Below are positions 1 through 64,000 of a DNA stretch of 64,000 bases, in pieces (within the stretch, counting starts at the first letter, position 1; every line of letters starts with the position of its first letter). A program made the position numbers and the translations under genes. Source of the stretch: an uncultured Ignavibacteria bacterium (GTDB taxonomy: Bacteria; Bacteroidota; Ignavibacteria; Kapaibacteriales; Kapaibacteriaceae); contig CAJAIA010000009.1 in NCBI GenBank assembly GCA_903939735.1, positions 1 through 64,000 of the forward strand, in the 5' to 3' direction. Below the pieces are notes generated by a model, which searched no databases, was not told the origin of the DNA, and saw only the letters and a program-made list of their open reading frames with translations.

Positions 1-671
1 TCGTAGAACATGGCTTCGTCAAACGCATCGTACCCAACAAGCACGCGTCCGGCTCCCGACGTGATGCTGCTCGTGCGCGTGATCACAGAGAGTTCGCCGC
101 GAACCCGCCATGTGGTCGAAAGCTTGTACTGCAATCCCGTGCCCGCTGTGATCGAAACAGTCGACCGTTGCGTCGCAACCGCTTGTGTGTTCTCATCGTA
201 GAAGGGCCATTCAACGTCTGCGATGCGCGCAATGCCATTGAGCTCGTAACGGCGGGCACGCACGTATTCATACCCCACACCACCAAGTGCATAGAGCGTG
301 AGATCGGACGACCACGGTGCTAATGCGTATCGGATGTTGAGGGGAATCTGTGTGGACGACATCGACATCGCTTGATAGGCCGTGAGGTCGACTGATGTAG
401 CGTTGTCTGTGTATATGCCGCTGTACACATTGCGTCGTTGTTGCGTAAGCACGCCGGGTGCCGTCTCGATCGACCATCGATCGGTCAGTTGCATGCCAAG
501 CCATACTCCACCGGTGACTCCAGCCGATGCGGAGCTCTGATCTGTGATGAGTGGATCGTTTGATCCACCAGCGACAGGCATCTCGAACCCCATGCGTGGT
601 CCGACATACAACGTGGTGCAACCTGTCGAGAGGAAAAGCACGCATACCCAGGAAATCAACTGTGCTCGCAT
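1..671 (-). CDS. Outer-membrane beta-barrel lipoprotein, C-terminus cut by window edge
   Basis: Reading leftward from an ATG at 671, the frame stays open to base 1, so about 223 residues are visible and the C-terminus is missing. The N-terminus is a short hydrophobic signal ending in a lipobox (LSTGC, Cys at about residue 18). The rest alternates short amphipathic strands with turns and aromatic residues, with phrases such as 'YALGGVGYEYV' and 'ITAGTGLQYKL' that are typical of outer-membrane beta-barrel (porin-like) domains. No specific family or ligand is recognised. A lipobox on a barrel-like protein is unusual but recurs in Bacteroidota. It diverges from the Ig-repeat gene that begins at 757. 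Confidence 0.6.
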   Translation of the reverse strand, partial: MRAQLISWVCVLFLSTGCTTLYVGPRMGFEMPVAGGSNDPLITDQSSASAGVTGGVWLGMQLTDRWSIETAPGVLTQQRRNVYSGIYTDNATSVDLTAYQAMSMSSTQIPLNIRYALAPWSSDLTLYALGGVGYEYVRARRYELNGIARIADVEWPFYDENTQAVATQRSTVSITAGTGLQYKLSTTWRVRGELSVITRTSSITSGAGRVLVGYDAFDEAMFY

Positions 672-756
672 GACTGTAAAATAGGCATTGGACGGGGCAA
701 GTGTTAAATTGCCATAACGTAATTCACCATGCATCGACACGATGGGGGGAACCATC

Positions 757-3429
757 ATGAGAATATTCATCGTAGCTCTTATCTGTATCGTAGGCTCACT
801 TAGCCTTACAGCACAGACACCGCCAGCATACGTATCATCACAGAGCCTTATTGGCTGGTGGCCTCTTGATAAGAACGCTGCTGACAGTAGCGGCAATGAA
901 CTTGACGGCGAGGTCTTCGGTGCAACCCGCACGGTTGGACGAGCCGGAGTGCCAGATACAGCATACGACTTCGGTGTGACTGGTATTACGCTTGGCGCTC
1001 GCCATCACGAGATCGCTATTCCCTACGATGCGCTCCTCAACACGCAGAACCTCACGGTCGCAGTTTGGGTGAAGCCACGCTCGTTGTTCTGGCAGGGTAA
1101 TCCTGCGCAAAAGAGCACACTGATTGCACGTATGCAAGGGGGCGATCAGCAACCCTCTGGTGAAGCATGGTCGATCGACTATAACTTCACAAGCGTAACT
1201 GTAACCATATCCGATTCGACGAACACGCAGGCTGTTGCAATCGACAACAATCGTCTTCTTGTGAACGACTGGAATCATGTTGCGTTTACCTACGATGGTG
1301 TAACACTGCGCGTGTATATCAATGGCATTCTTCGTGCTGTTACCGCAACAACGCTTGCACTCAATACACGTAGCGCGTCAGGCATCTCTGTTGGCGAGCT
1401 TGCCTCGTCAACGGGATATTGGAATCATGTGAACGGCGCGATTGATGAGATCGGTATGTGGGGTCGTGCCTTGACGCCTGCTGAAATCACAAACCTCGTG
1501 ACAGGTTGTGCCGTCGCCGTCACACGTCAGCCATCGAACGTCCGCACAACGATTGGTGCAACGGCCACATTCGTCTGCGCATCATCAGTACCTGACGTAA
1601 CGTATCAATGGCAGCGTGTAACACAGCAAGGTGCTGTGGCAGTTGCAGAAGGCGGACAGTTCACGGGTACAACAACGAACACGCTTCGTGTATCAGGCCT
1701 CACGATGGATAACGACGGCGCTCAGTATCGCTGTGTGATCTCACGCGGCACGTGCATTGATTCAACTCGGGCAGTCACACTCAACGTATGCGGCGCTATC
1801 ACACGTCAACCAGACGCACAAAAGGTTCGCATCGGTGAGTCTGCGTCGTTCTCATGCGAAAGCTCAGACAACCGTGCTGGTTATCAGTGGCAGATTGGTC
1901 GTGGTTCGGCGTATGAGAATCTGCAGCAAGCAGATGCAACAGCGCCAACGATAACACTTGCTGCTCTTACGATGGCGAACACCGCAACATCATATCGGTG
2001 TGTTGTTACGTCTGGCACATGCGTCGACACATCGCGTGCCGCTACGCTGGATGTATGTGGCGAAGTCACAACGCAACCAGGTGATGTGAGCGCTCGCACG
2101 GGTGATACGGTAACATTGACGGTTGGTAGTACAGATACAACGGCCACATATCAATGGGAAGTCTCGTTTGGCGAAGGCTTCTGGCTCCCAGCAACGGTCC
2201 GCCCATTCCGTGGTGGAACAACATCAACACTCACGCACGACAGTGTTACAGTGAGCGACGAAGGCGTGTTGTATCGCTGTATTGTGCGCTCAGGCGAGTG
2301 CGTTGATACGATCGCCGTGGTACGCCTGGCTGTCTGCGGACGCGTCACAGCGCAGCCGGAGTCGGTCTATGGAGCTGAAGCAAAGGCTATCACGTTCACA
2401 ACCGCATCGACAGATCCGCGTGCACTCTTCCAATGGCAGATCGGCACAGGGCAAGGATTTGAGAATCTCCCTGCAGATATCCGCTATAAGGGGGCTCGCA
2501 CAGCAACGCTGACTATTTCACCGGTGATCCGCGCAGATCATGAGTCGCGCTATCGCTGCGTCGTGATCTCGAGTTTGTGTGCAGACACCACAGAGGTTGC
2601 CGAGCTCTACGTCTGTGGAGAGCGTCCGCTTCCACCAACAACGCAGATTGTAAAGGTCAATACTGTTGCTCGCTTCATCACGGGTACGACAGATGCGACA
2701 GCTACGTATCAATGGCAGATGAACACGGGCACGGGCTTCCGCTCGATCAGCGACAATGCTACGTTCACCGGAACCACAAACGATACGCTTGAGATCAAGA
2801 CGCCATCGACGGAATTCAATGGCGCGCAGTTCCGCTGCCGCATCACAAGTAATGTCTGCGTGTTCGCATCGGCTACAGCATCGCTGTACGTCTGTGGTGA
2901 GATCACACGTCAGCCAGAGAATCAGCGCGTACCGCTTCGCAACGACGCACGCTTCAGTGTTGGTGTATCCGATCGTACGGCCACGTATCAGTGGCAAATC
3001 TCGACGGGTGCGGCATTCGTTGACTTGCAAGATGGACGTCGCTATCGCGGCACAACAACAGCAGAGCTTGTGATCGTGAGTGCTCGTCTTGATGATGACA
3101 ACACGCAGTACCGTTGCATGGTAAAGACGGGTGAGTGCCGTGAGGAAACACGCATCGCAGTGCTTCGCGTTGGTGAGACCAGCGTTGAGGACGAGATGCA
3201 AGGCTTCTCGATCGCACCAAATCCCGTTAGCGACGACGTCGTCGTGCGTGTGCCAGATACGATGGTCGGAGCGACATATACGCTCACATCAAGCCTTGGC
3301 ACGGTCGTTCGCAGTGGTCAGATTGATGCATCACAGATGCGCATCGACATGCAGGACCTGGTGTCAGGTGCCTACATCATGCATATCAACGGTGTTCGTT
3401 CTGCGACGGCGATGATCGTAAAGCAGTAA
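757..3429 (+). CDS. Secreted LamG domain plus six Ig-like repeats with T9SS sorting domain
   Basis: An 890-residue secreted protein. A signal peptide (about residues 1-20, ending 'LTAQ') is followed by a concanavalin/LamG-type lectin fold (about 25-250; 'LIGWWPLDKNAADSSG' and 'IDEIGMWGRALTPAEI' are hallmark edges). Six Ig-like repeats of roughly 95-100 residues follow, each with a buried 'YQWQ', a closing 'YRC' and a 'VCG' linker that begins the next repeat. The C-terminus ('FSIAPNPVSDDVVVRV...') is a type A T9SS sorting domain. I start at 757 rather than the in-frame ATG at 742 because a GGGGGGA ribosome-binding site (744-750) then sits correctly and the signal peptide begins at once. The likely role is surface adhesion or matrix binding; the ligand is unknown. 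Its last 44 bases overlap the convergent symporter gene. Confidence 0.85.
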   Translation: MRIFIVALICIVGSLSLTAQTPPAYVSSQSLIGWWPLDKNAADSSGNELDGEVFGATRTVGRAGVPDTAYDFGVTGITLGARHHEIAIPYDALLNTQNLTVAVWVKPRSLFWQGNPAQKSTLIARMQGGDQQPSGEAWSIDYNFTSVTVTISDSTNTQAVAIDNNRLLVNDWNHVAFTYDGVTLRVYINGILRAVTATTLALNTRSASGISVGELASSTGYWNHVNGAIDEIGMWGRALTPAEITNLVTGCAVAVTRQPSNVRTTIGATATFVCASSVPDVTYQWQRVTQQGAVAVAEGGQFTGTTTNTLRVSGLTMDNDGAQYRCVISRGTCIDSTRAVTLNVCGAITRQPDAQKVRIGESASFSCESSDNRAGYQWQIGRGSAYENLQQADATAPTITLAALTMANTATSYRCVVTSGTCVDTSRAATLDVCGEVTTQPGDVSARTGDTVTLTVGSTDTTATYQWEVSFGEGFWLPATVRPFRGGTTSTLTHDSVTVSDEGVLYRCIVRSGECVDTIAVVRLAVCGRVTAQPESVYGAEAKAITFTTASTDPRALFQWQIGTGQGFENLPADIRYKGARTATLTISPVIRADHESRYRCVVISSLCADTTEVAELYVCGERPLPPTTQIVKVNTVARFITGTTDATATYQWQMNTGTGFRSISDNATFTGTTNDTLEIKTPSTEFNGAQFRCRITSNVCVFASATASLYVCGEITRQPENQRVPLRNDARFSVGVSDRTATYQWQISTGAAFVDLQDGRRYRGTTTAELVIVSARLDDDNTQYRCMVKTGECREETRIAVLRVGETSVEDEMQGFSIAPNPVSDDVVVRVPDTMVGATYTLTSSLGTVVRSGQIDASQMRIDMQDLVSGAYIMHINGVRSATAMIVKQ

Positions 3430-5053
3430 GCGACGACAGCAGCAGCGCGAGCACAACAACGGTGACGGTGCCAATGACGTTGAGCCATAAGAAGCTCACA
3501 ACGTTGAGGGCCCAGCATGCGATAACGAGCGCTTCTGCAACAGCTGCACTCCAGAACGTCACGCGTCCGTTGGCACGCTTGATGAGGAAGGCAACAATGA
3601 AGATGCCGAGGATCGGACCGTAGAACAGACTCCCGAGGATGTTCACGGCTTCGATCAGCGATCCCATTTGCGTGGCAAGCATACTCATGGCGATTCCGAA
3701 CACGGCCCACATCAGCGTGTGCCAGCGTGCAGCACGGATGTCGCTCGGAGTGTTCGTAATGCCGCGGAGGTCAACAACACTCGCTGTGGCGAGTGAGTGG
3801 AATCCGGCCGATATGCTGCCCCACGACGCCATGATGACGACCGCAAAGATGAGTCCGATGAGTCCCGCTGGAAGCATCGTTCGCACGTAGTACAAGAAGA
3901 TGTAGTTGGTGTCGTTCGACTCTAGGATGCCCGTGGATCGCACAAACGTGCGATACTGCGCACGTAGACGTGTTGTGCTGTCGTACGCAGCGCGATACCG
4001 CACGTCCGCACCTTGCTTGCCCGATACAACGTCCTGCGCTGTTAGCATTAGTTGGGTGTTTGCCGCATCCCACTGCCGATGCAAGACATGTGCTGTGGTG
4101 CTGTCTGCACGCTCAGCGCGTTGCGCGACGGACGTGTTAAAGAAGATGGGTCCGGGAACCAGACTGTACAACGCTACGAGCAGCGCTCCGATGAGAAGAA
4201 TTCCATACTGCATCGGGATCTTTACAAGACCATTTACCAGTAGGCCGATACGACTCTCACGGATGTTCTTGCCCGTAATGAACCGTCCGACCTGACTCTG
4301 GTCGGTGCCGAAGTAGGAGAGTGCGAGGAAGAACCCACCGATCACACCACTCCAGATGTTGTACTTGTCGTGTAGATCGAAGGTGGTGGTGATCACATTC
4401 AGCTTGCCCGCAATCTCAGACAGCCGCAGGGCGTCGGACATCGAGATGTCCTGCGGGAATCCCTGCACGAGATACACACCAGCAGCGGCAATCGACGTTA
4501 GGATGATCCCAAACATCAGTGTCTGTGTGTGTGCTACCGAGCGTGCTCCACCCGACAGCGTGTAGGCAAGTAAGAGCCCGCCCACGACCACGTTTGTTGC
4601 ATAGATGTTCCAATCGAACAGCGTTGCAACGATGATGCTCGGCGCGTAGATGCTAATCCCTGTGCTGAGTCCGCGCGAGAGCAAGAACAGCACGCTTGTG
4701 GCAAGACGTGTGCGACGATCAAATCGCTGTTCAAGAAACTCATACGCTGTGTAGACGTTGAGGCGGCGGAACATCGGAATGAAGAGCACGCTGATAACGA
4801 TCATCGCCAGAGGCAGGCCGAAATAGTACTGCACAAACCGCATGCCGTCGGTAAAGGCTTGTCCGGGCGCAGAGAGGAACGTGATCGCGCTCGCCTGCGT
4901 GGCCATCACACCAAGCAGCACAGCGTACCACGGCATGGCTTGTCCGGCACGCAAGTAATCGTCAGCAGTCGAACTGCCACGTCCACGCCACACACCATAG
5001 AGGACGATGCCGAACAACGTCGCAAAGAACACACCCCAATCAAGGGTGCTCAT
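3386..5053 (-). CDS. Sodium:solute symporter (SSS family)
   Basis: A 555-residue polytopic inner-membrane protein of the SSS (SLC5-like) family. The N-terminus 'WRGRGSSTADDYLRAGQ.MPW' and the following 'GVMATQASAITFLSAPGQAF' are the conserved TM1-TM2 region; about 13 hydrophobic segments can be counted. A soluble loop of about 80 residues (around 300-380, rich in Arg/Thr/Gln) interrupts the C-terminal half and has no obvious family. The start overlaps the stop of the PIG-L gene by ATGA, so it is the third gene of the DUF2911 / PIG-L / symporter operon. Co-location with a deacetylase suggests uptake of an amino-sugar or similar product, but the substrate cannot be read from sequence. The 3' end overlaps the convergent gene by 44 bases. 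Confidence 0.88.
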   Translation of the reverse strand: MSTLDWGVFFATLFGIVLYGVWRGRGSSTADDYLRAGQAMPWYAVLLGVMATQASAITFLSAPGQAFTDGMRFVQYYFGLPLAMIVISVLFIPMFRRLNVYTAYEFLEQRFDRRTRLATSVLFLLSRGLSTGISIYAPSIIVATLFDWNIYATNVVVGGLLLAYTLSGGARSVAHTQTLMFGIILTSIAAAGVYLVQGFPQDISMSDALRLSEIAGKLNVITTTFDLHDKYNIWSGVIGGFFLALSYFGTDQSQVGRFITGKNIRESRIGLLVNGLVKIPMQYGILLIGALLVALYSLVPGPIFFNTSVAQRAERADSTTAHVLHRQWDAANTQLMLTAQDVVSGKQGADVRYRAAYDSTTRLRAQYRTFVRSTGILESNDTNYIFLYYVRTMLPAGLIGLIFAVVIMASWGSISAGFHSLATASVVDLRGITNTPSDIRAARWHTLMWAVFGIAMSMLATQMGSLIEAVNILGSLFYGPILGIFIVAFLIKRANGRVTFWSAAVAEALVIACWALNVVSFLWLNVIGTVTVVVLALLLSSLTALRSSPSQNEHR

Positions 5054-7464
5054 TTTCCAACGCTCAACATATTCGCGAGCAGACGCATGCCACCGGGCAC
5101 ACCGGCAGGGATCTGGCGGAAGAGCGACAACGCGCAGTACACGTAGTGACCCTTGCCGTAGCGAGCATAGATGAGCGAACCCCTATGTGGTGCCTCGTTG
5201 GTGTCGTGCATCGACAGCGGCGCATCGTAGCGCGCATCAGCTTCCGGGAAGTACAGTCCGCGCTCTTGCACCCAGCCGTCAAAGTCCCGCGCTGTAATGC
5301 GGTTTGGTGTCGATAGCAGTGGGTGGTCTGGCGTTGTCATCGTGACAACAGCATCTTCTTCTGTCACGCGCGAGCGACCAAGCTTCATCGGGTACGGACC
5401 CAACAGCGTTGTCGACATGTCTTGCGTTGTCATGTAACTCATCACCAACGTGCCACCACGCTCCACGTAGGAGATCAACGATGGCATGATGAACTTCATG
5501 CTCTTACGCACATTGATCGCACGAATGCCAACGAGTACGGCGTCGTAGTTCGCGATCAGCTCATCCGTGCGGAGCAGCTGTTCGTCGCTAATCTCAACCA
5601 CCGTGCAGCCGAGTGTGCGGAGAAACTCAGGCGTGTACTCACCGGCTCCAACAACGTAGGCGATACGCTTCGCTGTGATAGCAATTGGTTCAGCCACGAT
5701 GCGTACGCGTGCTGGCTGCGTGTATTGAAGTGTGGGCAGGTGCTCGTACTGCATGGTGATCACCGTGCGGTCGTACACCACGTTGTCGATGACAAGTCCG
5801 CATGTAAGCTCAACAGAGCGGCTCACAGGTGCTGCAATCGTTATGAGTGTGTCGGTGTTCGCACGGATACGGATCGATGGTATCGTGGCAAGCACCTTGT
5901 CGCCGTCGCGGAGCACGAGGCTCGCGCCCGCGACTGCGCGATACGCACGGACGCGGAGCGTAACAGATGCGCTGCCGTTTGGTGCTAGTACAACGCGTGT
6001 AACAGGCTCAACGCTTACCGGTGGCACCACGCGAAGCTCTTCGATGACGTCGCCCTTGAGCGGGTCGAGCTTCTTAAAGCTAAGCGGAACAGTTGTGTGA
6101 ACTGTGTCGGCACCGAAGGCAAAGGTGAGTCCAACCGTGAGCGATGGCGGAGTAACGGGCTCGCCGAGCAGACGCTCGTTGGTGAGCGTAAAGAGTGCGT
6201 CTGAAGGTTCGCGCGCAAGCCAGTAGGGTTCCGTTACGGGCGCTTCGTAGGGTGAGCGTACCTCAGTCTCCGACCATAATGAGTCGTGCAGCAGCGTGAT
6301 GTTCCTGCGGATACGTCCTGTTGGGAAGCGAATCTCAGTGCATGTAACGGGGCGAGCAGCGCGCGCAATGATGCGTGTGGTGACGATGATTGTGTCACCT
6401 GATACGATCGTTGGTTCGCCAACCGTCGCGTCGGCAGTGATGCCGGCGCATGAGAGAATGATGTGGTCGATCTCTGTGAGTTTCTGTGTGCGCCAGAACG
6501 TATCGCTTACGGAAGTGATCATACGACGCACGCGAAGCAACGCGTCGAGTGATCGCTCGGGGTGCGTCATGTCGAACGACGCAATGATGCTATCAACGGC
6601 ACGACCAATGTCGGCGCGTCCTACGCGCGTCCATGTTGTGTCGACGCCGTCGAACAGACCCCGCGTGGGGGTGTCGCCGATGAGTGTAGCGAAGTACTCT
6701 GGGCGTACGCCGGGTGCTTGCGGTGTGCCAGCCCCCTGACTCTTATGCAAGCTGCGGCTGATGCCAGCGAGTTCGCCATAGCCCATGCCGAGCAGTGGGT
6801 CGTAGTTGCCCACTTCAAGCTTGAACATACCTTCGCTGATGGTGCTACGATTGCCGAATTGAAATGCATTGAAGAGCAGGCGGCGTGGTTTCCATGATGC
6901 CGCATCGCTCATGCAGACGCGCATCGCGTCTTCTGCGATGATAGCTGACGCCGAGTGTTGACCATGGCCCGCCATGGAGTCTTTTGGGAAGCGGCATATC
7001 ACTACGTCAGGACGCATCGTGTTGATGATGCGTACCATGTCGGAGACCAGCGTCGCCTTGTCCCACTGACGAAACGTTTCATCGGGGTTCTTGGAGAAGC
7101 CGAAGTCGATGGCGCGAGCAAAGAACTGCTCTGCGCCATCGAGCTCGCGTGCTTTCAGAAGTTCGTGTGTTCGTATCAATCCGAGCGGTGCCCCTTGCTC
7201 ACCACCGATGATGTTCTGTCCGCCGTCTCCGCGCGTAACCGACACATATCCGGTACGGATGTGGCGTCCACGTGCAAGCCACGCAAGTAGACGTGTGTTC
7301 TCGTCGTCGGGATGTGCCGCAACGTAGAGTACCGACGTAAGTGAGCGCAGACGAAGAAGCTCGCCATACACAACAGGGGAGGGGAGCGGACGCAGCTGTT
7401 GCGCCATGCTTGCTGCTGTCGCAGCGACAAGCGCAACAGCGATGAACCACGAACGATGCTTCAT
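5050..7464 (-). CDS. PIG-L/LmbE family deacetylase with C-terminal amidotransferase-like region
   Basis: An 804-residue protein with signal peptide (to about residue 21, 'SMAQQ'). The N-terminal third is a PIG-L/LmbE zinc deacetylase: 'AAHPDDENTR' carries the His-Asp-Asp/Glu site and 'AGHGQHSAS' gives the second His pair. The middle (about 330-600) reads as beta-sandwich domains. The last 200 residues ('IAYVVGAGEYTPEFLRTLG...YDAVLVGIRAI...YVERGGTLVM') resemble the Rossmann-like class I amidotransferase/ThuA fold seen in other large PIG-L proteins, without a clear catalytic triad. The family removes N-acetyl groups from amino sugars; the actual substrate is unknown. It starts 4 bases after the DUF2911 gene stops and overlaps the symporter start by 4 bases, so translation is probably coupled. 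Confidence 0.85.
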   Translation of the reverse strand: MKHRSWFIAVALVAATAASMAQQLRPLPSPVVYGELLRLRSLTSVLYVAAHPDDENTRLLAWLARGRHIRTGYVSVTRGDGGQNIIGGEQGAPLGLIRTHELLKARELDGAEQFFARAIDFGFSKNPDETFRQWDKATLVSDMVRIINTMRPDVVICRFPKDSMAGHGQHSASAIIAEDAMRVCMSDAASWKPRRLLFNAFQFGNRSTISEGMFKLEVGNYDPLLGMGYGELAGISRSLHKSQGAGTPQAPGVRPEYFATLIGDTPTRGLFDGVDTTWTRVGRADIGRAVDSIIASFDMTHPERSLDALLRVRRMITSVSDTFWRTQKLTEIDHIILSCAGITADATVGEPTIVSGDTIIVTTRIIARAARPVTCTEIRFPTGRIRRNITLLHDSLWSETEVRSPYEAPVTEPYWLAREPSDALFTLTNERLLGEPVTPPSLTVGLTFAFGADTVHTTVPLSFKKLDPLKGDVIEELRVVPPVSVEPVTRVVLAPNGSASVTLRVRAYRAVAGASLVLRDGDKVLATIPSIRIRANTDTLITIAAPVSRSVELTCGLVIDNVVYDRTVITMQYEHLPTLQYTQPARVRIVAEPIAITAKRIAYVVGAGEYTPEFLRTLGCTVVEISDEQLLRTDELIANYDAVLVGIRAINVRKSMKFIMPSLISYVERGGTLVMSYMTTQDMSTTLLGPYPMKLGRSRVTEEDAVVTMTTPDHPLLSTPNRITARDFDGWVQERGLYFPEADARYDAPLSMHDTNEAPHRGSLIYARYGKGHYVYCALSLFRQIPAGVPGGMRLLANMLSVGK

Positions 7465-7468
7465 GTAC

Positions 7469-8305
7469 TTACTTGACAGAGTTCAGGACGTCGTTTGCGT
7501 ACTTGGTGTACTCAGCTTCGGCTGGTGTACCCTTCACCATCGAGATCACCGTATTTGCTGCTGTGCGAGCAACGTCCTTGTTGCCAGCCTTCGCTGCGAT
7601 GCGAGCGCGGAGCATCTGAATCCAGTATGCAGTTGCATTCTTTTCTGCTGCAACCGTTGCGTACTTCAGTGCTGCGTCGAGATTCTGGTTTGTCTCATAG
7701 TAGTACGATGCCGCCTGGTAGTAAGGAATCGTCGGGTTGTTGATTGCACGCTCGATGTTCTCGCTCAGACGCTTTTCGTTGTTCGCCTTCACAGGGATCG
7801 ACACATGCGTGTTTTCCCAGCGGATATCAATCGTGCATGTTGAATACGTGATGTTCTCAATCGTGATCGTGAACGTCTCCGTCTTCGATGGACTTACTTG
7901 CGGACGCACCTTTGTGCGAAGCACGTCGTCCTTCGCATCGAAGAGCTTGCCTGGCCATGAGCCTGTGTTCTTGTTGATGATGATCTCCCACTCCGTAGCA
8001 CCCGGGATCGAAGCGAGCGAGTACGTGCCGGCTTTCACCGTAGTACCAGCAATCTCAACATCTTCGCCGAATGTGATCTTCGTTGCGGCATTTGCGCCAG
8101 TGCGCCATGCTTGGCCATAGGGCACTAGATCACCGAATACTGCACGACCGCGTGCTGATGGACGGCTGTATGTGATCTCGATCTTAGATGTCGAGAAGTC
8201 TTGCGACACTGTTTGCGTCGGACTCAGCGATGGGAGCTTGAGCTCTTGGGCCGATACAGCGCTGATCGCAACGACTGTTGCGAGGAGAACGAGAAGTGAT
8301 TTCAT
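7469..8305 (-). CDS. DUF2911 domain protein, exported
   Basis: A 278-residue exported protein; signal peptide MKSLLVLLATVVAISAVSAQ. The DUF2911 domain follows: 'ITYSRPSARGRAVFGDLVPYGQAWRTGAN' region, 'AGTYSLASIPG..EWEIIINK' and a short C-terminal helical part (about 175-278) that looks like a pair of TPR-type helices. The frame is open upstream to 8428, but the ATG at 8305 is preceded by an AGGA site and begins the signal peptide, so I start there. It is the first gene of the operon with PIG-L and the symporter. The function of DUF2911 is unknown. Confidence 0.85.
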   Translation of the reverse strand: MKSLLVLLATVVAISAVSAQELKLPSLSPTQTVSQDFSTSKIEITYSRPSARGRAVFGDLVPYGQAWRTGANAATKITFGEDVEIAGTTVKAGTYSLASIPGATEWEIIINKNTGSWPGKLFDAKDDVLRTKVRPQVSPSKTETFTITIENITYSTCTIDIRWENTHVSIPVKANNEKRLSENIERAINNPTIPYYQAASYYYETNQNLDAALKYATVAAEKNATAYWIQMLRARIAAKAGNKDVARTAANTVISMVKGTPAEAEYTKYANDVLNSVK

Positions 8306-8345
8306 GTCGATGTTCCTGTGGATAATGAGCCAAAACTCGAGAGCA

Positions 8346-8353
8346 CAAAAATA
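8346..8353 (-). promoter_or_regulatory. TAnnTTTG-type -7 element for DUF2911 operon
   Basis: The minus strand reads TATTTTTG, an exact match to the Bacteroidota -7 consensus TAnnTTTG, about 40 bases before the DUF2911 start. No clear TTG was seen at the expected -33 distance. Confidence 0.4.
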
Positions 8354-8387
8354 CCACCATCTAGTTCCACGGGAGCCAGTGTGTCCG

Positions 8388-8395
8388 TAATGTTG
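8388..8395 (+). promoter_or_regulatory. Possible -7 element adjoining LRR gene start
   Basis: TAATGTTG (one mismatch to TAnnTTTG) ends four bases before the ATG at 8400. If used, transcription would begin at or next to the start codon, giving a leaderless mRNA. No ribosome-binding site is visible there. Confidence 0.3.
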
Positions 8396-8399
8396 TGAC

Positions 8400-10304
8400 A
8401 TGCGTATCACCATCCTTACCGCAGTCATCCTCGCGATGACCGCCTCGTTGCACGCGCAGTCACGCCGTGCTGATTCCCTGGCCCTCGTTGATTTCTATGG
8501 AGCGATGAAGGGGCAGGCATGGGTAGAAGACTCAAACTGGGTGAGTGAAGCTCCCCTCGAGCTCTGGCATGGCGTAACGACGTCGGAAGAAGGACGCGTG
8601 GTTGGACTGCGGCTTCCTTCGAATAACCTTGTTGGGTTTCTGCCGTTTTCGATCGGACAGCTCAATTACCTCGAAGTGCTGGACCTCTCCAGAAATCGTG
8701 TCGCAGGTGAGTTCCCTGTGCCCATCAATAAGCTGGTGAATCTGATAGAGCTCAACCTCAGCGACAACGTCATGAAGTGTGATCTACCGATCACACTTGC
8801 CTCGTGTTTCAGTCTCCGTGTGCTGCGCTTGGCCCGCAATGAATATCTGGGTGAACTGCCGTACAACTTTGCAGAGTTAACTCGCCTTGAAGTGATCGAT
8901 CTTTCAGGGAACAAGCTTACGGGGCCACTACCGTTTGATATCGGGCGTATCACGAATCTCCGCGTTCTGCGAGCACCAGGTAATCAACTGAGCGGATCGC
9001 TGCCTGCAAGTATTGGTTCACTCTCGGCCCTCGAATTCGTTGATCTTGCGAACAACAAACTCACGGGGTCGATTCCAGGCACAATTGGCGGTTGTTTTGA
9101 ACTCCGCGAAGTGTACCTCCAGAACAATCAGCTATCTGACACGCTTACCTCATCGATTGGTGTGCTGCGTAAGCTCCGTCGATTGAATCTGCAGCAGAAC
9201 GCACTGCGTGGATCGATTCCCACATCTATTGGAGGATGCCGTGCGCTCGAGCGACTCATTCTCTCGTCGAATGCGTTGACAGGTGCTGTCCCTGTTGAGA
9301 TTGGTCAATGCGTGAACCTCGTTGAGTTGAATCTTTCCGTCAATCAACTCGCTGGTCCACTCCCGGAAGAACTCACGGCATGCACGGCACTGCGCAGTCT
9401 GGTTCTCTCCAGAAATCTCTTCGGTGGCGAGATACCATCGTGGCTTGATTCGTTGCGTTCATTAGAAGTACTCGCGCTCTCCGACATTAACGCTGTTGGC
9501 GAACTTCCAGCCGCTCTCGGACGTCTCGATTCCTTGCGGGTGCTCGATGTAAGCAGCAATGCTCTTGTAGGTAGTGTGCCTGAGTCGTTCCTTGGCATGG
9601 ACAGTCTCACGACGATTGGCCTCTTCAGTAATGACCTCGTTGGTGGACTGCGTAACCTGCCGCAACGTACGTACACGTTGTTCGCTGTGCAGGACAATCG
9701 CTTCGACTTCGCTGATATCGTGCCAGTAATCGAGCGTGGTAATCCTCGGTATATCTATGCACCTCAGGATTCGCTCGGTATTGCCATCGATACGCTTGTT
9801 GAGAAGGGTACCACATACACGATCACAGTGGAGACCGATGACATCGACACCAATGTGTACGCATGGTATAAGGATGGCGTTGTCATCCCGGACATTCGTG
9901 GACGTGACCTGGTGATCAACCCTGTGCGTCACAGCGACTCAGGTGTGTACACATGTACGATCACAAACGTCCTCGCTCCCGATCTCACGCTCTACCGACG
10001 TCCGGTATTGGTCCGCGTCGAGCCTGATGAGCCAGATGACACAACATCTGTGATGGATGATGAGCTGCGCCGTTCAATCAGTGTTACACCACAACCTGCG
10101 TCGTCACACATCACACTCCGTCGCACAACATCGGAACCATATCTCGTCGATGTGGTGGATGTCCGTGGTGTTGTGGTTGTCGCGCAAGTATGGGTCGAAG
10201 CGCCCACATATCATGTTGGCACATCGAGTCTGAGCACCGGCATGTATCTCGTGCGCATCCGCACAACGAATGCAAGCACGGCCATACCGATCATCATCGA
10301 GTAA
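8400..10304 (+). CDS. Secreted plant-type leucine-rich repeat protein with Ig-like and T9SS domains
   Basis: A 634-residue protein. Signal peptide (1-20, ends 'LHAQ'), then an LRR N-cap resembling plant LRRs ('ADSLALVDFYGAMKG...W'), then about 15 repeats of 23-24 residues (about 65-430) following the plant-specific LxxLxLxxNxLxGxIP pattern (for example 'LEVIDLSGNKLTGPLPFDIG'). A single Ig-like domain (about 455-545; 'YAWYKDGVVIP...SGVYTCTI') and a type A T9SS sorting domain ('SVTPQPASSHITLRR...LSTGMYLVRI') follow. It is predicted to sit on the cell surface and bind protein or glycan ligands. The plant-type repeats suggest ancient inter-kingdom exchange but are known in several Bacteroidota. 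The 3' end is 12 bases from the convergent Cache-type lipoprotein. Confidence 0.88.
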   Translation: MRITILTAVILAMTASLHAQSRRADSLALVDFYGAMKGQAWVEDSNWVSEAPLELWHGVTTSEEGRVVGLRLPSNNLVGFLPFSIGQLNYLEVLDLSRNRVAGEFPVPINKLVNLIELNLSDNVMKCDLPITLASCFSLRVLRLARNEYLGELPYNFAELTRLEVIDLSGNKLTGPLPFDIGRITNLRVLRAPGNQLSGSLPASIGSLSALEFVDLANNKLTGSIPGTIGGCFELREVYLQNNQLSDTLTSSIGVLRKLRRLNLQQNALRGSIPTSIGGCRALERLILSSNALTGAVPVEIGQCVNLVELNLSVNQLAGPLPEELTACTALRSLVLSRNLFGGEIPSWLDSLRSLEVLALSDINAVGELPAALGRLDSLRVLDVSSNALVGSVPESFLGMDSLTTIGLFSNDLVGGLRNLPQRTYTLFAVQDNRFDFADIVPVIERGNPRYIYAPQDSLGIAIDTLVEKGTTYTITVETDDIDTNVYAWYKDGVVIPDIRGRDLVINPVRHSDSGVYTCTITNVLAPDLTLYRRPVLVRVEPDEPDDTTSVMDDELRRSISVTPQPASSHITLRRTTSEPYLVDVVDVRGVVVVAQVWVEAPTYHVGTSSLSTGMYLVRIRTTNASTAIPIIIE

Positions 10305-10316
10305 TGATGTTTGCTG

Positions 10317-10817
10317 TTACGGTGTAACAGCAAGGTCCGTTGTTGCAATCGCTACGATCTTGCCACTGATAATCACTGGCACGGAATACGTCCGCATCCA
10401 GATTTCGCCGCCCCCTGCATCGAAGTATGGTTCTGTCCATACCGCTGCACGCTTCGCGATCGGTTCCGTAAACCATCCCTTTGTGCGAATCTGATAACTC
10501 GCAACAGCGAGGTCTGCATACGCGAGCGATGTGCCCGAGCGATACCAGTACGGACTCAGTCGCACCGACGTGTCGGCATTCATCACGGCAATCGTCGAGC
10601 CGAAGAAGTACGACGGATGGCGTTCGAGATATGCCGCAATGCGATTGCTCACCAGTGAGTCATCCGGGAAGCTCTTCTGCAAGCTGTCGACGAATGTTGT
10701 CACGGCTGCTTCAACTTCGCGCATGCGAATCGTGTCAGGAGTTACGGCGTTGTCGCTGGAGCAGGCAACGAATGCGGTCGCGAGGATGATAAGGCTGATG
10801 AGATGTACAATTCGCAT
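10317..10817 (-). CDS. Stand-alone Cache-domain lipoprotein
   Basis: A 166-residue putative lipoprotein (N-terminal signal ending 'FVAC'). The C-terminal half has the hallmark of extracellular Cache sensor domains: 'WTEPYFDAGGGEIWMRTYSVPVI' followed by 'GKIVAIATTDLAV' (about 127-164). Cache domains usually form the ligand-binding ectodomain of chemoreceptors or histidine kinases. Here the domain ends at the stop codon with no transmembrane helix or signalling module, so it would be a periplasmic or outer-membrane small-molecule binding protein. It starts 4 bases after the upstream lipoprotein gene stops and is likely co-transcribed with it. A fragment similar to its 5' part lies at 11583-11629. 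Confidence 0.7.
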   Translation of the reverse strand: MRIVHLISLIILATAFVACSSDNAVTPDTIRMREVEAAVTTFVDSLQKSFPDDSLVSNRIAAYLERHPSYFFGSTIAVMNADTSVRLSPYWYRSGTSLAYADLAVASYQIRTKGWFTEPIAKRAAVWTEPYFDAGGGEIWMRTYSVPVIISGKIVAIATTDLAVTP

Positions 10818-10821
10818 GTGA

Positions 10822-11472
10822 TTACTTCTTGATGATTGATGTGAGGACGGTATTGGAGGTCACCACAACAGTCCCTAACTCAGGAGTATGACCGCTATAC
10901 ACCGTCAACGACGCACCAATCTGACCATACACTGGTGAGAAGTACAACATGCCAGTCATCGAAATTGCGTCTTGACCAACCTTGTCGGAAACGGCGCGAT
11001 ACGATGACGCAGAAACGCGAAACGAACCAGCTGGCATTGTAATTGTTGTGTCGGGATTCTTACATGAGAGCGTATAGGTTAGTGTTTGCTCAATATTCCC
11101 GAATTGATCGACAAACGAATCCTTCCAAACGGATAACACGTCGCCTTTGGAAGCGGAGAAGCTCGCCGTCTTAACTGTCGTGTCGGGATAGTTGTCGATG
11201 AAGGCGTTATTGACCATGCGCAAGGTGTCATCCCCAATGACGAGGATCTGCGCACCTGATGCCCCAGAAACGTTGACCACGGTGTCGTCGAATGCCGAAG
11301 TGTCTACTCCGAGACTAGATGTGGTGGTCTCCTCAAAGCGAAGAATATCACCTGGAGAGAGACTGAATGTCGTCAAGGAAAGTCCACTATCAGTGGGACT
11401 TGTGGAATTCGAACATGCAGTCAGGCCGAGCATGAGACCTGCAAGTACTGACAGAGTTAGGTGGTTGCGCAT
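10822..11472 (-). CDS. Putative lipoprotein of unknown function
   Basis: A 216-residue protein with a classic lipoprotein signal ('LMLGLTACSNSTSPTDS'; Cys at about residue 20). The remainder is beta-rich with many Thr/Ser/Val residues and one 'YTLSCKNPDTTITMPAGSF' segment that reads like the edge of a beta-sandwich. I recognise no family. It is first in a two-gene run with the Cache lipoprotein, and both may be exported to the outer membrane. Confidence 0.65.
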   Translation of the reverse strand: MRNHLTLSVLAGLMLGLTACSNSTSPTDSGLSLTTFSLSPGDILRFEETTTSSLGVDTSAFDDTVVNVSGASGAQILVIGDDTLRMVNNAFIDNYPDTTVKTASFSASKGDVLSVWKDSFVDQFGNIEQTLTYTLSCKNPDTTITMPAGSFRVSASSYRAVSDKVGQDAISMTGMLYFSPVYGQIGASLTVYSGHTPELGTVVVTSNTVLTSIIKK

Positions 11473-11566
11473 TTCTGTGGCTTTGAACGTTGATAGCGAA
11501 TGAATGAGTGAGAGGGGATCGTTCAGACTCAGCGGGCTATTTACACAAAATCTGCGGTTTGCCTGC

Positions 11567-11650
11567 CTACGTCTCCAACGATTCGCGCGTACGAATCGTA
11601 TCAGGCGTTACGGCGTTGTCGCTTGAGCAGCTTGCAAGAGATAGCGCATG
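11567..11650 (-). pseudogene. Fragment related to the Cache lipoprotein 5' end
   Basis: Bases 11583-11629 match 10717-10763 inside the Cache lipoprotein gene at 42 of 47 positions by eye. Translated leftward, the fragment gives a lipobox-like 'LASC' followed by 'SSDNAVTPDTIR', the same residues that follow the lipid-modified Cys of the intact gene, then stops (TAG at 11567-11569). An in-frame TGA lies just upstream and there is no start codon, so it is not a working gene. It is best read as the remnant of a duplicated lipoprotein gene. The whole 11473-11745 interval holds no other gene that I can support. Confidence 0.55.
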
Positions 11651-11745
11651 GATGGTGCTTCAATGTGAGAGCGGCAGGTGGTCGTACTACGCCAAAAGTA
11701 CGACCGTCCGCAACACGTGCAATCGAGTGTTCGTCGAAGAGCTCC

Positions 11746-12756
11746 CTACCCACGCCGCCAGCGGTTGGCCACGTTGACCAGCAGAAGCATCACAGGGACT
11801 TCGATGAGGGGGCCGATTACGGCGGCAAAGGCCTGACTCGACGAGAGGCCAAAGACGGCAATAGCTACGGCGATTGCGAGCTCGAAGTTGTTCGATGCAG
11901 CTGTAAAGGCCAGTGTGGTGGTCTTCTCGGGATCGGTACCCATGCGTGTGCTCAGCCACCAACTCACGCCGAACATCACGAGGAAGTAGATGGTAAGGGG
12001 CACACCGATCCGTACGACATCGAGTGGCAAGGCAAGCATCGTCGTTGCCTTGAGACTGAACATCAGGATGATTGTGCCAAGGAGTGCGATGAGTGTGAGT
12101 GGACTAATCGCTGGGAGGAATTTCTTTTCGTACCACGCTTCTCCACGCAAGCGTACGAGCACAACGCGTGTGATCGCTCCAGCAGCCAGTGGAATGCCGA
12201 GATAGATAGCTACACTCTCTGCAATCTGCGGCACGCTGATGTCGATCTGCGCACCTTCCATCCCGATCAGTGGCGGTAGCCACGTCATGAAGAACCATGC
12301 GTAGATGCTGTAGAAGAACACCTGGAACAAACTGTTGAAGGCAACAAGACCAGCGGCGTACTCACGATTGCCGCAGGCGAGGTCATTCCACACGATCACC
12401 ATCGCAATGCACCGTGCAAGACCGATCATGATCAAGCCCTGAACGTACGCTGGATAGTCGGCAAGGAAGACGATCGCAAGGATGAACATCAGGGCTGGAC
12501 CAATAATCCAGTTCTGGACGAGTGAAAGTGTGAGCACCTTCCAGTCCATTACCGCTTGCCCGACAAGTTCGTACTTCACCTTGGCAAGGGGCGGGTACAT
12601 CATCACAATCAGGCCGATGGCCAATGGGATGTTTGTTGTTCCCGAGCTCATGAGCTCAATCGAGGACGCGAGCTCAGGGACAAGCGCACCGAGCGCTACA
12701 CCAATCACCATAGCTGCGAGAATCCAGACCGTGAGGAAGCGATCAAGAGTTTTCAT
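11746..12756 (-). CDS. acr3: ACR3-family arsenite efflux transporter
   Basis: A 336-residue inner-membrane protein with about ten transmembrane helices. '[18 protein letters not shown]' holds the conserved Cys of ACR3 arsenite permeases, and '[18 protein letters not shown]' and '[13 protein letters not shown]' are further family signatures. It exports arsenite using the proton gradient. Its start overlaps the arsC stop by ATGA, so the arsenate reductase product is made alongside its exporter. No ArsR regulator gene is visible next to the pair. Confidence 0.93.
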
Positions 12757-13181
12757 CGTGTCTCTGTCAATGACGTTAGGTGTGTAGGGAGCTCGCGTAC
12801 CATTGCTGCAATCTCGTCGCGCACACGACGGTACACAGGTAGAGCATCGTCGTCACCCATACCCTGCGTAAGGCGAGGTGGATCGTCGAACGAGATGTGC
12901 ATCATACGCGAACCAGGTAACACAGGACAGTGCTCGCGTGCTGAGTCACAGACCGTAACGGCAAGGTCCCACGGTACCGCAGGAAGCTCATCAATCGTTT
13001 GCGACGGTTGCGTGCTGATATCGATGCCAACTTCGTGCATCACCGCCACGGCTTTCGGGTTGAGTCCATGAGCTTCAATGCCTGCGGACGCAACATGTGC
13101 ATCAGGGAAGTACACTCGTGCGTAGCCGGCAGCCATCTGACTGCGGCAACTATTGCCTGTGCAGAGGAAGAGGATGTTCAT
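12753..13181 (-). CDS. arsC: Arsenate reductase, thioredoxin-coupled LMW-phosphatase type
   Basis: A 142-residue cytosolic enzyme with the P-loop 'CTGNSCRS' (CX5R) near the N-terminus and the redox pair in 'CDSAREHCP', matching the Bacillus/Staphylococcus ArsC arrangement of three catalytic cysteines. It reduces arsenate to arsenite for export by the overlapping acr3. The frame is open to 13268, but that extension would run through the terminator hairpin at 13227-13250. I start at the ATG at 13181 ([11 protein letters not shown]); an ATG at 13193 adds four residues and is the alternative. Confidence 0.9.
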
Positions 13182-13226
13182 GCCTGCAAACATCGTGAAG
13201 CTGTGTGAAGAAACTGTAAACAAGAA

Positions 13227-13250
13227 GGGGCGTGCATTGCTGCAAGCCCC
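13227..13250 (-). terminator. Terminator after the ferritin-like lipoprotein gene
   Basis: An inverted repeat with a ten-base arm (one mismatch) and a four-base loop, followed on the minus strand by a T-rich stretch (TTCTTGTTT). It separates the lipoprotein gene from arsC. Confidence 0.6.
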
Positions 13251-13278
13251 CTGATATGCTGATAACAACGCGAACGTG

Positions 13279-14001
13279 TCAGATCAAGATCACATACAAG
13301 TCTTGTGACTCGTCGTCAAACTCGTCCTTAGTGAGGAAGAACGGTATGTAGTTCGTGCCCTGCGAACGCAGGTGCTTTACCAACGCTAGGAAGTGGTTCT
13401 TGTTCATTGCATAGATCATGTCTACCGCAAAGCGAGAAACAGGTGTGGTCACGTGCTCGCGCGTCTGAAGTGCTTCTTTGAGCTGGAACTCAAACACGCG
13501 TGCAACCGCAATGATGGCTTCTGTTTTACTCGTATGCTTTGCGTGATCAACATGATCGTCCCACACGGCACTGATCTCGTCGTCAACAAAATCGCCGAGG
13601 CTATCATCCGGATTTGTGTCGTCAATGTCGAGCAAATCGATAAGGATGTTCATTGCCTCGAGTTGGCTCATCTCCGCTTGATGAATATCTGAGAGGATGG
13701 AGATGCCGTCGGTGTACTTCTCAAGGACGTGATGGATCGCTTCAGAGCCAATCTCTTCGACCTCGTGCAGACGTGCAAGGAACGGGATTTCGTCTTCTCG
13801 GCGTGGCGCTTGACGCAGTAACGCAGTGAGCCGGACACGGATAGCTGCGGTATCGATACCTGTGTGCCCAGAGGTTGTGTCGACTTGAAGCACATTCGGT
13901 GCTGGATCCGGAGTTGGTTCTGTTGTGTTGCTGCATCCCCATGCGGTGAATGCGAGAACACTAGTTGTGGCCAAGACAGCCGCGCGTAGGTGCTGAAGCA
14001 T
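13279..14001 (-). CDS. Lipoprotein with DUF2202/ferritin-like helical domain (tentative)
   Basis: A 240-residue protein. The start at 14001 is chosen because AAGGGG lies five bases upstream and the signal peptide begins there; it ends in 'AWGCSN', giving a lipidated Cys at about residue 23. The mature part is strongly helical and rich in Glu, Asp and His: 'LHEVEEIGSEAIHHVLEKY', 'IHQAEMSQLEAMNILIDLL' and 'FVDDEISAVWDDHVDHAKH'. The pattern resembles DUF2202, a ferritin-like four-helix family with paired Glu/His ligands, but I hold this loosely. A metal-binding or storage role would be the inference. It is divergent from the Asp-box gene at 14104. Confidence 0.6.
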   Translation of the reverse strand: MLQHLRAAVLATTSVLAFTAWGCSNTTEPTPDPAPNVLQVDTTSGHTGIDTAAIRVRLTALLRQAPRREDEIPFLARLHEVEEIGSEAIHHVLEKYTDGISILSDIHQAEMSQLEAMNILIDLLDIDDTNPDDSLGDFVDDEISAVWDDHVDHAKHTSKTEAIIAVARVFEFQLKEALQTREHVTTPVSRFAVDMIYAMNKNHFLALVKHLRSQGTNYIPFFLTKDEFDDESQDLYVILI

Positions 14002-14103
14002 ATGCCCCTTGTCTGTAAAATGAGTAAATGTCCCAGGTGAAAACATACGAAGGATTAAATGTTAGACCACGTATTTTCCCCGGTCTAACCAAGGGAGAAT
14101 CAC

Positions 14104-15804
14104 ATGCGTACACTTACACGTTGCATGATCTTGCTGCTCATGTCTGCAGAGTTCGCAGCAGCGCAACCATCCACACTGCTCTATTACGTCTCGGGACGTC
14201 CGAATGAGCACGGTATCTGGGTTTCGCGTGAGATGCCCGACGGGAAGTATCAGCGTGGCACAAAGGTGCTCCTTGATGGGAAGTTCGACGGCAACGCCGT
14301 CGATCCTGATTTGGTGATGTTGCCTGATGGGCGTCTTCGGATGTACTACTTCAAGGGCTACTTCGTATCGCAGCCCCCTCCCAACGCTGGCCCCAGTCCG
14401 ATCTTCAGCGCTGTCAGCACAGATGGTGTGAACTTCACCATCGAGCAACAGGTGTTTGCGTACGACAACATCTTTGATCCTTCGGTGATTGCTCTTGGAG
14501 GTAACGAGTACCTGATGGCATGCACCCAGATGGGTAATATGTCGGTCAATACGGTACTCGCACGAAGCAGCGATGGTGGTGCAACGTTCACCTATGAGGC
14601 GACACTCCAGAATACTGGTGTGCCTGAGTTACATCGATTTGATGATGGCACAGTTCGCTTGTACTATGGCGGACCAGATGGCATCATGAGCAAGACGTCG
14701 CAGGATCGTGGCAAGACATGGACGCAAGAGCCCGGCTCGCGCTGCAAGGGGCAAGGGTTCATCGGCGACCCTGGCGTGTATCGATCAGATGATCAATCGT
14801 GGTGGTTGTTTGTTAAGGGATTCAACGGCACCAACAATCAGCGTCCGTCCGGACATAAGATTCAGCGTGCTCGCAGCACTGACCGCGGCATGTCGTTTGC
14901 CATTACCGACCAGCTCGTGCTCGATAGTGCCAGCGTGCCGGAAGGCATTGCATTCACATCGCGGTGCGAGATCGCCCAACAGGCCGCGCCTCAAACTGTA
15001 TGTGCGGGTGAGAACGCTACGTTTTCGCTCACGATGGACACCGCAGGTATCGGTGCAGTGTCCTACCGTTGGTACCGCGGCACAACACGATTGTCTGATG
15101 ATGCACGATATCGTGGGTGTACTACGTCCACGCTATCGATGAGCAACATTGGGGCAAGCGATGCAGGTGAATACACGTGCCACATCTCCATGTTCGTAGC
15201 AACGATCCCGATACGCTCGCTGATCTCAACGGCAACTGCGTGTACTCTTCGTGAGATGCCATCAATCACCACGAACCTTGACGACACAACACGTGTCAAT
15301 GTTGGCGCTACGGTGACGCTTCGTGTTGCCGGACGTGGCGCAGCGCCTCAGTGGCAATGGTATCGGAACGGCACACCACTTCCTGCCGCAACAGCGGATC
15401 AGCTCGTGATCGACAATGTGCAATTGAGTAATGATGGTGATTCGTACGCAGTAGAGTTGCGAGATGCGTGCGATACGCTTCGATCGATGGCCACCACATT
15501 GCGCGTTATAGATCCGACAAGTGTCGATGAGACGGCACTCCAACCACACATTCGTGTAACGCCGTGTCCAGCAGCCGATGTCGTCATGATTGACCTAGAT
15601 GCATCAGCTGGTCGTCTGACGCATATTGACGTCATTGATAACACAGGACAGCGCTGTGCGACGTTTGATGTGCGCGAAGCGCGCGAAGTTGGAAGCTCCG
15701 TTCTTCACATCAGTGTAGCACAGTTGCCGAATGGCGTGTATCATTGTATCGGACGTGGTCTGCAAGGCCATGTCGCTGCAGCTAGGATACATGTGATTCA
15801 TTAA
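14104..15804 (+). CDS. Secreted Asp-box (sialidase-like) propeller with Ig-like and T9SS domains
   Basis: A 566-residue protein. Signal peptide (about 1-20, ends 'AAAQ'), then a beta-propeller (about 25-285) with Asp-box/BNR motifs such as 'SSDGGATF', 'SQDRGKTW' and 'STDRGMSF', as in exo-sialidases and glycosidase families 33/43. Two Ig-like domains follow (about 290-380 'SYRWYRGTTRL...AGEYTC'; 385-470 'QWQWYRNGTPLP'). The end ('IRVTPCPAADVVMIDL...LPNGVYHCI') is a T9SS sorting domain. I cannot identify a complete catalytic set, so glycan hydrolysis is uncertain. A GGGAG ribosome-binding site and a short inverted repeat (TTAGACC / GGTCTAA, about 14062-14091) lie in the leader. Confidence 0.8.
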   Translation: MRTLTRCMILLLMSAEFAAAQPSTLLYYVSGRPNEHGIWVSREMPDGKYQRGTKVLLDGKFDGNAVDPDLVMLPDGRLRMYYFKGYFVSQPPPNAGPSPIFSAVSTDGVNFTIEQQVFAYDNIFDPSVIALGGNEYLMACTQMGNMSVNTVLARSSDGGATFTYEATLQNTGVPELHRFDDGTVRLYYGGPDGIMSKTSQDRGKTWTQEPGSRCKGQGFIGDPGVYRSDDQSWWLFVKGFNGTNNQRPSGHKIQRARSTDRGMSFAITDQLVLDSASVPEGIAFTSRCEIAQQAAPQTVCAGENATFSLTMDTAGIGAVSYRWYRGTTRLSDDARYRGCTTSTLSMSNIGASDAGEYTCHISMFVATIPIRSLISTATACTLREMPSITTNLDDTTRVNVGATVTLRVAGRGAAPQWQWYRNGTPLPAATADQLVIDNVQLSNDGDSYAVELRDACDTLRSMATTLRVIDPTSVDETALQPHIRVTPCPAADVVMIDLDASAGRLTHIDVIDNTGQRCATFDVREAREVGSSVLHISVAQLPNGVYHCIGRGLQGHVAAARIHVIH

Positions 15805-15818
15805 GTTCAGGACACAGC

Positions 15819-16232
15819 ATGATGAGCCTATCGCGGATCTACAGCAGCATCTCGCGAGCTGTTGCGCGCATCGCTGGACGTCCCTCGACCTTTGTTGCGG
15901 CACTCAGTTGTGTAGCGCTTTGGATATCGTCCGGACCCTTGTTCGACTTCAGTGATACGTGGCAGCTCGTAATCAATACGGCTACCACGATCGTGACGTT
16001 TCTCATGGTGTTCTTGATTCAGAGCACACAGAACCGCGACACCGAAGCTATCCACCTCAAGCTTGACGAGCTAATTCGTGTTACGCAAGGGGCTCACAAT
16101 CGCATGCTCGATCTTGAAGAGCACGAGGAGCAGCAACTCGATGAACTCCGTGAGCGCTATGAGCAGTTAGCTCGCAGTGCGCGAGAGGGTACTACGGGCA
16201 GTGAAGAGGATACGGGTTCGCCGGAGCTGTAA
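15819..16232 (+). CDS. Low-affinity iron permease family protein
   Basis: A 137-residue protein with two hydrophobic helices and the family's very conserved core 'DTWQLVINTATTIVTFLMVF', then 'LIQSTQNRDTEAIHLKLDEL'. The C-terminal third is a charged helical tail rich in Glu. The family name comes from a yeast homologue; in bacteria iron transport is not proven, and it may be a small membrane protein of other function. An AGGA site lies six bases upstream. It follows the Asp-box gene by 14 bases, probably in the same transcript. Confidence 0.85.
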   Translation: MMSLSRIYSSISRAVARIAGRPSTFVAALSCVALWISSGPLFDFSDTWQLVINTATTIVTFLMVFLIQSTQNRDTEAIHLKLDELIRVTQGAHNRMLDLEEHEEQQLDELRERYEQLARSAREGTTGSEEDTGSPEL

Positions 16233-16324
16233 GGGCTCTGTAAGCCTTGGTTGACTGTGATGTTGTCACCTACATGTGAATGTGCGGGCCGTAGTTTAGG
16301 CGATCTATCGAAGAGGCCCATACT

Positions 16325-17914
16325 ATGCATCACGTACTCGTACTCACGTTGTTCGCTGTTCTTACGGCAACGAACATCATCGCAAGCGATGTCGGTATCT
16401 CTGTAACCCCAATTGCTGTCGAAGGCTTCGCAGGACGACAGTCATTTGCTGTGGGTAGACACGGATCCAAGGTTGTGCTGATTGGTGGTCGGATGGATGG
16501 CCTCCACCGACGCCAGCCGCCGCTTGCATTTAGCGCAGATGGCGAACCGCAGTCGATCGTTGTCCTCGACCTAGAGCAGAAGAAGTCATGGTCTGCATCG
16601 GTCGCTGGGCTTTCAGGTGATGTACTGGATCAGTGGACGTCGACCAATGCCTGTTTCGTTCAGGTCGATTCGCTTCTGTATATCATCGGTGGATACGGCA
16701 TAGCATCATCTGGCGCAGGTCATCGCACGCATCCCGTGTGGAGTAGCGTCAATGTCCAGCGCCTCATTGAAGCCGTTGTTGCTGGTCGACCGTACGCGCA
16801 ACTCATCAAGCATGGCACTGGCGATGCGTTCGCAATCACCGGCGGACGTGCTGGTTTTTTTGGTGATACGATTATCACTGTAGGCGGACACCGCTTCGAT
16901 GGACGCTATAACCCGATGGGTGGCTCGTCGTTCACACAAGCATACACAAATGCAGTGCGACGGTTCATCGTCACAGGTGGACGTCAGTTGTCGTTCCTCA
17001 ACGAGTCTGTAGACCCACTTCACTTGCACCGACGCGACTTCAACGTCGTGCCACAGATGTTCCCAGACGGCACGCACGGTTACACCGCATTTTCAGGAGT
17101 ATTCCGCGTCGGCGTTGATCTACCGTTTCTTGATGCTGTATCCATCAAGCGTGATACCCATGCTGTTGTACCAGACTTCGAGCAGTACCTCGCGCACTAT
17201 CATTGTGGTACGGTTCCCGTCTTTGATATGCGAGATAGCTCGATGCACACGTTCTTTCTTGGTGGCATCGCGCAGTACCGTGCAAATGGTGCAGGCGCTC
17301 TTGAGCGTAATGACAGTGTTCCATTCGTCAACACGATATCACGTGTGAGTAGAACTCGCAATGGCGTCATGCGCGAGTATCGTCAAAACGAGACAATGCC
17401 CGGTTTGCTTGGTACGGGTGCGGAAGTAGTGCTACGCGAGCAACCCTCATTGACACGAAACGAGATCCTAACCGTCAACGCGAGCGATCTCACGAACAAT
17501 GCGGTAATTGGTTGGATGATTGGAGGTATTCGTAGTACTGCGCCAAACATCTTTTGGGTGAATGACGGTACGCAGAGCGAAGCCAGCACGTTTGTGGCAG
17601 AGCTGCGTCTGACGTCTACTGCAACATCAGTGTTCATTGCGCCATCAGATTCACAGCGCAACGTACCACCCGGTATCACAACACGTATCGATCAGCATCA
17701 GCTTACGGTGATCGTTTCTGACATCTCAGACGAGGTTGAGATCGGTCTTTTCGACCTCAACGGTCGATACGTCGATCTCGGCTGCACCACTTCTGTAGGG
17801 GGCTCGCAGGCAACAATGACTTGCTCGATCGCTGATCTCCCATCTGGGGTGTACATCGCTGTCGTCATCGACGGTGAACGCACGGCTTCAACGTTGCTTT
17901 CGCTGCAACGGTAG
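16325..17914 (+). CDS. Secreted kelch-like propeller protein with T9SS sorting domain
   Basis: A 529-residue secreted protein. After a signal peptide (about 1-20), repeated 'VVLIGGRMDG', 'LLYIIGGYG', 'TIITVGGHRFDG' and 'IGWMIGGIRS' stretches mark a kelch-type beta-propeller with GG-containing blades (about 25-430). The end ('GLFDLNGRYVDLG', 'IADLPSGVYIAVVIDG') is a type A T9SS sorting domain, though its leading strand lacks the usual PNP. No enzyme motif is evident, so a structural or binding role on the cell surface is most likely. The leader holds TAGTTTAG (one mismatch from TAnnTTTG) about 30 bases upstream. Its stop lies 6 bases from that of convergent higA. Confidence 0.75.
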   Translation: MHHVLVLTLFAVLTATNIIASDVGISVTPIAVEGFAGRQSFAVGRHGSKVVLIGGRMDGLHRRQPPLAFSADGEPQSIVVLDLEQKKSWSASVAGLSGDVLDQWTSTNACFVQVDSLLYIIGGYGIASSGAGHRTHPVWSSVNVQRLIEAVVAGRPYAQLIKHGTGDAFAITGGRAGFFGDTIITVGGHRFDGRYNPMGGSSFTQAYTNAVRRFIVTGGRQLSFLNESVDPLHLHRRDFNVVPQMFPDGTHGYTAFSGVFRVGVDLPFLDAVSIKRDTHAVVPDFEQYLAHYHCGTVPVFDMRDSSMHTFFLGGIAQYRANGAGALERNDSVPFVNTISRVSRTRNGVMREYRQNETMPGLLGTGAEVVLREQPSLTRNEILTVNASDLTNNAVIGWMIGGIRSTAPNIFWVNDGTQSEASTFVAELRLTSTATSVFIAPSDSQRNVPPGITTRIDQHQLTVIVSDISDEVEIGLFDLNGRYVDLGCTTSVGGSQATMTCSIADLPSGVYIAVVIDGERTASTLLSLQR

Positions 17915-17920
17915 TGGCTG

Positions 17921-18193
17921 TTACGCCGCTCGGTTAAGCTTCTGCTCTGCCTCGTATAGGTCGAACGAAATCTGGAGATTCATCCAGAACTCAGGTGTTG
18001 TACCGAGTTCACGAGCAAAGAGAATTGCCGTCTCCGCGGTTACACCGCGTTTTCCGCGGATGATCGTGTTGATACGCTGTATAGGTACTGCGAGACGCTC
18101 AGCGAACTCAACCTGCGTCATGTTCATAGGCTCGAGAATCTCAGTGAGGAGAACTTCACCGGGATGCACGGGGCGTCGATGTGCAGGAGTCAT
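17921..18193 (-). CDS. higA: HigA-type antitoxin, orphan
   Basis: A 90-residue XRE/lambda-repressor-like DNA-binding protein: 'HPGEVLLTEILEPMNMTQ' then the HTH 'FAERLAVPIQRINTIIRGKR' and the closing 'ARELGTTPEFWMNLQ' are diagnostic of HigA antitoxins. Normally a RelE-fold HigB toxin gene lies immediately upstream. Here the upstream gene, only 5 bases away, is a serine hydrolase and no HigB-like frame is present, so this antitoxin is solitary. It may have become a stand-alone regulator or the toxin may have been lost. An AAGG site in the end of the hydrolase gene serves as its ribosome-binding site. Confidence 0.88.
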   Translation of the reverse strand: MTPAHRRPVHPGEVLLTEILEPMNMTQVEFAERLAVPIQRINTIIRGKRGVTAETAILFARELGTTPEFWMNLQISFDLYEAEQKLNRAA

Positions 18194-18198
18194 GGGAG

Positions 18199-19479
18199 TT
18201 ACCTTCGATGGATTTCGCGAATACCAAGTATGCGATGTCCCAGTATCTGCACTGTGCGACGTCGGTCGTTAGCAGCGACACAAACATACATTCCGGGTTT
18301 CAGATCACGAAGTGCCTCTTCGGACATCACTGTTGCGATGTACGCACCTGTGATATCATACACACGAGCAGGGTAGGTAAACGCACTCCCTGTATCAGCT
18401 GACTCCTGCACGGATGTAATGTGCGATGCGAGCACGCGCACGATGGTGTCAGCGATAGCGGCGGGTGTGCCTGGACCTTCGTTTGTGAGCACAACGACGC
18501 TTGCGCGTAGTGAGGGTATCCACAATGCTGAGGATGTGAACCCACGAATATCACCTCCGTGTCCGTACACAATCTGTCCGCCCACCATTAGGCGCCGAAC
18601 ACCGAGTCCGTAGGAATTGGGTGCTACGAAGGCAGTGAACTCAGACATCGACATCGTCGAAAGCACGCTGTCGGTAAACAGCCGTTGGTAGAACTCCGCA
18701 TACTGACGTGCCGTTGAGATCACGGCGCCAGCTGCCCATGCACCGCTCCACTCTGCCATCATTGGTGTTGCCGATGCATCACGTCCGCCTAACCAGCGAT
18801 GCGCAAGTTCGCCGACGAGTGAGTCCTGCGGGAAGAGCCGCATGGAATCAAGTTGTAAGGGTGTGGTGATGTATCGTGCGATAAGCTGGTGCAGTGGTAT
18901 GCCGCCAACGATCTCAGCGATCGTACCGGCAACAAGGTAGTTGGTATTGCAGTAGGCCCACGCAGTCCCAGGTGCAGTAGCAGCTGGTGGGATCATCGCG
19001 AACAGTTCGTCGCGTTTCCAGATACGTCGTGGGTTTGCGAGCACGGAGTCGCGATATGATTGCCCCCCTGCATACTCACCCAGTCCACTCGTGTGATTGA
19101 GGAGTTGTCGTATCGTAATCGTTGAATTGATGTATGGATGCGGCGGCAGATGCATCGACACTGCATCGTCGAGGTCGAGCAGACCTTCCTCTTGCATGCG
19201 GAGGAGGACGATGGAGGTTATTGTCTTCGTGTTGCTTCCGATAGCTAGGAGCATGTCCTCAGCTATGGGCTGGCCATCAAAGGATTCGCCAGCACATGCC
19301 GTGTAACGCTCACCGTTCCACACTACAGCTGCAGATACGCCTTGGATGTCGAGACGCTGTTGTACTGCAGATACTGCGTTCCGTAGCGTTCGTAACAACG
19401 CCTCGTCTGCGGCGTTGACGGGTGATGCTAGCCATGCTGTGAGCAGCATCAACGATAGAACTCGACAAGTCGTATGCAT
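18199..19479 (-). CDS. Serine hydrolase, class C beta-lactamase family, with T9SS-like tail
   Basis: A 426-residue exported hydrolase. Signal peptide ends 'SPVNA'. The penicillin-binding-protein-like active site is complete: 'SNTK' (SxxK), 'YCN' (YxN, in 'AWAYCNTNYLVAG') and 'HGG' (in 'VYGHGGDIRG'). The family includes D-aminopeptidases, esterases and carboxypeptidases, so the substrate is not fixed. The last 60 residues ('ARVYDITGAYIATV...LKPGMYVCVAANDRR') look like a T9SS sorting domain with an extra tail of about 10 residues. I start at 19479, where AGGG lies seven bases upstream; the ATG at 19494 is an alternative. higA follows after 5 bases. Confidence 0.82.
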   Translation of the reverse strand: MHTTCRVLSLMLLTAWLASPVNAADEALLRTLRNAVSAVQQRLDIQGVSAAVVWNGERYTACAGESFDGQPIAEDMLLAIGSNTKTITSIVLLRMQEEGLLDLDDAVSMHLPPHPYINSTITIRQLLNHTSGLGEYAGGQSYRDSVLANPRRIWKRDELFAMIPPAATAPGTAWAYCNTNYLVAGTIAEIVGGIPLHQLIARYITTPLQLDSMRLFPQDSLVGELAHRWLGGRDASATPMMAEWSGAWAAGAVISTARQYAEFYQRLFTDSVLSTMSMSEFTAFVAPNSYGLGVRRLMVGGQIVYGHGGDIRGFTSSALWIPSLRASVVVLTNEGPGTPAAIADTIVRVLASHITSVQESADTGSAFTYPARVYDITGAYIATVMSEEALRDLKPGMYVCVAANDRRRTVQILGHRILGIREIHRR

Positions 19480-19543
19480 AGGTACCCTGGTCATGTCCAG
19501 CTTAGAGCCCCCTGCACCACACAACGTTTAACCGACAGTATGT

Positions 19544-20788
19544 CTACGAAAGTCCGTAGAACTTCTTCGCGTTGGCGATCAGAATCTGGAACTCGTTCAC
19601 GTTCGGTGTGTCTGGGGTGGCACTCTCAACGAAGGTGCCGCCAATCACGCCAACATCATTTTTAGGAGTGTTGAGTAGGTGCTTCGGGAAGATATAGAAC
19701 GAGCGCTTCACATCTTGATTCGACTCTGTCTTACCCTTATCGAAGTACACCAAGATCATGTGTTGAAGATTCGCTGGTACCTGATCACGAAGCATGATGA
19801 GATGTCCTTGCACGGGCACCATCTCAGCATCGTTCTGAAGCTTAGCAGCGCCAAGGCCTGAGCAGTCAACAATGACATCTGTATCGAGTTCCGCATAGGA
19901 TGAGATCTTTTTCTCGACGAATGTCACGCGTGGACGTAGGTAGTCGGTAAGCGACTGCATAAACACGGCTGTATCGATGAAGATGCCATCGTCGTAGGAT
20001 ACCATCGGACGCTTGGTGCCGTTTCCGAAGTCGAGAATGACATCCTTTGCTGGCTGCATCACGACGCCGACGTAGGGCTCGAGACCAGAATCTTCTCGGC
20101 GCTCGAAGTATGCCGGGAGGATTGAGGCACCCGCAGGGAAATCCTTGTTCTTACCCTTTGCAACGGAAGCAAAGAAGCGATATGCATCAATCCCAATCTG
20201 ATTAATCAGCGCTTGCATGCCTGATTCGTTATCCATCGAAACGGGCGCGAGCAGACCGCCAGCATTATGGGATGTAAGGCGTTCAAACGAGGCAGCGACG
20301 ATCGTCACGTTGGTGTAGCCGCGCTGGAGGAGTTCATACGCGCTGAACAATCCCAAGCATCCACCACCTACGACCGTGATGGGCGTTGACATTTGCATCG
20401 CTGAGCCCTTGCGTGACCCAAGGAGCAGTCCAATGACATATGATGCGGATCCCGGACCAAGTGTCCAGCCGCTACCACCATGCCCGTAGTTGCACGCGAC
20501 GAGCTTCCCGTTCACTTCACCAACACTCAAGTTCGGTGCACCGCGACGCATCGGACGATAGCAGAAAATCCTCTCACCGAGGTACGCGGAGTCGAGTCGT
20601 GGCGGAGTGATCGAGCGAACCTCTGCTGTAGCATTCGACGAGCTGCCGAACCATTTCGAGCAACCACTTAACCAGAGAAATGAGGCTGATGCAGACAACG
20701 CGGTCACAAAATCACGTCGGTTCATCATTGATCGAGTAGTGTCGGATGATTGTTGATCTGCGTGTGTGTCATTCTGATCGAGCTTCAT
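19544..20788 (-). CDS. D-amino-acid-oxidase-like FAD oxidoreductase with circularly permuted domain order
   Basis: A 414-residue protein. Start at 20788 has a near-perfect AAAGGAG site. 'NRRDF' (23-27) and 'LSGC' (40-43) form a Tat-type lipoprotein signal. The DAO-family motifs appear in an unexpected order. The segment normally at the C-terminus ('CYRPMR' 76-81, carrying the substrate-binding Arg, and 'NYGHGGSG' 100-107) comes first; the Rossmann FAD motif 'GGGCLG' (141-146) and 'TSHNAGGLLAPV' come after; and the protein ends near 'VIGGTF' (381-386), which in D-amino-acid oxidase precedes the Arg segment. The fold should be intact but permuted. Deamination of an amino acid at the envelope is the inferred role. 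It is divergent from the TonB receptor. Confidence 0.85.
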   Translation of the reverse strand: MKLDQNDTHADQQSSDTTRSMMNRRDFVTALSASASFLWLSGCSKWFGSSSNATAEVRSITPPRLDSAYLGERIFCYRPMRRGAPNLSVGEVNGKLVACNYGHGGSGWTLGPGSASYVIGLLLGSRKGSAMQMSTPITVVGGGCLGLFSAYELLQRGYTNVTIVAASFERLTSHNAGGLLAPVSMDNESGMQALINQIGIDAYRFFASVAKGKNKDFPAGASILPAYFERREDSGLEPYVGVVMQPAKDVILDFGNGTKRPMVSYDDGIFIDTAVFMQSLTDYLRPRVTFVEKKISSYAELDTDVIVDCSGLGAAKLQNDAEMVPVQGHLIMLRDQVPANLQHMILVYFDKGKTESNQDVKRSFYIFPKHLLNTPKNDVGVIGGTFVESATPDTPNVNEFQILIANAKKFYGLS

Positions 20789-20894
20789 TGTGGTCTCCTT
20801 TGTACGCGATAATACGTATGGAATGCCACATGCGATCGCAGCAAGAAGAGAAGGAAGAGAAGAACGCCCTGCTTCGCTGAAGTGTGGAAACGAG

Positions 20895-20902
20895 TAGTTT
20901 TG
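20895..20902 (+). promoter_or_regulatory. TAnnTTTG-type -7 element for TonB receptor gene
   Basis: TAGTTTTG matches the Bacteroidota -7 consensus, 42 bases before the TTG start at 20945. A TTC, rather than TTG, sits at the expected -33 spacing. Confidence 0.4.
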
Positions 20903-20944
20903 CACCGGTAAAAAAACATCAGCACACACACAACGGAGTCAGAG

Positions 20945-22819
20945 TTGGTACAATGGGGTTTGTCGCTCATTACGAGCACAATTGTGGTGGGTTCCTTTTT
21001 TGTACCAAGCACTGCAATGCACGCATCTCTCGATGCACTTCCATTGCAACCAGATTCCACACGGCGAGACACAGCCGTGTATCAACTCGCTCCGGTTACA
21101 GTGATATCAAGCATCTCGCGCATGGATCCAGTGCATGCGCCATTCAGTCTTGCTGTGATTCGAGCTGAGGACATTCAAGCGCAACCGATTCGCGCAGTGA
21201 GTGATGTGCTCGCATATGTTCCTGGCGTAGATCTGCGTCAGCGCGGACCGCTAGGCGTGCAGAGCGACATTGCGATTCGTGGTGGAACATTTGAGCAGAC
21301 CGCGATCATGATCGATGGACTGCGCCTCAATGATGTCCAAACCGGACACAATACGTTTAGCATTCCGTTCCTTCCGACTGACATTGAGCGCATCGAAGTG
21401 GTCAAGGGTGGCGCAGCGCGCGCACTGGGCGCTGGCGCGATGGACGGAGCAGTGAACATCGTACTCAAGCAGCCAACCGCCAAGCCATCGCTTCAGGTAT
21501 CCCTGATGGGCGGCGACGCATCATATCGCGAGGCACGCGTGTCTGCATCGATCGGCAGCGAGACGTTGACGCACCGAGTGAGCGCGCAGATCATGGACCA
21601 TGCTGGATGGGCTCCATCGACAGACGTGTCGCTCCAGACAGCGATGTACCACGGTGTTCTGTCGCTCGGTGAGACACGCACAAGCGTCATTCTCGGCTTG
21701 AGCAATAAAGCGTTTGGAGCAAGCAGGTTCTATACGCCAAACTTCCCTGAGGCATGGGAGAAGATCACCACCTTCATCGGTGGTGCAACGTTTGATGCGC
21801 CCCTTTCAGAAACCATCGAGATGTCGGTGCGTGCACTTGCGCGCTTGAACGACGACGAGTTTCGTTTGAAGCGTGATGATCCGTCATTCTACACCAACAC
21901 GCACAGCACGCAGCAATACACGGTACAAGGACGACTCACGCGCCGTGATGAAGATCGCGCAACGTCATTGTTGGTCGATGCAGGGTCTGACGCTATCAAC
22001 AGCTCGAATCTCGGCAAGCATGATCGCGTGCGAGCGAGTGCAATCATCGAACACGTTGAGCGGTTCGGTAATCTGCGCGTAACGCTTGGTGGTGGTGTCG
22101 TAGCCTTTAGCGATCGACTTCCGTTGCCGACCGGTGGTGTGGATGCGTCGTACATGCTATCACAGGAAGCGTCATCAAGTGACATCGTCTTTGCTTCTGT
22201 GCAGACCAACGGACGCATTCCGACATATACGGATCTCTACTACAGCGATCCAGTAACGACAGGTAATCCGAACTTGGTGCTCGAGCGCGCAACAACAGCA
22301 GAAGTCGGGTATCGTCATGCAACGGCATCATCGATGCTCAACGTTGCGCTCTATGCGCGTGATGGACGGAACATGATCGACTACGTGTTTGACTCCGCGG
22401 GGAATTCAACGGCAGAGAACATCACTAATGTGGAGATTCGTGGTCTCGACGCATCATACAGCACAACGCTTGCGCTTGGTCCGCTCTCGTACTTACGCGT
22501 CGGCCTCATGTATCAAAGCGTGAAGGGATCTGCCACGGCCCGCACGTCATTCGTTGCTGACAATCTGCGCACGCAGGTAATCGTTGAAACGCGCTGGCAG
22601 TTGCCGTTCGACATTCAGGCATCGTACATCCCACGTCTCATCGAGCGTGTAACAACGCCAACATTGTACCTCGTGCACGATGTACGACTCATGCGAACGT
22701 TTGGGATCGTGACGATCACTGCAGAAGCAACGAATCTTACTGACCAACGCTACGTCGAAACCGGCTGGGTCGTCGTACCACCACGCTGGGCGCGTGTGGG
22801 TGCAGCGGTACAGCTGTGA
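20945..22819 (+). CDS. TonB-dependent outer-membrane receptor
   Basis: A 624-residue protein. A signal peptide (about 1-27, ends 'STAMHA') is followed by a plug domain (about 45-180) with 'DVLAYVPGVDLRQRG', 'IAIRGGTFEQTAIMIDGL' and 'IERIEVVKGGAARALGAGA', then a 22-strand barrel ending in 'WARVGAAVQL'. It is BtuB-like in size and transports a scarce nutrient such as a siderophore or cobalamin; the substrate is undetermined. The start is a TTG at 20945, chosen because ACGGAG lies about seven bases upstream and the signal peptide then has a proper length; the first in-frame ATG would delete the signal. It is divergent from the DAO-like gene. Confidence 0.9.
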   Translation: MVQWGLSLITSTIVVGSFFVPSTAMHASLDALPLQPDSTRRDTAVYQLAPVTVISSISRMDPVHAPFSLAVIRAEDIQAQPIRAVSDVLAYVPGVDLRQRGPLGVQSDIAIRGGTFEQTAIMIDGLRLNDVQTGHNTFSIPFLPTDIERIEVVKGGAARALGAGAMDGAVNIVLKQPTAKPSLQVSLMGGDASYREARVSASIGSETLTHRVSAQIMDHAGWAPSTDVSLQTAMYHGVLSLGETRTSVILGLSNKAFGASRFYTPNFPEAWEKITTFIGGATFDAPLSETIEMSVRALARLNDDEFRLKRDDPSFYTNTHSTQQYTVQGRLTRRDEDRATSLLVDAGSDAINSSNLGKHDRVRASAIIEHVERFGNLRVTLGGGVVAFSDRLPLPTGGVDASYMLSQEASSSDIVFASVQTNGRIPTYTDLYYSDPVTTGNPNLVLERATTAEVGYRHATASSMLNVALYARDGRNMIDYVFDSAGNSTAENITNVEIRGLDASYSTTLALGPLSYLRVGLMYQSVKGSATARTSFVADNLRTQVIVETRWQLPFDIQASYIPRLIERVTTPTLYLVHDVRLMRTFGIVTITAEATNLTDQRYVETGWVVVPPRWARVGAAVQL

Positions 22820-22836
22820 AGATGCACCGAACCGTG

Positions 22837-24798
22837 TTAGCGTACAGGCACCACAGCATTAATGCGAACGACGCGTTCGAGCATACGCTCTTCTGGAAGT
22901 TGCTGTCGTAATGTCGCTTCTGGTTCACCACGACCAGTCACCGTTACGTTGCCGGATAGTTCAGATGCCACGGCGCGTGCTCGCTCAAGACTGATCCGTC
23001 TGTTGTCCTCGGTGCTGCCAATGACATCGGTGCATCCTTCAACCGTTACACGCGCGGTGGTGCCGATGCGGCTTCGAACAAACTTCAAAATGCGACGATG
23101 TTCGGCTGACAGATCAGCGCGTCTGAATGGGAATACCACGAGCTCGTACCGTTCAACGATGCTGTCGTTACGTCGTTCCCGTCGCTTATCTGTCAGACGA
23201 ATTGCATCAACGGCCACCGATAGTGTATCAGATACGCGTTCTCCCTGATGCGTGCTAGCGAGTAGAACGCGAAGATTGCCATCGCGCATAAGCGCTTGTG
23301 CACCTGCATCATCGGGTGCGTACTCGATCGGCGATGCGAAGGCCTTCGATGAACTGTCGATGCGCACATCATTGACGCGTACGCTCCAGTTCCTGATCGG
23401 AAGGTCACCCGTTGAGCTAGCCTCGATGACGATCTTTGGCGGCGTCATTGTTGCTACAGTATCGGCGATGCGATAGGGGGCGAGCACGTCGTCATTCGTC
23501 GAGACGATTTCGACACGGCGATTCTCTTCGTCGGCGAGCGGTCCTTCGCTGCCCGCAGCAACCGACGCATTTCCGGGGAGACGTCGTGAGCGCACCTTGA
23601 TGCGCTTGGCCGAGATACCGAATGCTTCCGTAAGTGTTGACGCAACCGATCGTGCACGTGCAAGTGCCACAGTTGAATCTACTTCGTCGGCAGACGTTGT
23701 GCCGACCAGTGTGATGTCCGCAGTTGGATATTGTCGCAGACGCTGCGCGAGGATTGGGAAAACTCGATGATGGAATGCAACCGCAGATATCGCTGTCGTA
23801 CCGGAGCGCACGGTGTCGCGCGTGATGTACCTCGATGGAATTGTCGATGACGAAGCATCAAAGAAAATGTAGGGAAGGATTGGAAGGAACCGCTCCTCTT
23901 CGATCTCTTCGATGCGCAGTCTGCCACGCACATTGGCGCGCAGAACGACATCGTGCTTGATTGCATCTTCCTTCGATGATCCCGATACTGGCGCTTCGGT
24001 TTTCGTTGCTATTGCAGGCGGTGTCGGCGTTGTCTTCTGCACTGGAACCGAACGCGGGGAAGGGGGCGCATCAGGCGCACTCCCGAACTCATACGAGATG
24101 CGGAATCCGATCGACGGAACGATCATGCTCCATTGTGTGGCTGAAGTCAGACTCGAGAATCCGTATGCGAGTGATACCTCGGGCGTGAACCTCCAGCGTT
24201 GTGTTTTCGTGAGAGCGATGTCGAGCCCAATCGCACTGATGCCGTACAACGTGGTGCCTACAGATTGTGGCAGGGCACCGCTGCGAACGTTACGCTCCGT
24301 TGTTCTCGTGTCTGTAAAGACTGCGCCTGATGGGGCGACGAGCTCTTCCTTCGCACGGAGTTGTCCGAACGACCGCGTTGCAAACCCAAGACCCTGACGT
24401 AACGTGACATTACCGAATCGATAGCCGAGAAACGATTCAACGCCGAACTCTGTGAGTGGTGTTGCAATCGTGTGTTGAATCTCGCCTTGGACGATGAAGT
24501 TGTCCTCGATAACATCTACGACTTCACGTGTTGTCAGTGTGTGCGAACGATCGCTCAGTGTTAGACGAACACCACCGATCAGAGATCGCCATATCGTGAT
24601 GTCGGAACCAAGACTCAACTGTCCGCCCACGCCTGAGCCACCATCGAATGACGGACAGCACGAAGGGAATCCCGGAAGTTCGCGAAATGCAGCATTAGCT
24701 GTGGTAAAGCCCAGTGCAGTGCCAACATCGACCCGCACCTGTGCAGCAAGGATAGCCGACCACATCAATATCACGACACAGACGCTAATGATTCTCAT
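22837..24798 (-). CDS. Outer-membrane barrel protein with two tandem OmpA-like domains
   Basis: A 653-residue protein. Signal peptide ends 'AILAAQ'. An N-terminal barrel (about 20-245) is followed by a proline-rich linker and two OmpA/MotB-type peptidoglycan-binding domains. The first is around 330-440 ('ITLVGTTSADEVDSTVALAR'...'ENRRVEIV') and the second around 560-653 ('VTVEGCTDVIGSTEDNRRIS'). It should tether the outer membrane to the cell wall. Start at 24798 is chosen because GAGGTGG precedes it and the start overlaps the SBBP gene stop by ATGA. It is the last gene of the WD40 / SBBP / OmpA operon. Confidence 0.85.
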   Translation of the reverse strand: MRIISVCVVILMWSAILAAQVRVDVGTALGFTTANAAFRELPGFPSCCPSFDGGSGVGGQLSLGSDITIWRSLIGGVRLTLSDRSHTLTTREVVDVIEDNFIVQGEIQHTIATPLTEFGVESFLGYRFGNVTLRQGLGFATRSFGQLRAKEELVAPSGAVFTDTRTTERNVRSGALPQSVGTTLYGISAIGLDIALTKTQRWRFTPEVSLAYGFSSLTSATQWSMIVPSIGFRISYEFGSAPDAPPSPRSVPVQKTTPTPPAIATKTEAPVSGSSKEDAIKHDVVLRANVRGRLRIEEIEEERFLPILPYIFFDASSSTIPSRYITRDTVRSGTTAISAVAFHHRVFPILAQRLRQYPTADITLVGTTSADEVDSTVALARARSVASTLTEAFGISAKRIKVRSRRLPGNASVAAGSEGPLADEENRRVEIVSTNDDVLAPYRIADTVATMTPPKIVIEASSTGDLPIRNWSVRVNDVRIDSSSKAFASPIEYAPDDAGAQALMRDGNLRVLLASTHQGERVSDTLSVAVDAIRLTDKRRERRNDSIVERYELVVFPFRRADLSAEHRRILKFVRSRIGTTARVTVEGCTDVIGSTEDNRRISLERARAVASELSGNVTVTGRGEPEATLRQQLPEERMLERVVRINAVVPVR

Positions 24799-27461
24799 CG
24801 TACCACCTCGAATGTGCTTGAAGCAACGGCCGACCCTGTGTGAATAACAAAGAGGTACCGACCGCTCGGCAGCGACGGGGGAATGCTCCAACGAGCGCTA
24901 CGTCCCGTGTTGTCGAGTGTAGTGAGCATGATCTCCTCACCCAGTAGGTTAACGATCCGCGCTGTTGCCTGCGACAGATCGACGCCGCTGGCGAAGCCTA
25001 CAGCTCCGTCAGATCCAACGGGGTTTGAAACAACCGACGCACGCAGCAGCGGCTGACGTGTGGTGATGAAGCGTCCCACCGAATCAAGACGGCAGATGCC
25101 CGCCGTGCGAAATGGCAACACAACGGGCTTCGGCTCTGAATTGCATGGATCAAAGACTAGGCTATCGATGATGATGTCCGTTGAGTCGCGCTCACCCAAA
25201 GCCACCGCGAGCTTGAACGTTCCCAGCGTATCGCTCTGCAACGCTCGGCGTCCGGAGAGTCGCACGCTCCGTAGTGTATCATCTGTTGTTCCCACTCCAA
25301 GCGGTCGCAACGGCAACAGCATCGTCTTATCAAATCGTGCAACGGCAGACCATTCTGTGGGGAGTGAATCGAGTGCTGTACCAGCTGGCACGGAGATGCG
25401 CAAAACAACTTCAATCGTCGACCCAGCGTCAGAACTATCCGCGCCTGCGTAGGACAGAAGTAACTGCGTGCTTCCATTCGACGACGACACGACCACGGTG
25501 ACGGTGTCGGTGGTTGTCGTGCAGCCATCTGAAGAGAACAGCGTCGCGCTATAGCGTCCCGGTGTAGTCACGCGTAGGTTTGTGTCTTGACCGATCACGC
25601 CGTTCGACCAAGCAACCCGCGCAATACTTCTGCCGTCTCGGATGTTAAGTACGACGCCGACCGAGTCGCACAGACGAATCGTGCCTAGTGGCTCAAGACG
25701 TCCGGATGGAGCATTGCCGCGTTTGATCTCAACGCTATCGGTGATTTCATTGCAACCTCCTTGAATCGTGTATCGAACGCGTAGCAATCCCGGACCTGAT
25801 GCAGTGTAACTCTGTCCCTGAGATCCATCAGGCCAAACAGTTGTTGCCGTCGGTTCCGTGAACGTCACAACTGTAGTATCGTTTGGACTGCAGAGCACCG
25901 AGTCTGACGCCACGAGTCGCAAACGCTTGGTTGAGCAACCCGTGCGCACGAGATAACCATCCGAGATACCGCCACGATTCGACGTCTGAAATGACTTCCC
26001 AGGAACGTTGGTTTCAGGTAGGAGCGTGCTGTTCGTCGAACCACAGAAGTACTCTCCTTGCGATCCCGAGCGCAGAGCCCTGCCTCCAAATCCGAATCGC
26101 TGTTGATCCGCATCGAGGATACACTCGTCGGCATTACCCTCGTACTGTTCGGCAAGATCTCGACCAAAACCGAAATCAATTGTCCAGAGATACGCATTCA
26201 TTCCGTTCGTACCCGCAAAGGGTCCTACGGGTCCGTTAGAGAATACCAGCGGCAATCCAAAGAGGCTTTGATTCCTGGGGAGTGCAACACAGAGGTCATC
26301 GTTTATAGTTGAGATCGACTGCACCCAACGAACGGCATTCAGAAATCCCGATGTCTGCAGTGCGAACGCGTCGCCCCCGAATTGACTGCCACCGGCATAC
26401 GGAGGATTGACAGGTGATGGAACATTCCGCATTGGATTAATGAACGGACCACCGTTGTACACACCACAAGCGGTTACCGATACCGCCGACGCAAACAACG
26501 TCGGGTCATACTCGACCCGAGGCTGTACCGTGTACACAACGTCGTCACCCGTGCCGCCCATGTACATGTGCCAAACTGGACGCAGATTACTGTCGAGACG
26601 GGCAATAAATCCATCGTCGTTGAACACATCGCCTGAGCGGCTCTTCGAGATGTAGGCACTTCCCGGAAGATTGTCGCTGCGTGTTCGACCACCAATGTAT
26701 ACCTCACCGAGGGTGTTCTGCCGGCGAATGCACAGGATCTCATCGAGGTAGCGTCCGCCGAAGTACGTCACTACGTCTTGCACAAGAAGCGTCGTGCCGC
26801 CTGATCGATCGATGATATACTTGGCGACAACTCCATCACCGATACCTTGGCCGAGTGATCCGCCCCCTCCATACGACCGTTGTGGTGCACCGACTGTTGT
26901 GGGGAGATCCGTTGATGCCGTAATTCCGGCAACATAGACACGATCGTTGATGATGTCGATGCTTGTTCCTATGTCGTCGCGTGTTCCACCGAGAGTCGTT
27001 GATGCAAGCCGTTCACCGTTCGGTGCAACGAGCATGACACCCACGTCTGTGGTCCCAGCTGCGCCGAGCTGTGCACCACCGAGTGTGTTTGCTCCAACAT
27101 CTGCACTGCCTACAACAACAGCTGTTCCGTTTGCAGACACTGCAACTTCGTGCGGAGCGAACCCCTTGAACCACATCAACCAAAGAAGTTCACCTTCCGG
27201 CGAGAACTTCGCAAGGTAGCCGGGCCCTGCATTGTCTTGCGGACCCGACACACCGCGAGGTGCGGGGAAGTCTGTACTCTCGAACACACCGCACACGTAT
27301 GCATTCTCGTCGTTGTCGCAGTCCACATCGCGCGCTTCGTCGCGGCCACTTCCACCAAGGTACGTCGCCCACTGCACCTGCACCTGCTGCTGAGCAGGAA
27401 GGTATACTGATGTTACACTGAGTAGCAACAGCATGAGTGCACCACGTACTCCAACGATCAT
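24795..27461 (-). CDS. Secreted SBBP-repeat beta-propeller protein with T9SS sorting domain
   Basis: An 888-residue secreted protein. Signal peptide (about 1-24), then SBBP repeats starting 'WATYLGGSGRDEARDVDCD' and continuing with 'STTLGGTRDDIGTSIDI' and 'VWHMYMGGTGDDVVYTVQ', forming a beta-propeller to about residue 510. Two beta-sandwich domains (about 510-660) and a cohesin-like region 'AGSTIEVVLRISVPAGTALD' follow. The C-terminus ('SVVSNPVGSDGAVGF...LPSGRYLFVIHTG') is a T9SS sorting domain. Start and stop both overlap neighbours by ATGA, so it is translationally coupled between the WD40 and OmpA genes. Confidence 0.82.
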   Translation of the reverse strand: MIVGVRGALMLLLLSVTSVYLPAQQQVQVQWATYLGGSGRDEARDVDCDNDENAYVCGVFESTDFPAPRGVSGPQDNAGPGYLAKFSPEGELLWLMWFKGFAPHEVAVSANGTAVVVGSADVGANTLGGAQLGAAGTTDVGVMLVAPNGERLASTTLGGTRDDIGTSIDIINDRVYVAGITASTDLPTTVGAPQRSYGGGGSLGQGIGDGVVAKYIIDRSGGTTLLVQDVVTYFGGRYLDEILCIRRQNTLGEVYIGGRTRSDNLPGSAYISKSRSGDVFNDDGFIARLDSNLRPVWHMYMGGTGDDVVYTVQPRVEYDPTLFASAVSVTACGVYNGGPFINPMRNVPSPVNPPYAGGSQFGGDAFALQTSGFLNAVRWVQSISTINDDLCVALPRNQSLFGLPLVFSNGPVGPFAGTNGMNAYLWTIDFGFGRDLAEQYEGNADECILDADQQRFGFGGRALRSGSQGEYFCGSTNSTLLPETNVPGKSFQTSNRGGISDGYLVRTGCSTKRLRLVASDSVLCSPNDTTVVTFTEPTATTVWPDGSQGQSYTASGPGLLRVRYTIQGGCNEITDSVEIKRGNAPSGRLEPLGTIRLCDSVGVVLNIRDGRSIARVAWSNGVIGQDTNLRVTTPGRYSATLFSSDGCTTTTDTVTVVVSSSNGSTQLLLSYAGADSSDAGSTIEVVLRISVPAGTALDSLPTEWSAVARFDKTMLLPLRPLGVGTTDDTLRSVRLSGRRALQSDTLGTFKLAVALGERDSTDIIIDSLVFDPCNSEPKPVVLPFRTAGICRLDSVGRFITTRQPLLRASVVSNPVGSDGAVGFASGVDLSQATARIVNLLGEEIMLTTLDNTGRSARWSIPPSLPSGRYLFVIHTGSAVASSTFEVVR

Positions 27462-29614
27462 CGCATTCCTCCATCAAGAAGCAATCGCGACTGAACAGTA
27501 GCGCCGAATCGCATCACAACAACATACGGCTGGTGTGAATGCTCTGGAACATAGTTCGCTCCACGACCAACACAACGGCCGTCCATTGTGTACCACAACA
27601 CCTCATCTGCGCTGCGTAAGTGATCCATTGAGAGAGCGTCTGTGTCTGTCTCTTCGTAAACAGATGAAACTGGTACAGGCCACGGATCCTTGAGTCGTAC
27701 CACACGTCCGTCTGCCGTACCTGCGATCATCACTTCGTTATCAGGGTAGACCGAAAGGAATACTACTGGCGACCCGCCTGTCTCGAGCGTCTTCACGCGC
27801 GCCCCTGTTTTCGTCTCCACGATGACTATCGTACCGTCGTCCTGTCCTACGGCGAAAAACACTGCTGATCTGGAGCATGCAACTCGATTTCCGCGGAAGC
27901 CATCAATGAAGGGAGTTCCGATCGCCGGTAGCACGATCTTTTCCTGAAGACTCACGGCATCTACGATCACAGCATCAACCGCATCAGGCCGTGTGCGCCC
28001 ATATTGAATGAATACCAACACATCTGCTTCGCCAACCTGAGAAGCCGGAGCAAGGATGTCGATGACCGAAGCAGGAACCGATATCGTACCGAACGGCTGA
28101 CCACTTAGCCCGTCGAGGATGCGAATCGTGCTGTCTGCACAGCTCGTCACGATCCGTCCATCGCGCGTTGACAGGGCAACCCAAGGATTGCAGGCGTCGA
28201 TCGCCCACGAAGCAAATGGCTCAGGGTTGCCCGATTGCAACGCAAACGAACTGTCACGGCTAAGTACGATCAAGCGTTCTGTAGTCCTACTTGCTACCAC
28301 TGACGTAGCACGACGAGAGAATGTGGTATCCATGGACTTCAACGCAATGTCGTAGCGGCGCAGCCGACGTATCCCGTCGTCACCAACCGGAGTGAAGTAC
28401 AACGACTGACTAATTCTATCGAACGCTATTGATGCTGGTGTAGCGAACCCCCATGGTGGATTGCCGATAGTCTCGATCACCGAGCCATTCGCAACATCGA
28501 TGAGCCGAATCCGATCCGAGCTTGATGACGCGGTGGCTATCATGGTTCCATCGATCGACCAAGCGGCACGTCGTAGGTACCCAGTCATGCCCTCAAGGTC
28601 GAACATGAACGTATCCGTCGTGAGGTCCCATACCTGTACGTCGTTGCCCTGCGTGGCCACGTAGAGACGCTTTGCATTCTGGTCGATGGCGAGGGCTGAA
28701 ATCGGGCGTCCAAACTCGACAATCGTATCAGCATCGGAGCGCCCGTCCGTGTACCGACGCAGTCCGGCAAAGAGCACGCCCGCAGTTATCGTTCGTGTTG
28801 CGTCTTCAAGAACAACGAACTCAGGTCCACCAGCGATGCCGTAGTCAACATCACGTCTGTTCAGAATCGCGCCTGTGGCTGCATCCACGGTAAGGATCGC
28901 ATTCGATGCAGCCATCCGGATAGTGGTCGATGTGGCATAGGCCGCTGTATAGATAGGCGAACTTCCTCCAGAGCCGGGCGCAGCGCCGTCAACCACCGCA
29001 CGTACGGTAAGTCCAGGAACCGCTACGATTCGGGCAGGGTTTGGTACCGATGGCTCGTCCTTTCCACCTGGTAATGACGTCGTTATCGTCATCGAAGCTC
29101 CGTCCGGGTTCACGGCAATAGAGCGGATGGGCGACGAAAGGCGGATGGTGTCGAGAATCGTTCGATTGTTCAAATCCCACCTTCGTACAACACCCGCATC
29201 GTCTCCTACTGCAACCCAATCTCCTATTGGAGAGCACGCAACATCATTTACTTGAAGGGTGTGTTTTCCAAGAGTAAAGAGTAGTCGACCTGATGCGATC
29301 GACCAACACCTTACCCAACCGTCGGTATCACCCGTGATCACCATTGCTTCATCTGGCGTCACTGCCATGGAGCGACCACCGAGAAATTTGGTCGTTATCA
29401 ATGTAAGGGTGGCGTTCTTTGTTGCGAGGTCCCATACACGCAGAGAACCATCAAAGGAGCCAACCAGCAGACGTCCCTTCGACAATGGTACAACGTCGTA
29501 GGCTGGACGTGTATTGCCACCTCGTTCCCAGAGGATGTCGGGGAACTGCGACTGGGCCCTCAATGACATGGTAACTACGGCGAGTAGGCCAATAATGGAT
29601 GCTAGACGCTTCAT
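27458..29614 (-). CDS. Exported WD40-repeat beta-propeller protein
   Basis: A 718-residue protein. Signal peptide MKRLASIIGLLAVVTMSLRA, then at least ten WD40-like blades: 'LLVGSFDGSLRVWDLAT', 'VITGDTDGWVRCWSIAS', 'VAVGDDAGVVRRWDLNN', 'LYVATQGNDVQVWDLTT' and others through about residue 650. The final 65 residues may be a degenerate sorting domain ('VLWYTMDGRCVGRG'). Extracytoplasmic WD40 propellers are usually protein-interaction platforms. First gene of the operon with SBBP and OmpA proteins, overlapping the former by ATGA. The frame extends to 29656 but the signal peptide marks 29614 as the start. Confidence 0.82.
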   Translation of the reverse strand: MKRLASIIGLLAVVTMSLRAQSQFPDILWERGGNTRPAYDVVPLSKGRLLVGSFDGSLRVWDLATKNATLTLITTKFLGGRSMAVTPDEAMVITGDTDGWVRCWSIASGRLLFTLGKHTLQVNDVACSPIGDWVAVGDDAGVVRRWDLNNRTILDTIRLSSPIRSIAVNPDGASMTITTSLPGGKDEPSVPNPARIVAVPGLTVRAVVDGAAPGSGGSSPIYTAAYATSTTIRMAASNAILTVDAATGAILNRRDVDYGIAGGPEFVVLEDATRTITAGVLFAGLRRYTDGRSDADTIVEFGRPISALAIDQNAKRLYVATQGNDVQVWDLTTDTFMFDLEGMTGYLRRAAWSIDGTMIATASSSSDRIRLIDVANGSVIETIGNPPWGFATPASIAFDRISQSLYFTPVGDDGIRRLRRYDIALKSMDTTFSRRATSVVASRTTERLIVLSRDSSFALQSGNPEPFASWAIDACNPWVALSTRDGRIVTSCADSTIRILDGLSGQPFGTISVPASVIDILAPASQVGEADVLVFIQYGRTRPDAVDAVIVDAVSLQEKIVLPAIGTPFIDGFRGNRVACSRSAVFFAVGQDDGTIVIVETKTGARVKTLETGGSPVVFLSVYPDNEVMIAGTADGRVVRLKDPWPVPVSSVYEETDTDALSMDHLRSADEVLWYTMDGRCVGRGANYVPEHSHQPYVVVMRFGATVQSRLLLDGGMR

Positions 29615-29728
29615 ACCGGAACAACTTTCGCAAATGGAGACATCGAAGTCATACACCCATGAGGCCCTGTTGTGTCACGCGCACCTATGCACACATCTCG
29701 ATTGTGACATTTGCGCACATTATGGGTG

Positions 29729-29736
29729 TAGCTTTG
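29729..29736 (+). promoter_or_regulatory. TAnnTTTG element immediately before the ECF sigma gene
   Basis: TAGCTTTG is an exact match to the Bacteroidota -7 consensus and ends four bases before the GTG start at 29741, which would make the transcript leaderless. Confidence 0.4.
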
Positions 29737-29740
29737 TTCA

Positions 29741-30298
29741 GTGGTTCAATTTCCCCTCCATAGCGCCCACGAAGAACTACTTTCACTCGTGAACAACCCG
29801 GCAACACGAGACGAGAGCTTTGGTGCGTTCTACGACGCGTTCAGCCGTCGGGTGTACGCCTACGCACTTCGAATGACGCAGTGCAGGGACACGGCATCGG
29901 ATATCACCCAAGAGACCTTCATCCGTGTCCATGCGCACCTGAAGCGTGGAAACACAATTGTCGATCCATTGCCCTTCTGCATAATGTTGGCACGGCAGCG
30001 TGTTGCCAACGTTGTGCGTGACGAGAAGGAACAGCTCAGTGTGCACGAGTCATGTCTGGTCGTCGACCCCTACGAGGCTATCCTCGCGGCAGACCTGTCA
30101 GTCCATATCGTTAACGCCGTCGAGTCACTCCCTGCTGCGCTGCGCGAGGCATTCATCCTTCGTTACTACGATGGTTTGTCGTACGACACCATTGCCGAAA
30201 TGATCTCTGAATCAGCAGGCAGTGTGCGAATGCGTGTCCATCGTGCAAAGGCATTATTACGTCAGCAGCTCGTCCATGTTCGGAGTGATGTACGCTGA
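29741..30298 (+). CDS. ECF-family RNA polymerase sigma factor
   Basis: A 185-residue sigma-70 family factor with region 2 ('FYDAFSRRVYAYALRMT' and 'ASDITQETFIRVH', about 30-90) and region 4 ('LPAALREAFILRYYDGLSYD' then 'IAEMISESAGSVRMRVHRAK', about 125-178). It directs RNA polymerase to a small regulon. The GTG at 29741 is preferred over the GTG at 29789 because the residues between ('HEELLSLVNNPATRDESF') match the conserved leading helix of Bacteroidota ECF factors. Its stop and the next ATG share a base (TGATG), so the anti-sigma-like partner is coupled. Confidence 0.9.
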   Translation: MVQFPLHSAHEELLSLVNNPATRDESFGAFYDAFSRRVYAYALRMTQCRDTASDITQETFIRVHAHLKRGNTIVDPLPFCIMLARQRVANVVRDEKEQLSVHESCLVVDPYEAILAADLSVHIVNAVESLPAALREAFILRYYDGLSYDTIAEMISESAGSVRMRVHRAKALLRQQLVHVRSDVR

Positions 30299-31311
30299 TG
30301 CGAGCAAGTGCCTACATCCTTATTCAACGATATCTCGACGGAGATCTCTCTGAGGTAGAACTCGAAGCATTTCTGCACGATCTTGAGCATGATAGCGAAC
30401 TCGCTTCAATGCTCGAGTGCGAAGTCAACATCGATGCATCCATTATTGATGATGCGTTTGCCATCCAGCCTCCAGCCCAGTTGCGTACTGCGGTGTTAGC
30501 GTCGATTCAAGCCGAATCCCAGGCGGTGCAGCACGTCAGTCTGATCATGTCGAGCTTGGCCGTATCAGCCATCTCCATTGTGCTTCTCATGCTACCTGCA
30601 CTCTACAGCACGGATATTTTACGAACAGAGAGTACTGCAAGGGCTGGTATCCAGACGGCACAGCCCCCTCATCAGTTTGCAGTGCCATCACCACGTACTG
30701 CACGATTCATCACGAGTGATGTTGACGAGGATCGATCACCTGATGAAGCAATTGTGCAAACAGAACTCGACATCACCGATGTTCACAGGGTCAACGATGA
30801 GATCCCAGATTTACATCTTCACCAAGCGACTGCCACGCCACAGTGGCCGTTAACACTGCCATCGACAGTAGATATGTCGAATGTGTTGTCTGGTGTTGTA
30901 AGCCCATCAATCGTCGCACTTCGCTACGAGTTGGATCAATTCGACAATATCTCAGTGTTCGTCGAAGCCGGTGCTCTGCAGCAGCGCGAGATCGCGACGA
31001 CGTACGTCAACAACGTACAGATGACGAGTGCGAATACTGCGCTGATGCCATATGCATCTGTGGGGATAGGGGGCGAACTCTGGGAACTCCCGTTCGTATC
31101 TCGATCGATTTCCGGTATGGCAGCATTAGGAGTAACTCCGGTAGGACCAATGGTCACTGCAGACCTGACGATGAATCTGTTAAGAGTGGGGTCGCTTTCG
31201 TTTGACGTAGGTGTGCGATGCCTTGGTTCGATGAATCTTCGTCAACAGCAGTCGTTTAGTGCATCGGTGTCGCCGATACTGCGACTTGCAGTGCCGCTAA
31301 ACACGCAGTAG
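30298..31311 (+). CDS. Anti-sigma-like membrane protein with beta-rich C-terminal domain
   Basis: A 337-residue protein, coupled to the preceding ECF sigma gene. The N-terminal 75 residues are helical and acidic ('YLDGDLSEVELEAFLHDLE') as in anti-sigma domains, but the usual HxxxCxxC zinc motif is absent. One transmembrane helix follows (about 81-102), then a Pro/Ser/Thr-rich stretch, and a beta-rich region (about 200-337) with alternating hydrophobics: 'SVFVEAGALQQREIA', 'LMPYASVGIGGELWEL' and 'LSFDVGVRCLGSMNL', resembling an outer-membrane barrel fragment. The N-terminal pattern 'LDGDL...PP..L' is shared with the protein at 43226-44386, also paired with an ECF factor. Anti-sigma function is inferred. 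Confidence 0.7.
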   Translation: MRASAYILIQRYLDGDLSEVELEAFLHDLEHDSELASMLECEVNIDASIIDDAFAIQPPAQLRTAVLASIQAESQAVQHVSLIMSSLAVSAISIVLLMLPALYSTDILRTESTARAGIQTAQPPHQFAVPSPRTARFITSDVDEDRSPDEAIVQTELDITDVHRVNDEIPDLHLHQATATPQWPLTLPSTVDMSNVLSGVVSPSIVALRYELDQFDNISVFVEAGALQQREIATTYVNNVQMTSANTALMPYASVGIGGELWELPFVSRSISGMAALGVTPVGPMVTADLTMNLLRVGSLSFDVGVRCLGSMNLRQQQSFSASVSPILRLAVPLNTQ

Positions 31312-31350
31312 TGTGATCGACGAGATGATAAGACACGTCTATCAACGTAA

Positions 31351-31381
31351 ACGCCCCATCACGAATATCGTGATGGGGCGT
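31351..31381. terminator. Bidirectional terminator between convergent genes
   Basis: A perfect 14-base inverted repeat with a 3-base loop, followed by T-rich sequence. It lies between the rightward anti-sigma-like gene and the leftward barrel gene and can serve both. Confidence 0.85.
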
Positions 31382-31414
31382 TGTTGTTTCGCGTCTATTC
31401 TTGAGCTGAGGCGC

Positions 31415-32050
31415 TTAGAACATGTAGCCGATCATGACACCAACTTGGAAGTTGCCGATGAAGTCATCATCGCTGCGTGCAACCTTTGGAAGTGTATTCG
31501 ACAGACCGTTATAGAGATGTCCGCCAAATCGGAAGTTGTCGATTGTGTATCCAACTTCAGCACAGATGCCGAGGTCGAGTGGACTCATGCCATCGGGATC
31601 GTTATCATCGAAATTGATCGACTCTGTTTGCGTCAGACCCAACGCTGTAGCAGTGAACTCACCTGCAATGCCGTAGCCCAAGTACGGACCAACGCCGAAA
31701 TTCCAATTGCTTGTTCTGAAGTTGAGCTTTACGGGAACTTGGAGGTAGATCGGACTAGCTGAAATCGTTACGATACTGGTTGAGCGCTTTGCCCCCTTAC
31801 TTGTTACCTCGACACCAGTGCCAACGAAAAATGCGCTTGAGAGGGGAATGTCGACCACGCCTCCCACCATCCACGTGCGAACCGACGTGAGTTCCGTTGC
31901 GAATCCCTCGTAGTTATACGTCGATGAGTTCAGCGCCGCCTTAACCCCGAAGCGTGGTTGCATGTTGACCTCTGGCTGCGCCTGTTCTTGTGCTGTGGCC
32001 GTGGAAACTGCTCCAACGGCAAGTACTGCAGTGATGAACTGCTTGATCAT
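31415..32050 (-). CDS. Outer-membrane beta-barrel protein (PorT/OmpW-like class)
   Basis: A 211-residue protein with signal peptide MIKQFITAVLAVGAVSTATA. The mature part reads as an eight-stranded barrel: 'FGVKAALNSSTYNYEG', 'FFVGTGVEVTSKGAKR', 'WNFGVGPYLGYGIAG', 'DLGICAEVGYTIDNFRFGG' and a terminal 'VGVMIGYMF' ending in Phe, the usual signal for barrel insertion. It fits the Bacteroidota outer-membrane beta-barrel domain families (PF13568/PF13505 type). The ATG at 32050 with an AGGGGG site is preferred over the open frame to 32194. Confidence 0.85.
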   Translation of the reverse strand: MIKQFITAVLAVGAVSTATAQEQAQPEVNMQPRFGVKAALNSSTYNYEGFATELTSVRTWMVGGVVDIPLSSAFFVGTGVEVTSKGAKRSTSIVTISASPIYLQVPVKLNFRTSNWNFGVGPYLGYGIAGEFTATALGLTQTESINFDDNDPDGMSPLDLGICAEVGYTIDNFRFGGHLYNGLSNTLPKVARSDDDFIGNFQVGVMIGYMF

Positions 32051-32198
32051 GGAAAACCCCCTAAACTCATGAATGATGAAACAACATCTGCCTCGTTGCT
32101 GCAGACGCAAGCAAAGATCGGGTGCTCTCGCCTTCCTCGCAAGGTGTGGGGTGCAAGTGGCTTCTATACGCAAACGCGGCGTGGTGCTCACCATATCT

Positions 32199-32206
32199 TA
32201 CATTTG
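32199..32206 (+). promoter_or_regulatory. TAnnTTTG element immediately before the PAP2 gene
   Basis: TACATTTG matches the consensus and ends three bases before the ATG at 32210, pointing to a leaderless transcript. No ribosome-binding site is present in the remaining gap. Confidence 0.4.
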
Positions 32207-32209
32207 TAG

Positions 32210-32932
32210 ATGAAGTTCCTCCTCGTACTCCTCCTCGCTGCATGCACGGTGCATGCACAGCAACCAGACCTCAGCTCCCTTAACTGGGACGGTAGAATCG
32301 TTTATGAGTGCAACTCGATAAAGAGCGAGGGCCTCAAAGAAGTCTCCCGCTTCGTTTCAGATGGAGCACGGACAGTGTACATCGGAACGCCGATTGCGCT
32401 GTACACATACGGCGTCCTCGCATCGGCAATCGATGAGCCGTCAGCTGCAAATCGCTACGCCGCGCAGACGGGACTTCAGGCGGCGACAGCACTTGTGCTG
32501 TCGTATGGGATTGCTGTCGGAGCCAAGAACATCGTAAATCGTGAGCGTCCATACGTAGCTCATCCCGACCTCATTGTTAACGGTGAGGGGAGAGTTGATA
32601 CACATATGAACTCCTTCCCATCCGGACACACCACGGGAACGGCAGCAATGACAACGACGCTGATCTTACGGTATCCGAAATGGTATGTGATTGCCCCTTC
32701 CGTTGGATATGCCCTCTGGATGGGATTCTCGCGCATGAACCTCGGCGTTCACTACTTCACGGATGTTATGAGCGGGTATGCCATCGGAGCAGGTGTTGCC
32801 TGTGGCGTCCATCTGTTGAGCAATGAACTCTTCAAGCTCGCCGAGCCAATTCTGCCGTCTGATGGTTCTATTGCTGTTGGCCTAGGCGGTACGCCAACAA
32901 ATCCGGTCTTCACGCTCTCGATGAGCTTCTAA
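32210..32932 (+). CDS. PAP2-family membrane phosphatase
   Basis: A 240-residue protein with signal peptide (ends 'CTVHA') and about five further hydrophobic helices. The tripartite phosphatase signature is complete: 'KNIVNRERP' (KxxxxxxRP), 'SFPSGHT' and 'SRMNLGVHYFTDV' (SRxxxxxHxxxD). It should dephosphorylate lipid phosphates such as undecaprenyl pyrophosphate or phosphatidic acid at the outer face of the membrane. It diverges from the barrel gene at 31415-32050 and ends 25 bases before a strong terminator. Confidence 0.92.
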   Translation: MKFLLVLLLAACTVHAQQPDLSSLNWDGRIVYECNSIKSEGLKEVSRFVSDGARTVYIGTPIALYTYGVLASAIDEPSAANRYAAQTGLQAATALVLSYGIAVGAKNIVNRERPYVAHPDLIVNGEGRVDTHMNSFPSGHTTGTAAMTTTLILRYPKWYVIAPSVGYALWMGFSRMNLGVHYFTDVMSGYAIGAGVACGVHLLSNELFKLAEPILPSDGSIAVGLGGTPTNPVFTLSMSF

Positions 32933-32957
32933 GCCGCGATCACCATAAGCCTAACAA

Positions 32958-32990
32958 AAAACCCCATCACGCTGGTCGTGATGGGGTTTT
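32958..32990 (+). terminator. Intrinsic terminator after the PAP2 gene
   Basis: A perfect 14-base inverted repeat with a 5-base loop and flanking A and T runs. It can also end the leftward tRNA-Lys transcript. Ten bases of the stem (CCCCATCACG) are shared with the terminator at 31351-31381. Confidence 0.85.
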
Positions 32991-32998
32991 ATCGTCTG

Positions 32999-33072
32999 TG
33001 CTCCCTCGGGGACTCGAACCCCGGGCCCTCTGATTAAGAGTCAGATGCTCTAACCAGCTGAGCTAAGGAAGC
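32999..33072 (-). tRNA. tRNA-Lys (CTT anticodon)
   Basis: The minus strand folds as a 74-base cloverleaf: seven-pair acceptor GCTTCCT/AGGGAGC, D-arm GCTC..GAGC, anticodon stem TCTGA/TCAGA with loop CTCTTAA (anticodon CTT), and T-arm CCGGGGTTCGAGTCCCCG. The discriminator is A and the 3' CCA is not encoded. Confidence 0.95.
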
Positions 33073-33075
33073 CCA

Positions 33076-33105
33076 CAAAGATACGGAGCTCTCGGAAATG
33101 TGCAA
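33076..33105 (-). promoter_or_regulatory. Bacteroidota-type promoter of tRNA-Lys
   Basis: The minus strand reads TTG, 19 bases, then TATCTTTG, ending four bases before the tRNA 5' end. Both elements and the spacing fit the -33/-7 promoter consensus of Bacteroidota. It is the best promoter match in the window. Confidence 0.6.
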
Positions 33106-33127
33106 GGGTCAGGGGGCGAAAACAACA

Positions 33128-33161
33128 CGAGCCGCTCATCCTTGGAAGAATGAGCGGCTCG
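33128..33161 (-). terminator. Terminator of the hppA gene
   Basis: A perfect 12-base inverted repeat with a 10-base loop, followed on the minus strand by TGTTGTTTT. It lies 24 bases after the hppA stop codon. Confidence 0.85.
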
Positions 33162-33185
33162 CATGATTGAGCGATGTCGTGTGGC

Positions 33186-35297
33186 TTACTTGAACATCTT
33201 CAGCAGGATGCCGCCGTTCGCTGCAAACGCACCTGCGAATACGAGCGAGATGATGGCCATGAGCTTGATAAGGATGTTGAGGGCCGGACCAGATGTATCC
33301 TTGAACGGATCACCAACGGTGTCGCCAACAACAGCAGCCTTGTGCGTGTCGCTACCCTTACCACCATGGACGCCTGTTTCGATGTACTTCTTGGCGTTGT
33401 CCCATGCACCACCAGAATTGGCCATGCTGATGGCAAGCATCACGCCGACCACGAGCGAGCCGATGAGGACGCCGGCGAGCATCTGCACGCCGAAGAGGAA
33501 ACCAACGAGGAGTGGCGTGAGAATCACGAGCAGACCCGGTGCGATCATCTCGCGGATCGATGCTGCCGTTGAGATGTCAACGCACTTCGCGTAGTCAGCC
33601 TTTCCTGTGCCTTCCATCAGACCCGGGATTGTGCGGAACTGACGGCGAACTTCTTCGATCATGGCGAAGGCAGCCTTGCCAACACTCTTCATCGTCATCG
33701 CGCTGAACGCGAATGGCAATGCGCCACCAACGAGCAGGCCAGCGAGAACGTTTGCATCGGTAATGGCAAGATCCGCACCCTTGACCTGTGCACGTGTGAG
33801 GAACGCACTCGTAAGCGCGAGCGATGTGAGCGCGGCCGAACCGATCGCAAAGCCCTTGCCGATGGCAGCTGTTGTGTTGCCAGCAGCGTCGAGCGCGTCG
33901 GTACGTGTGCGAATGTCTTTACCCATCTGCGCCATCTCAGCGATACCACCAGCGTTGTCCGATGTCGGACCATACGCATCGATCGTGAGGCCAACGGCAA
34001 TGGTACCAAGCATACCGATCGCTGTAAGAGCGATACCGTACATACCTGCGAATGTGTAGCCGATCACCACGCTGATCGCGATGAGCAACATTGGAATCAC
34101 GGCAGAGTTGTAACCGAGTGCAAGACCGTAGATGATGTTCGTTGCGGCACCCGTCTTCGACGCGTCAGCAACTTCGCGCACTGGCTTGTAACGGTGTGAT
34201 GTGTAGAACTCTGTGACCAAACCGATCGCGAGTCCAGCAACAAGGCCAACTGCAAGAGCGATGAACACACCCATTGCGCCAACGGAAACGTCACCCACCA
34301 TGAAGGTGTTGCTGCCGAATGCCCACATGGTGATCGGATAGAGGGCAACGAGCATGATAAACGTTGAGATGATTAGCGCGTTCTTCAGTGCAGCCTCAAC
34401 CTTGTCTTCCTGCGTTGCACGCACGAATGGAAGGGCAAGAATCGACGCAACAATACCAACACCGTTGACGAGCATAGGGAAGAGCAGGATGTTGAGATCC
34501 GTGCCACCTGTTGCTTGGTAGCCTACGGCACCAATAACGAGTGCTGCACATGTCGACTCAGCAACCGAACCGAAGAGGTCAGCGCCCATGCCGGCAATGT
34601 CACCTACGTTGTCACCCACGTTGTCAGCAATAACGGCAGGGTTGCGAGGATCGTCTTCAGGAATTCCTGCTTCGACCTTACCTACAAGGTCGGCACCGAC
34701 GTCAGCTGCCTTGGTGTAGATACCACCACCGACACGACCGAAGAGTGCAACAGCTGATCCGCCGAGACCGAAGCCGGAGAGGATTTCCATTTGCTGTTCA
34801 GCTGTAAGACCAGGGATAAACGCGTCGATGCCAAGCCATACGAGGATCAGACCGATAACGGCAAGACCTGTAAGACCAAAGCCCATCACCGCGCCCGATT
34901 CGAACGCTACGCTGAATGACTTTTGAAGCGAAACACGCGCAGCCGATGCCGTGCGGACGTTGCCGACGGTGGCAATGCGCATGCCGATGTATCCTGCCGC
35001 GACAGATGTTCCTGCACCAATAAGGAAGGCAACGGCTGTTTCAAGTCCGTGCTGCACGGTTGCGAAAATCACAACAGCGAACAACGCCATGAAGATTGCC
35101 AGCACGCGATACTCGCGGCTCAAGAATGCCATTGCACCCTCTGCAATCGCAGAGGAAATTTCCTTCAAGCGGGCAAGCTCTTCGGGGTTTGCAGCGCCAT
35201 CTTCAATCTTTACAGCCAAGACGCGCTGACGGAAGAACAACGCCAAGATCAGAGCAAGCAGTCCCAGCCCTCCGATCAGTCCAACGACGAGATTCAT
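33186..35297 (-). CDS. hppA: Membrane-bound K+-dependent cation-pumping pyrophosphatase
   Basis: A 703-residue integral membrane protein with about 16 helices. The substrate site is complete: '[18 protein letters not shown]' and '[20 protein letters not shown]'. It hydrolyses pyrophosphate and pumps H+ or Na+ out of the cytoplasm; the ion cannot be settled by eye. In '[16 protein letters not shown]' the residue that is Lys in K+-independent enzymes is Ala, so this one should belong to the K+-dependent branch. It is monocistronic, with its own terminator. Confidence 0.95.
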
Positions 35298-35342
35298 GCA
35301 GATCCTTTCACGTGATACATCAGAAAATGTTCAACTTTTTCG

Positions 35343-35350
35343 TACGTTTG
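35343..35350 (+). promoter_or_regulatory. TAnnTTTG element upstream of tRNA-Val
   Basis: TACGTTTG matches the -7 consensus, 11 bases before the tRNA 5' end. No TTG at -33 is evident. Confidence 0.45.
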
Positions 35351-35361
35351 TGGTCTCGCAA

Positions 35362-35435
35362 GGACGCTTAGCTCAGTTGGTTAGAGCGTTACGTTGACAT
35401 CGTAAAGGTCACTGGTTCGAATCCAGTAGCGTCCA
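35362..35435 (+). tRNA. tRNA-Val (GAC anticodon)
   Basis: A 74-base cloverleaf: acceptor GGACGCT/AGCGTCC, D-arm GCTC..GAGC, anticodon stem TTACG/CGTAA with loop TTGACAT (anticodon GAC), and T-arm CTGGTTCGAATCCAG. The discriminator is A and CCA is not encoded. Confidence 0.95.
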
Positions 35436-35527
35436 CGTCGGCCCCCTTGCTTGGGGTCAAAGATACAAAGCCTGTCACTGTGTGATGGGCTTTTTACATT
35501 AACACCAACCTCCGCCCTTCAATGAAA

Positions 35528-35557
35528 ATGCCCCGTATCAATCGTGATGCGGGGCAT
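35528..35557 (-). terminator. Terminator of the citrate synthase gene
   Basis: A 13-base inverted repeat with one G-T pair and a 4-base loop, followed on the minus strand by ATTTTCATT. It lies 27 bases after the stop codon. Confidence 0.8.
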
Positions 35558-35584
35558 TGTTGTGTGCCAGTGTGAATGCGCGGC

Positions 35585-36856
35585 TTACGCCTTTGCGCTG
35601 AGCTCTTCGAGTGTGAGCGACTTCGGACGAACGATTGGCGATGCCATCATGCGGTTGACGACCATCTGCGAGCAGAGACCGATTGCGCGTGACACACCAA
35701 ACATCACTGTGTAGAAGTCGAACTCTGTCATGCCGTATGCATAGAGCAACGAGCCCGATGCTGCATCAACGTTCGGCCATGGGTTCTTCGCCTTGCCATG
35801 CTCCTTGAGGATGCCTGGTACGAGACGGAAGATCTTGTGCACGATCTGTACGTTTTCGTCTGTCAAGCCATTGTCGACACCGAAATCGTGGAACGCCGTG
35901 AAGCGTGGATCAGTTACGCGGAGAACAGCGTGACCATATCCCGGAATGACTTGTCCGTTGTTGAGGCGATTCCATGTGTACTCTGTGAGCTGCTCATCTG
36001 TTGGTACGCCACCGAATTGCTCGCGGACGTCCATGATGAAGCGCAGACATTCTTGGTTTGCAAGACCGTGCAACGGGCCGGCCAGACCACACATAGCGGC
36101 TGATACGCTGTAGAACGGATCGCTCAGCGCCGAGCTCACAACGTACGACGTCATCGCGCTCACGTTACCACCTTCGTGGTCGGAGTGAAGCACGAGGTAC
36201 AGACGTACGAGTTCCTTCCATGCTGGGTCGTTGCTGACGCCAAGCATGTGCGCGAAGTTGTTCGACAGGTCGTTGTCGTCTGCAAGCGGTGCGATCACCT
36301 CGCCCTTGTTGAAGCGAATGCGGTAGATCGCAGCTGCGATGCCCGGCATCGATGCGATCAGGCGGATCGAATCATTGACCATCGACTGCCAGAGTGCGTC
36401 CTTACCTGCGCCCTTATCGTACGCAGCACGGAACTCACTCTCGCGCTCCATCGCCAGCAGACCAACGCTGAGCATGGCCATTGGATGCGAATCCTTTGGC
36501 ATTGCCTTGAGTGTGTCTACCACATATTGCGGCACAGCATAGTGCTTTGCAAATGCGGCACGGAGTTCTGTAAGTTCTTCATCAGTCGCACGCTCACCAG
36601 TGACGAGCAACCAGAAGGTCTCTTCCGGCGTGATGTTCGTCAGGTCGAGGATCGGCGTGTTGCGAATGCGCAGGCCTTCGTCGGCTGAAACGCTCGATGT
36701 ATCGCATACCAAGGCAGGTACTCCACGCATACCGCCGAGCACTTGCTCGATGGTGACGCTGCCGAGCACGGTCTCGCCGTGTTCCTTGAGAAGGCTGGTG
36801 CGCTTTGCACGAAGCACTTCGGCTTGTGAAATGAGTTTGGTATGTAGGATGCTCAT
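35585..36856 (-). CDS. gltA: Citrate (Si)-synthase, mitochondrial-like type
   Basis: A 423-residue enzyme that condenses acetyl-CoA with oxaloacetate in the TCA cycle. The catalytic residues are visible: His in 'GPLHGLANQECLRFI', His in 'VIPGYGHAVLR' and Asp in 'NVDAASGSLLYAYGMTE'. The N-terminus ('HGETVLGSVTIEQVLGGMRG') and the overall arrangement match the eukaryote-like citrate synthases found in Chlorobiota, Bacteroidota and Geobacter rather than the hexameric Gram-negative enzyme. It stands alone, with a terminator downstream and a TAnnTTTG element upstream. Confidence 0.95.
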   Translation of the reverse strand: MSILHTKLISQAEVLRAKRTSLLKEHGETVLGSVTIEQVLGGMRGVPALVCDTSSVSADEGLRIRNTPILDLTNITPEETFWLLVTGERATDEELTELRAAFAKHYAVPQYVVDTLKAMPKDSHPMAMLSVGLLAMERESEFRAAYDKGAGKDALWQSMVNDSIRLIASMPGIAAAIYRIRFNKGEVIAPLADDNDLSNNFAHMLGVSNDPAWKELVRLYLVLHSDHEGGNVSAMTSYVVSSALSDPFYSVSAAMCGLAGPLHGLANQECLRFIMDVREQFGGVPTDEQLTEYTWNRLNNGQVIPGYGHAVLRVTDPRFTAFHDFGVDNGLTDENVQIVHKIFRLVPGILKEHGKAKNPWPNVDAASGSLLYAYGMTEFDFYTVMFGVSRAIGLCSQMVVNRMMASPIVRPKSLTLEELSAKA

Positions 36857-36882
36857 AGGGTCAACTCCGTTGGTATAGCATG

Positions 36883-36890
36883 CAAAACTA
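36883..36890 (-). promoter_or_regulatory. TAnnTTTG element upstream of citrate synthase
   Basis: The minus strand reads TAGTTTTG, an exact consensus match, 26 bases before the gltA start codon. Confidence 0.4.
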
Positions 36891-36949
36891 CGAAAGCAGA
36901 GGATCCGAAAGAACGTAACTTTATCGTGAAAGGTTCGTTAGGCGCACCC

Positions 36950-38245
36950 ATGAATAAAATCGGCGTTATCATCTCGCACGAATACCGGACTCGGGTCCGG
37001 GCTAAGTGGTTTATCATTTCAACACTTCTGGCTCCGCTCGGAGTGGCCCTGTTGATCACTGTGCCCGTGATCGCGGCAATTCTGGCTGGTGACGGAACCG
37101 AGGGAAAGATCGCCCTGGTCGACCGCACGGGTCTGATCGCGCCGGCGGTGGTGGCCTCGGATACTGCTCGATTTGAGAACGCCGGCTCGCGCTCGGAGCG
37201 GGACCTCGCGCAGGCAGTGCAGGACGAGTCAATCCAGGCCTACGTGGTGATCCCAGAGAATGTCCTGGATTCAGGCGCAGTGACGATGTATTCTCGAGGT
37301 GGCTCGGGTATCGCCTTCTCGTCCTCAATCGAAAGCGCAATCGAGCCGGTGGTGACGCGCGCACGCCTTACGCAACGTGGAACAGATACCTCGGTGATCG
37401 ATCTGGTCGAGCAGGGCGTCCGCGTGATTGGTCTCAAGCAGACCGACGAGGGTGTGAAGGCCGATGCCAGCGAAGCATCAGCGATGATCGGCTACATCAG
37501 TGGCTTCGTGATCTACATGCTGATCTTCCTGTACGGCTCAATGGTGATGCGTGGTGTGGTCGAGGAAAAGGCCAACCGCATCATCGAAGTGATTGCCAGC
37601 TCTGCACGCCCCTTCGAGATCATGATGGGGAAGGTCGTCGGCATTGGCCTCGTAGGGCTCACACAGCTGACCGCGTGGTTTGTGCTCGGCAGCATTGTAA
37701 CGACGGTGGCAGGTCTTGCACTCTCATCATCATTGCCAGCGCCCGATCCAACGAATCCAATGATGCAAGGGGGCGGGCTCAGCGCAGTGCTTGCGCAGGA
37801 GGGCATTGCCCTTCCTGAGATTCACATCGTATCGATCCTGATGTTCATCTTCAACTTCTTCGCTGGCTACTTCCTCTATGCATCGCTCTTTGCAGCTGTG
37901 GGATCTGCCGTTGATCAAGAAGCTGATGCAAACTCACTGACGTTTCCAATCACACTACCAATCGGCATCACGATGCTGTTTATCGGAAATGTGATTGCGG
38001 CACCGAACGGTACGCTTGCTACCGTTCTGTCGATGATTCCGTTGTTCTCGCCAATTCTGATGACGGTGCGCGTTGCCGCTACCGATGTGCCGTGGTGGCA
38101 GTTGGTTGGATCGATGGTGTTCAGTGTAGCGGGATTCTTCGGCGCTATATGGCTTGCTTCGCGCATCTACCGCATCGGCATTCTGAGTTATGGAAAGAAG
38201 CCGTCGCTGAAGGAGATCGCGCGCTGGATTACTCAGCGTGTGTGA
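36950..38245 (+). CDS. ABC-2 type transporter permease (NatB-like)
   Basis: A 431-residue inner-membrane protein. One N-terminal helix ('WFIISTLLAPLGVALLITVP') is followed by an extracytoplasmic domain of about 150 residues, then five more helices around 180-410 ('GYISGFVIYMLIFLYGSMVMRG', 'EEKANRIIEVI'). This is the NatB/YhaP architecture, in which a separate ATPase drives export. No ATPase gene adjoins it, so its partner must lie elsewhere. The ATG at 36950 is chosen over the upstream GTG at 36926 because the extra eight residues lack similarity. The 3' end overlaps the M1 peptidase gene by 17 bases. Confidence 0.85.
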   Translation: MNKIGVIISHEYRTRVRAKWFIISTLLAPLGVALLITVPVIAAILAGDGTEGKIALVDRTGLIAPAVVASDTARFENAGSRSERDLAQAVQDESIQAYVVIPENVLDSGAVTMYSRGGSGIAFSSSIESAIEPVVTRARLTQRGTDTSVIDLVEQGVRVIGLKQTDEGVKADASEASAMIGYISGFVIYMLIFLYGSMVMRGVVEEKANRIIEVIASSARPFEIMMGKVVGIGLVGLTQLTAWFVLGSIVTTVAGLALSSSLPAPDPTNPMMQGGGLSAVLAQEGIALPEIHIVSILMFIFNFFAGYFLYASLFAAVGSAVDQEADANSLTFPITLPIGITMLFIGNVIAAPNGTLATVLSMIPLFSPILMTVRVAATDVPWWQLVGSMVFSVAGFFGAIWLASRIYRIGILSYGKKPSLKEIARWITQRV

Positions 38246-40172
38246 TCATCAACGGTAGTGTGTAGGTAGCGCCGGGCTCTTCAATGATGATCGAGTAGCC
38301 GCCACTGGCAAACCCTGTCGTCGACACGGTGTGTTCGATCATGCCCATTGGCATGCGCTCGTTCAGCATAATGCGACCCTCCACGGTGACGACGCTGATG
38401 CGCGCCTCGCGCTGTGACGACGTCCGCGTAATACGCACGCGATCGGCAGCAGGGTTCGGTGCAATGCTGTAGCGTTCTGATGGTAGCGTCTGCGATGCAT
38501 CGACCGATGTGACGAATGCTTTAACGATTGATGCGAGCACACGTGAGCGTGTTCCGACGTTGACGCCAATGAGTGAGTCGCATGCAATGGTCCACCGACC
38601 GTCGGGCGAGCAGTACACCACGGTATCGATCGTAATGCGACGTTCTCCGTCGCGGCGCATGTAGGAGATGTTAAGCGGCAGCGTTGTGAACAACGGCCAG
38701 TCGGCGAAAGTCTCCTGTTGGACCTGACGCACACGCACAACCTTGTTGCTGATATCGTTCTCGACTTCGAGAATTGCCCAGCCCTTGCCTGTGACCCATT
38801 CGTTGAAGAACGCTGCAGTCCGATCACCTAATGCAGGCTGCATCGCGATACTGAAGTCGTCCGTCGTTGCATTGCCAAAGGTGTTGTCGCGCACGTAGGC
38901 CTTCATCGCATCGAAGAAGGCAGAATCACCGGCAATGGCACGCGCCATCGCAAGGACAACTGCACCCTTTTGATAAATCGTCGCAGGGTAGTTCGATGAT
39001 GGCGACGTGCGCGGATAATCCTCGAGTGCGAAGGTACCCTCACTTGGTGCGATCTGCGTGATGTACGTGCGCGCTTTCGATTGTACGGATGCAAGGTAGG
39101 CGGCCGGACCCCGCAGATGCTCGAGCCATACGCTTTCGCTGAAGGTCGCAAAGCTCTCGCTCAGCCACGCGTAGCGGAAGTCTTGCGGTGTAACGCAATC
39201 GCCAAACCACTGATGCGCAAGCTCGTGCGCAGCGACGATGTTTGCGGTGTCGCGCCGTTGCACTTCACTGATGGCAATGGCAATCATGCCTTGATGTTCC
39301 ATCGAGCCAAGCTGCGAGGTGTAGTACCCAACCTTCGAAAACGGGTACTGACCATATAGCCTCGAATAGGTCTCGGTCATGCGCGGCACACGTGAAAATG
39401 CAATCGCAGCCGATGCGCTATCACGACGGCGCATGTAGAAGATATGCGGTACAACACCTGGCGCTGTTTGCGTGATGTAGCGTCCGGCTGCAAACGTGAG
39501 CAAGTATGTCGCCGACGGATGCGTTTCTGTCCATTCATACGTTGCGCGACCGTCGGGCGCAACTGCAACTGGCGTAGCTACACCATTCGATGCTACAAGC
39601 CATTGTGCGTCTGGCACATGAAAGCGTGCATGGAACGTGGCCTTATCAGATGGATGGTCGTAACACGGAAGCCAGTGTTGCGTTGCCGAGACGTTCGGGC
39701 TCGCGAAGCCAACACCCAAACAATACAGAACGCTATCCTGGTAGTGCACACCGCCCCATGCCGAGGGTCCGCCCTCGTTGGTCATGGTGCCACTGTAGAA
39801 CACGTCGATCGTATCGCGCTGGTTGCGCTTAACACGTGCGTTGATCGCAACTGCGTAGTGCATTGTATCGACGTTGTCCGTTCCTACGCGAGGTGCTGAT
39901 GTGCGCGAACGCTGCTGTTGAATCACAAACACCGAATCGATGGTCAGTCCACGCAGATTGATAGGGAAGGTCGACACCACAGTGTCGGCCGTCCAACGCA
40001 CGGCGATGCGGCAGCGTCCGACGATTGTCTTTGCAGCAGGATTCGGGAAGGTGATGTCGGCATCGTAGTGCTCAACATCAAACGCCTGTGGTCGGAAGAA
40101 CGTTGGCGAGGAGACTTGTGAGAGCGCGGGTGTTGCGCTCACAAGAAGCAAGGCGAGGAGGAAACGTACCAT
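38229..40172 (-). CDS. Secreted M1-family metallopeptidase with T9SS sorting domain
   Basis: A 647-residue aminopeptidase-like protein. Signal peptide 1-18 ('MVRFLLALLLVSATPALS'). The zinc site is intact: 'HELAH' (316-320) and Glu339 in 'LSESF'; the exopeptidase motif is 'GSMEH' (289-293) in place of GAMEN. Final Glu to His at the position that anchors the substrate amino group is unusual and could alter specificity. The last 80 residues ('YSIAPNPAADRVRI...FASGGYSIII') form a T9SS sorting domain, so the enzyme acts outside the cell. Start at 40172 is supported by the terminator hairpin that occupies the open frame upstream. Confidence 0.9.
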   Translation of the reverse strand: MVRFLLALLLVSATPALSQVSSPTFFRPQAFDVEHYDADITFPNPAAKTIVGRCRIAVRWTADTVVSTFPINLRGLTIDSVFVIQQQRSRTSAPRVGTDNVDTMHYAVAINARVKRNQRDTIDVFYSGTMTNEGGPSAWGGVHYQDSVLYCLGVGFASPNVSATQHWLPCYDHPSDKATFHARFHVPDAQWLVASNGVATPVAVAPDGRATYEWTETHPSATYLLTFAAGRYITQTAPGVVPHIFYMRRRDSASAAIAFSRVPRMTETYSRLYGQYPFSKVGYYTSQLGSMEHQGMIAIAISEVQRRDTANIVAAHELAHQWFGDCVTPQDFRYAWLSESFATFSESVWLEHLRGPAAYLASVQSKARTYITQIAPSEGTFALEDYPRTSPSSNYPATIYQKGAVVLAMARAIAGDSAFFDAMKAYVRDNTFGNATTDDFSIAMQPALGDRTAAFFNEWVTGKGWAILEVENDISNKVVRVRQVQQETFADWPLFTTLPLNISYMRRDGERRITIDTVVYCSPDGRWTIACDSLIGVNVGTRSRVLASIVKAFVTSVDASQTLPSERYSIAPNPAADRVRITRTSSQREARISVVTVEGRIMLNERMPMGMIEHTVSTTGFASGGYSIIIEEPGATYTLPLMITHAE

Positions 40173-40190
40173 GGCGTACAACATACCAAA

Positions 40191-40220
40191 AAGGGCCACC
40201 GCCGTGAAGCAGTGGCCCTT
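40191..40220 (-). terminator. Terminator of the sigma / anti-sigma / T9SS operon
   Basis: A perfect nine-base inverted repeat (AAGGGCCAC) with a 12-base loop, followed on the minus strand by TTTTT. It lies about 22 bases after the stop at 40242. Confidence 0.75.
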
Positions 40221-40241
40221 GGAGAGATCAAGAGAGGCGCC

Positions 40242-42551
40242 TTAGCGGATGATCTGCAGCGGCAGCGCAAAGTTGGTTGTGCCGTTTGTCACGTGCACCA
40301 TCACCATGCCCGACGGCAGTGATGCTGTTGCAAGCTGCATCGTTGTTTCACCAGCGACCACGTCAACTGTCTGCGTTGCAAGCGTTACACCCGTCATCGA
40401 CACAACACGAATTGTTGCTGTGCCAGTTGTCGCGATGAAGCGCAGCGAAGCTGATGCAGCAGCCGGGTTCGGGAAGAGGTTGACACGTGTGCCGACGGCA
40501 TCGACAGGTACGTCGACGCTTGTCGTGCTCATCACGAGGCCGATGCTGACTTCTTGATCAAGGCGCTGATTGTCAACGATGATCGTCTCAACTGTCGGTG
40601 CATAGTCTACACGGTCGGCTTCGAGTGTGACGGTGCCATAGGAAAGCTCCGTGAGTTCGTATGCGCCTTCGTTCTCCGACATCGCAAAGTCGATTACATC
40701 GCCTTGCTCGTCGCGTGCGAGAATCAGCGTGCCCACAACAGCGGCATTGCCTTGTGGTGTTTCTTCGCCAACCTTATGAACGATGCCACCACGCTTGTCG
40801 TACACCCATCCGCGGACGCGACCCTTGCCGCGCTCACCCTTTGCTGTGTCGAGCAGAATATCGTGTTGGAGCGCAACCATCATGTCGCCTACCTCAACGC
40901 GTGTTGCGTTGAGCCATGAGCCAACTGCCTTCTCACCCATGCGCATCCAACCAGGGATGTATGGACGTGCTGTTGGCATACCGAAGACGATGTAGACGCC
41001 TGGTGTGAGGTTTGCAAATGCGTAGTTGCCGTTTGCATCTGTTTCGACGCTGTAGGCCTTGTTCTTGATAATCACAGAGTCGCCGTTTTCCTTTGCACGG
41101 CTGACAAGCTGATGCGCAACAACCTTGCCAGTGACGCCAGCGCTGGTGTAGAAGTTCTTCATCGTTCCCGTGAAGCCATTCTGGTATACCGGACGCTTGT
41201 CCATTGGGAAGTTCACGCCGTCTTCATTTGCACTGATGTTGATCGTCGTTGCTTGCGTTGCATCGTTGGTGTTATTCCAGAACTCAACGAGATACTCGAG
41301 CTGCTTGTCACGTCCGAGAACTGTCGCTGTACCGATGTACGGGATGCCAGCTTGGATCTTCACTTCGTAGTATCCGTCTGCGTTTGTCTCCGCTACAACG
41401 CGACGCATGAGTGCGTTTGCGGCAAGCGGATCACGTGAGCGCACTTCGAAGACAACCAGTGCCTTGAGTCCGCCGTTTGTTTCTGCATCAAAGACACGTC
41501 CAGCGATTACAACCTTGACTGCTTCAGCACGCTTTGCGACAACGAAGTTGATCGTCTCAGCTTGGTCACATTCAATAGTGACACTCTTTGCGTCCGCAAG
41601 TTCAACCGCATTCTCAAACCATTCTGCAATGAATGCTTCACCTTCAACACGGAGCTTGTAGGTGCCTGCAGGGAGTTTTAACTCGTATCGGCCAGCAACG
41701 ATCTTGGCTGTGTAGACCGGACGGTACGCAACCGTCGTGTCGCCGTTAGGTGTGCGAACGATGCGCTCCATGCGCCATGCTGTTACAACACCGTTTGCTG
41801 TGGCATTTGCCCCTTCGATCGTGACCGCGCCCTTGAAGGTTGCGCAGGTTTCTTCCTTCGGCTTTTCGCCACCGATTTCAAGAACATACGTCTGATACGT
41901 CATGATGATCTGACCATTGACTTCGACCCATGCTTTGATCTTGATCTCATAGCGACCTGCACGTGGGTTTTCCCAGACGATGAGGCCTGTCTCTTGATCA
42001 ATCGTCATGCCTTCCGGACCATTCACGATGCCGTAACGAATCTTCGTGCCGGCGTTTGTCTCTGCACGAACAGGATATGTGTAGCGCTTTCCTGCAGATC
42101 CATTCTTCAACGGAACCGACACGATGATGACCTTCTTCTCGCTCTTGTCCTTGATCGTGACCACCTTGATCATCGTGCGAGCACTCTCTTCGTTGCCCCA
42201 AACGGCGCGCACGAAGAATGTGTATGTACCAGCTGCGAGATTCTCCACGTTGTACGTGTAGAAGTTCTCGCGAGGGGGCTTGGCAGGATCGACAACTACT
42301 GAGCCGATCTTGCTGAACTTGGTGAGGTCCTCGGTTTCTTTCGATGCCTGATAGACGTTGTAGGAACCAGGGACATCATTGCCCTGCATTCCGAACCAGC
42401 CTAGCATGACATACTGTGAACCGTTGCTGTTGTCGAGAACCTTCGCCTGAAATCCTTCCGGACCTGGGCGCTGTTGCGCGAATGAGGCAACGAACCCCAT
42501 GGCGAACACGACCATTGCGAGCGCAAGGCGTGATAGTGATGCTACGTTCAT
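40242..42551 (-). CDS. Large secreted protein with carboxypeptidase-regulatory-like domains and T9SS sorting domain
   Basis: A 769-residue protein. GGAG lies five bases before the ATG at 42551, and a signal peptide ends 'FVASFAQ'. A fibronectin-like domain (about 30-130) and a putative Ig-like domain ('NGPEGMTIDQETGLIVWENP') are followed by at least three transthyretin-like carboxypeptidase-regulatory domains ('VAGRYELKLPAGTYKLRVEG', 'TNADGYYEVKIQAG', 'TDANGNYAFANLTPGVYIVF'). The end ('VNLFPNPAAASASLRF...LPSGMVMVHVTNG') is a T9SS sorting domain. It is downstream of the ECF sigma / anti-sigma-like / lipoprotein genes and may be a target or partner of that system. Confidence 0.82.
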   Translation of the reverse strand: MNVASLSRLALAMVVFAMGFVASFAQQRPGPEGFQAKVLDNSNGSQYVMLGWFGMQGNDVPGSYNVYQASKETEDLTKFSKIGSVVVDPAKPPRENFYTYNVENLAAGTYTFFVRAVWGNEESARTMIKVVTIKDKSEKKVIIVSVPLKNGSAGKRYTYPVRAETNAGTKIRYGIVNGPEGMTIDQETGLIVWENPRAGRYEIKIKAWVEVNGQIIMTYQTYVLEIGGEKPKEETCATFKGAVTIEGANATANGVVTAWRMERIVRTPNGDTTVAYRPVYTAKIVAGRYELKLPAGTYKLRVEGEAFIAEWFENAVELADAKSVTIECDQAETINFVVAKRAEAVKVVIAGRVFDAETNGGLKALVVFEVRSRDPLAANALMRRVVAETNADGYYEVKIQAGIPYIGTATVLGRDKQLEYLVEFWNNTNDATQATTINISANEDGVNFPMDKRPVYQNGFTGTMKNFYTSAGVTGKVVAHQLVSRAKENGDSVIIKNKAYSVETDANGNYAFANLTPGVYIVFGMPTARPYIPGWMRMGEKAVGSWLNATRVEVGDMMVALQHDILLDTAKGERGKGRVRGWVYDKRGGIVHKVGEETPQGNAAVVGTLILARDEQGDVIDFAMSENEGAYELTELSYGTVTLEADRVDYAPTVETIIVDNQRLDQEVSIGLVMSTTSVDVPVDAVGTRVNLFPNPAAASASLRFIATTGTATIRVVSMTGVTLATQTVDVVAGETTMQLATASLPSGMVMVHVTNGTTNFALPLQIIR

Positions 42552-42629
42552 GATAGCTCCAATGATGTGCAGTGAAACACGTGGTGACAATCGTTCTTCA
42601 CCAGGTACAAACCACGACCTGCGGTTGGG

Positions 42630-43214
42630 TTACAGCGTTAAGGTTATCGTGCCGAGGGTTTGCTCCTGGCCAGCGCCCACAAAATAGCGATCCTTATTCA
42701 AGACCACGTACAGCGTCAAGGTAACGCTCCGCGGTTGGCCGGGCTGTCGGGGCTGTTCAGCAATAATGATTGCCGCCGTATTGGTGTTGGCTTCGGATGG
42801 ATAGACCTGTACGCCATTGCCGAAATCTGCCGAGAAGCTGACCTCGCCCTTGACCAAGTTGTACGATAACCCGTTGCCAGGGAACGAGTCTACGCGGACA
42901 CGGAACTCCTTGAGCATCGGGCTTTTCTGGGGGTCTGGTACAGTCTCCATGGTGCAGTCAATCCAGAACCGCATTGGCGCTACGGTGGTATCGATGCGGA
43001 ACGTGGGGAGCCCCTTAATCCGGTACGAGCCCGAAGCAGCGGTAAAATCGACGTTGATGGTCCGCGGTGTGATCTTCACGGCAGGGGTCACCGGGGTTTC
43101 CGTGCGGGGAGCATCGGAGTCGAGAGGAGATATGCACGATGGGATCAGCGCGACAACCGACATCGTCAGAAGCGCGGCAATAATCGTGGAACGAGTGGTC
43201 TGTGTGATACGCAT
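42630..43214 (-). CDS. Putative lipoprotein of unknown function
   Basis: A 194-residue protein with a hydrophobic N-terminus and a lipobox-like 'ALIPSC' (Cys at about residue 27; Pro at -2 is atypical). The mature part appears to be a single beta-sandwich domain with 'GLPTFRIDTTVAPMRFWIDC' and 'VTLTLYVVLNKDRYFVGAG'. I recognise no family. It begins 11 bases after the anti-sigma-like gene ends, so it belongs to that operon. Confidence 0.65.
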   Translation of the reverse strand: MRITQTTRSTIIAALLTMSVVALIPSCISPLDSDAPRTETPVTPAVKITPRTINVDFTAASGSYRIKGLPTFRIDTTVAPMRFWIDCTMETVPDPQKSPMLKEFRVRVDSFPGNGLSYNLVKGEVSFSADFGNGVQVYPSEANTNTAAIIIAEQPRQPGQPRSVTLTLYVVLNKDRYFVGAGQEQTLGTITLTL

Positions 43215-43225
43215 TTGTCTATCTG

Positions 43226-44386
43226 TTAAAAGCGAACGGCAACGCCGTACGTAAGTCCGAGTTTGGAAGAAGAGAACCAGGCACTGTTGAACTGGTAAGC
43301 CATGGCCGTACCCTCAACACCGAGCATGAACGACAATGGTCCGGCAGGCGAGTATTGGAATCCAGCCGTTACACGTCCGAGTGGACCAAACGATGTGCCA
43401 CCGAGCAGAACTTGTCCGAATGGCGCGAAGCCCGACGATCCAAGTTGCGAGAGTGTGTAGCGATACGCAGCGCCTGCCCACATCGACTGCGGCTGCTGCT
43501 GATATTGAATGACTTGTGCGTTCACATTGCCCTGGAAGGACATTGGGAAGATTTCGCTCCCCATTTCAAGGCCTACTGCATGATTGTCCGACAGCTGATA
43601 CAGAAGACCAAGGCCGACATTCTCATACCATGTCGACTGCGCCGGCGCGTTGACATCAACAAGCGAGGTTGCGGACATGCCGCGCATCTGAACGATGAAT
43701 GCAGGGAACATCATTGAGCGCATCGAAATCGGCTGCAGCGCTGTTTGCTGAATCACGCGCTGATCTGATGTCTGCGACAACGTCATCGCATTCGTGAGCG
43801 TTACACGTTGCGCAGGTTGCATTGCAACAGCAGGCATCTCTGTACGCTCGGTGTTCTGCTCTGCAAGGGGCTGCTCAACAGCTGGTTGTGACGGTGTACG
43901 ATCGAGCTCAGCACGCAATGCCGCGTTGTCGCGACGCAGTGCAGCGAGTTGCGCGTCGTGCGTGCATGGCTTCTCGACGATGATGGTCTCGCCGGCCTTC
44001 ACTGCTGGTTGCTGTGGTTGCATCGCTTGCAACTGTGGCGCATCAGACTGCATTACGCCCCACGTGATTGCTGTAGCTGTTGCTGCTGCGAGCAGGGGAA
44101 TACCAACCTTCGGGAGCCATGTCGAGAGTAGACCGCCGCCCACGGCTCCGGCTGCTGCGCCTGCTAGGGGGCCAGCAAATCCCAGTCCGCTAAAGACCGA
44201 AGAAGTAAGTGCTACCGGTGGTATCAATGCCACACGATCGTTCTGTACAGCAGAACGAATCGCGAGTTGCTGTTTGAATTCCGACCGAAGGTCGGCATTC
44301 ACAGCAAGCTCACCGAAGAGCGTCGACTCGTGCATGGCTTCAAGGTCGCCATCAAGCAAGTCGTTAATATGATCGCGGTGGTCCAT
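43226..44386 (-). CDS. Anti-sigma-like membrane protein with periplasmic coil and beta-barrel-like C-terminus
   Basis: A 386-residue protein encoded 12 bases after an ECF sigma gene. Residues 1-60 are helical and acidic ('LLDGDLEAMHESTLFGEL') without a zinc motif. Glycine-rich hydrophobic sequence leads to a transmembrane helix (about 92-112). A short coiled coil (about 144-165, 'LAALRRDNAALRAELDR'), a linker rich in Gln and Pro, and a beta-rich region (about 220-386) follow. That region has strands such as 'NVGLGLLYQLSDNHAVGLEM', 'FAPFGQVLLGGTSFGPLG' and 'LSFMLGVEGTAMAYQF', closing on 'GLTYGVAVRF' with a terminal Phe as in outer-membrane barrels. The layout could bridge both membranes. Function is inferred from gene order and from the paralogue at 30298. 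Confidence 0.7.
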   Translation of the reverse strand: MDHRDHINDLLDGDLEAMHESTLFGELAVNADLRSEFKQQLAIRSAVQNDRVALIPPVALTSSVFSGLGFAGPLAGAAAGAVGGGLLSTWLPKVGIPLLAAATATAITWGVMQSDAPQLQAMQPQQPAVKAGETIIVEKPCTHDAQLAALRRDNAALRAELDRTPSQPAVEQPLAEQNTERTEMPAVAMQPAQRVTLTNAMTLSQTSDQRVIQQTALQPISMRSMMFPAFIVQMRGMSATSLVDVNAPAQSTWYENVGLGLLYQLSDNHAVGLEMGSEIFPMSFQGNVNAQVIQYQQQPQSMWAGAAYRYTLSQLGSSGFAPFGQVLLGGTSFGPLGRVTAGFQYSPAGPLSFMLGVEGTAMAYQFNSAWFSSSKLGLTYGVAVRF

Positions 44387-44398
44387 ACCAGTACCGAT

Positions 44399-44962
44399 CT
44401 ATTCTTTTGAAAATTCGTTGAGATACGGTTCAAGGATTTCCTTGATCCGTTGTCGAGCCCGAAACACGCGAACCTTCGCAGTCTCAAGCTTGATGTTGAG
44501 CATTGCGCTTATCTCGTTGTACGACAGACCATCGTACTCACGAAGAACAAACACTTCCTTTTGGTCATGGGGCAAGAGCTCCATGGCCATGGTTATGAGC
44601 TTCATCATTTCCGAGCGATCTGCTTCGCGCGAGATTCCTGGGTTGTAGAGCGCTTCGTCAAACTCTACTACCTGCGTCTGTGCACGCTTCTTTTCGTTGA
44701 GACACAGATTTCGGCAGATCGTCAGTGCATAGGCGCGAACATTCTCGAGGTACTCGATCCGCTCAGCGCTTTGGTAGAACCGCATAAACGTGTCTTGAAA
44801 CACATCGTAGGCGCGGTCCCTGCTTCCGAGTACGCGCATGCAATACGCGAACACGTTGGGCGACAGTCGTGAATACAGTTCACCAAACGCAATCTCGCGA
44901 CGTTCCGTGCGAAGCAACGCGAAGAGTTCAGTGTCGCTATATTCCGAGAGCTGACGCTCCAT
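44399..44962 (-). CDS. ECF-family RNA polymerase sigma factor
   Basis: A 187-residue sigma factor. Region 2 is 'FGELYSRLSPNVFAYCMRVL' with 'RAYDVFQDTFMRFYQ'; region 4 is 'LPHDQKEVFVLREYDGLSYN' with 'EISAMLNIKLETAKVRVFRA'. It heads a leftward operon of sigma, anti-sigma-like protein, lipoprotein and a large T9SS-sorted protein. Its start lies only 18 bases from the divergent YgjP gene, so promoter elements must fall inside or against the neighbouring gene. Confidence 0.92.
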   Translation of the reverse strand: MERQLSEYSDTELFALLRTERREIAFGELYSRLSPNVFAYCMRVLGSRDRAYDVFQDTFMRFYQSAERIEYLENVRAYALTICRNLCLNEKKRAQTQVVEFDEALYNPGISREADRSEMMKLITMAMELLPHDQKEVFVLREYDGLSYNEISAMLNIKLETAKVRVFRARQRIKEILEPYLNEFSKE

Positions 44963-44980
44963 AGATCACAATAACTTGAA

Positions 44981-45676
44981 ATGACGCAGAACGTTACGGG
45001 GATTGAGTCGCTTTCGTACACGATCGTACGCAGCGCACGTCGCACGATGTCGGTGGAGATACAACCGCACGGCATTGTCGTTGTGCGGGCACCGAATCGT
45101 ATGCCATTGTACGAAATCGAGCGGTTTGTTGCCCTGAAATCTGCCTGGATCCAGCGCCGTGTCCGTGATGCGCAAGCCCGCAGGGCACTTGTGCCACAAC
45201 TGACGGGTTCGCGATCGTTCTACCACCGAGGGGAAGTTCGTACGTGGGGCTTTGCCGGCGATGGAGCGGATCTCACCGTCCCAAGCCGGGTCAAAACAGA
45301 AAACGCTGCCATCAGCTACGTAGAGCGATGGCAGCGTTCAGAGGCAGAGCAGGTGTTTTCGACCATGATTGCTGACGCGTTGCCGACTATCGGCGTGCCG
45401 GGTCTGCGCTATCAGGGTCTGCGGATTCGTGCGATGCGTCGGCGCTGGGGCTCGTGTTCGTCAACTGGACATGTCACGTTGAACGGACATCTGATTCGCG
45501 TCCCTGATGGATGCATCCGCGGTGTTGTGGTGCACGAGGTGTGTCACCTAGCTCACCTTCATCACGGACCCGCCTTCCATCAACTTGTTGCCGATGTGTT
45601 TCCCGACCATGCGCTTGCCGATGCAATTCTCGATGCATGGACGCACGTGCTCTACGACGACGTTCTTACGCCTTAA
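44981..45676 (+). CDS. YgjP-like (DUF45) metallopeptidase
   Basis: A 231-residue cytosolic protein. The C-terminal zinc peptidase signature is clear: 'VVVHEVCHLAHLHHGPAFHQL' includes HExxH and the downstream His of 'HGPAF'; 'MRRRWGSCSSTGHVTLNGHL' just before it is the other family hallmark. Homologues accompany restriction systems or stand alone; the physiological substrate is not known. TAACTTG lies two bases before the ATG, so the message may be leaderless. The 3' end overlaps the convergent brxA-like gene by 11 bases. Confidence 0.88.
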   Translation: MTQNVTGIESLSYTIVRSARRTMSVEIQPHGIVVVRAPNRMPLYEIERFVALKSAWIQRRVRDAQARRALVPQLTGSRSFYHRGEVRTWGFAGDGADLTVPSRVKTENAAISYVERWQRSEAEQVFSTMIADALPTIGVPGLRYQGLRIRAMRRRWGSCSSTGHVTLNGHLIRVPDGCIRGVVVHEVCHLAHLHHGPAFHQLVADVFPDHALADAILDAWTHVLYDDVLTP

Positions 45677-46088
45677 CGCAGATCTCGTCGAATGCACTTG
45701 TGAGCGATGCAGCAATCATCTCAGGTGTGCGACCCTCGATGTGATGGCGTGGCATAAAGCCTACCAGTTCACCATCGCGCATCAATGCGATGGCAGGTGA
45801 GGACGGCGGAACACCCGTGAAATACGAGCGCGCACGCTCGACTGCCTCGAGGTCCTGTCCGGCAAACACTGTTGTGATGTTATCAGGCAACGTGTGATGC
45901 TTGAGCGCAAGCGCTACGCCCGGACGTGCACCGCCAGCGGCGCAACCGCATACCGAGTTGAGCACAACCATCGTTGTGCCAGGCTGCTTCATCGCGGCAT
46001 CAACATCTTCTGCTGTGCGAAGCTCCTTTACGCCGAGCGATGTGAGTTCTTCGCGCATTGGTTGGACGAGCATTGGATCGTATGGCAT
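45666..46088 (-). CDS. Bacilliredoxin (BrxA/BrxB, YphP family)
   Basis: A 140-residue thioredoxin-fold protein with the 'NSVCGCAAGGARP' active site; the CGC motif defines bacilliredoxins, which remove bacillithiol from oxidised proteins. The N-terminus 'MPYDPMLVQPMREELTSLG' is also diagnostic. Its presence implies that the organism makes bacillithiol or the N-methyl form reported in Chlorobiota; no biosynthesis gene lies in this window. It starts 3 bases after the TPR gene stops and is likely co-transcribed with it. Confidence 0.93.
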   Translation of the reverse strand: MPYDPMLVQPMREELTSLGVKELRTAEDVDAAMKQPGTTMVVLNSVCGCAAGGARPGVALALKHHTLPDNITTVFAGQDLEAVERARSYFTGVPPSSPAIALMRDGELVGFMPRHHIEGRTPEMIAASLTSAFDEICVKA

Positions 46089-46091
46089 TGC

Positions 46092-47534
46092 TTACTGTTC
46101 CCCTATGTTGTGTTGTTGTAAAACGGTGGTGAGGTATTCCATTGCGAGTGGACCAGCAATCACGGGAAACTCCGTGTCGAAGTCGGCTCGCTTGGATGGA
46201 TCAAGTGAAAATGCTTTGTGGAGAAACGGTATAGCCGAGTGTGGCTGTCCGGCAGCGCACAGCGTCTTGGCCGTGGCATAATACCCTTCAGCCCAACTTG
46301 GTAACAAGCGCACGCATTCATTGAATCCGCGCAGAGCTTCAAGTACGTCGCCGGTTTCCAGCACGCTTGAGGCATAGTCGAACCAGCACTCAACATCATC
46401 GGGTTGCAGCTCGAGTGCTTTCCGGTAGGCATTGAGCGATTCGGGTACACGACGAAGATTGAACAGTGCATCAGCCTTCGCATACCACAGGTCGGCATAC
46501 GCTGGGTCGATCGCTAGTGCCGCTTCATAATCGCGCAGAGCAAGATCGAACTGCTCCATCGCGTCGTGGCATGTTCCACGTCCGTATAGCGCTTGCGCAT
46601 GCGTGGGATCAGCGGTGATAACCTTGGTGAACATCTGTGCTGCTTCGTCGAAACTTCCGCGTTCTTCCAAGGAAGATGCGAGGTTGTGCATCACAGGTAC
46701 ATCGGCTGGGTCGGCAGCATGTGCATGCGTATACGACGCAATAGCTTCTTCAACACGGCCAAGCGCAGAGTACGTGTTGCCCATGTTGAACCACGCGTTC
46801 ACGAAGTCGGCCTTGATCACTGTGGCCATGTCGTAACAGCGCACGGCTTCGCGAAGAGCCCCCTTCTTACCCATGATCACGCCTTTGTTGAACCACGCAT
46901 TGGGTTCGTATGGCTCTGCATCGATGAGTGTGTCGTAGATGGCGGCAGCTTCGGTGAATTGTTCAAGAGCTTCGTAGCAGATGGCCATTTCGAAGAGCGC
47001 ATCACGATGGAATTGCTCGTGTCGGGACAGTACCGTAAACATGCGCAGTGCTTCGTCGTACCGCTCACGCTTCTGCAGAATGAGTGCCTTGGTGAAGAGT
47101 GCGTCGAAGTTTTCTGGGTCTTGCGCAAGCGCTGCATCGATGAGCAATTGTGCGTCGTCGAGACGTCCAAGTTGCTCGAGTGCAATACCGCGGTTGATGA
47201 TAAGCTCGGTGTCGATTGGGTCGAGCGACGACGCGCGATCATATGCGTCGAGCGCATCTGTCCAGCGACCAAGACTGCTGAGGGCGATCCCGAACTTATG
47301 CCATGCATCGGGCGAGTAGGGGGTACGCTCGGTCCACATCTTGGCGAACACAAAGGCGTCCTCAAACGCGGACGTCTCGAGGCAGTAGTGAACGACCATT
47401 TCAAGGGATTCGATCGACGGAGCCCCTTGCTGCCAGTTCCCACTGCGCACAGAATCCCGGAACCGACGGAGCGTCTCATCGAGCTCCTGCCGATTCAGTT
47501 CATCGTTGTCGTCGTCGTAGTCGAACTCCATCAT
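46092..47534 (-). CDS. Tetratricopeptide-repeat protein
   Basis: A 480-residue soluble protein made almost wholly of TPR helices. At least eleven repeats can be traced from about residue 75 to 440, for example 'AWHKFGIALSSLGRWTDALD', 'NAWFNMGNTYSALGRVEEAI' and 'ALYGRGTCHDAMEQFDLALR'. The first 30 residues are very acidic (DYDDDNDE). There is no signal peptide, so it acts in the cytoplasm as a scaffold. No enzymatic domain is present, and it precedes the bacilliredoxin gene in the same operon. Confidence 0.9.
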   Translation of the reverse strand: MMEFDYDDDNDELNRQELDETLRRFRDSVRSGNWQQGAPSIESLEMVVHYCLETSAFEDAFVFAKMWTERTPYSPDAWHKFGIALSSLGRWTDALDAYDRASSLDPIDTELIINRGIALEQLGRLDDAQLLIDAALAQDPENFDALFTKALILQKRERYDEALRMFTVLSRHEQFHRDALFEMAICYEALEQFTEAAAIYDTLIDAEPYEPNAWFNKGVIMGKKGALREAVRCYDMATVIKADFVNAWFNMGNTYSALGRVEEAIASYTHAHAADPADVPVMHNLASSLEERGSFDEAAQMFTKVITADPTHAQALYGRGTCHDAMEQFDLALRDYEAALAIDPAYADLWYAKADALFNLRRVPESLNAYRKALELQPDDVECWFDYASSVLETGDVLEALRGFNECVRLLPSWAEGYYATAKTLCAAGQPHSAIPFLHKAFSLDPSKRADFDTEFPVIAGPLAMEYLTTVLQQHNIGEQ

Positions 47535-47613
47535 GATGCACGCAACATAATCGATGTTGGGAAAGGACGTACGTGGACGTTTTCCACCGGACGGTAGTGC
47601 ATTGTGAGGGGGC

Positions 47614-48786
47614 TTACATCACCTCGAATACGAGGAATTTGAGGTACTGGGTCTCGGGCATGGCCAGCAGCACGGGATGGTCGGGTGCCTGCGAGCCACG
47701 GTGAATGAGGCGGAGCCGACGTCGAACCCGTGCAGATTCGCGGTAGATGATGTCGAGCAGGTCGTGCTCGGGCACAATCTGGGTGCAGGAGGCGGTCACG
47801 AGGATGCCACCACTGTCGAGCAGCTTGAGGGCGGTGCGGTTGAGCTCGGCATACCCTGCCAGTGCCCCACGGAGTGCGCCTCGGTGCTTGGCAAACGATG
47901 GGGGGTCGAGAATAACCATGTCCCACTTACGCCCCTCGGCAACCTGTTCGCGCAGGTAGTCGAAGACGTTTGCCTTTACGAACGAGCAGGCATTGAGGTT
48001 GTTGATCGTTGCGTGGTGCTGGGCCGACTCGATGGCTGGTGCCGAACTGTCGATACCAACCGACTCTGTAGCGCCACCCTTGGCTGCGTTGAGGGCAAAC
48101 CCGCCGACGTTGCAGAAACAGTCGAGTACGGTTCGTCCGGCCGAGAGGTCGGCCACAATCTTTCGATTGAGCTTTTGGTCAAGGAAATAACCCGTCTTCT
48201 GTCCGGCCGTGATATCGACTTCGAGGAGAATGTCGTTTTCTCGGAATTGCACTGTGCTTGGTACCTCGCCCCATATCACGCCCTCAGTAAGCTCGAGTCC
48301 TTCCTTGGTGCGCATTTGCGAGAGGTTCTTCTCGATGATGCCGGTAGCGGCGGGGAACACGCGGCGCAGTGCCGACACGATGAGGTCCTTCCTGCTGTCC
48401 ATGCCGGCCGAAAGCGTCTGGATAACGAGCGTCGAGCCATAGAGGTCGACGATCAGACCCGACAACAGGTCGGCCTCTCCGAAGACCACGCGATAGGCTT
48501 CAGCGTTTGGAAGCAGCAGCGCGCGCAACCGTGCAGCGCGCGTGATACGCTCGACGAAGAAATCTTCATCGACCACGTCGATTTCGCCGCCGAGCAGCCG
48601 AATGGCAATCTTTGAGAGGGGATTGTAGAACCCCGTGCCAAGCGACGCGCCATCGGATGTGCTGAGTCGGATGAGACTGCCGGGCTCCATTTGTGGGATT
48701 GCTGAGAGGTCAGTCGTGAACACCCAGAGGTGTCCTTCTTTGATACGACGCTCTTCGCGTGGACGGAGCGTGAGGATTGGAAGCAT
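47614..48786 (-). CDS. rlmI: Class I SAM-dependent rRNA methyltransferase, RlmI type
   Basis: A 390-residue protein with an N-terminal PUA RNA-binding domain (about 1-75, 'RRIKEGHLWVFTTDL') and an RlmI/RlmK-type middle domain. The C-terminal Rossmann methyltransferase has 'VLDCFCNVGGFALNAAKGG' (SAM motif) and 'WDMVILDPPSFAKH', where the DPPSF motif marks base methylation. The E. coli homologue makes m5C1962 in 23S rRNA; equivalence is likely but not certain. Start at 48786 (MLPILTLRP) is preferred to the open frame from 48819. The divergent secreted-protein gene begins 35 bases away. Confidence 0.88.
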   Translation of the reverse strand: MLPILTLRPREERRIKEGHLWVFTTDLSAIPQMEPGSLIRLSTSDGASLGTGFYNPLSKIAIRLLGGEIDVVDEDFFVERITRAARLRALLLPNAEAYRVVFGEADLLSGLIVDLYGSTLVIQTLSAGMDSRKDLIVSALRRVFPAATGIIEKNLSQMRTKEGLELTEGVIWGEVPSTVQFRENDILLEVDITAGQKTGYFLDQKLNRKIVADLSAGRTVLDCFCNVGGFALNAAKGGATESVGIDSSAPAIESAQHHATINNLNACSFVKANVFDYLREQVAEGRKWDMVILDPPSFAKHRGALRGALAGYAELNRTALKLLDSGGILVTASCTQIVPEHDLLDIIYRESARVRRRLRLIHRGSQAPDHPVLLAMPETQYLKFLVFEVM

Positions 48787-48789
48787 GTG

Positions 48790-48797
48790 GCAAGCTA
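48790..48797 (-). promoter_or_regulatory. TAnnTTG-like element adjoining the rlmI start
   Basis: The minus strand reads TAGCTTGC three bases before the ATG. An almost identical arrangement (TATCTTGC, three bases, ATG) precedes the HTH gene at 63439. Confidence 0.25.
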
Positions 48798-48808
48798 CGG
48801 AGAAGATA

Positions 48809-48816
48809 TATTGTTG
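48809..48816 (+). promoter_or_regulatory. Possible -7 element adjoining the large secreted-protein gene
   Basis: TATTGTTG, one mismatch from TAnnTTTG, ends five bases before the ATG at 48822; no ribosome-binding site is visible. Confidence 0.25.
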
Positions 48817-48821
48817 CACCT

Positions 48822-51800
48822 ATGCGCCTCCTTCGCATCATCGTCATCATGCTCGTCTGCGTCAGCGGCGTACTCCACGCGCAGCGACAAGCAGAGAACT
48901 GGTACTTCGGCGAACTCGCCGGCATGAATGTGCGCTCGTCACCGCCGGTGATTCTCACCGACGGCGTGATGAATACTCGCGAGGGATGTATCACGGTGTC
49001 TGATACGGCCGGACGGTTGCTGTTCTACTCCGATGGCTCGGATGTATGGACGAAGAATCATGTGAAGATGCCGGGTGGCGTTGGACTCTGGGGGTTCTCC
49101 TCGTCGACGCAATCGTGCATCGTGATCCCATGGCCGGGGCGTCCGTCGCGCTACTTCCTGGTTACCGTCGATGCCGTTGAGCGCAGTTACGCGCGCGGTA
49201 TCAGTTACTCCGTCGTCGACATGACGTTGAATGGCGGCAATGGTGATGTGCTGTTGTTGAATGTTCCGCTGCAACCGGGTGCGTCGGAGAAGATCACGGC
49301 GGTGCGTCATGCGAATGGTGTGGATGCATGGCTGATTGGACATGAAGTTGGGACGAATACGTTCCTTGTCTATAGCGTCACACGCAATGGCATCAACGCT
49401 ACACCAGCGACGTATCGACTGGGTCCGGCCGTACAGTTTGGCGACATTGGCTACCTGCGTGCGAATCCCCAAGGTACACGTCTAGCGATGGCAACATCGA
49501 TGCCTGGTCGACTCTCGCTGTTTCGTTTTGATCGCGCAACGGGTGCGATTTCGTCGGCTGTGACGCTGTCGTCGCAGCTCACCTATGGAGTGGAGTTCTC
49601 GCCGAGCGGCTCGTTGCTCTATGCATCGTCGTACTCAAGCACATCGATCGACCAATATGATTGTTCCGTTGCAGATGCATCAATACCCGGCACGCGGATG
49701 TCGATCGGACGCTCGGGTGCGGTAGCGAACGGAGCTCTGCAGCTTGCACCGAATGGTTGCATCTATCTCGCGCATGAGAATTCACCAACCATCAGCGAGA
49801 TCGCACGTCCGAACGTGCGTGGCACGGGATGTCAATATCGCGATCGTGTTGTCGATCTCGGCGGACGCATGAGCCGACTCGGGTTGCCAAACATGTTTCC
49901 GGCTGTCTTCTCCAACGAAACAGTGTACGACATCGTTGTTGCCGACGGGTGTGTTGGCGATACGCTGGCGATGGTCGTGTCGCCAAAGGACTCTGCAACA
50001 TCGGTACAGTGGGACTTCGGCGATCCCGCGTCGGGCTCGACGAATCGCTCGCGACAAAACCCAACGTCGCATGTGTATCGCACATCAGGGACGTACATCA
50101 TCAAAGCGACCTTCCGTTCGGCATCGGGCAGTACGATGGAGCGCGAAGCAACTGTGAAGATCGGCGCGCGTCCTGCGATCTCTGCCGGACCCGACATCAC
50201 GATCTGTAAGGGGCAGGTTGCAGCTCTCACCGTGCTTGGTAATGCAACATTCTCGTGGTCGCCGGGATCGGTTCTCAACGACTCTACTGTGGCCAAGCCG
50301 CGTGCATCGCTCACACAGACCACAACATTTATCGTCACTGGGCGAAGTCCGGAAGGCTGTGCATCCTACGACACTGTCACGGTGTTCGTCAATGAAGGCA
50401 CGCTCACCACATCGCCCGACACCACGATCTGTGCTGGGTCGAGTGCACGCCTTCGCGCGTCGGGTGCGTCCACCTATGAATGGTCACCCGCGATCGGTTT
50501 AGACGACGCGCGCAGTGCAACGCCGCGTGCGCAACCTGCGCAGACAACGCAGTACCGCGTGATTGGTCGAAGCGGAACATGCATCGACACTGCATTCATC
50601 ACCGTCACCATCGCGCCACAGCCAACTGCGCGTATCATTCCTGCAGACCCACAATCGTGTCCGGGCGTGCCGGTTGTGCTTGAAGCATCAGGGGGCACTC
50701 GCTATCAATGGCTTCCGACATCTGACATTGCCGATCGCACTGCTGCACGTGTAACTGTTGCGCCGCAAGCCACAACCACGTATACCGTTGTGGTGTTCTC
50801 TGCTGAAGGATGTGTCGACACAGCCAGCGTGACCGTGCGTGTTGGCGGAAGCATCAGCGTTGATGTGCCGCGCGACACCGCAGTATGTGCAGGCACCGAT
50901 CTCACGCTCACGTGCACCACGCCTGGCAATGTGCAATGGATCGATCGCTCGAGCGGACTCGTGCTGCCGGGATCAACCGTGACGATTACCGCCACCACCA
51001 GTACATGGATTGACGTCATCGTTGAAAACAACGGATGCAGCGGACGTGATAGCATGCGTGTGGATGTGATTCCACCGCCGCCACTGCAAGCTCGCGCCGA
51101 TACAACGATTTGCATTGGCGACACCATCACCTTGTGGGCACGTGGTGCCGAGCGCTACGCGTGGACGCCCACCACGAGTCTGGCAGCATCCAATCAACCA
51201 AGCACCAGCGCATGGCCTGTGCGAACAATAACGTACGTGGTGCAAGGATGGGACGCACGTGGATGCACCGCGGTCGACTCGGTAACGGTCACTGTTGTGC
51301 CGCCACAGGCAGTGCAAGTGCGGTCCGAAACGATAGTGAGTGCAACCGGCGGACAAATCCGTGTGCCGATTCGAAGTGACAGTCAGAACCCTCTCATAGG
51401 TGCACTCGTCCTCACACTACGCGTCCGCGAGGATGTTGCCGAGGTCAGCGTCGTCCCGCACCCGAACGTCACACGCCTTACGCGCACCAGCGTCGGCGGC
51501 GTTGCGATCATTACCATCGAACTTTCGCAGAGCGTCGCGCCACCGGTGTTTGTCGAGCTCGATGTGCGCATGCTCCTCACGGGCGTGAACGATCGTGCGA
51601 TCCTTGTGAACGCGCAGGCAGGGGGCTCGTGTAGCACACCAGGTGATGCGACGATAGGAATCACCGCGCAGCAGTGCGCCAGTTCGTCCCGCGTTGTCAG
51701 CATTGGCGCCAGCGGACCCCGCATGCTTGATGTAGCGCAAACCAGTGATCACACATTGACCGTCGTGTGGTCGAGCAGCGCCATTGGACGTCACGACCTC

Positions 51801-51977
51801 ACCATCATCAACGTGCAAGGGGCGACCATGTGCGCCACATCGTGGTCGCGCGTTGTGCGCGACGCGCAGACATCAACCGTCAGCTTCGCGACCGACCATC
51901 TCGCATCAGGCATGTACCTAGCATGCCTTGTCACTGCCGAGGGGGCTCTCTACGTCCCGGTGATGGTCCAGAAATGA
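48822..51977 (+). CDS. Very large secreted propeller/PKD/Ig-repeat protein with T9SS sorting domain
   Basis: A 1051-residue protein. Signal peptide (about 1-20, ends 'VLHAQ'). The N-terminal 350 residues match the propeller-like start of gliding/adhesion-type secreted proteins of Bacteroidota: 'NWYFGELAGMNVRSSPP', 'GCITVSDTAGRLLFYSDG' and 'SSTQSCIVIPWPG'. A PKD domain (about 375-455, 'SVQWDFGDPASGSTN') is followed by five to six Ig-like repeats of about 80 residues, most opening with 'D.TIC.G' ('DITICKGQ', 'DTTICAGS', 'DTAVCAGT', 'DTTICIGD'). A cohesin-like domain and a T9SS sorting domain ('LTIINVQGATMC...LASGMYLACLVTAEG') close the protein. A structural adhesin role is likely. Confidence 0.85.
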   Translation: MRLLRIIVIMLVCVSGVLHAQRQAENWYFGELAGMNVRSSPPVILTDGVMNTREGCITVSDTAGRLLFYSDGSDVWTKNHVKMPGGVGLWGFSSSTQSCIVIPWPGRPSRYFLVTVDAVERSYARGISYSVVDMTLNGGNGDVLLLNVPLQPGASEKITAVRHANGVDAWLIGHEVGTNTFLVYSVTRNGINATPATYRLGPAVQFGDIGYLRANPQGTRLAMATSMPGRLSLFRFDRATGAISSAVTLSSQLTYGVEFSPSGSLLYASSYSSTSIDQYDCSVADASIPGTRMSIGRSGAVANGALQLAPNGCIYLAHENSPTISEIARPNVRGTGCQYRDRVVDLGGRMSRLGLPNMFPAVFSNETVYDIVVADGCVGDTLAMVVSPKDSATSVQWDFGDPASGSTNRSRQNPTSHVYRTSGTYIIKATFRSASGSTMEREATVKIGARPAISAGPDITICKGQVAALTVLGNATFSWSPGSVLNDSTVAKPRASLTQTTTFIVTGRSPEGCASYDTVTVFVNEGTLTTSPDTTICAGSSARLRASGASTYEWSPAIGLDDARSATPRAQPAQTTQYRVIGRSGTCIDTAFITVTIAPQPTARIIPADPQSCPGVPVVLEASGGTRYQWLPTSDIADRTAARVTVAPQATTTYTVVVFSAEGCVDTASVTVRVGGSISVDVPRDTAVCAGTDLTLTCTTPGNVQWIDRSSGLVLPGSTVTITATTSTWIDVIVENNGCSGRDSMRVDVIPPPPLQARADTTICIGDTITLWARGAERYAWTPTTSLAASNQPSTSAWPVRTITYVVQGWDARGCTAVDSVTVTVVPPQAVQVRSETIVSATGGQIRVPIRSDSQNPLIGALVLTLRVREDVAEVSVVPHPNVTRLTRTSVGGVAIITIELSQSVAPPVFVELDVRMLLTGVNDRAILVNAQAGGSCSTPGDATIGITAQQCASSSRVVSIGASGPRMLDVAQTSDHTLTVVWSSSAIGRHDLTIINVQGATMCATSWSRVVRDAQTSTVSFATDHLASGMYLACLVTAEGALYVPVMVQK

Positions 51978-52004
51978 AAAACGCCACCCAAAGGGCGGCG
52001 TTTT
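51978..52004. terminator. Bidirectional terminator between the secreted-protein gene and tRNA-Thr
   Basis: An inverted repeat (AAAACGCC..CC / GG..GGCGTTTT) with one internal mismatch and a short A-rich loop. A and T runs flank both sides, so it can end the rightward gene and the leftward operon with tRNA-Thr. Confidence 0.75.
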
Positions 52005-52006
52005 GA

Positions 52007-52082
52007 TGGAGCCAACTATCGGACTTGAACCGATGACCTGCTGATTACAAATCAGCTGCTCTACCAGCTGAGCTAAGTTGGC
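52007..52082 (-). tRNA. tRNA-Thr (TGT anticodon)
   Basis: A 76-base cloverleaf including an encoded CCA end: acceptor GCCAACT/AGTTGGC, D-arm GCTC..GAGC, anticodon stem GCTGA/TCAGC with loop TTTGTAA (anticodon TGT), T-arm CATCGGTTCAAGTCCGATA. It starts 38 bases after the gmhA stop codon and may be part of that transcript. CCA is encoded here but not in the other two tRNAs of the window. Confidence 0.95.
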
Positions 52083-52120
52083 GACCCAAATCGGGAGTAC
52101 GAAAATACAAAAGGTCGGGT

Positions 52121-52720
52121 TTAAAACAACTCCGGCGCAACAGCTTCTTCGATCATTTCGCACCAGATGTGGCCAATCAGAATGTGGGACTCCTGAATGC
52201 GGGCCGTGACGGTGGATGGAACGACGACCGAATGATGACACAACGCACGGAGTGTTCCGCCGCTGCCGCCCAGCAGACCGATGGTGGTCACGCCTTGCGT
52301 GGTTGCTTGCTCGACCGCACGGATAATGTTGGATGACGTCCCGCTGGTGCTAATTGCTACCAGGACATCCCCGGGTTGACCGAAGGCTTCGACCTGACGT
52401 GCGAAGACGTTGTCGAATCCGTAGTCGTTGCCGCCTGCCGTGAGCACACTGGTGTCGACCGTGAGTGCAAGCGCTGCTATGGCCCGACGTTCGACGCCGC
52501 TGCGCAAGCGGACAACAAGTTCGGCTGCGAGGTGCTGACTATCAGCAGCACTGCCGCCATTACCGCAAAAGAAGATGCGCTTGTTCGCAGCAGCACACGC
52601 CGCAAGTACTGCACCACACGCAGCGATGTCCGCCGTACAGGTTTCTGTAAGACGTTGCTTTGTTGCAATCGATTCGCCGATGATGTCAGCGATGCGCTGT
52701 TCGTTGAATGCTTCTGGCAT
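52121..52720 (-). CDS. gmhA: D-sedoheptulose-7-phosphate isomerase
   Basis: A 199-residue SIS-domain protein. '[20 protein letters not shown]' and '[20 protein letters not shown]' are the phosphosugar-binding loops; '[20 protein letters not shown]' holds the conserved catalytic Glu/His pair of GmhA. It makes D-glycero-D-manno-heptose 7-phosphate, the first step to the lipopolysaccharide heptose. Other heptose genes are not nearby. Its start lies 35 bases inside the end of the upstream EamA gene. Confidence 0.92.
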
Positions 52721-53549
52721 GCAGCAAATTACGCGTCACAACGGCTCCGACAACGATGATGCCCCCAACAATTGCTGTCTGCGAGGGTACTTCGCCATGC
52801 CCAAGGCCAACCCAGATAGGGTTCAACAGGGGCTCAATCACCGTGATGAGCACGGCTTCGAGCGCCGTGACGTAGCGCATGGCCCATGCATACAGGATGT
52901 AGGAGATGCCGAGTTGCACCACACCGAGCAAGACAAGGTTGACCATGACCGATGGCTCTGGGGCGAAGGGCGTGATGAAGGGGATGCAGACAAGCGCAGT
53001 GAGGATGTTGCCGAACAGGATGCTCTCCATCGTCGATTCACCTCGCTGCGCACGCATGAAGAGCGCTACACCGGCAAACGCAATTCCACTGGCGATAGCA
53101 ACAGCGTCGCCAACGATCGTGCCGCCCTCAAGTGAGTCGAGGAAGAACACGCCCATGCCAAGCACCACTGCACACACGGAGATGATGTCGATCCGCGAGA
53201 TGCGCTCGCGTGCAACAAGCCAACTGAGCAGACTTACCCACACAGGTGCGGTGTACTGGAGGAAGATGGCGTTCGCAGCCGTGGTGAGCTTGGTGGCAGA
53301 GACGAAGAGGATGACGGTGAGTGCGTACGAGACGATGCTGCCGATCTGCGCGCGCGACCACGTGGGTGCAACACGACGGTTCCATGCGAAGATGACGAGC
53401 GCAGCGATGGCACTGCGTGCACCGGCAATGGTGAGTGCATCGAGTGGTATGCTCTTGATGAAGAAGCCACCAGTGCTCCACAGGATGGCACACAACGTGA
53501 GCGCGAGAAGTGCCCGCGTGTGCAGCGTTGCGGATTGCTCCTGACTCAT
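52686..53549 (-). CDS. EamA/DMT-family transporter
   Basis: A 287-residue inner-membrane protein with ten predicted helices in two EamA halves ('[20 protein letters not shown]' at the N-terminus; '[20 protein letters not shown]' opens the second). The family exports small metabolites; the substrate is not deducible. The start overlaps the stop of the upstream gene by ATGA and the end overlaps gmhA by 35 bases. Confidence 0.9.
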
Positions 53550-54409
53550 CGCAGGAATTGTGCGCTTCGCGATGATGCGACGATCATGTCCATGCGCGCA
53601 TTGCCCTGCGACATGCTCACAGTTTGTCGGCTGCTCGTGGAGAGCGCTTCGGCAGGGTAGCGATTGTCAAGCGGCACCGTGAGTGAGATGTCAGCAACGA
53701 AGGTCGACTTCGATGGCATGTCGCCAAACCGCAACGTGAACGTCGGTGCTTCGGCCCGCGCCATGATTGTTGCCGTTGGCAGTGATCCCGATGAATCGAT
53801 CGATGCAAAGGTGACGGTGCCGGTGAGTTTCTTCATTGCGCCGGAGAGTACCGGACCAAGCACCTTGCGGAAGGCGGGGATGTTCATCTTCCACGTCGCG
53901 CCAAGCGCAACGGCCTTCGCAGGGTCCATCAACTTGCTGGTTTCCGTGCCCCCTTCACTCTTGACAACCTCACTGAGGAGTGCTTGGACGTCGTCGCTGA
54001 CAGGTGCATTATCGACGGTGAACACGCTGCCGGAATCGGAGAACCAGCAGCGCACCTTGGTGCCTGTTGGAAGCACATCAACGGTGTCGGTAAGCGTGAG
54101 CTTGCGGAAGTCGCGAATGACGAGATTCTTTTCCTTTTCCTGTCCGTTGACCGTGACGCTGACCACGTTGCACTGCGCCGAGAGAACAACTTCGCGGGAG
54201 TCAACAGAGTCGCCGCGCTGCATGTCCTCGATGTAGACCTTGGTCTCGTTGCGTGTTACAGCACGCGTGTTGAGGAGGTATCGATCGTACTCCTTGATCT
54301 TGCGACCAAGCTTGAGATCGTATGGCTTGAGGAGCTGTGCCGATGCGCCAACGCATCCGATGAGGAGTGCGATGACGAGGAGAAACTTAGAACAACGTTG
54401 ATTCTGCAT
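53546..54409 (-). CDS. Exported protein of unknown function
   Basis: A 287-residue protein. Signal peptide (about 1-24, 'LLIGCVGASA') then a soluble, beta-rich domain. 'YDLKLGRKIKEYDRYLLNTR' follows the signal, and later 'LTGTVTFASIDSSGSLPTAT' and 'FVADISLTVPLDNRYPAEA' suggest a lipid-binding-like half barrel. I recognise no named family. Start at 54409 is chosen for the signal peptide; it lies 23 bases inside the end of the photolyase gene. It is in the overlapping leftward operon that runs from the LiaF-like gene to gmhA. Confidence 0.7.
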   Translation of the reverse strand: MQNQRCSKFLLVIALLIGCVGASAQLLKPYDLKLGRKIKEYDRYLLNTRAVTRNETKVYIEDMQRGDSVDSREVVLSAQCNVVSVTVNGQEKEKNLVIRDFRKLTLTDTVDVLPTGTKVRCWFSDSGSVFTVDNAPVSDDVQALLSEVVKSEGGTETSKLMDPAKAVALGATWKMNIPAFRKVLGPVLSGAMKKLTGTVTFASIDSSGSLPTATIMARAEAPTFTLRFGDMPSKSTFVADISLTVPLDNRYPAEALSTSSRQTVSMSQGNARMDMIVASSRSAQFLR

Positions 54410-55760
54410 ATCTGCGAATGTAGGCCTTAACGTCGAACTTCTTTGCGCATCCGTTGGCATTCATGTAGCGAATCTTGCCGTAGACGGGACGTTCAAACCA
54501 GGCGCGATCGTGCACGCCCCCTATACTCCAGGCCACGCCAACGTATCCGTTCGGGTCGCGTCCGTCGAGCGCATGCGTGTCGTTGAGCGTGATGCCAATG
54601 GCAAGCGCTTCTTCCGGTGATGCACTCCATTCGAGGATCTTCTTCGCCCAGTACATGCGCATGTATCCATGCAGTTTGCCGGTAGACAACAGCTCGCGCT
54701 GTGCGGCATTCCAGAGCTCATCGTGTGTTACTGCCTGCTGCCATTGCTCGAAGGTGTACACGTACTGTCGCGGATCGTCGCGATGCTCGTTGAGCGATGA
54801 CTGTGCCCACGCAGCAAAGCCTTCGAAGGAGTCGTAGTTGGGATTGTAAAACGTGAAATTGTCGGAGAGTTCACGACGTACGATGAGCTCTTCGAGATAG
54901 GACTCAACTGGACAGTCCTCAGCGCCTGTGCGTGCAAGACGATTCACCTCGAGCGCTGCACGCTGCGGCGCAAGCTGTCCGAAGTGGAAGTATGGCGACA
55001 AGTTCGACTGACCCGGCTTTGTGGGATCGTTGCGGTCTTGATAGCGTTCAATGTGTGCCGTGAATGCATCCAGCAGTGCACGCCCTTGCTGTTCGCCAGG
55101 GGTAAGCCATGTAATGGGTGCAACCGATGTGTCGACGCGCAGCGTTGATCGAACATGCATCCAATCCGTCGGCTGCGGCATGGCAGCAGGAGGGAATGGG
55201 TGACGCTCAACCGCTGGAAACTCGTCGAGGAAGGTTGGCAACAGTCGCTTGATCTTCGGACGAATCGTGTACGCTGCAAACTCGAGCTTGGGTGAGCAAT
55301 GCCATGCGGGGATCACGTTGTGCGCATCCACTTGATGCACCGCAACCGACGTTGCAGCGCACACCGCATCAACCCATTGCGTCTTGATGCGAAGCGGTTC
55401 GAAGTCTGTGACAAGGAGCGATGGCGTCGTTGCTGCACAGTATGCAGGAACCTGTTCGCGTGGATCGCCGAGCAGCATCGTGAAGGCGATGTTGTGCGAC
55501 GTGCAATCGCGCTCGAATTCCTCGAGTCCGCGCAGCATGAAGTCGTACTGACGGAGCGTTGCACCAAGAAACTCGGGAACCAGGCAGAACACAACGTGCA
55601 ACGGAACACGTCGTGCGATTGCGATCTCTTGTGCGTAGAGTAATGCCCAGTTGTCGCGGAGCCGTCGATCGCGATTAACCCAGCAGACCACCGGACCCGA
55701 GCCTTGGGGTTCTGGGCGTTCAGGGGTGAGAATGCGGACGCGCTCCGGACGAATACTCAT
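54387..55760 (-). CDS. phrB: Class II CPD photolyase
   Basis: A 457-residue FAD enzyme that uses light to split cyclobutane pyrimidine dimers. 'VVCWVNRDRRLRDNWALLYA' at the N-terminus and 'ELSDNFTFYNPNYDSFEGFA', 'KLHGYMRMYWAKKILEWSAS' and 'NDTHALDGRDPNGYVGVAWS' in the C-terminal half are diagnostic of class II photolyases, distinct from the E. coli class I enzyme. The start overlaps the LiaF-like stop by ATGA. A photolyase implies exposure to light in the habitat. Confidence 0.93.
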   Translation of the reverse strand: MSIRPERVRILTPERPEPQGSGPVVCWVNRDRRLRDNWALLYAQEIAIARRVPLHVVFCLVPEFLGATLRQYDFMLRGLEEFERDCTSHNIAFTMLLGDPREQVPAYCAATTPSLLVTDFEPLRIKTQWVDAVCAATSVAVHQVDAHNVIPAWHCSPKLEFAAYTIRPKIKRLLPTFLDEFPAVERHPFPPAAMPQPTDWMHVRSTLRVDTSVAPITWLTPGEQQGRALLDAFTAHIERYQDRNDPTKPGQSNLSPYFHFGQLAPQRAALEVNRLARTGAEDCPVESYLEELIVRRELSDNFTFYNPNYDSFEGFAAWAQSSLNEHRDDPRQYVYTFEQWQQAVTHDELWNAAQRELLSTGKLHGYMRMYWAKKILEWSASPEEALAIGITLNDTHALDGRDPNGYVGVAWSIGGVHDRAWFERPVYGKIRYMNANGCAKKFDVKAYIRRYAESTLF

Positions 55761-56524
55761 GATTTGATCTCAATTCCACCAAGGACTACCGTTGCGTCGA
55801 TGATGAGTGTTGGGCCGATGACGTTCTCGTCGCGATATTTCCGCGTTTCGTCATCAATGCCACCAAGAATAGGTGTGCCCTTCACCGAGATGTTCCAATG
55901 CGGTGGTACACGAATCTCGATGCCACCCATCACGCATGTTGCTTCGAGCACAGCAAGGTTGCCGTCGATCTCCGCACTACGCAGGTCGATCTCGAGTCCG
56001 CCCATGATCGATGAAATCGAACCACCCTTGAACTGCTTGCTCACAACGCGTGTGCTGGAGCCGCCCATCAGCGCGTTCGACTCAAGGTAGTCGCTCTCGT
56101 AGGGGAGTCCTTCGCCGTGTTCGCTTGTTGGTGCGGCCGTTGCTGATCGTGCACGACGCATCGTACCGCGCAACAGAGAGAGTCCGCTCAGGATGAACAC
56201 GATCGGCCAGAACGCACTCCAGAATCCATCAATGATGTCGAGTGAGCTCAGTTGCAGGAGAATGCCAACCGTGAAGAGAATCATGTTGCCGAGGAACGAA
56301 CCATTGCGCGTTGCAACGCGGGCCAGTGCCCAGATCGCGAGGATCGACGGCCACCACGTACGGAGGATGCCCCACACATCGAGGTCGATCACACGTGCGG
56401 TGTCAAGCAGGAGTCCGATACCGAGGACAATGAAGATCAGACCAAACACGATAGGACCAGCGGAGCTCCGCTTCGGAGCTACGTTGAACTGGTACATAAA
56501 CGATGTGGGATTTTGAGGATCCAT
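55757..56524 (-). CDS. LiaF-like membrane protein (DUF5668 plus LiaF C-terminal domain)
   Basis: A 255-residue protein with four hydrophobic helices in the first 120 residues ('IVFGLIFIVLGIGLLLDTAR', 'TWWPSILAIWALARVA', 'GNMILFTVGILLQLSSLDII', 'FWPIVFILSGLSLL'). The C-terminus has the LiaF/YvqF beta-helix signature: repeated 'GGxEI' turns ('SIMGGLEIDLR', 'CVMGGIEIRVPPHW', 'VVLGGIEIKS'). Relatives act in envelope-stress sensing in Firmicutes; here no LiaSR two-component genes adjoin it. ATG at 56524 has a GGAGG site and is preferred over 56539. Confidence 0.85.
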   Translation of the reverse strand: MDPQNPTSFMYQFNVAPKRSSAGPIVFGLIFIVLGIGLLLDTARVIDLDVWGILRTWWPSILAIWALARVATRNGSFLGNMILFTVGILLQLSSLDIIDGFWSAFWPIVFILSGLSLLRGTMRRARSATAAPTSEHGEGLPYESDYLESNALMGGSSTRVVSKQFKGGSISSIMGGLEIDLRSAEIDGNLAVLEATCVMGGIEIRVPPHWNISVKGTPILGGIDDETRKYRDENVIGPTLIIDATVVLGGIEIKS

Positions 56525-56545
56525 CGCGTCCTCCAACAACGGTAG

Positions 56546-57763
56546 TTAGACAAGCGTTCCGCACTCGGCACAGTCGGGACATTCCGACGGCGAGGCGGCT
56601 TGTGTACGCTCGAACTCGGCAATAGTTGCGACTACTTCGCGGAGCTGCTCTTCGTTTAGCTCAGGGAAGATTGGAAGCGACAGTACCGTTGCCGCAAGAC
56701 AGTTCGACACAGGGTAGTCGGCGTCGTTGAAGCCGTGCTGTGTAAAGCACTCCTGACGGTGGAATGGCACAGGGTAGTAGACTTCCGACCCAATACCAGC
56801 CGCTTGGAGGTGTGCACGCAGTGCATCGCGATGTGCCGAGCGAATAGTGTACTGGTTGAAGATGTGCACATCGGGTGCACCACCGGGATTCATCACTGCT
56901 GGGAGCAGGATGCGGTTGTGTTCGTCGAATTGTGTGTGACCGGGAGCTTGGCTTAGTCCGGCCTCAATGAAAAGACGCGTGTAGATGTCGGCGTTGCGAC
57001 GGCGCGCGGCGTGCCAGGATGCAAGGTGGGGGAGCTTTACGCGAAGCACCGCGCCTTGAATTGCATCGAGACGGAAGTTGCCACCCATGATCTTGTGGTA
57101 GTAGCGCGGCTCCATGCCGTGGTTGCGGATCTGACGCAGACGCACGTTCAGCTCGTCGCTGTTCGTCGTGACAAGTCCACCGTCGCCAAATGCGCCCAAG
57201 TTCTTTGTTGGGTAGAACGAAAAACATCCGATGTGTCCGATTGATCCAACGCGACGTCCGTCGGCGGTTTGTGTGCCGATTGCTTGTGCTGCATCCTCGA
57301 TAACAGGGATGTTGTGCTCTGCCGCAATTGCCATGATGGCATCAATGTCGGCGGCCTGACCAAACAAGTGCACCGGGATGATGGCCTTTGTGCGTGGCGT
57401 GATCGCCTTGCGTACTGCTTCAGGGTCGATGTTGTAGCTCACATGATCGACGTCCACCAGCACAGGCGTTGCGCCAACGCGCGCAACACAGCCAGCGGTC
57501 GCGAAGAACGAAAACGTTGGGATGATCACTTCGTCGCCCGGACCGATGTTGTAGGCCATCATGGCCATCAGCAGAGCATCGGTACCGCTCGATACGCCGA
57601 TGGCGTGCTTGACGCCGAGATAGGCTTCGAGCTCGCGCTCCAATGCGTCTACTTCGGGTCCCAGAATGCTCACCTGCGACTCTGCAACGCGAATCAGTGC
57701 GGCGTCGATCTCGTGCTTGAGCGTGTGATACTGTAATTTGAGGTCAAGAAGCGGGACGGGCAT
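56546..57763 (-). CDS. DegT/DnrJ/EryC1/StrS-family sugar aminotransferase
   Basis: A 405-residue PLP enzyme. 'GVSSGTDALLMAMMAYNIGPG' binds the cofactor phosphate, 'VIEDAAQAIGTQ' contains the Asp that contacts the pyridine N, and 'GCFSFYPTKNLGAFGDGG' carries the Schiff-base Lys. The family adds an amino group to nucleotide-linked keto sugars for surface polysaccharides. Start at 57763 (MPVPLLDL) is the family-like start; an ATG at 57781 would add six residues. A promoter element for it lies inside the divergent Rieske gene. Confidence 0.9.
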   Translation of the reverse strand: MPVPLLDLKLQYHTLKHEIDAALIRVAESQVSILGPEVDALERELEAYLGVKHAIGVSSGTDALLMAMMAYNIGPGDEVIIPTFSFFATAGCVARVGATPVLVDVDHVSYNIDPEAVRKAITPRTKAIIPVHLFGQAADIDAIMAIAAEHNIPVIEDAAQAIGTQTADGRRVGSIGHIGCFSFYPTKNLGAFGDGGLVTTNSDELNVRLRQIRNHGMEPRYYHKIMGGNFRLDAIQGAVLRVKLPHLASWHAARRRNADIYTRLFIEAGLSQAPGHTQFDEHNRILLPAVMNPGGAPDVHIFNQYTIRSAHRDALRAHLQAAGIGSEVYYPVPFHRQECFTQHGFNDADYPVSNCLAATVLSLPIFPELNEEQLREVVATIAEFERTQAASPSECPDCAECGTLV

Positions 57764-57779
57764 TGAGAACTCGAGAATC

Positions 57780-58229
57780 ATGCAACAGAATTCAACAAAA
57801 GTAGCGAGAACATCCCGACGCACGATGCTTATCAGCATTGGTGCGCTGCTAGCATCGTGGACAGGTGCTGAGGCACTTCGACGATTCCTTGCGCCAACAA
57901 GTGACGCATCGAGTCATGCCCACGATCTTGGACCACTCGATGGTGTCGTTGCCGACGGTGCACGCAAGGAGCTGACAATCGGCGGTACGCGCGTGCTGAT
58001 TGCTCGGAGAGGCAATGACGTGCGTGTGCTTGACCTCACCTGTACGCACGCTCGGTGTCCACTCGAGGTGCACCTCCCATCGAATCGCATCCGGTGTGCG
58101 TGTCATGGAGGAGCATTCGATCTCGAGGGCAACGTGCTCAATGCACCCCCTACACGCCCCCTTCCAACACATGAAGCCCGTGTCGTCAATGGAAACCTCT
58201 ATGTGCGCATCCATCAGGAGCACACCTAA
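57780..58229 (+). CDS. Rieske [2Fe-2S] protein with Tat signal
   Basis: A 149-residue protein. 'TSRRTMLISIGALLASW' is a twin-arginine signal anchor. The Rieske cluster site is canonical: box 1 'CTHARC' (Cys88, His90, Cys93) and box 2 'CACHGG' (Cys106, Cys108, His109), giving the two Cys and two His ligands and the stabilising disulfide. It should accept electrons from quinol through its membrane partner. Its stop and the cytochrome b start share a base (TAATG), so the two are coupled. The divergent DegT gene starts 16 bases away. Confidence 0.9.
   Translation: MQQNSTKVARTSRRTMLISIGALLASWTGAEALRRFLAPTSDASSHAHDLGPLDGVVADGARKELTIGGTRVLIARRGNDVRVLDLTCTHARCPLEVHLPSNRIRCACHGGAFDLEGNVLNAPPTRPLPTHEARVVNGNLYVRIHQEHT
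57796..57803 (-). promoter_or_regulatory. TAnnTTTG element for the DegT-to-gmhA operon
   Basis: The minus strand reads TACTTTTG, an exact consensus match 32 bases before the DegT start. It lies within the first codons of the divergent Rieske gene. Confidence 0.4.
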
Positions 58230-59152
58230 TGCAGCAGGCCACATGGATCGACATCGCGCGACGGATGTGTCTTGGGGTGTTTGCAATGCTCATCGGTATC
58301 GAGCTGGTCACGGGGCTCCTGCTGGGCTTGCTCTATGAACCATCGCGGATGCCAGCAACAACTGCTGATGGCCGCACAGCAACGGTGATCGTAGGGGAGC
58401 GTCGTGAGAACGTCGGACCCTTCACCGACACCGTCGGACGTCCAGCAACGCCGAGTCTTGTCCCTACGCGCCCCGGCGAGCTTGTGCCAAGTGCTGCCGC
58501 AGCGAGCGTGCAGGTGCAGATCAATAACGCGCCGGGTGGTGCAATTGCACGCACTATGCATCACACGCTCGCAGGATGGCTGGTGGTATTGGCCTGCATT
58601 GTTGTTGTGTTATCTGCCATTGCGCGCGTGTATGAGCATGCTGCATCGACGTGGGTGATGTCGATCGGGATGCTGATTGTCGCCCTCGCTGCGGCATGGA
58701 CCGGACGGATTTTGCCTGACGATATCTATGCCGACGTGAGTTTGCGAATTGTCGGACACGAGCTGTTGGAAGCGCCGCTCGGCGATGCTCTCGTGGCTGT
58801 GCTGGGTATCGTGCCTGGCGAGCCCATGCTCGCGCGGACGTACTTCGTGCACATTCTGCTTGGCGTGGCGTCGGTGTGGCTGGCCTATGTACTCTGGCGG
58901 GAGCGCCAGCACGTGCCGCTTGTGGTGGGCGCAGGCCTTGCGGTGGCAATCATGGCGGCGATCATGCCGATCCACGCATTTGGTGCGCGGGATGCTGTTA
59001 CGGGGCTTGCAGGCACCGTCCATGTGGACCCCTGGTGGGTGATTCGCCCCCTTCACGAGCTGGTTGGCGTGCTCGGTGCCGAGCTCGCGGGGTATGTCAT
59101 GCTTGGTGGCACGCTCGTGCTGGTCCTGCTCCCGGTCTGGCGGCGTCCATAG
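58229..59152 (+). CDS. Cytochrome b-like membrane subunit missing one heme-ligand pair
   Basis: A 307-residue membrane protein coupled to the Rieske gene. Helix A ('IGIELVTGLLLGLLYEPS') matches the cytochrome b 'TGL.L...Y.P' pattern. A 60-residue polar insert follows, then helix B with His111/His112 ('RTMHHTLAGWLVV'), helix C and helix D with His208 ('TYFVHILLGVASVWL'). In cytochrome b/b6, helices B and D each carry a second His 14-15 residues later; here those positions are Val125/126 and Leu222/Trp223. The subunit-IV-like end has 'DPWWVIRPLHEL' where PEWY is usual. So the site equivalent to heme bL is kept and that of bH is gone. A normal Q cycle is doubtful. Confidence 0.7.
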   Translation: MQQATWIDIARRMCLGVFAMLIGIELVTGLLLGLLYEPSRMPATTADGRTATVIVGERRENVGPFTDTVGRPATPSLVPTRPGELVPSAAAASVQVQINNAPGGAIARTMHHTLAGWLVVLACIVVVLSAIARVYEHAASTWVMSIGMLIVALAAAWTGRILPDDIYADVSLRIVGHELLEAPLGDALVAVLGIVPGEPMLARTYFVHILLGVASVWLAYVLWRERQHVPLVVGAGLAVAIMAAIMPIHAFGARDAVTGLAGTVHVDPWWVIRPLHELVGVLGAELAGYVMLGGTLVLVLLPVWRRP

Positions 59153-59183
59153 GGCTTGCATCCGTGGGCACGGGAATGCTCCC

Positions 59184-59191
59184 TATCTTTG
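59184..59191 (+). promoter_or_regulatory. TAnnTTTG element upstream of alanine dehydrogenase
   Basis: TATCTTTG, an exact consensus match, 40 bases before the ATG at 59232. A TTG lies farther upstream than the usual spacing. Confidence 0.45.
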
Positions 59192-59231
59192 CGCTCTTGA
59201 TTCACTTCAATCCAACAAAGGACAGACGTAT

Positions 59232-60344
59232 ATGTTGATCGGCGTACCAAAGGAGATCAAGCCGAGTGAGAAGCGTGTTGCTCTCACGCCTGGTGGAGTT
59301 GAAACCCTCCGTCAGCACGGCCACGATGTGATCGTTGAGACCAACTGTGGTGTTGGTTGTGGATTCACGAATGATGACTACATCGCAGCTGGTGCGAAGA
59401 TCATCGATACAGCTGCTGAGGTGTATGCTCAGGCCGACATGATCATGAAGGTCAAGGAGCCAATCGCACCCGAGTACAGTCTCATCCGCAAGGGTCAGAC
59501 GCTGTTCACGTACTTCCACTTTGCTGCATCACGCGAACTCACCGAAGCAATGGTGAAGAGCGGCGCAACGTGTATCGCGTACGAGACAGTTCAGAAGTCA
59601 GACGGATCGCTCCCGCTCCTCATTCCGATGTCGGAAGTTGCTGGCCGCATGGCTCCGCAAGAAGGCGCGAAGTACCTCGAGCACCCAATGGGTGGACGTG
59701 GTGTATTGCTCGGCGGTGTACCTGGTACAAAGCCAGCAAACGTGATCGTCCTTGGTGGCGGTGTCGTTGGTACAAACGCAGCGAAGATCGCAGCGGGCTT
59801 TGGTGCTCGCGTGACAATCTTCGACAACAACCTGTACCGTCTGCGCTACCTCGATGATGTGATGCCGAAGAACGTGATCACGCAGATGTCAACGAAGTCG
59901 AACATCCGTGAAGCAGTCAAGGATGCCGATCTCGTGATCGGTGGTGTGTTGATCGTTGGTGCAAAGGCACCACACCTGATCACACGCGACATGCTCAAGA
60001 CGATGAAGGAAGGTTCTGTAATCGTCGACGTATCGGTTGACCAAGGCGGTTGCGTTGAGACGTGCAAGCCAACAACACACGCAGATCCAACGTACGTGGT
60101 CGACGGTGTTGTGCACTACGGTGTTGCAAACATGCCAGGCGCTGTGCCGTACACATCGGCCATCGCGCTCACGAACGCAACGCTCCCATACGCAGTGCAG
60201 CTTGCCAACCACGGCTGGAAGAACGCATGCAAGGCGAACAAGGAACTCGAATACGGTCTGAACGTCGTCGAAGGCAAGATCGTCTACGAAGCAGTTGCAG
60301 AAGCATTCGGTATGGACTACGCACCGGTAACGGCAGTTCTGTAA
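59232..60344 (+). CDS. ald: Alanine dehydrogenase
   Basis: A 370-residue NAD-dependent enzyme that interconverts L-alanine with pyruvate and ammonia. 'MLIGVPKEIKPSEKRVALTP' is the conserved start. Lys75 (in 'VKEP') and His96 (in 'TYFHFA') are the pyruvate-binding and catalytic residues by comparison with known enzymes; 'VIVLGGGVVGTNAAKIAAGF' is the NAD Rossmann motif. AAAGGAC lies upstream. The frame continues upstream to 59064 but that stretch overlaps the cytochrome gene and is not family-like. A G+C-rich hairpin follows the stop. Confidence 0.96.
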   Translation: MLIGVPKEIKPSEKRVALTPGGVETLRQHGHDVIVETNCGVGCGFTNDDYIAAGAKIIDTAAEVYAQADMIMKVKEPIAPEYSLIRKGQTLFTYFHFAASRELTEAMVKSGATCIAYETVQKSDGSLPLLIPMSEVAGRMAPQEGAKYLEHPMGGRGVLLGGVPGTKPANVIVLGGGVVGTNAAKIAAGFGARVTIFDNNLYRLRYLDDVMPKNVITQMSTKSNIREAVKDADLVIGGVLIVGAKAPHLITRDMLKTMKEGSVIVDVSVDQGGCVETCKPTTHADPTYVVDGVVHYGVANMPGAVPYTSAIALTNATLPYAVQLANHGWKNACKANKELEYGLNVVEGKIVYEAVAEAFGMDYAPVTAVL

Positions 60345-60375
60345 GCTCGTATTTCAGAGAACGATGCATAGATTT

Positions 60376-60398
60376 GAGGGCCCCTACATGGGGCCCTC
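60376..60398 (+). terminator. Terminator hairpin after ald
   Basis: A perfect nine-base inverted repeat (GAGGGCCCC) with a five-base loop and a T-containing tail. A TAnnTTTG match (TAGATTTG, 60369-60376) touches its 5' edge, so it could also sit in the leader of the next gene. Confidence 0.7.
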
Positions 60399-60418
60399 GT
60401 TCGTTTATGGAGATTGCT

Positions 60419-61768
60419 ATGACTGCTATCCTACGTTCAGTTCTTATTGCCTTGCTGCTCTGTGCTGCATCGTATGGTGCATATGCGCAGATAGAACGTC
60501 AGATCAGCTTCGACGAAGCGGGCAAGATCTTCGTCGTGTCCAAGTCGATGAACGACGAGTACAAGTGGTTTGAGCCTGTCGAGACCTTCCTCGAGGCACG
60601 TCTGTTCAAGATGAGCGACTCGGCGTTTGTGCTCGAGATCCTGCGTCGTGCCGATCAAGGCAACGAGCGTGAGCGACGCCAACTCTCGATGGTGGAGATG
60701 GCAGCGTTGCGTTCACGCATGCAAACGGCGGCAGCACCTTCGGTCGATATCGGTGGTTTGGATCAGAGCGGACGCAGCACGTTGTTGTGGGGCAGCACAC
60801 TGTGGTCGCTCTTTTACTACGGAACAGCCGTTTCGATTGTCTTTAGTTCTGATGGTAGCGTCAGTTCCGCACCAACCTATTTAATCGCGGGCGGACTTGG
60901 CTACTTCGTGCCTGCGCTGTTAACGCAGAATGCCAACGTGACGGCCGGTGCGGCCTCGTTGGCTGTGGGTGGCATGTTTCAGGGGGCTTTGCATGGTTGG
61001 GCACTTGGCGGATTGATTTCTGGATCGAATCTCTCCTCACGCACGGGCTTCGCACTGTCGATCCTTGGTGGTGTGTCTGAAACCGTTGCAGGCTATGTGA
61101 TCGGTTCGAATACAGGAATCTCGGAAGGTGCGGCTGGCGTGATCAACACCACAGAGTTCTACGGAGCGGCGGGTGGCGCACTGGCAGCATTGACGATCAT
61201 GGGTAACGTAACTGAAGGCGATGCAGGAATTCGCGTCCTATCAGGTCTTGGACTCGTTGGTGCCGCCGGTGGTATTCTTCTTGGCAATGAGATCATCAAG
61301 TCGCAACACATTACCAACTCTGATGCAACGGTCTATGCGCTGACGGGTGCGCTTGGTCTTGGCCTGCCCTATGCCGTTCTCTCAGCCGTGAGCACAGACA
61401 ACGTATCGACGAGAGTTATAACCGGGATTGGGCTCTTGGGAGCAGCAGGGGGCTTGTATCTCGGTACAAGGCTTATTGACGGACTCGACTATCGTGAAGG
61501 CGACGGCTCCACGTTCCTTCTCAGTACACTCGCCGGAGGTGTTATCGGCGTTGGTATTGCACAGCTCGTGGATTCACCCCGGGCTATTGGGCCGCTCGTG
61601 TGGGCATCGGCAGCAGGTGGGTTCCTCATCGGTCGTGCCCTTGCACGTCCGGACGCAGAGGGTACGTCCATGGGCAAGCTCGACGTGAACTTCAATCCGC
61701 TCGGACTCGTCCTCGGCGCTCGTTCGAACGTTCCGATGCCAATCGGCTCGGTGACTTATCGCTTCTGA
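60419..61768 (+). CDS. Exported glycine-rich repeat protein, function unknown
   Basis: A 449-residue protein. Signal peptide (about 1-23, ends 'GAYAQ'), a charged helical region (about 24-110), then a hydrophobic, glycine-rich body of six or more segments such as 'LIAGGLGYFVPALL', 'GLVGAAGGILLGNEI', 'GLLGAAGGLYLGTRL' and 'WASAAGGFLIGRAL'. These AAGG..LG patterns resemble glycine-zipper membrane segments. The end 'GSVTYRF' has the terminal Phe of outer-membrane proteins. I know no family. GGAG precedes the ATG at 60419. Its 3' end overlaps the TauE gene by 13 bases. Confidence 0.7.
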   Translation: MTAILRSVLIALLLCAASYGAYAQIERQISFDEAGKIFVVSKSMNDEYKWFEPVETFLEARLFKMSDSAFVLEILRRADQGNERERRQLSMVEMAALRSRMQTAAAPSVDIGGLDQSGRSTLLWGSTLWSLFYYGTAVSIVFSSDGSVSSAPTYLIAGGLGYFVPALLTQNANVTAGAASLAVGGMFQGALHGWALGGLISGSNLSSRTGFALSILGGVSETVAGYVIGSNTGISEGAAGVINTTEFYGAAGGALAALTIMGNVTEGDAGIRVLSGLGLVGAAGGILLGNEIIKSQHITNSDATVYALTGALGLGLPYAVLSAVSTDNVSTRVITGIGLLGAAGGLYLGTRLIDGLDYREGDGSTFLLSTLAGGVIGVGIAQLVDSPRAIGPLVWASAAGGFLIGRALARPDAEGTSMGKLDVNFNPLGLVLGARSNVPMPIGSVTYRF

Positions 61769-62691
61769 GCGAGCAACAGACCAGACGTTAGCACGACCGT
61801 TACTCCAGCAATGAGCACGTGCTCGAGGGTGAGTCCCAGCACGTACAGCGCACCGAGAAACTGCACCACGATAATGGTGTAGAGTAAGCGTGCAATCGCA
61901 ATACGCGGCCACTTCGAGATGACGTATGCGCCAAGAGGTGCAAACACCAATACGACTGGTGCTGCAGCAAGCCATGCAGTGAACTCTGTCTGACCGAAAT
62001 CGTTGTACACCGTTGTGTGCAAGAGCGTCCCGGCTAGCGTCAGGATGCTCATCAACAGCACAGACGTTGGTGTTGCGACCTTTTCGTCGACACCGTACCA
62101 GAGTCTGAGCATGCAGAAGGTGAGGAGATCAATACCATTGCCGAACAGCGATGTGACGAATCCACCTACGACCCCGATCATCACCAAGTTCAAGATGTCC
62201 CTGCGTTGCAACACGTCTGGGAGTTGTTGCGCAAGCGGTGTAGATGTTCTGCGATTCGCTTGCCACAACGCTATACCAAAGGCAAGCCAGATTGACACAA
62301 ACAGCAGCTTCGTTAGCGTGGGATCGACGTGCGGTGCGAGTGAGTACGTGCCAGCAATCAACCCTACAACACCGCCAATCGCAGGATAGAATACTGCGCG
62401 CAGCTCAACAGGAATGCGACGTCCGATGATGAGCATGCTCGCCGACACCATGCCGAAGCTTTGGATCGCGAAGGAGAAGTTACGAGCAGCATCAGGTGGA
62501 ATCTTCAGCAGCAAGGTGAACACCGGGAATGCTACAGCACCGCCCCCTTCAGCGCTTGCGCCCGCGATGAATGAGCCAAACACCATCGTCAGCGCGGCCG
62601 GCCATGCATCGAGTGGCGACACGGATGATGTGAGCAGCAGCACAAGCCAGAGAGCTAGTGCACAGACAACGAAGATGAGGTAGTACCGCAT
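61756..62691 (-). CDS. Sulfite exporter TauE/SafE family membrane protein
   Basis: A 311-residue inner-membrane protein with eight or more helices in two repeats. 'FGSFIAGASAEGGGAVAFPV' and 'GVVGGFVTSLFGNGIDLLTF' are the duplicated TauE motifs. The family exports sulfite, sulfoacetate or similar anions. It begins 6 bases after the coiled-coil gene ends and seems to be the last gene of an operon headed by the HTH gene. Confidence 0.88.
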   Translation of the reverse strand: MRYYLIFVVCALALWLVLLLTSSVSPLDAWPAALTMVFGSFIAGASAEGGGAVAFPVFTLLLKIPPDAARNFSFAIQSFGMVSASMLIIGRRIPVELRAVFYPAIGGVVGLIAGTYSLAPHVDPTLTKLLFVSIWLAFGIALWQANRRTSTPLAQQLPDVLQRRDILNLVMIGVVGGFVTSLFGNGIDLLTFCMLRLWYGVDEKVATPTSVLLMSILTLAGTLLHTTVYNDFGQTEFTAWLAAAPVVLVFAPLGAYVISKWPRIAIARLLYTIIVVQFLGALYVLGLTLEHVLIAGVTVVLTSGLLLAQKR

Positions 62692-62697
62692 CGTGTC

Positions 62698-62964
62698 CTA
62701 GACTCCGTCTCCATGCACGAGTTGCTTCAAAAAGCCAATGATCACGTGTTGATTGTCGATGATCGTCGACTGATTTGTGATGATCGTCTGCTGATTGCCA
62801 ACGATGTTCGAGAGCTGATCCGAAAGTGCAGCTTGTGAGTCACCTACAAAGCGCTGTGTTTCGGAGAGTATTTCTTGCGACTGAGCAATACGATCTTCGT
62901 TCGCTGCAATCGTGCGCAGCGCCGATTCAAGATGTGTGAGTAGTTCACGTTCTTCGCGATCCAT
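62698..62964 (-). CDS. Small coiled-coil protein with Asn-layered heptads
   Basis: An 88-residue soluble protein that is probably one long helix. Three perfect heptads near the C-terminus read NQQTIIT, NQSTIID, NQHVIIG. With Ile at position a, Asn falls at position d, the 'N@d' layer that is typical of trimeric coiled coils such as those in autotransporter adhesins. There is no signal peptide. The start overlaps the HTH gene end by 20 bases and the stop lies 6 bases before TauE. The function is unknown; it may oligomerise or bind the HTH protein. Confidence 0.7.
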   Translation of the reverse strand: MDREERELLTHLESALRTIAANEDRIAQSQEILSETQRFVGDSQAALSDQLSNIVGNQQTIITNQSTIIDNQHVIIGFLKQLVHGDGV

Positions 62965-63439
62965 TGTCAGCTCCAAGACGTTTCCGAATGCGTGCAATAT
63001 CAACCTTTGAGAGCATACTCCGCAGTTCATCGAGTGCATAGGGCTGACGTCGATGATGCGTCTGAATGTCCCGCAATATGCGACCACAGTGTTGTTTTGA
63101 GTAGTCGATGTCAAACAATCGCTTGATAGCTCGTTGCACAAGGTTGCGATCCCATTGTTGTGCGTCGATGCCATGTTCGCGAGGGGGCGAGGTGAGCAGC
63201 AACTCCAACATGCGTCGATGTCGATCGGTCATGCGTCGTGGCGCACCTGTGCGTGCCCTCGCCGTCAGAGCATCGATGCCGCTGCGCTCGACAGCGGCAA
63301 ACCACTGGTAGACAGCGGGCAGACTCACACCCAGTGAATCTGCGATACGCCGTGTGCTCCAGCCCCGTTCTCGCAGTTGGATAGCACGGATACGACGGCG
63401 TTCCTGCACACGTCGAGCAAGCGATATCTGTGTAGGCAT
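62945..63439 (-). CDS. IS630-type helix-turn-helix protein without a transposase domain
   Basis: A 164-residue protein. The first half is a helix-turn-helix as in IS630/Tc1 transposase N-termini ('LRERGWSTRRIADSLGVSLP', 'VYQWFAAVERSGIDAL'), then a winged-helix part ('WDRNLVQRAIKRLFDIDYSK', 'HCGRILRDIQ'). The DDE catalytic domain that normally follows is absent and I see no inverted repeats, so it is probably a domesticated DNA-binding protein. A perfect 18-base palindrome lies 10 bases before its start, a good candidate for its own operator. It precedes the coiled-coil and TauE genes. Confidence 0.75.
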   Translation of the reverse strand: MPTQISLARRVQERRRIRAIQLRERGWSTRRIADSLGVSLPAVYQWFAAVERSGIDALTARARTGAPRRMTDRHRRMLELLLTSPPREHGIDAQQWDRNLVQRAIKRLFDIDYSKQHCGRILRDIQTHHRRQPYALDELRSMLSKVDIARIRKRLGADNGSRRT

Positions 63440-63449
63440 ATGGCAAGAT

Positions 63450-63467
63450 AAGGAACATATGTTCCTT
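63450..63467. promoter_or_regulatory. 18-base perfect palindrome upstream of the HTH operon
   Basis: AAGGAACATATGTTCCTT reads the same on both strands. It abuts the minus-strand element TATCTTGC (63443-63450) next to the start at 63439, so a bound dimer would block transcription. Autoregulation by the HTH protein is the simplest reading. Confidence 0.6.
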
Positions 63468-63494
63468 TAATTTCGACAAGCGTGATTGCTCGAA

Positions 63495-63502
63495 TATGTT
63501 TG
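63495..63502 (+). promoter_or_regulatory. TAnnTTTG element for the gene at 63544
   Basis: TATGTTTG, an exact consensus match 41 bases before the ATG at 63544; a GAGGGG ribosome-binding site lies between. Confidence 0.45.
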
Positions 63503-63543
63503 CCTCGTCACCATTCATAACGAACTGTCTGAGGGGTAGAAGT

Positions 63544-64000
63544 ATGTCGCGAGTTCGATTCGGTCTGAAGATTGGCGTTCTTGTTGCAGCTATGGCTGTG
63601 CTTTCGGTGCAATCATGGGGTCAGGGCTGCGTTGTTGTGCGTGGCGGTGCCATGTGTGGCACGAACTCGGGTACGACGATCAACCTGCAGCAGGGCGAGT
63701 TCAATCTTGTGCTTGGTGCACGGAACTTCACGTCGTTCCGGCACTTCCGTGGTGATCACGAAGAAGCATTCCGTGTAGCACAAGGCACAGAGGTCATCAA
63801 CAAGTCGAGCTTTGTCGATCTGTCGATCAACTATGGCATCACGGATCGTCTGTTCGCCACGGTGATCTTGCCGTTTGTCTACAATGATCGTTCGTCGCTG
63901 TATGAGCATGGTGGTAACCCACGCTTCGACTCATCGGGGAATCTCATCGGAACATGGAAGGGCGACCGCCGTCACACGTACTCTTCAGGTCTGGCTGACA
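63544..64000 (+). CDS. Exported outer-membrane channel-like protein, C-terminus cut by window edge
   Basis: The frame is open from the ATG at 63544 to the window end (152 residues visible). A signal peptide (about 1-27, ends 'QSWGQ') is followed by 'GCVVVRGGAMCGTNSG'. Beta-strand-rich sequence then follows, such as 'EFNLVLGARNFTSFRHFRG', 'VDLSINYGITDRLFATVILP' and 'FVYNDRSS', typical of barrel transporters of the 'MetA-pathway phenol degradation' outer-membrane type (PF13557-like). The 'YGITDRLFATVILPF' phrase is the strongest hint. The substrate is unknown. Confidence 0.65.
   Translation, partial: MSRVRFGLKIGVLVAAMAVLSVQSWGQGCVVVRGGAMCGTNSGTTINLQQGEFNLVLGARNFTSFRHFRGDHEEAFRVAQGTEVINKSSFVDLSINYGITDRLFATVILPFVYNDRSSLYEHGGNPRFDSSGNLIGTWKGDRRHTYSSGLAD

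Follow-up and report, generated by a model that had tools for sequence, protein, structure and literature searches.

A gene in the window (the whole stretch of DNA that we analysed, 64,000 nucleotides of a contig from an uncultured Ignavibacteria bacterium) is best explained in full as a natural circular permutant of the D-amino-acid-oxidase (DAO) fold, a reading to which we assign a probability of about 0.88. D-amino-acid oxidase (DAAO) is among the best studied flavoenzymes, and both its descriptions and its motif rules take a single order of parts for granted. In the window protein, the segment that canonically lies at the C-terminus and runs from xRPxR to NYGHGG, together with the helix after it, now forms the N-terminus; a short linker joins this displaced segment to the FAD-binding first strand, the new ends lie in the loop after the GGTF strand, and the product is predicted to fold like a DAO and to bind FAD.

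The gene and its motifs

The gene for this DAO-family flavoprotein (19544..20788, minus strand) was recognised from its open reading frame (ORF), translation, Pfam match and relatives with the same order. It runs as a single intact frame of 414 amino acids from an ATG at 20788 to a stop at 19544, and its long N-terminal start is backed by the metagenome-assembled genome (MAG) of a sister Candidatus Kapaibacterium (locus L004), which has a homologous start at the matching place. PF01266 (DAO) scored 80 bits on the protein and matched best over residues 137-411 (positions 2-297 of the 353 in the profile).

The original prediction had located four motifs, and translation showed each position to be correct: RPMR at residues 78-81 (20546..20557; seen by phmmer alignment with DAAO chains of the PDB), NYGHGG at residues 100-105 (20474..20491; by motif, with G105 aligned with G313 of human DAAO), the dinucleotide-binding motif GGGCLG at residues 141-146 (20351..20368; from the translated sequence) and GGTF at residues 383-386 (19631..19642, with the new C-terminus about 28 residues further on), all on the minus strand. 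On this minus-strand ORF, xRPxR and NYGHGG come ahead of GGGCLG, and the chain ends soon after GGTF, as had been claimed.

Residues 1-43 (20660..20788, minus strand) resemble a Tat-type lipoprotein signal, with NRRDF followed by LSGC that includes Cys43. By inspection, the stretch NRRDFVTALSASASFLWLSGC43 holds a twin-arginine motif, a hydrophobic stretch and a lipobox cysteine. This signal, which had also been predicted, is visible in the window sequence and recurs in relatives: signal and start are both kept in the sister L004, and similar signals occur in L044, L011, L037 and L042. The permuted members are mixed in this respect, some resembling Tat lipoproteins and others having no signal. 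The window protein itself would be exported in folded form by Tat and anchored as a lipoprotein.

The family profile is present once, in rotated order

We built a canonical profile from 20 canonical-order DAOs, with HNYGHGG at the C-terminus, taken from Bacteroidota genomes. On the window protein, profile positions 3-261 matched residues 132-410, the main block from the Rossmann FAD site to GGTF (19559..20395, minus strand), and positions 263-320 matched residues 63-122, the displaced block that corresponds to the canonical C-terminal block (20423..20602, minus strand). Since the profile matches twice in swapped positions, with zero overlap and a gap of one profile position, the protein contains one complete copy of the family profile, rotated; every block lies in one frame and only the order has changed, in agreement with the earlier claim. 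The gap between both matches, residues 123-131 (20396..20422, minus strand), is the junction at which the old C-terminus meets the old N-terminus.

Scored separately against the canonical profile, the Rossmann-to-GGTF half reached 94 bits and residues 55-130 reached 31.9 bits (E 4.8e-12 for one comparison), compared to 2.5 bits for the best of 2000 shuffles of the latter segment. When the mature protein was rotated by every possible amount and scored with the same profile, the best single match was 126.7 bits with the cut near residue 129, compared to 94.9 bits unrotated. A phmmer comparison with human DAAO from the PDB, unprompted, also returned swapped pieces, with query residues 131-348 on chain residues 21-240 and 65-131 on 294-365, the second piece being weak for the window protein alone. 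For a rhizobial relative compared with human D-aspartate oxidase (DASPO; 4e-24 in all), both pieces were significant and likewise swapped (25-72 on 283-334; 81-319 on 11-256). Rotation of the window protein brought no score gain in phmmer against the PDB (36.4 vs 38.0 bits unrotated): mid-protein, the match of a single sequence is too weak for the pieces to be joined, and the profile comparison is the informative test.

The spacing from RPxR to YGHGG was 23 in 11 of 11 permuted rows; those canonical rows in which the motif could be located had 20-24. Between GHGG and the FAD motif lie 30-37 residues across permuted members. The eight permuted members that were aligned share R78, P79, R81, Y101-G105 and the FAD glycines without exception. 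By sequence comparison, a DAO fold with permuted sequence is therefore supported by the tiling of the profile, by recurrence of the order and by the residues kept at substrate positions.

Structure predictions

Scans of viral contigs, by protein/alignment and by DNA pattern, gave two usable distinct permuted proteins besides the sister (L040/L041 and L042). AlphaFold2 was accordingly run on alignments of four rows, made from the window protein and the proteins of the contig scans, and with so few distinct permuted proteins the models are of low confidence. The model of the window protein had a pLDDT of 39.8, and a Foldseek search with it gave no usable fold match. For the signal-less relative L040 the model reached a pLDDT of 51.0 and a pTM of 0.57, and its junction region (N-terminal strands, helix and first Rossmann strand) was among the better parts. 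In Foldseek, which searches by chain order, the top matches of L040 were human and pig DAAO (E 2.6e-8, TM about 0.37), covering only the part after the block. VIA-align, which also follows chain order, placed residue 82 onward of the L040 model on DAAO residue 1 onward, with a modest fit (Z 8-9; 160-200 residues aligned at an rmsd of 4.4-6.1).

Relatives that share the order

A search for homologues of equal order, which had been suggested as a further check, found them in several phyla, with the cut site at about the same place (L004, L044, L011, L034-L037, L039, L040 and L042). Within Bacteroidota, the order occurs in an intact copy in the sister MAG (91-93% identical), in a MAG of another family (G502/L044; 63% identical) and in another genome of the phylum (G236/L011). 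It is also found in Rhizobium ruizarguesonis, Bradyrhizobium elkanii, Niveispirillum cyanobacteriorum, Nonomuraea gerenzanensis and Kozakia baliensis, as well as on the IMG/VR contigs L040/L041 and L042. The annotated members are named 'FAD-dependent oxidoreductase', which bears out the expectation that the family would stand under a generic label.

The IMG/VR contigs L040/L041 and L042 each carry a phage terminase gene besides their permuted DAO, and L042 has portal and capsid-like genes in addition. The L042 copy of the DAO stops early, by frameshift or truncation. In Mesorhizobium onobrychidis (L038 3735-4798), the DAO is split in two ORFs, which together span the rhizobial protein and keep its order. 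These ORFs overlap by four bases near the FAD motif, which may reflect a frameshift or a two-part gene.

The permuted form is a rarity among Bacteroidota. Within the genus of the window genome, that genome and 1 of 10 others had it; the sister MAG was the only one of 60 relatives with a full-length match; the phylum sample held one further genome among 395, as judged by a match across the junction; and 2 of 295 genomes in the class of G236 had it, counting full-length, high-scoring matches. A scan of genome contigs with the window protein returned the sister MAG as its only find, and the spread beyond Bacteroidota is consequently documented by plasmid records and IMG/VR contigs.

Substrate-binding residues and gene neighbourhoods

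Equivalents of the DAAO substrate-binding residues are present in the window protein by alignment, namely R78, Y365 in FYIFPK (19694..19696, minus strand; an equivalent Tyr aligns in the rhizobial member with human DASPO) and G105. We take their counterparts in human DAAO to be R283 (the arginine of the substrate carboxylate), Y228 (the carboxylate-binding tyrosine) and G313. In DAAO, this Arg and Tyr hold the substrate carboxylate and the Gly contacts the amino group (PMC6697736). The permuted enzyme may thus carry out an FAD-dependent oxidation that yields the imino/2-oxo acid. Its substrate would be an amino acid (probably a D-amino or imino acid), and oxygen or a respiratory carrier would take up the electrons.

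The neighbours of the permuted gene bear on this chemistry. In Rhizobium, Bradyrhizobium, Mesorhizobium and Nonomuraea (two phyla), a TPP enzyme resembling 2-oxoacid decarboxylases lies directly downstream, so that the set of permuted DAO and TPP enzyme is kept across Alphaproteobacteria and Actinomycetota. The three TPP enzymes tested were nearest to indolepyruvate/phenylpyruvate decarboxylase, at scores below the NCBIfam cutoffs. An FAD-binding oxidoreductase precedes the permuted DAO in Rhizobium (BBE-type) and Bradyrhizobium. The stretches L036 4470-8696, L035 4357-8684 and L034 4956-7709 hold the permuted DAO and the decarboxylase-like TPP enzyme, and in the rhizobia the oxidoreductase as well. 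In G236 (L091 5742-7554), a secreted-looking gene of the RidA/L-PSP family, with a signal peptide, is divergent from the exported permuted DAO, as a single case. Rid proteins are reported to act as imine hydrolases and to accelerate a D-arginine dehydrogenase (PMC5619798). In Kozakia, also a single case, a cytochrome c gene follows the permuted DAO, which suggests a dehydrogenase there. The TPP enzyme, RidA-family and cytochrome c neighbours fit amino acid oxidation.

A protein of this fold could nevertheless have drifted from DAAO function towards a substrate other than free D-amino acids, such as an opine, amine or hydroxy acid. Enzymes of the DAO superfamily accept diverse substrates, an insertion precedes the FYIFPK strand in the window subgroup, and L011, L037 and Kozakia do not conserve the Tyr at the position of Y365. 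On the other hand, R78 and G105 are invariant in permuted members, the window and rhizobial/actinobacterial subgroups retain the Tyr, and the TPP decarboxylase and RidA neighbours suit an amino acid substrate. We consider such drift a serious possibility, somewhat against the odds; it touches the substrate and not the permutation.

Beside the window gene, across a gap of 19 bp, lies a PF00144 serine hydrolase of the beta-lactamase/D-aminopeptidase superfamily (18199..19524, minus strand; Pfam 173.7 bits; best NCBIfam match D-aminopeptidase with 83 bits, below the cutoff of 443), which adjoins the DAO in the sister MAG too. In the genome G005, the matching site (L103, G005:C3 4875-5236 vs window 19368-21064) has flanks 90-96% identical and no DAO gene between the PF00144 hydrolase, located at the same site, and the TonB receptor. 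The window DAO is therefore an accessory gene gained or lost there, and the link between hydrolase and DAO is weak. PF00144 is moreover a very common family, and a D-aminopeptidase/D-amino-acid oxidase pair acting as a functional operon was downgraded on both grounds; a partnership of the hydrolase with the DAO is possible but unproven. Two other window ORFs are missing from the G005 counterpart: one of 529 amino acids with no Pfam match (16235-18210) and a small HTH antitoxin-like ORF (17921-18193, minus strand). The TonB-dependent receptor of the window (20945-22819) is divergent from the DAO, and a TonB receptor is found near the permuted DAO of Kozakia too.

Origin of the permutation

In a tree of the full rotated sequences, the permuted proteins formed one side of a branch (80/86, 82% of bootstraps). 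They were also grouped in a tree of the Rossmann half only, whose order is equal in permuted and canonical forms (85/83, 87% of bootstraps). A single origin of the permutation is favoured by these sequence comparisons, though not proven. Probably the gene was permuted a single time, through a tandem duplication whose copies fused and were then trimmed, a route that is not separable from fission and refusion, and the permuted gene then probably spread by horizontal transfer.

Alternatively, the window subgroup (window, L004 and L044) could have undergone a permutation of its own, separate from that of the alphaproteobacterial/actinobacterial group, with the same permissive site used twice. This subgroup stands on a long branch of about 3.5 changes per column that separates it from the other permuted proteins, the bootstrap support for one group is only 80-87%, and the Rossmann half of the window protein fits the canonical profile better (97 bits) than one built from the other permuted proteins (67 bits). 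Against this, the cut site and the RPxR-YGHGG spacing are common to both groups, Tat-lipoprotein signals are alike in two subgroups, and one group was recovered without the displaced columns. We regard independent events as unlikely.

The preference of the two window halves for different profiles, canonical for the Rossmann half and permuted for the C-block, would also fit a fusion of two partial paralogues, with an N-terminal block from a different DAO gene, or one serving another role, and with the canonical C-terminal segment lost. This score difference may, however, reflect profile size (8 vs 19 sequences). Such a fusion had been named as an outcome that would overturn the permutation, and our check gave it no support: the halves tile one profile with no overlap or redundancy and a gap of one position, and the permuted proteins stay together in a tree drawn from the Rossmann half only. 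The substrate arginine of DAAO and the NYGHGG part of its active site both lie in the C-terminal block, and a DAO minus this block would lose them. We judge a paralogue fusion very improbable. A pseudogene, frameshift or assembly artefact, conceivable since metagenome-assembled genomes are prone to misjoins and the relatives in L042 and L038 are broken or split, is refuted by the intact window frame, by intact copies in independent MAGs and by recurrence of the order in annotated genera and IMG/VR contigs.

Significance and comparison with known systems

No published account of a permutation in DAO or its relatives was found among 5.39 million open papers; as far as the literature searched shows, the permuted family is undescribed, absence there being no proof. 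A tentative broader reading, which as a whole we think rather unlikely, is that an entire undescribed DAO branch was permuted once, at a permissive loop, and that its chemistry would be extracytoplasmic in some lineages (Tat lipoproteins, perhaps with electrons passed to cytochrome c), while in others the set of FAD oxidase, permuted DAO and 2-oxoacid decarboxylase would form an amino-acid-to-aldehyde pathway.

The presence of the permutant across several phyla suggests that the loop after GGTF can take new chain ends without loss of the DAO fold, and the permutation makes clear why annotation by family tools falls mainly on the C-terminal two thirds. A natural permutant is a ready scaffold for engineering DAAO biosensors and fusions, and the family points to a set of exported amino-acid oxidoreductases, and to a conserved gene cluster, as subjects for study.

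Among systems already characterised, the respiratory D-amino acid dehydrogenase DadA is a possible analogy, as its electrons go to the respiratory chain; the window protein is not a DadA by NCBIfam NF001933 (weak match, 19.1 bits vs a cutoff of 383). Nor is it the glycine oxidase ThiO by TIGR02352, which matched the FAD-binding part weakly and below its cutoff (48.9 vs 250.8 bits); the order in ThiO is canonical. The canonical DAOs of Bacteroidota (L005-L033) provide the closest profile and have the HNYGHGG block in common with the permuted form, but carry it at the C-terminus of an ORF that starts at or close before the FAD motif. DAAO and DASPO (PF01266; human DAAO 2du8/8hy5, human DASPO 6rkf and Rasamsonia DAAO 7ct4) are likewise among the closest known systems. 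Like them, the permuted form has the GxGxxG Rossmann motif, the substrate Arg and Tyr, NYGHGG and one full copy of the profile. Unlike them, it has a Tat-lipoprotein signal in several members and is bacterial-only in this sample, and its N-to-C order, in contrast to that of human, pig and fungal DAAO, is rotated: about 65 residues that canonically close the chain stand at the front. Judged from its sequence, the window protein is homologous to DAAO and probably works alike; since its parts depart from the canonical order, we file it as a permuted variant of D-amino-acid oxidase.
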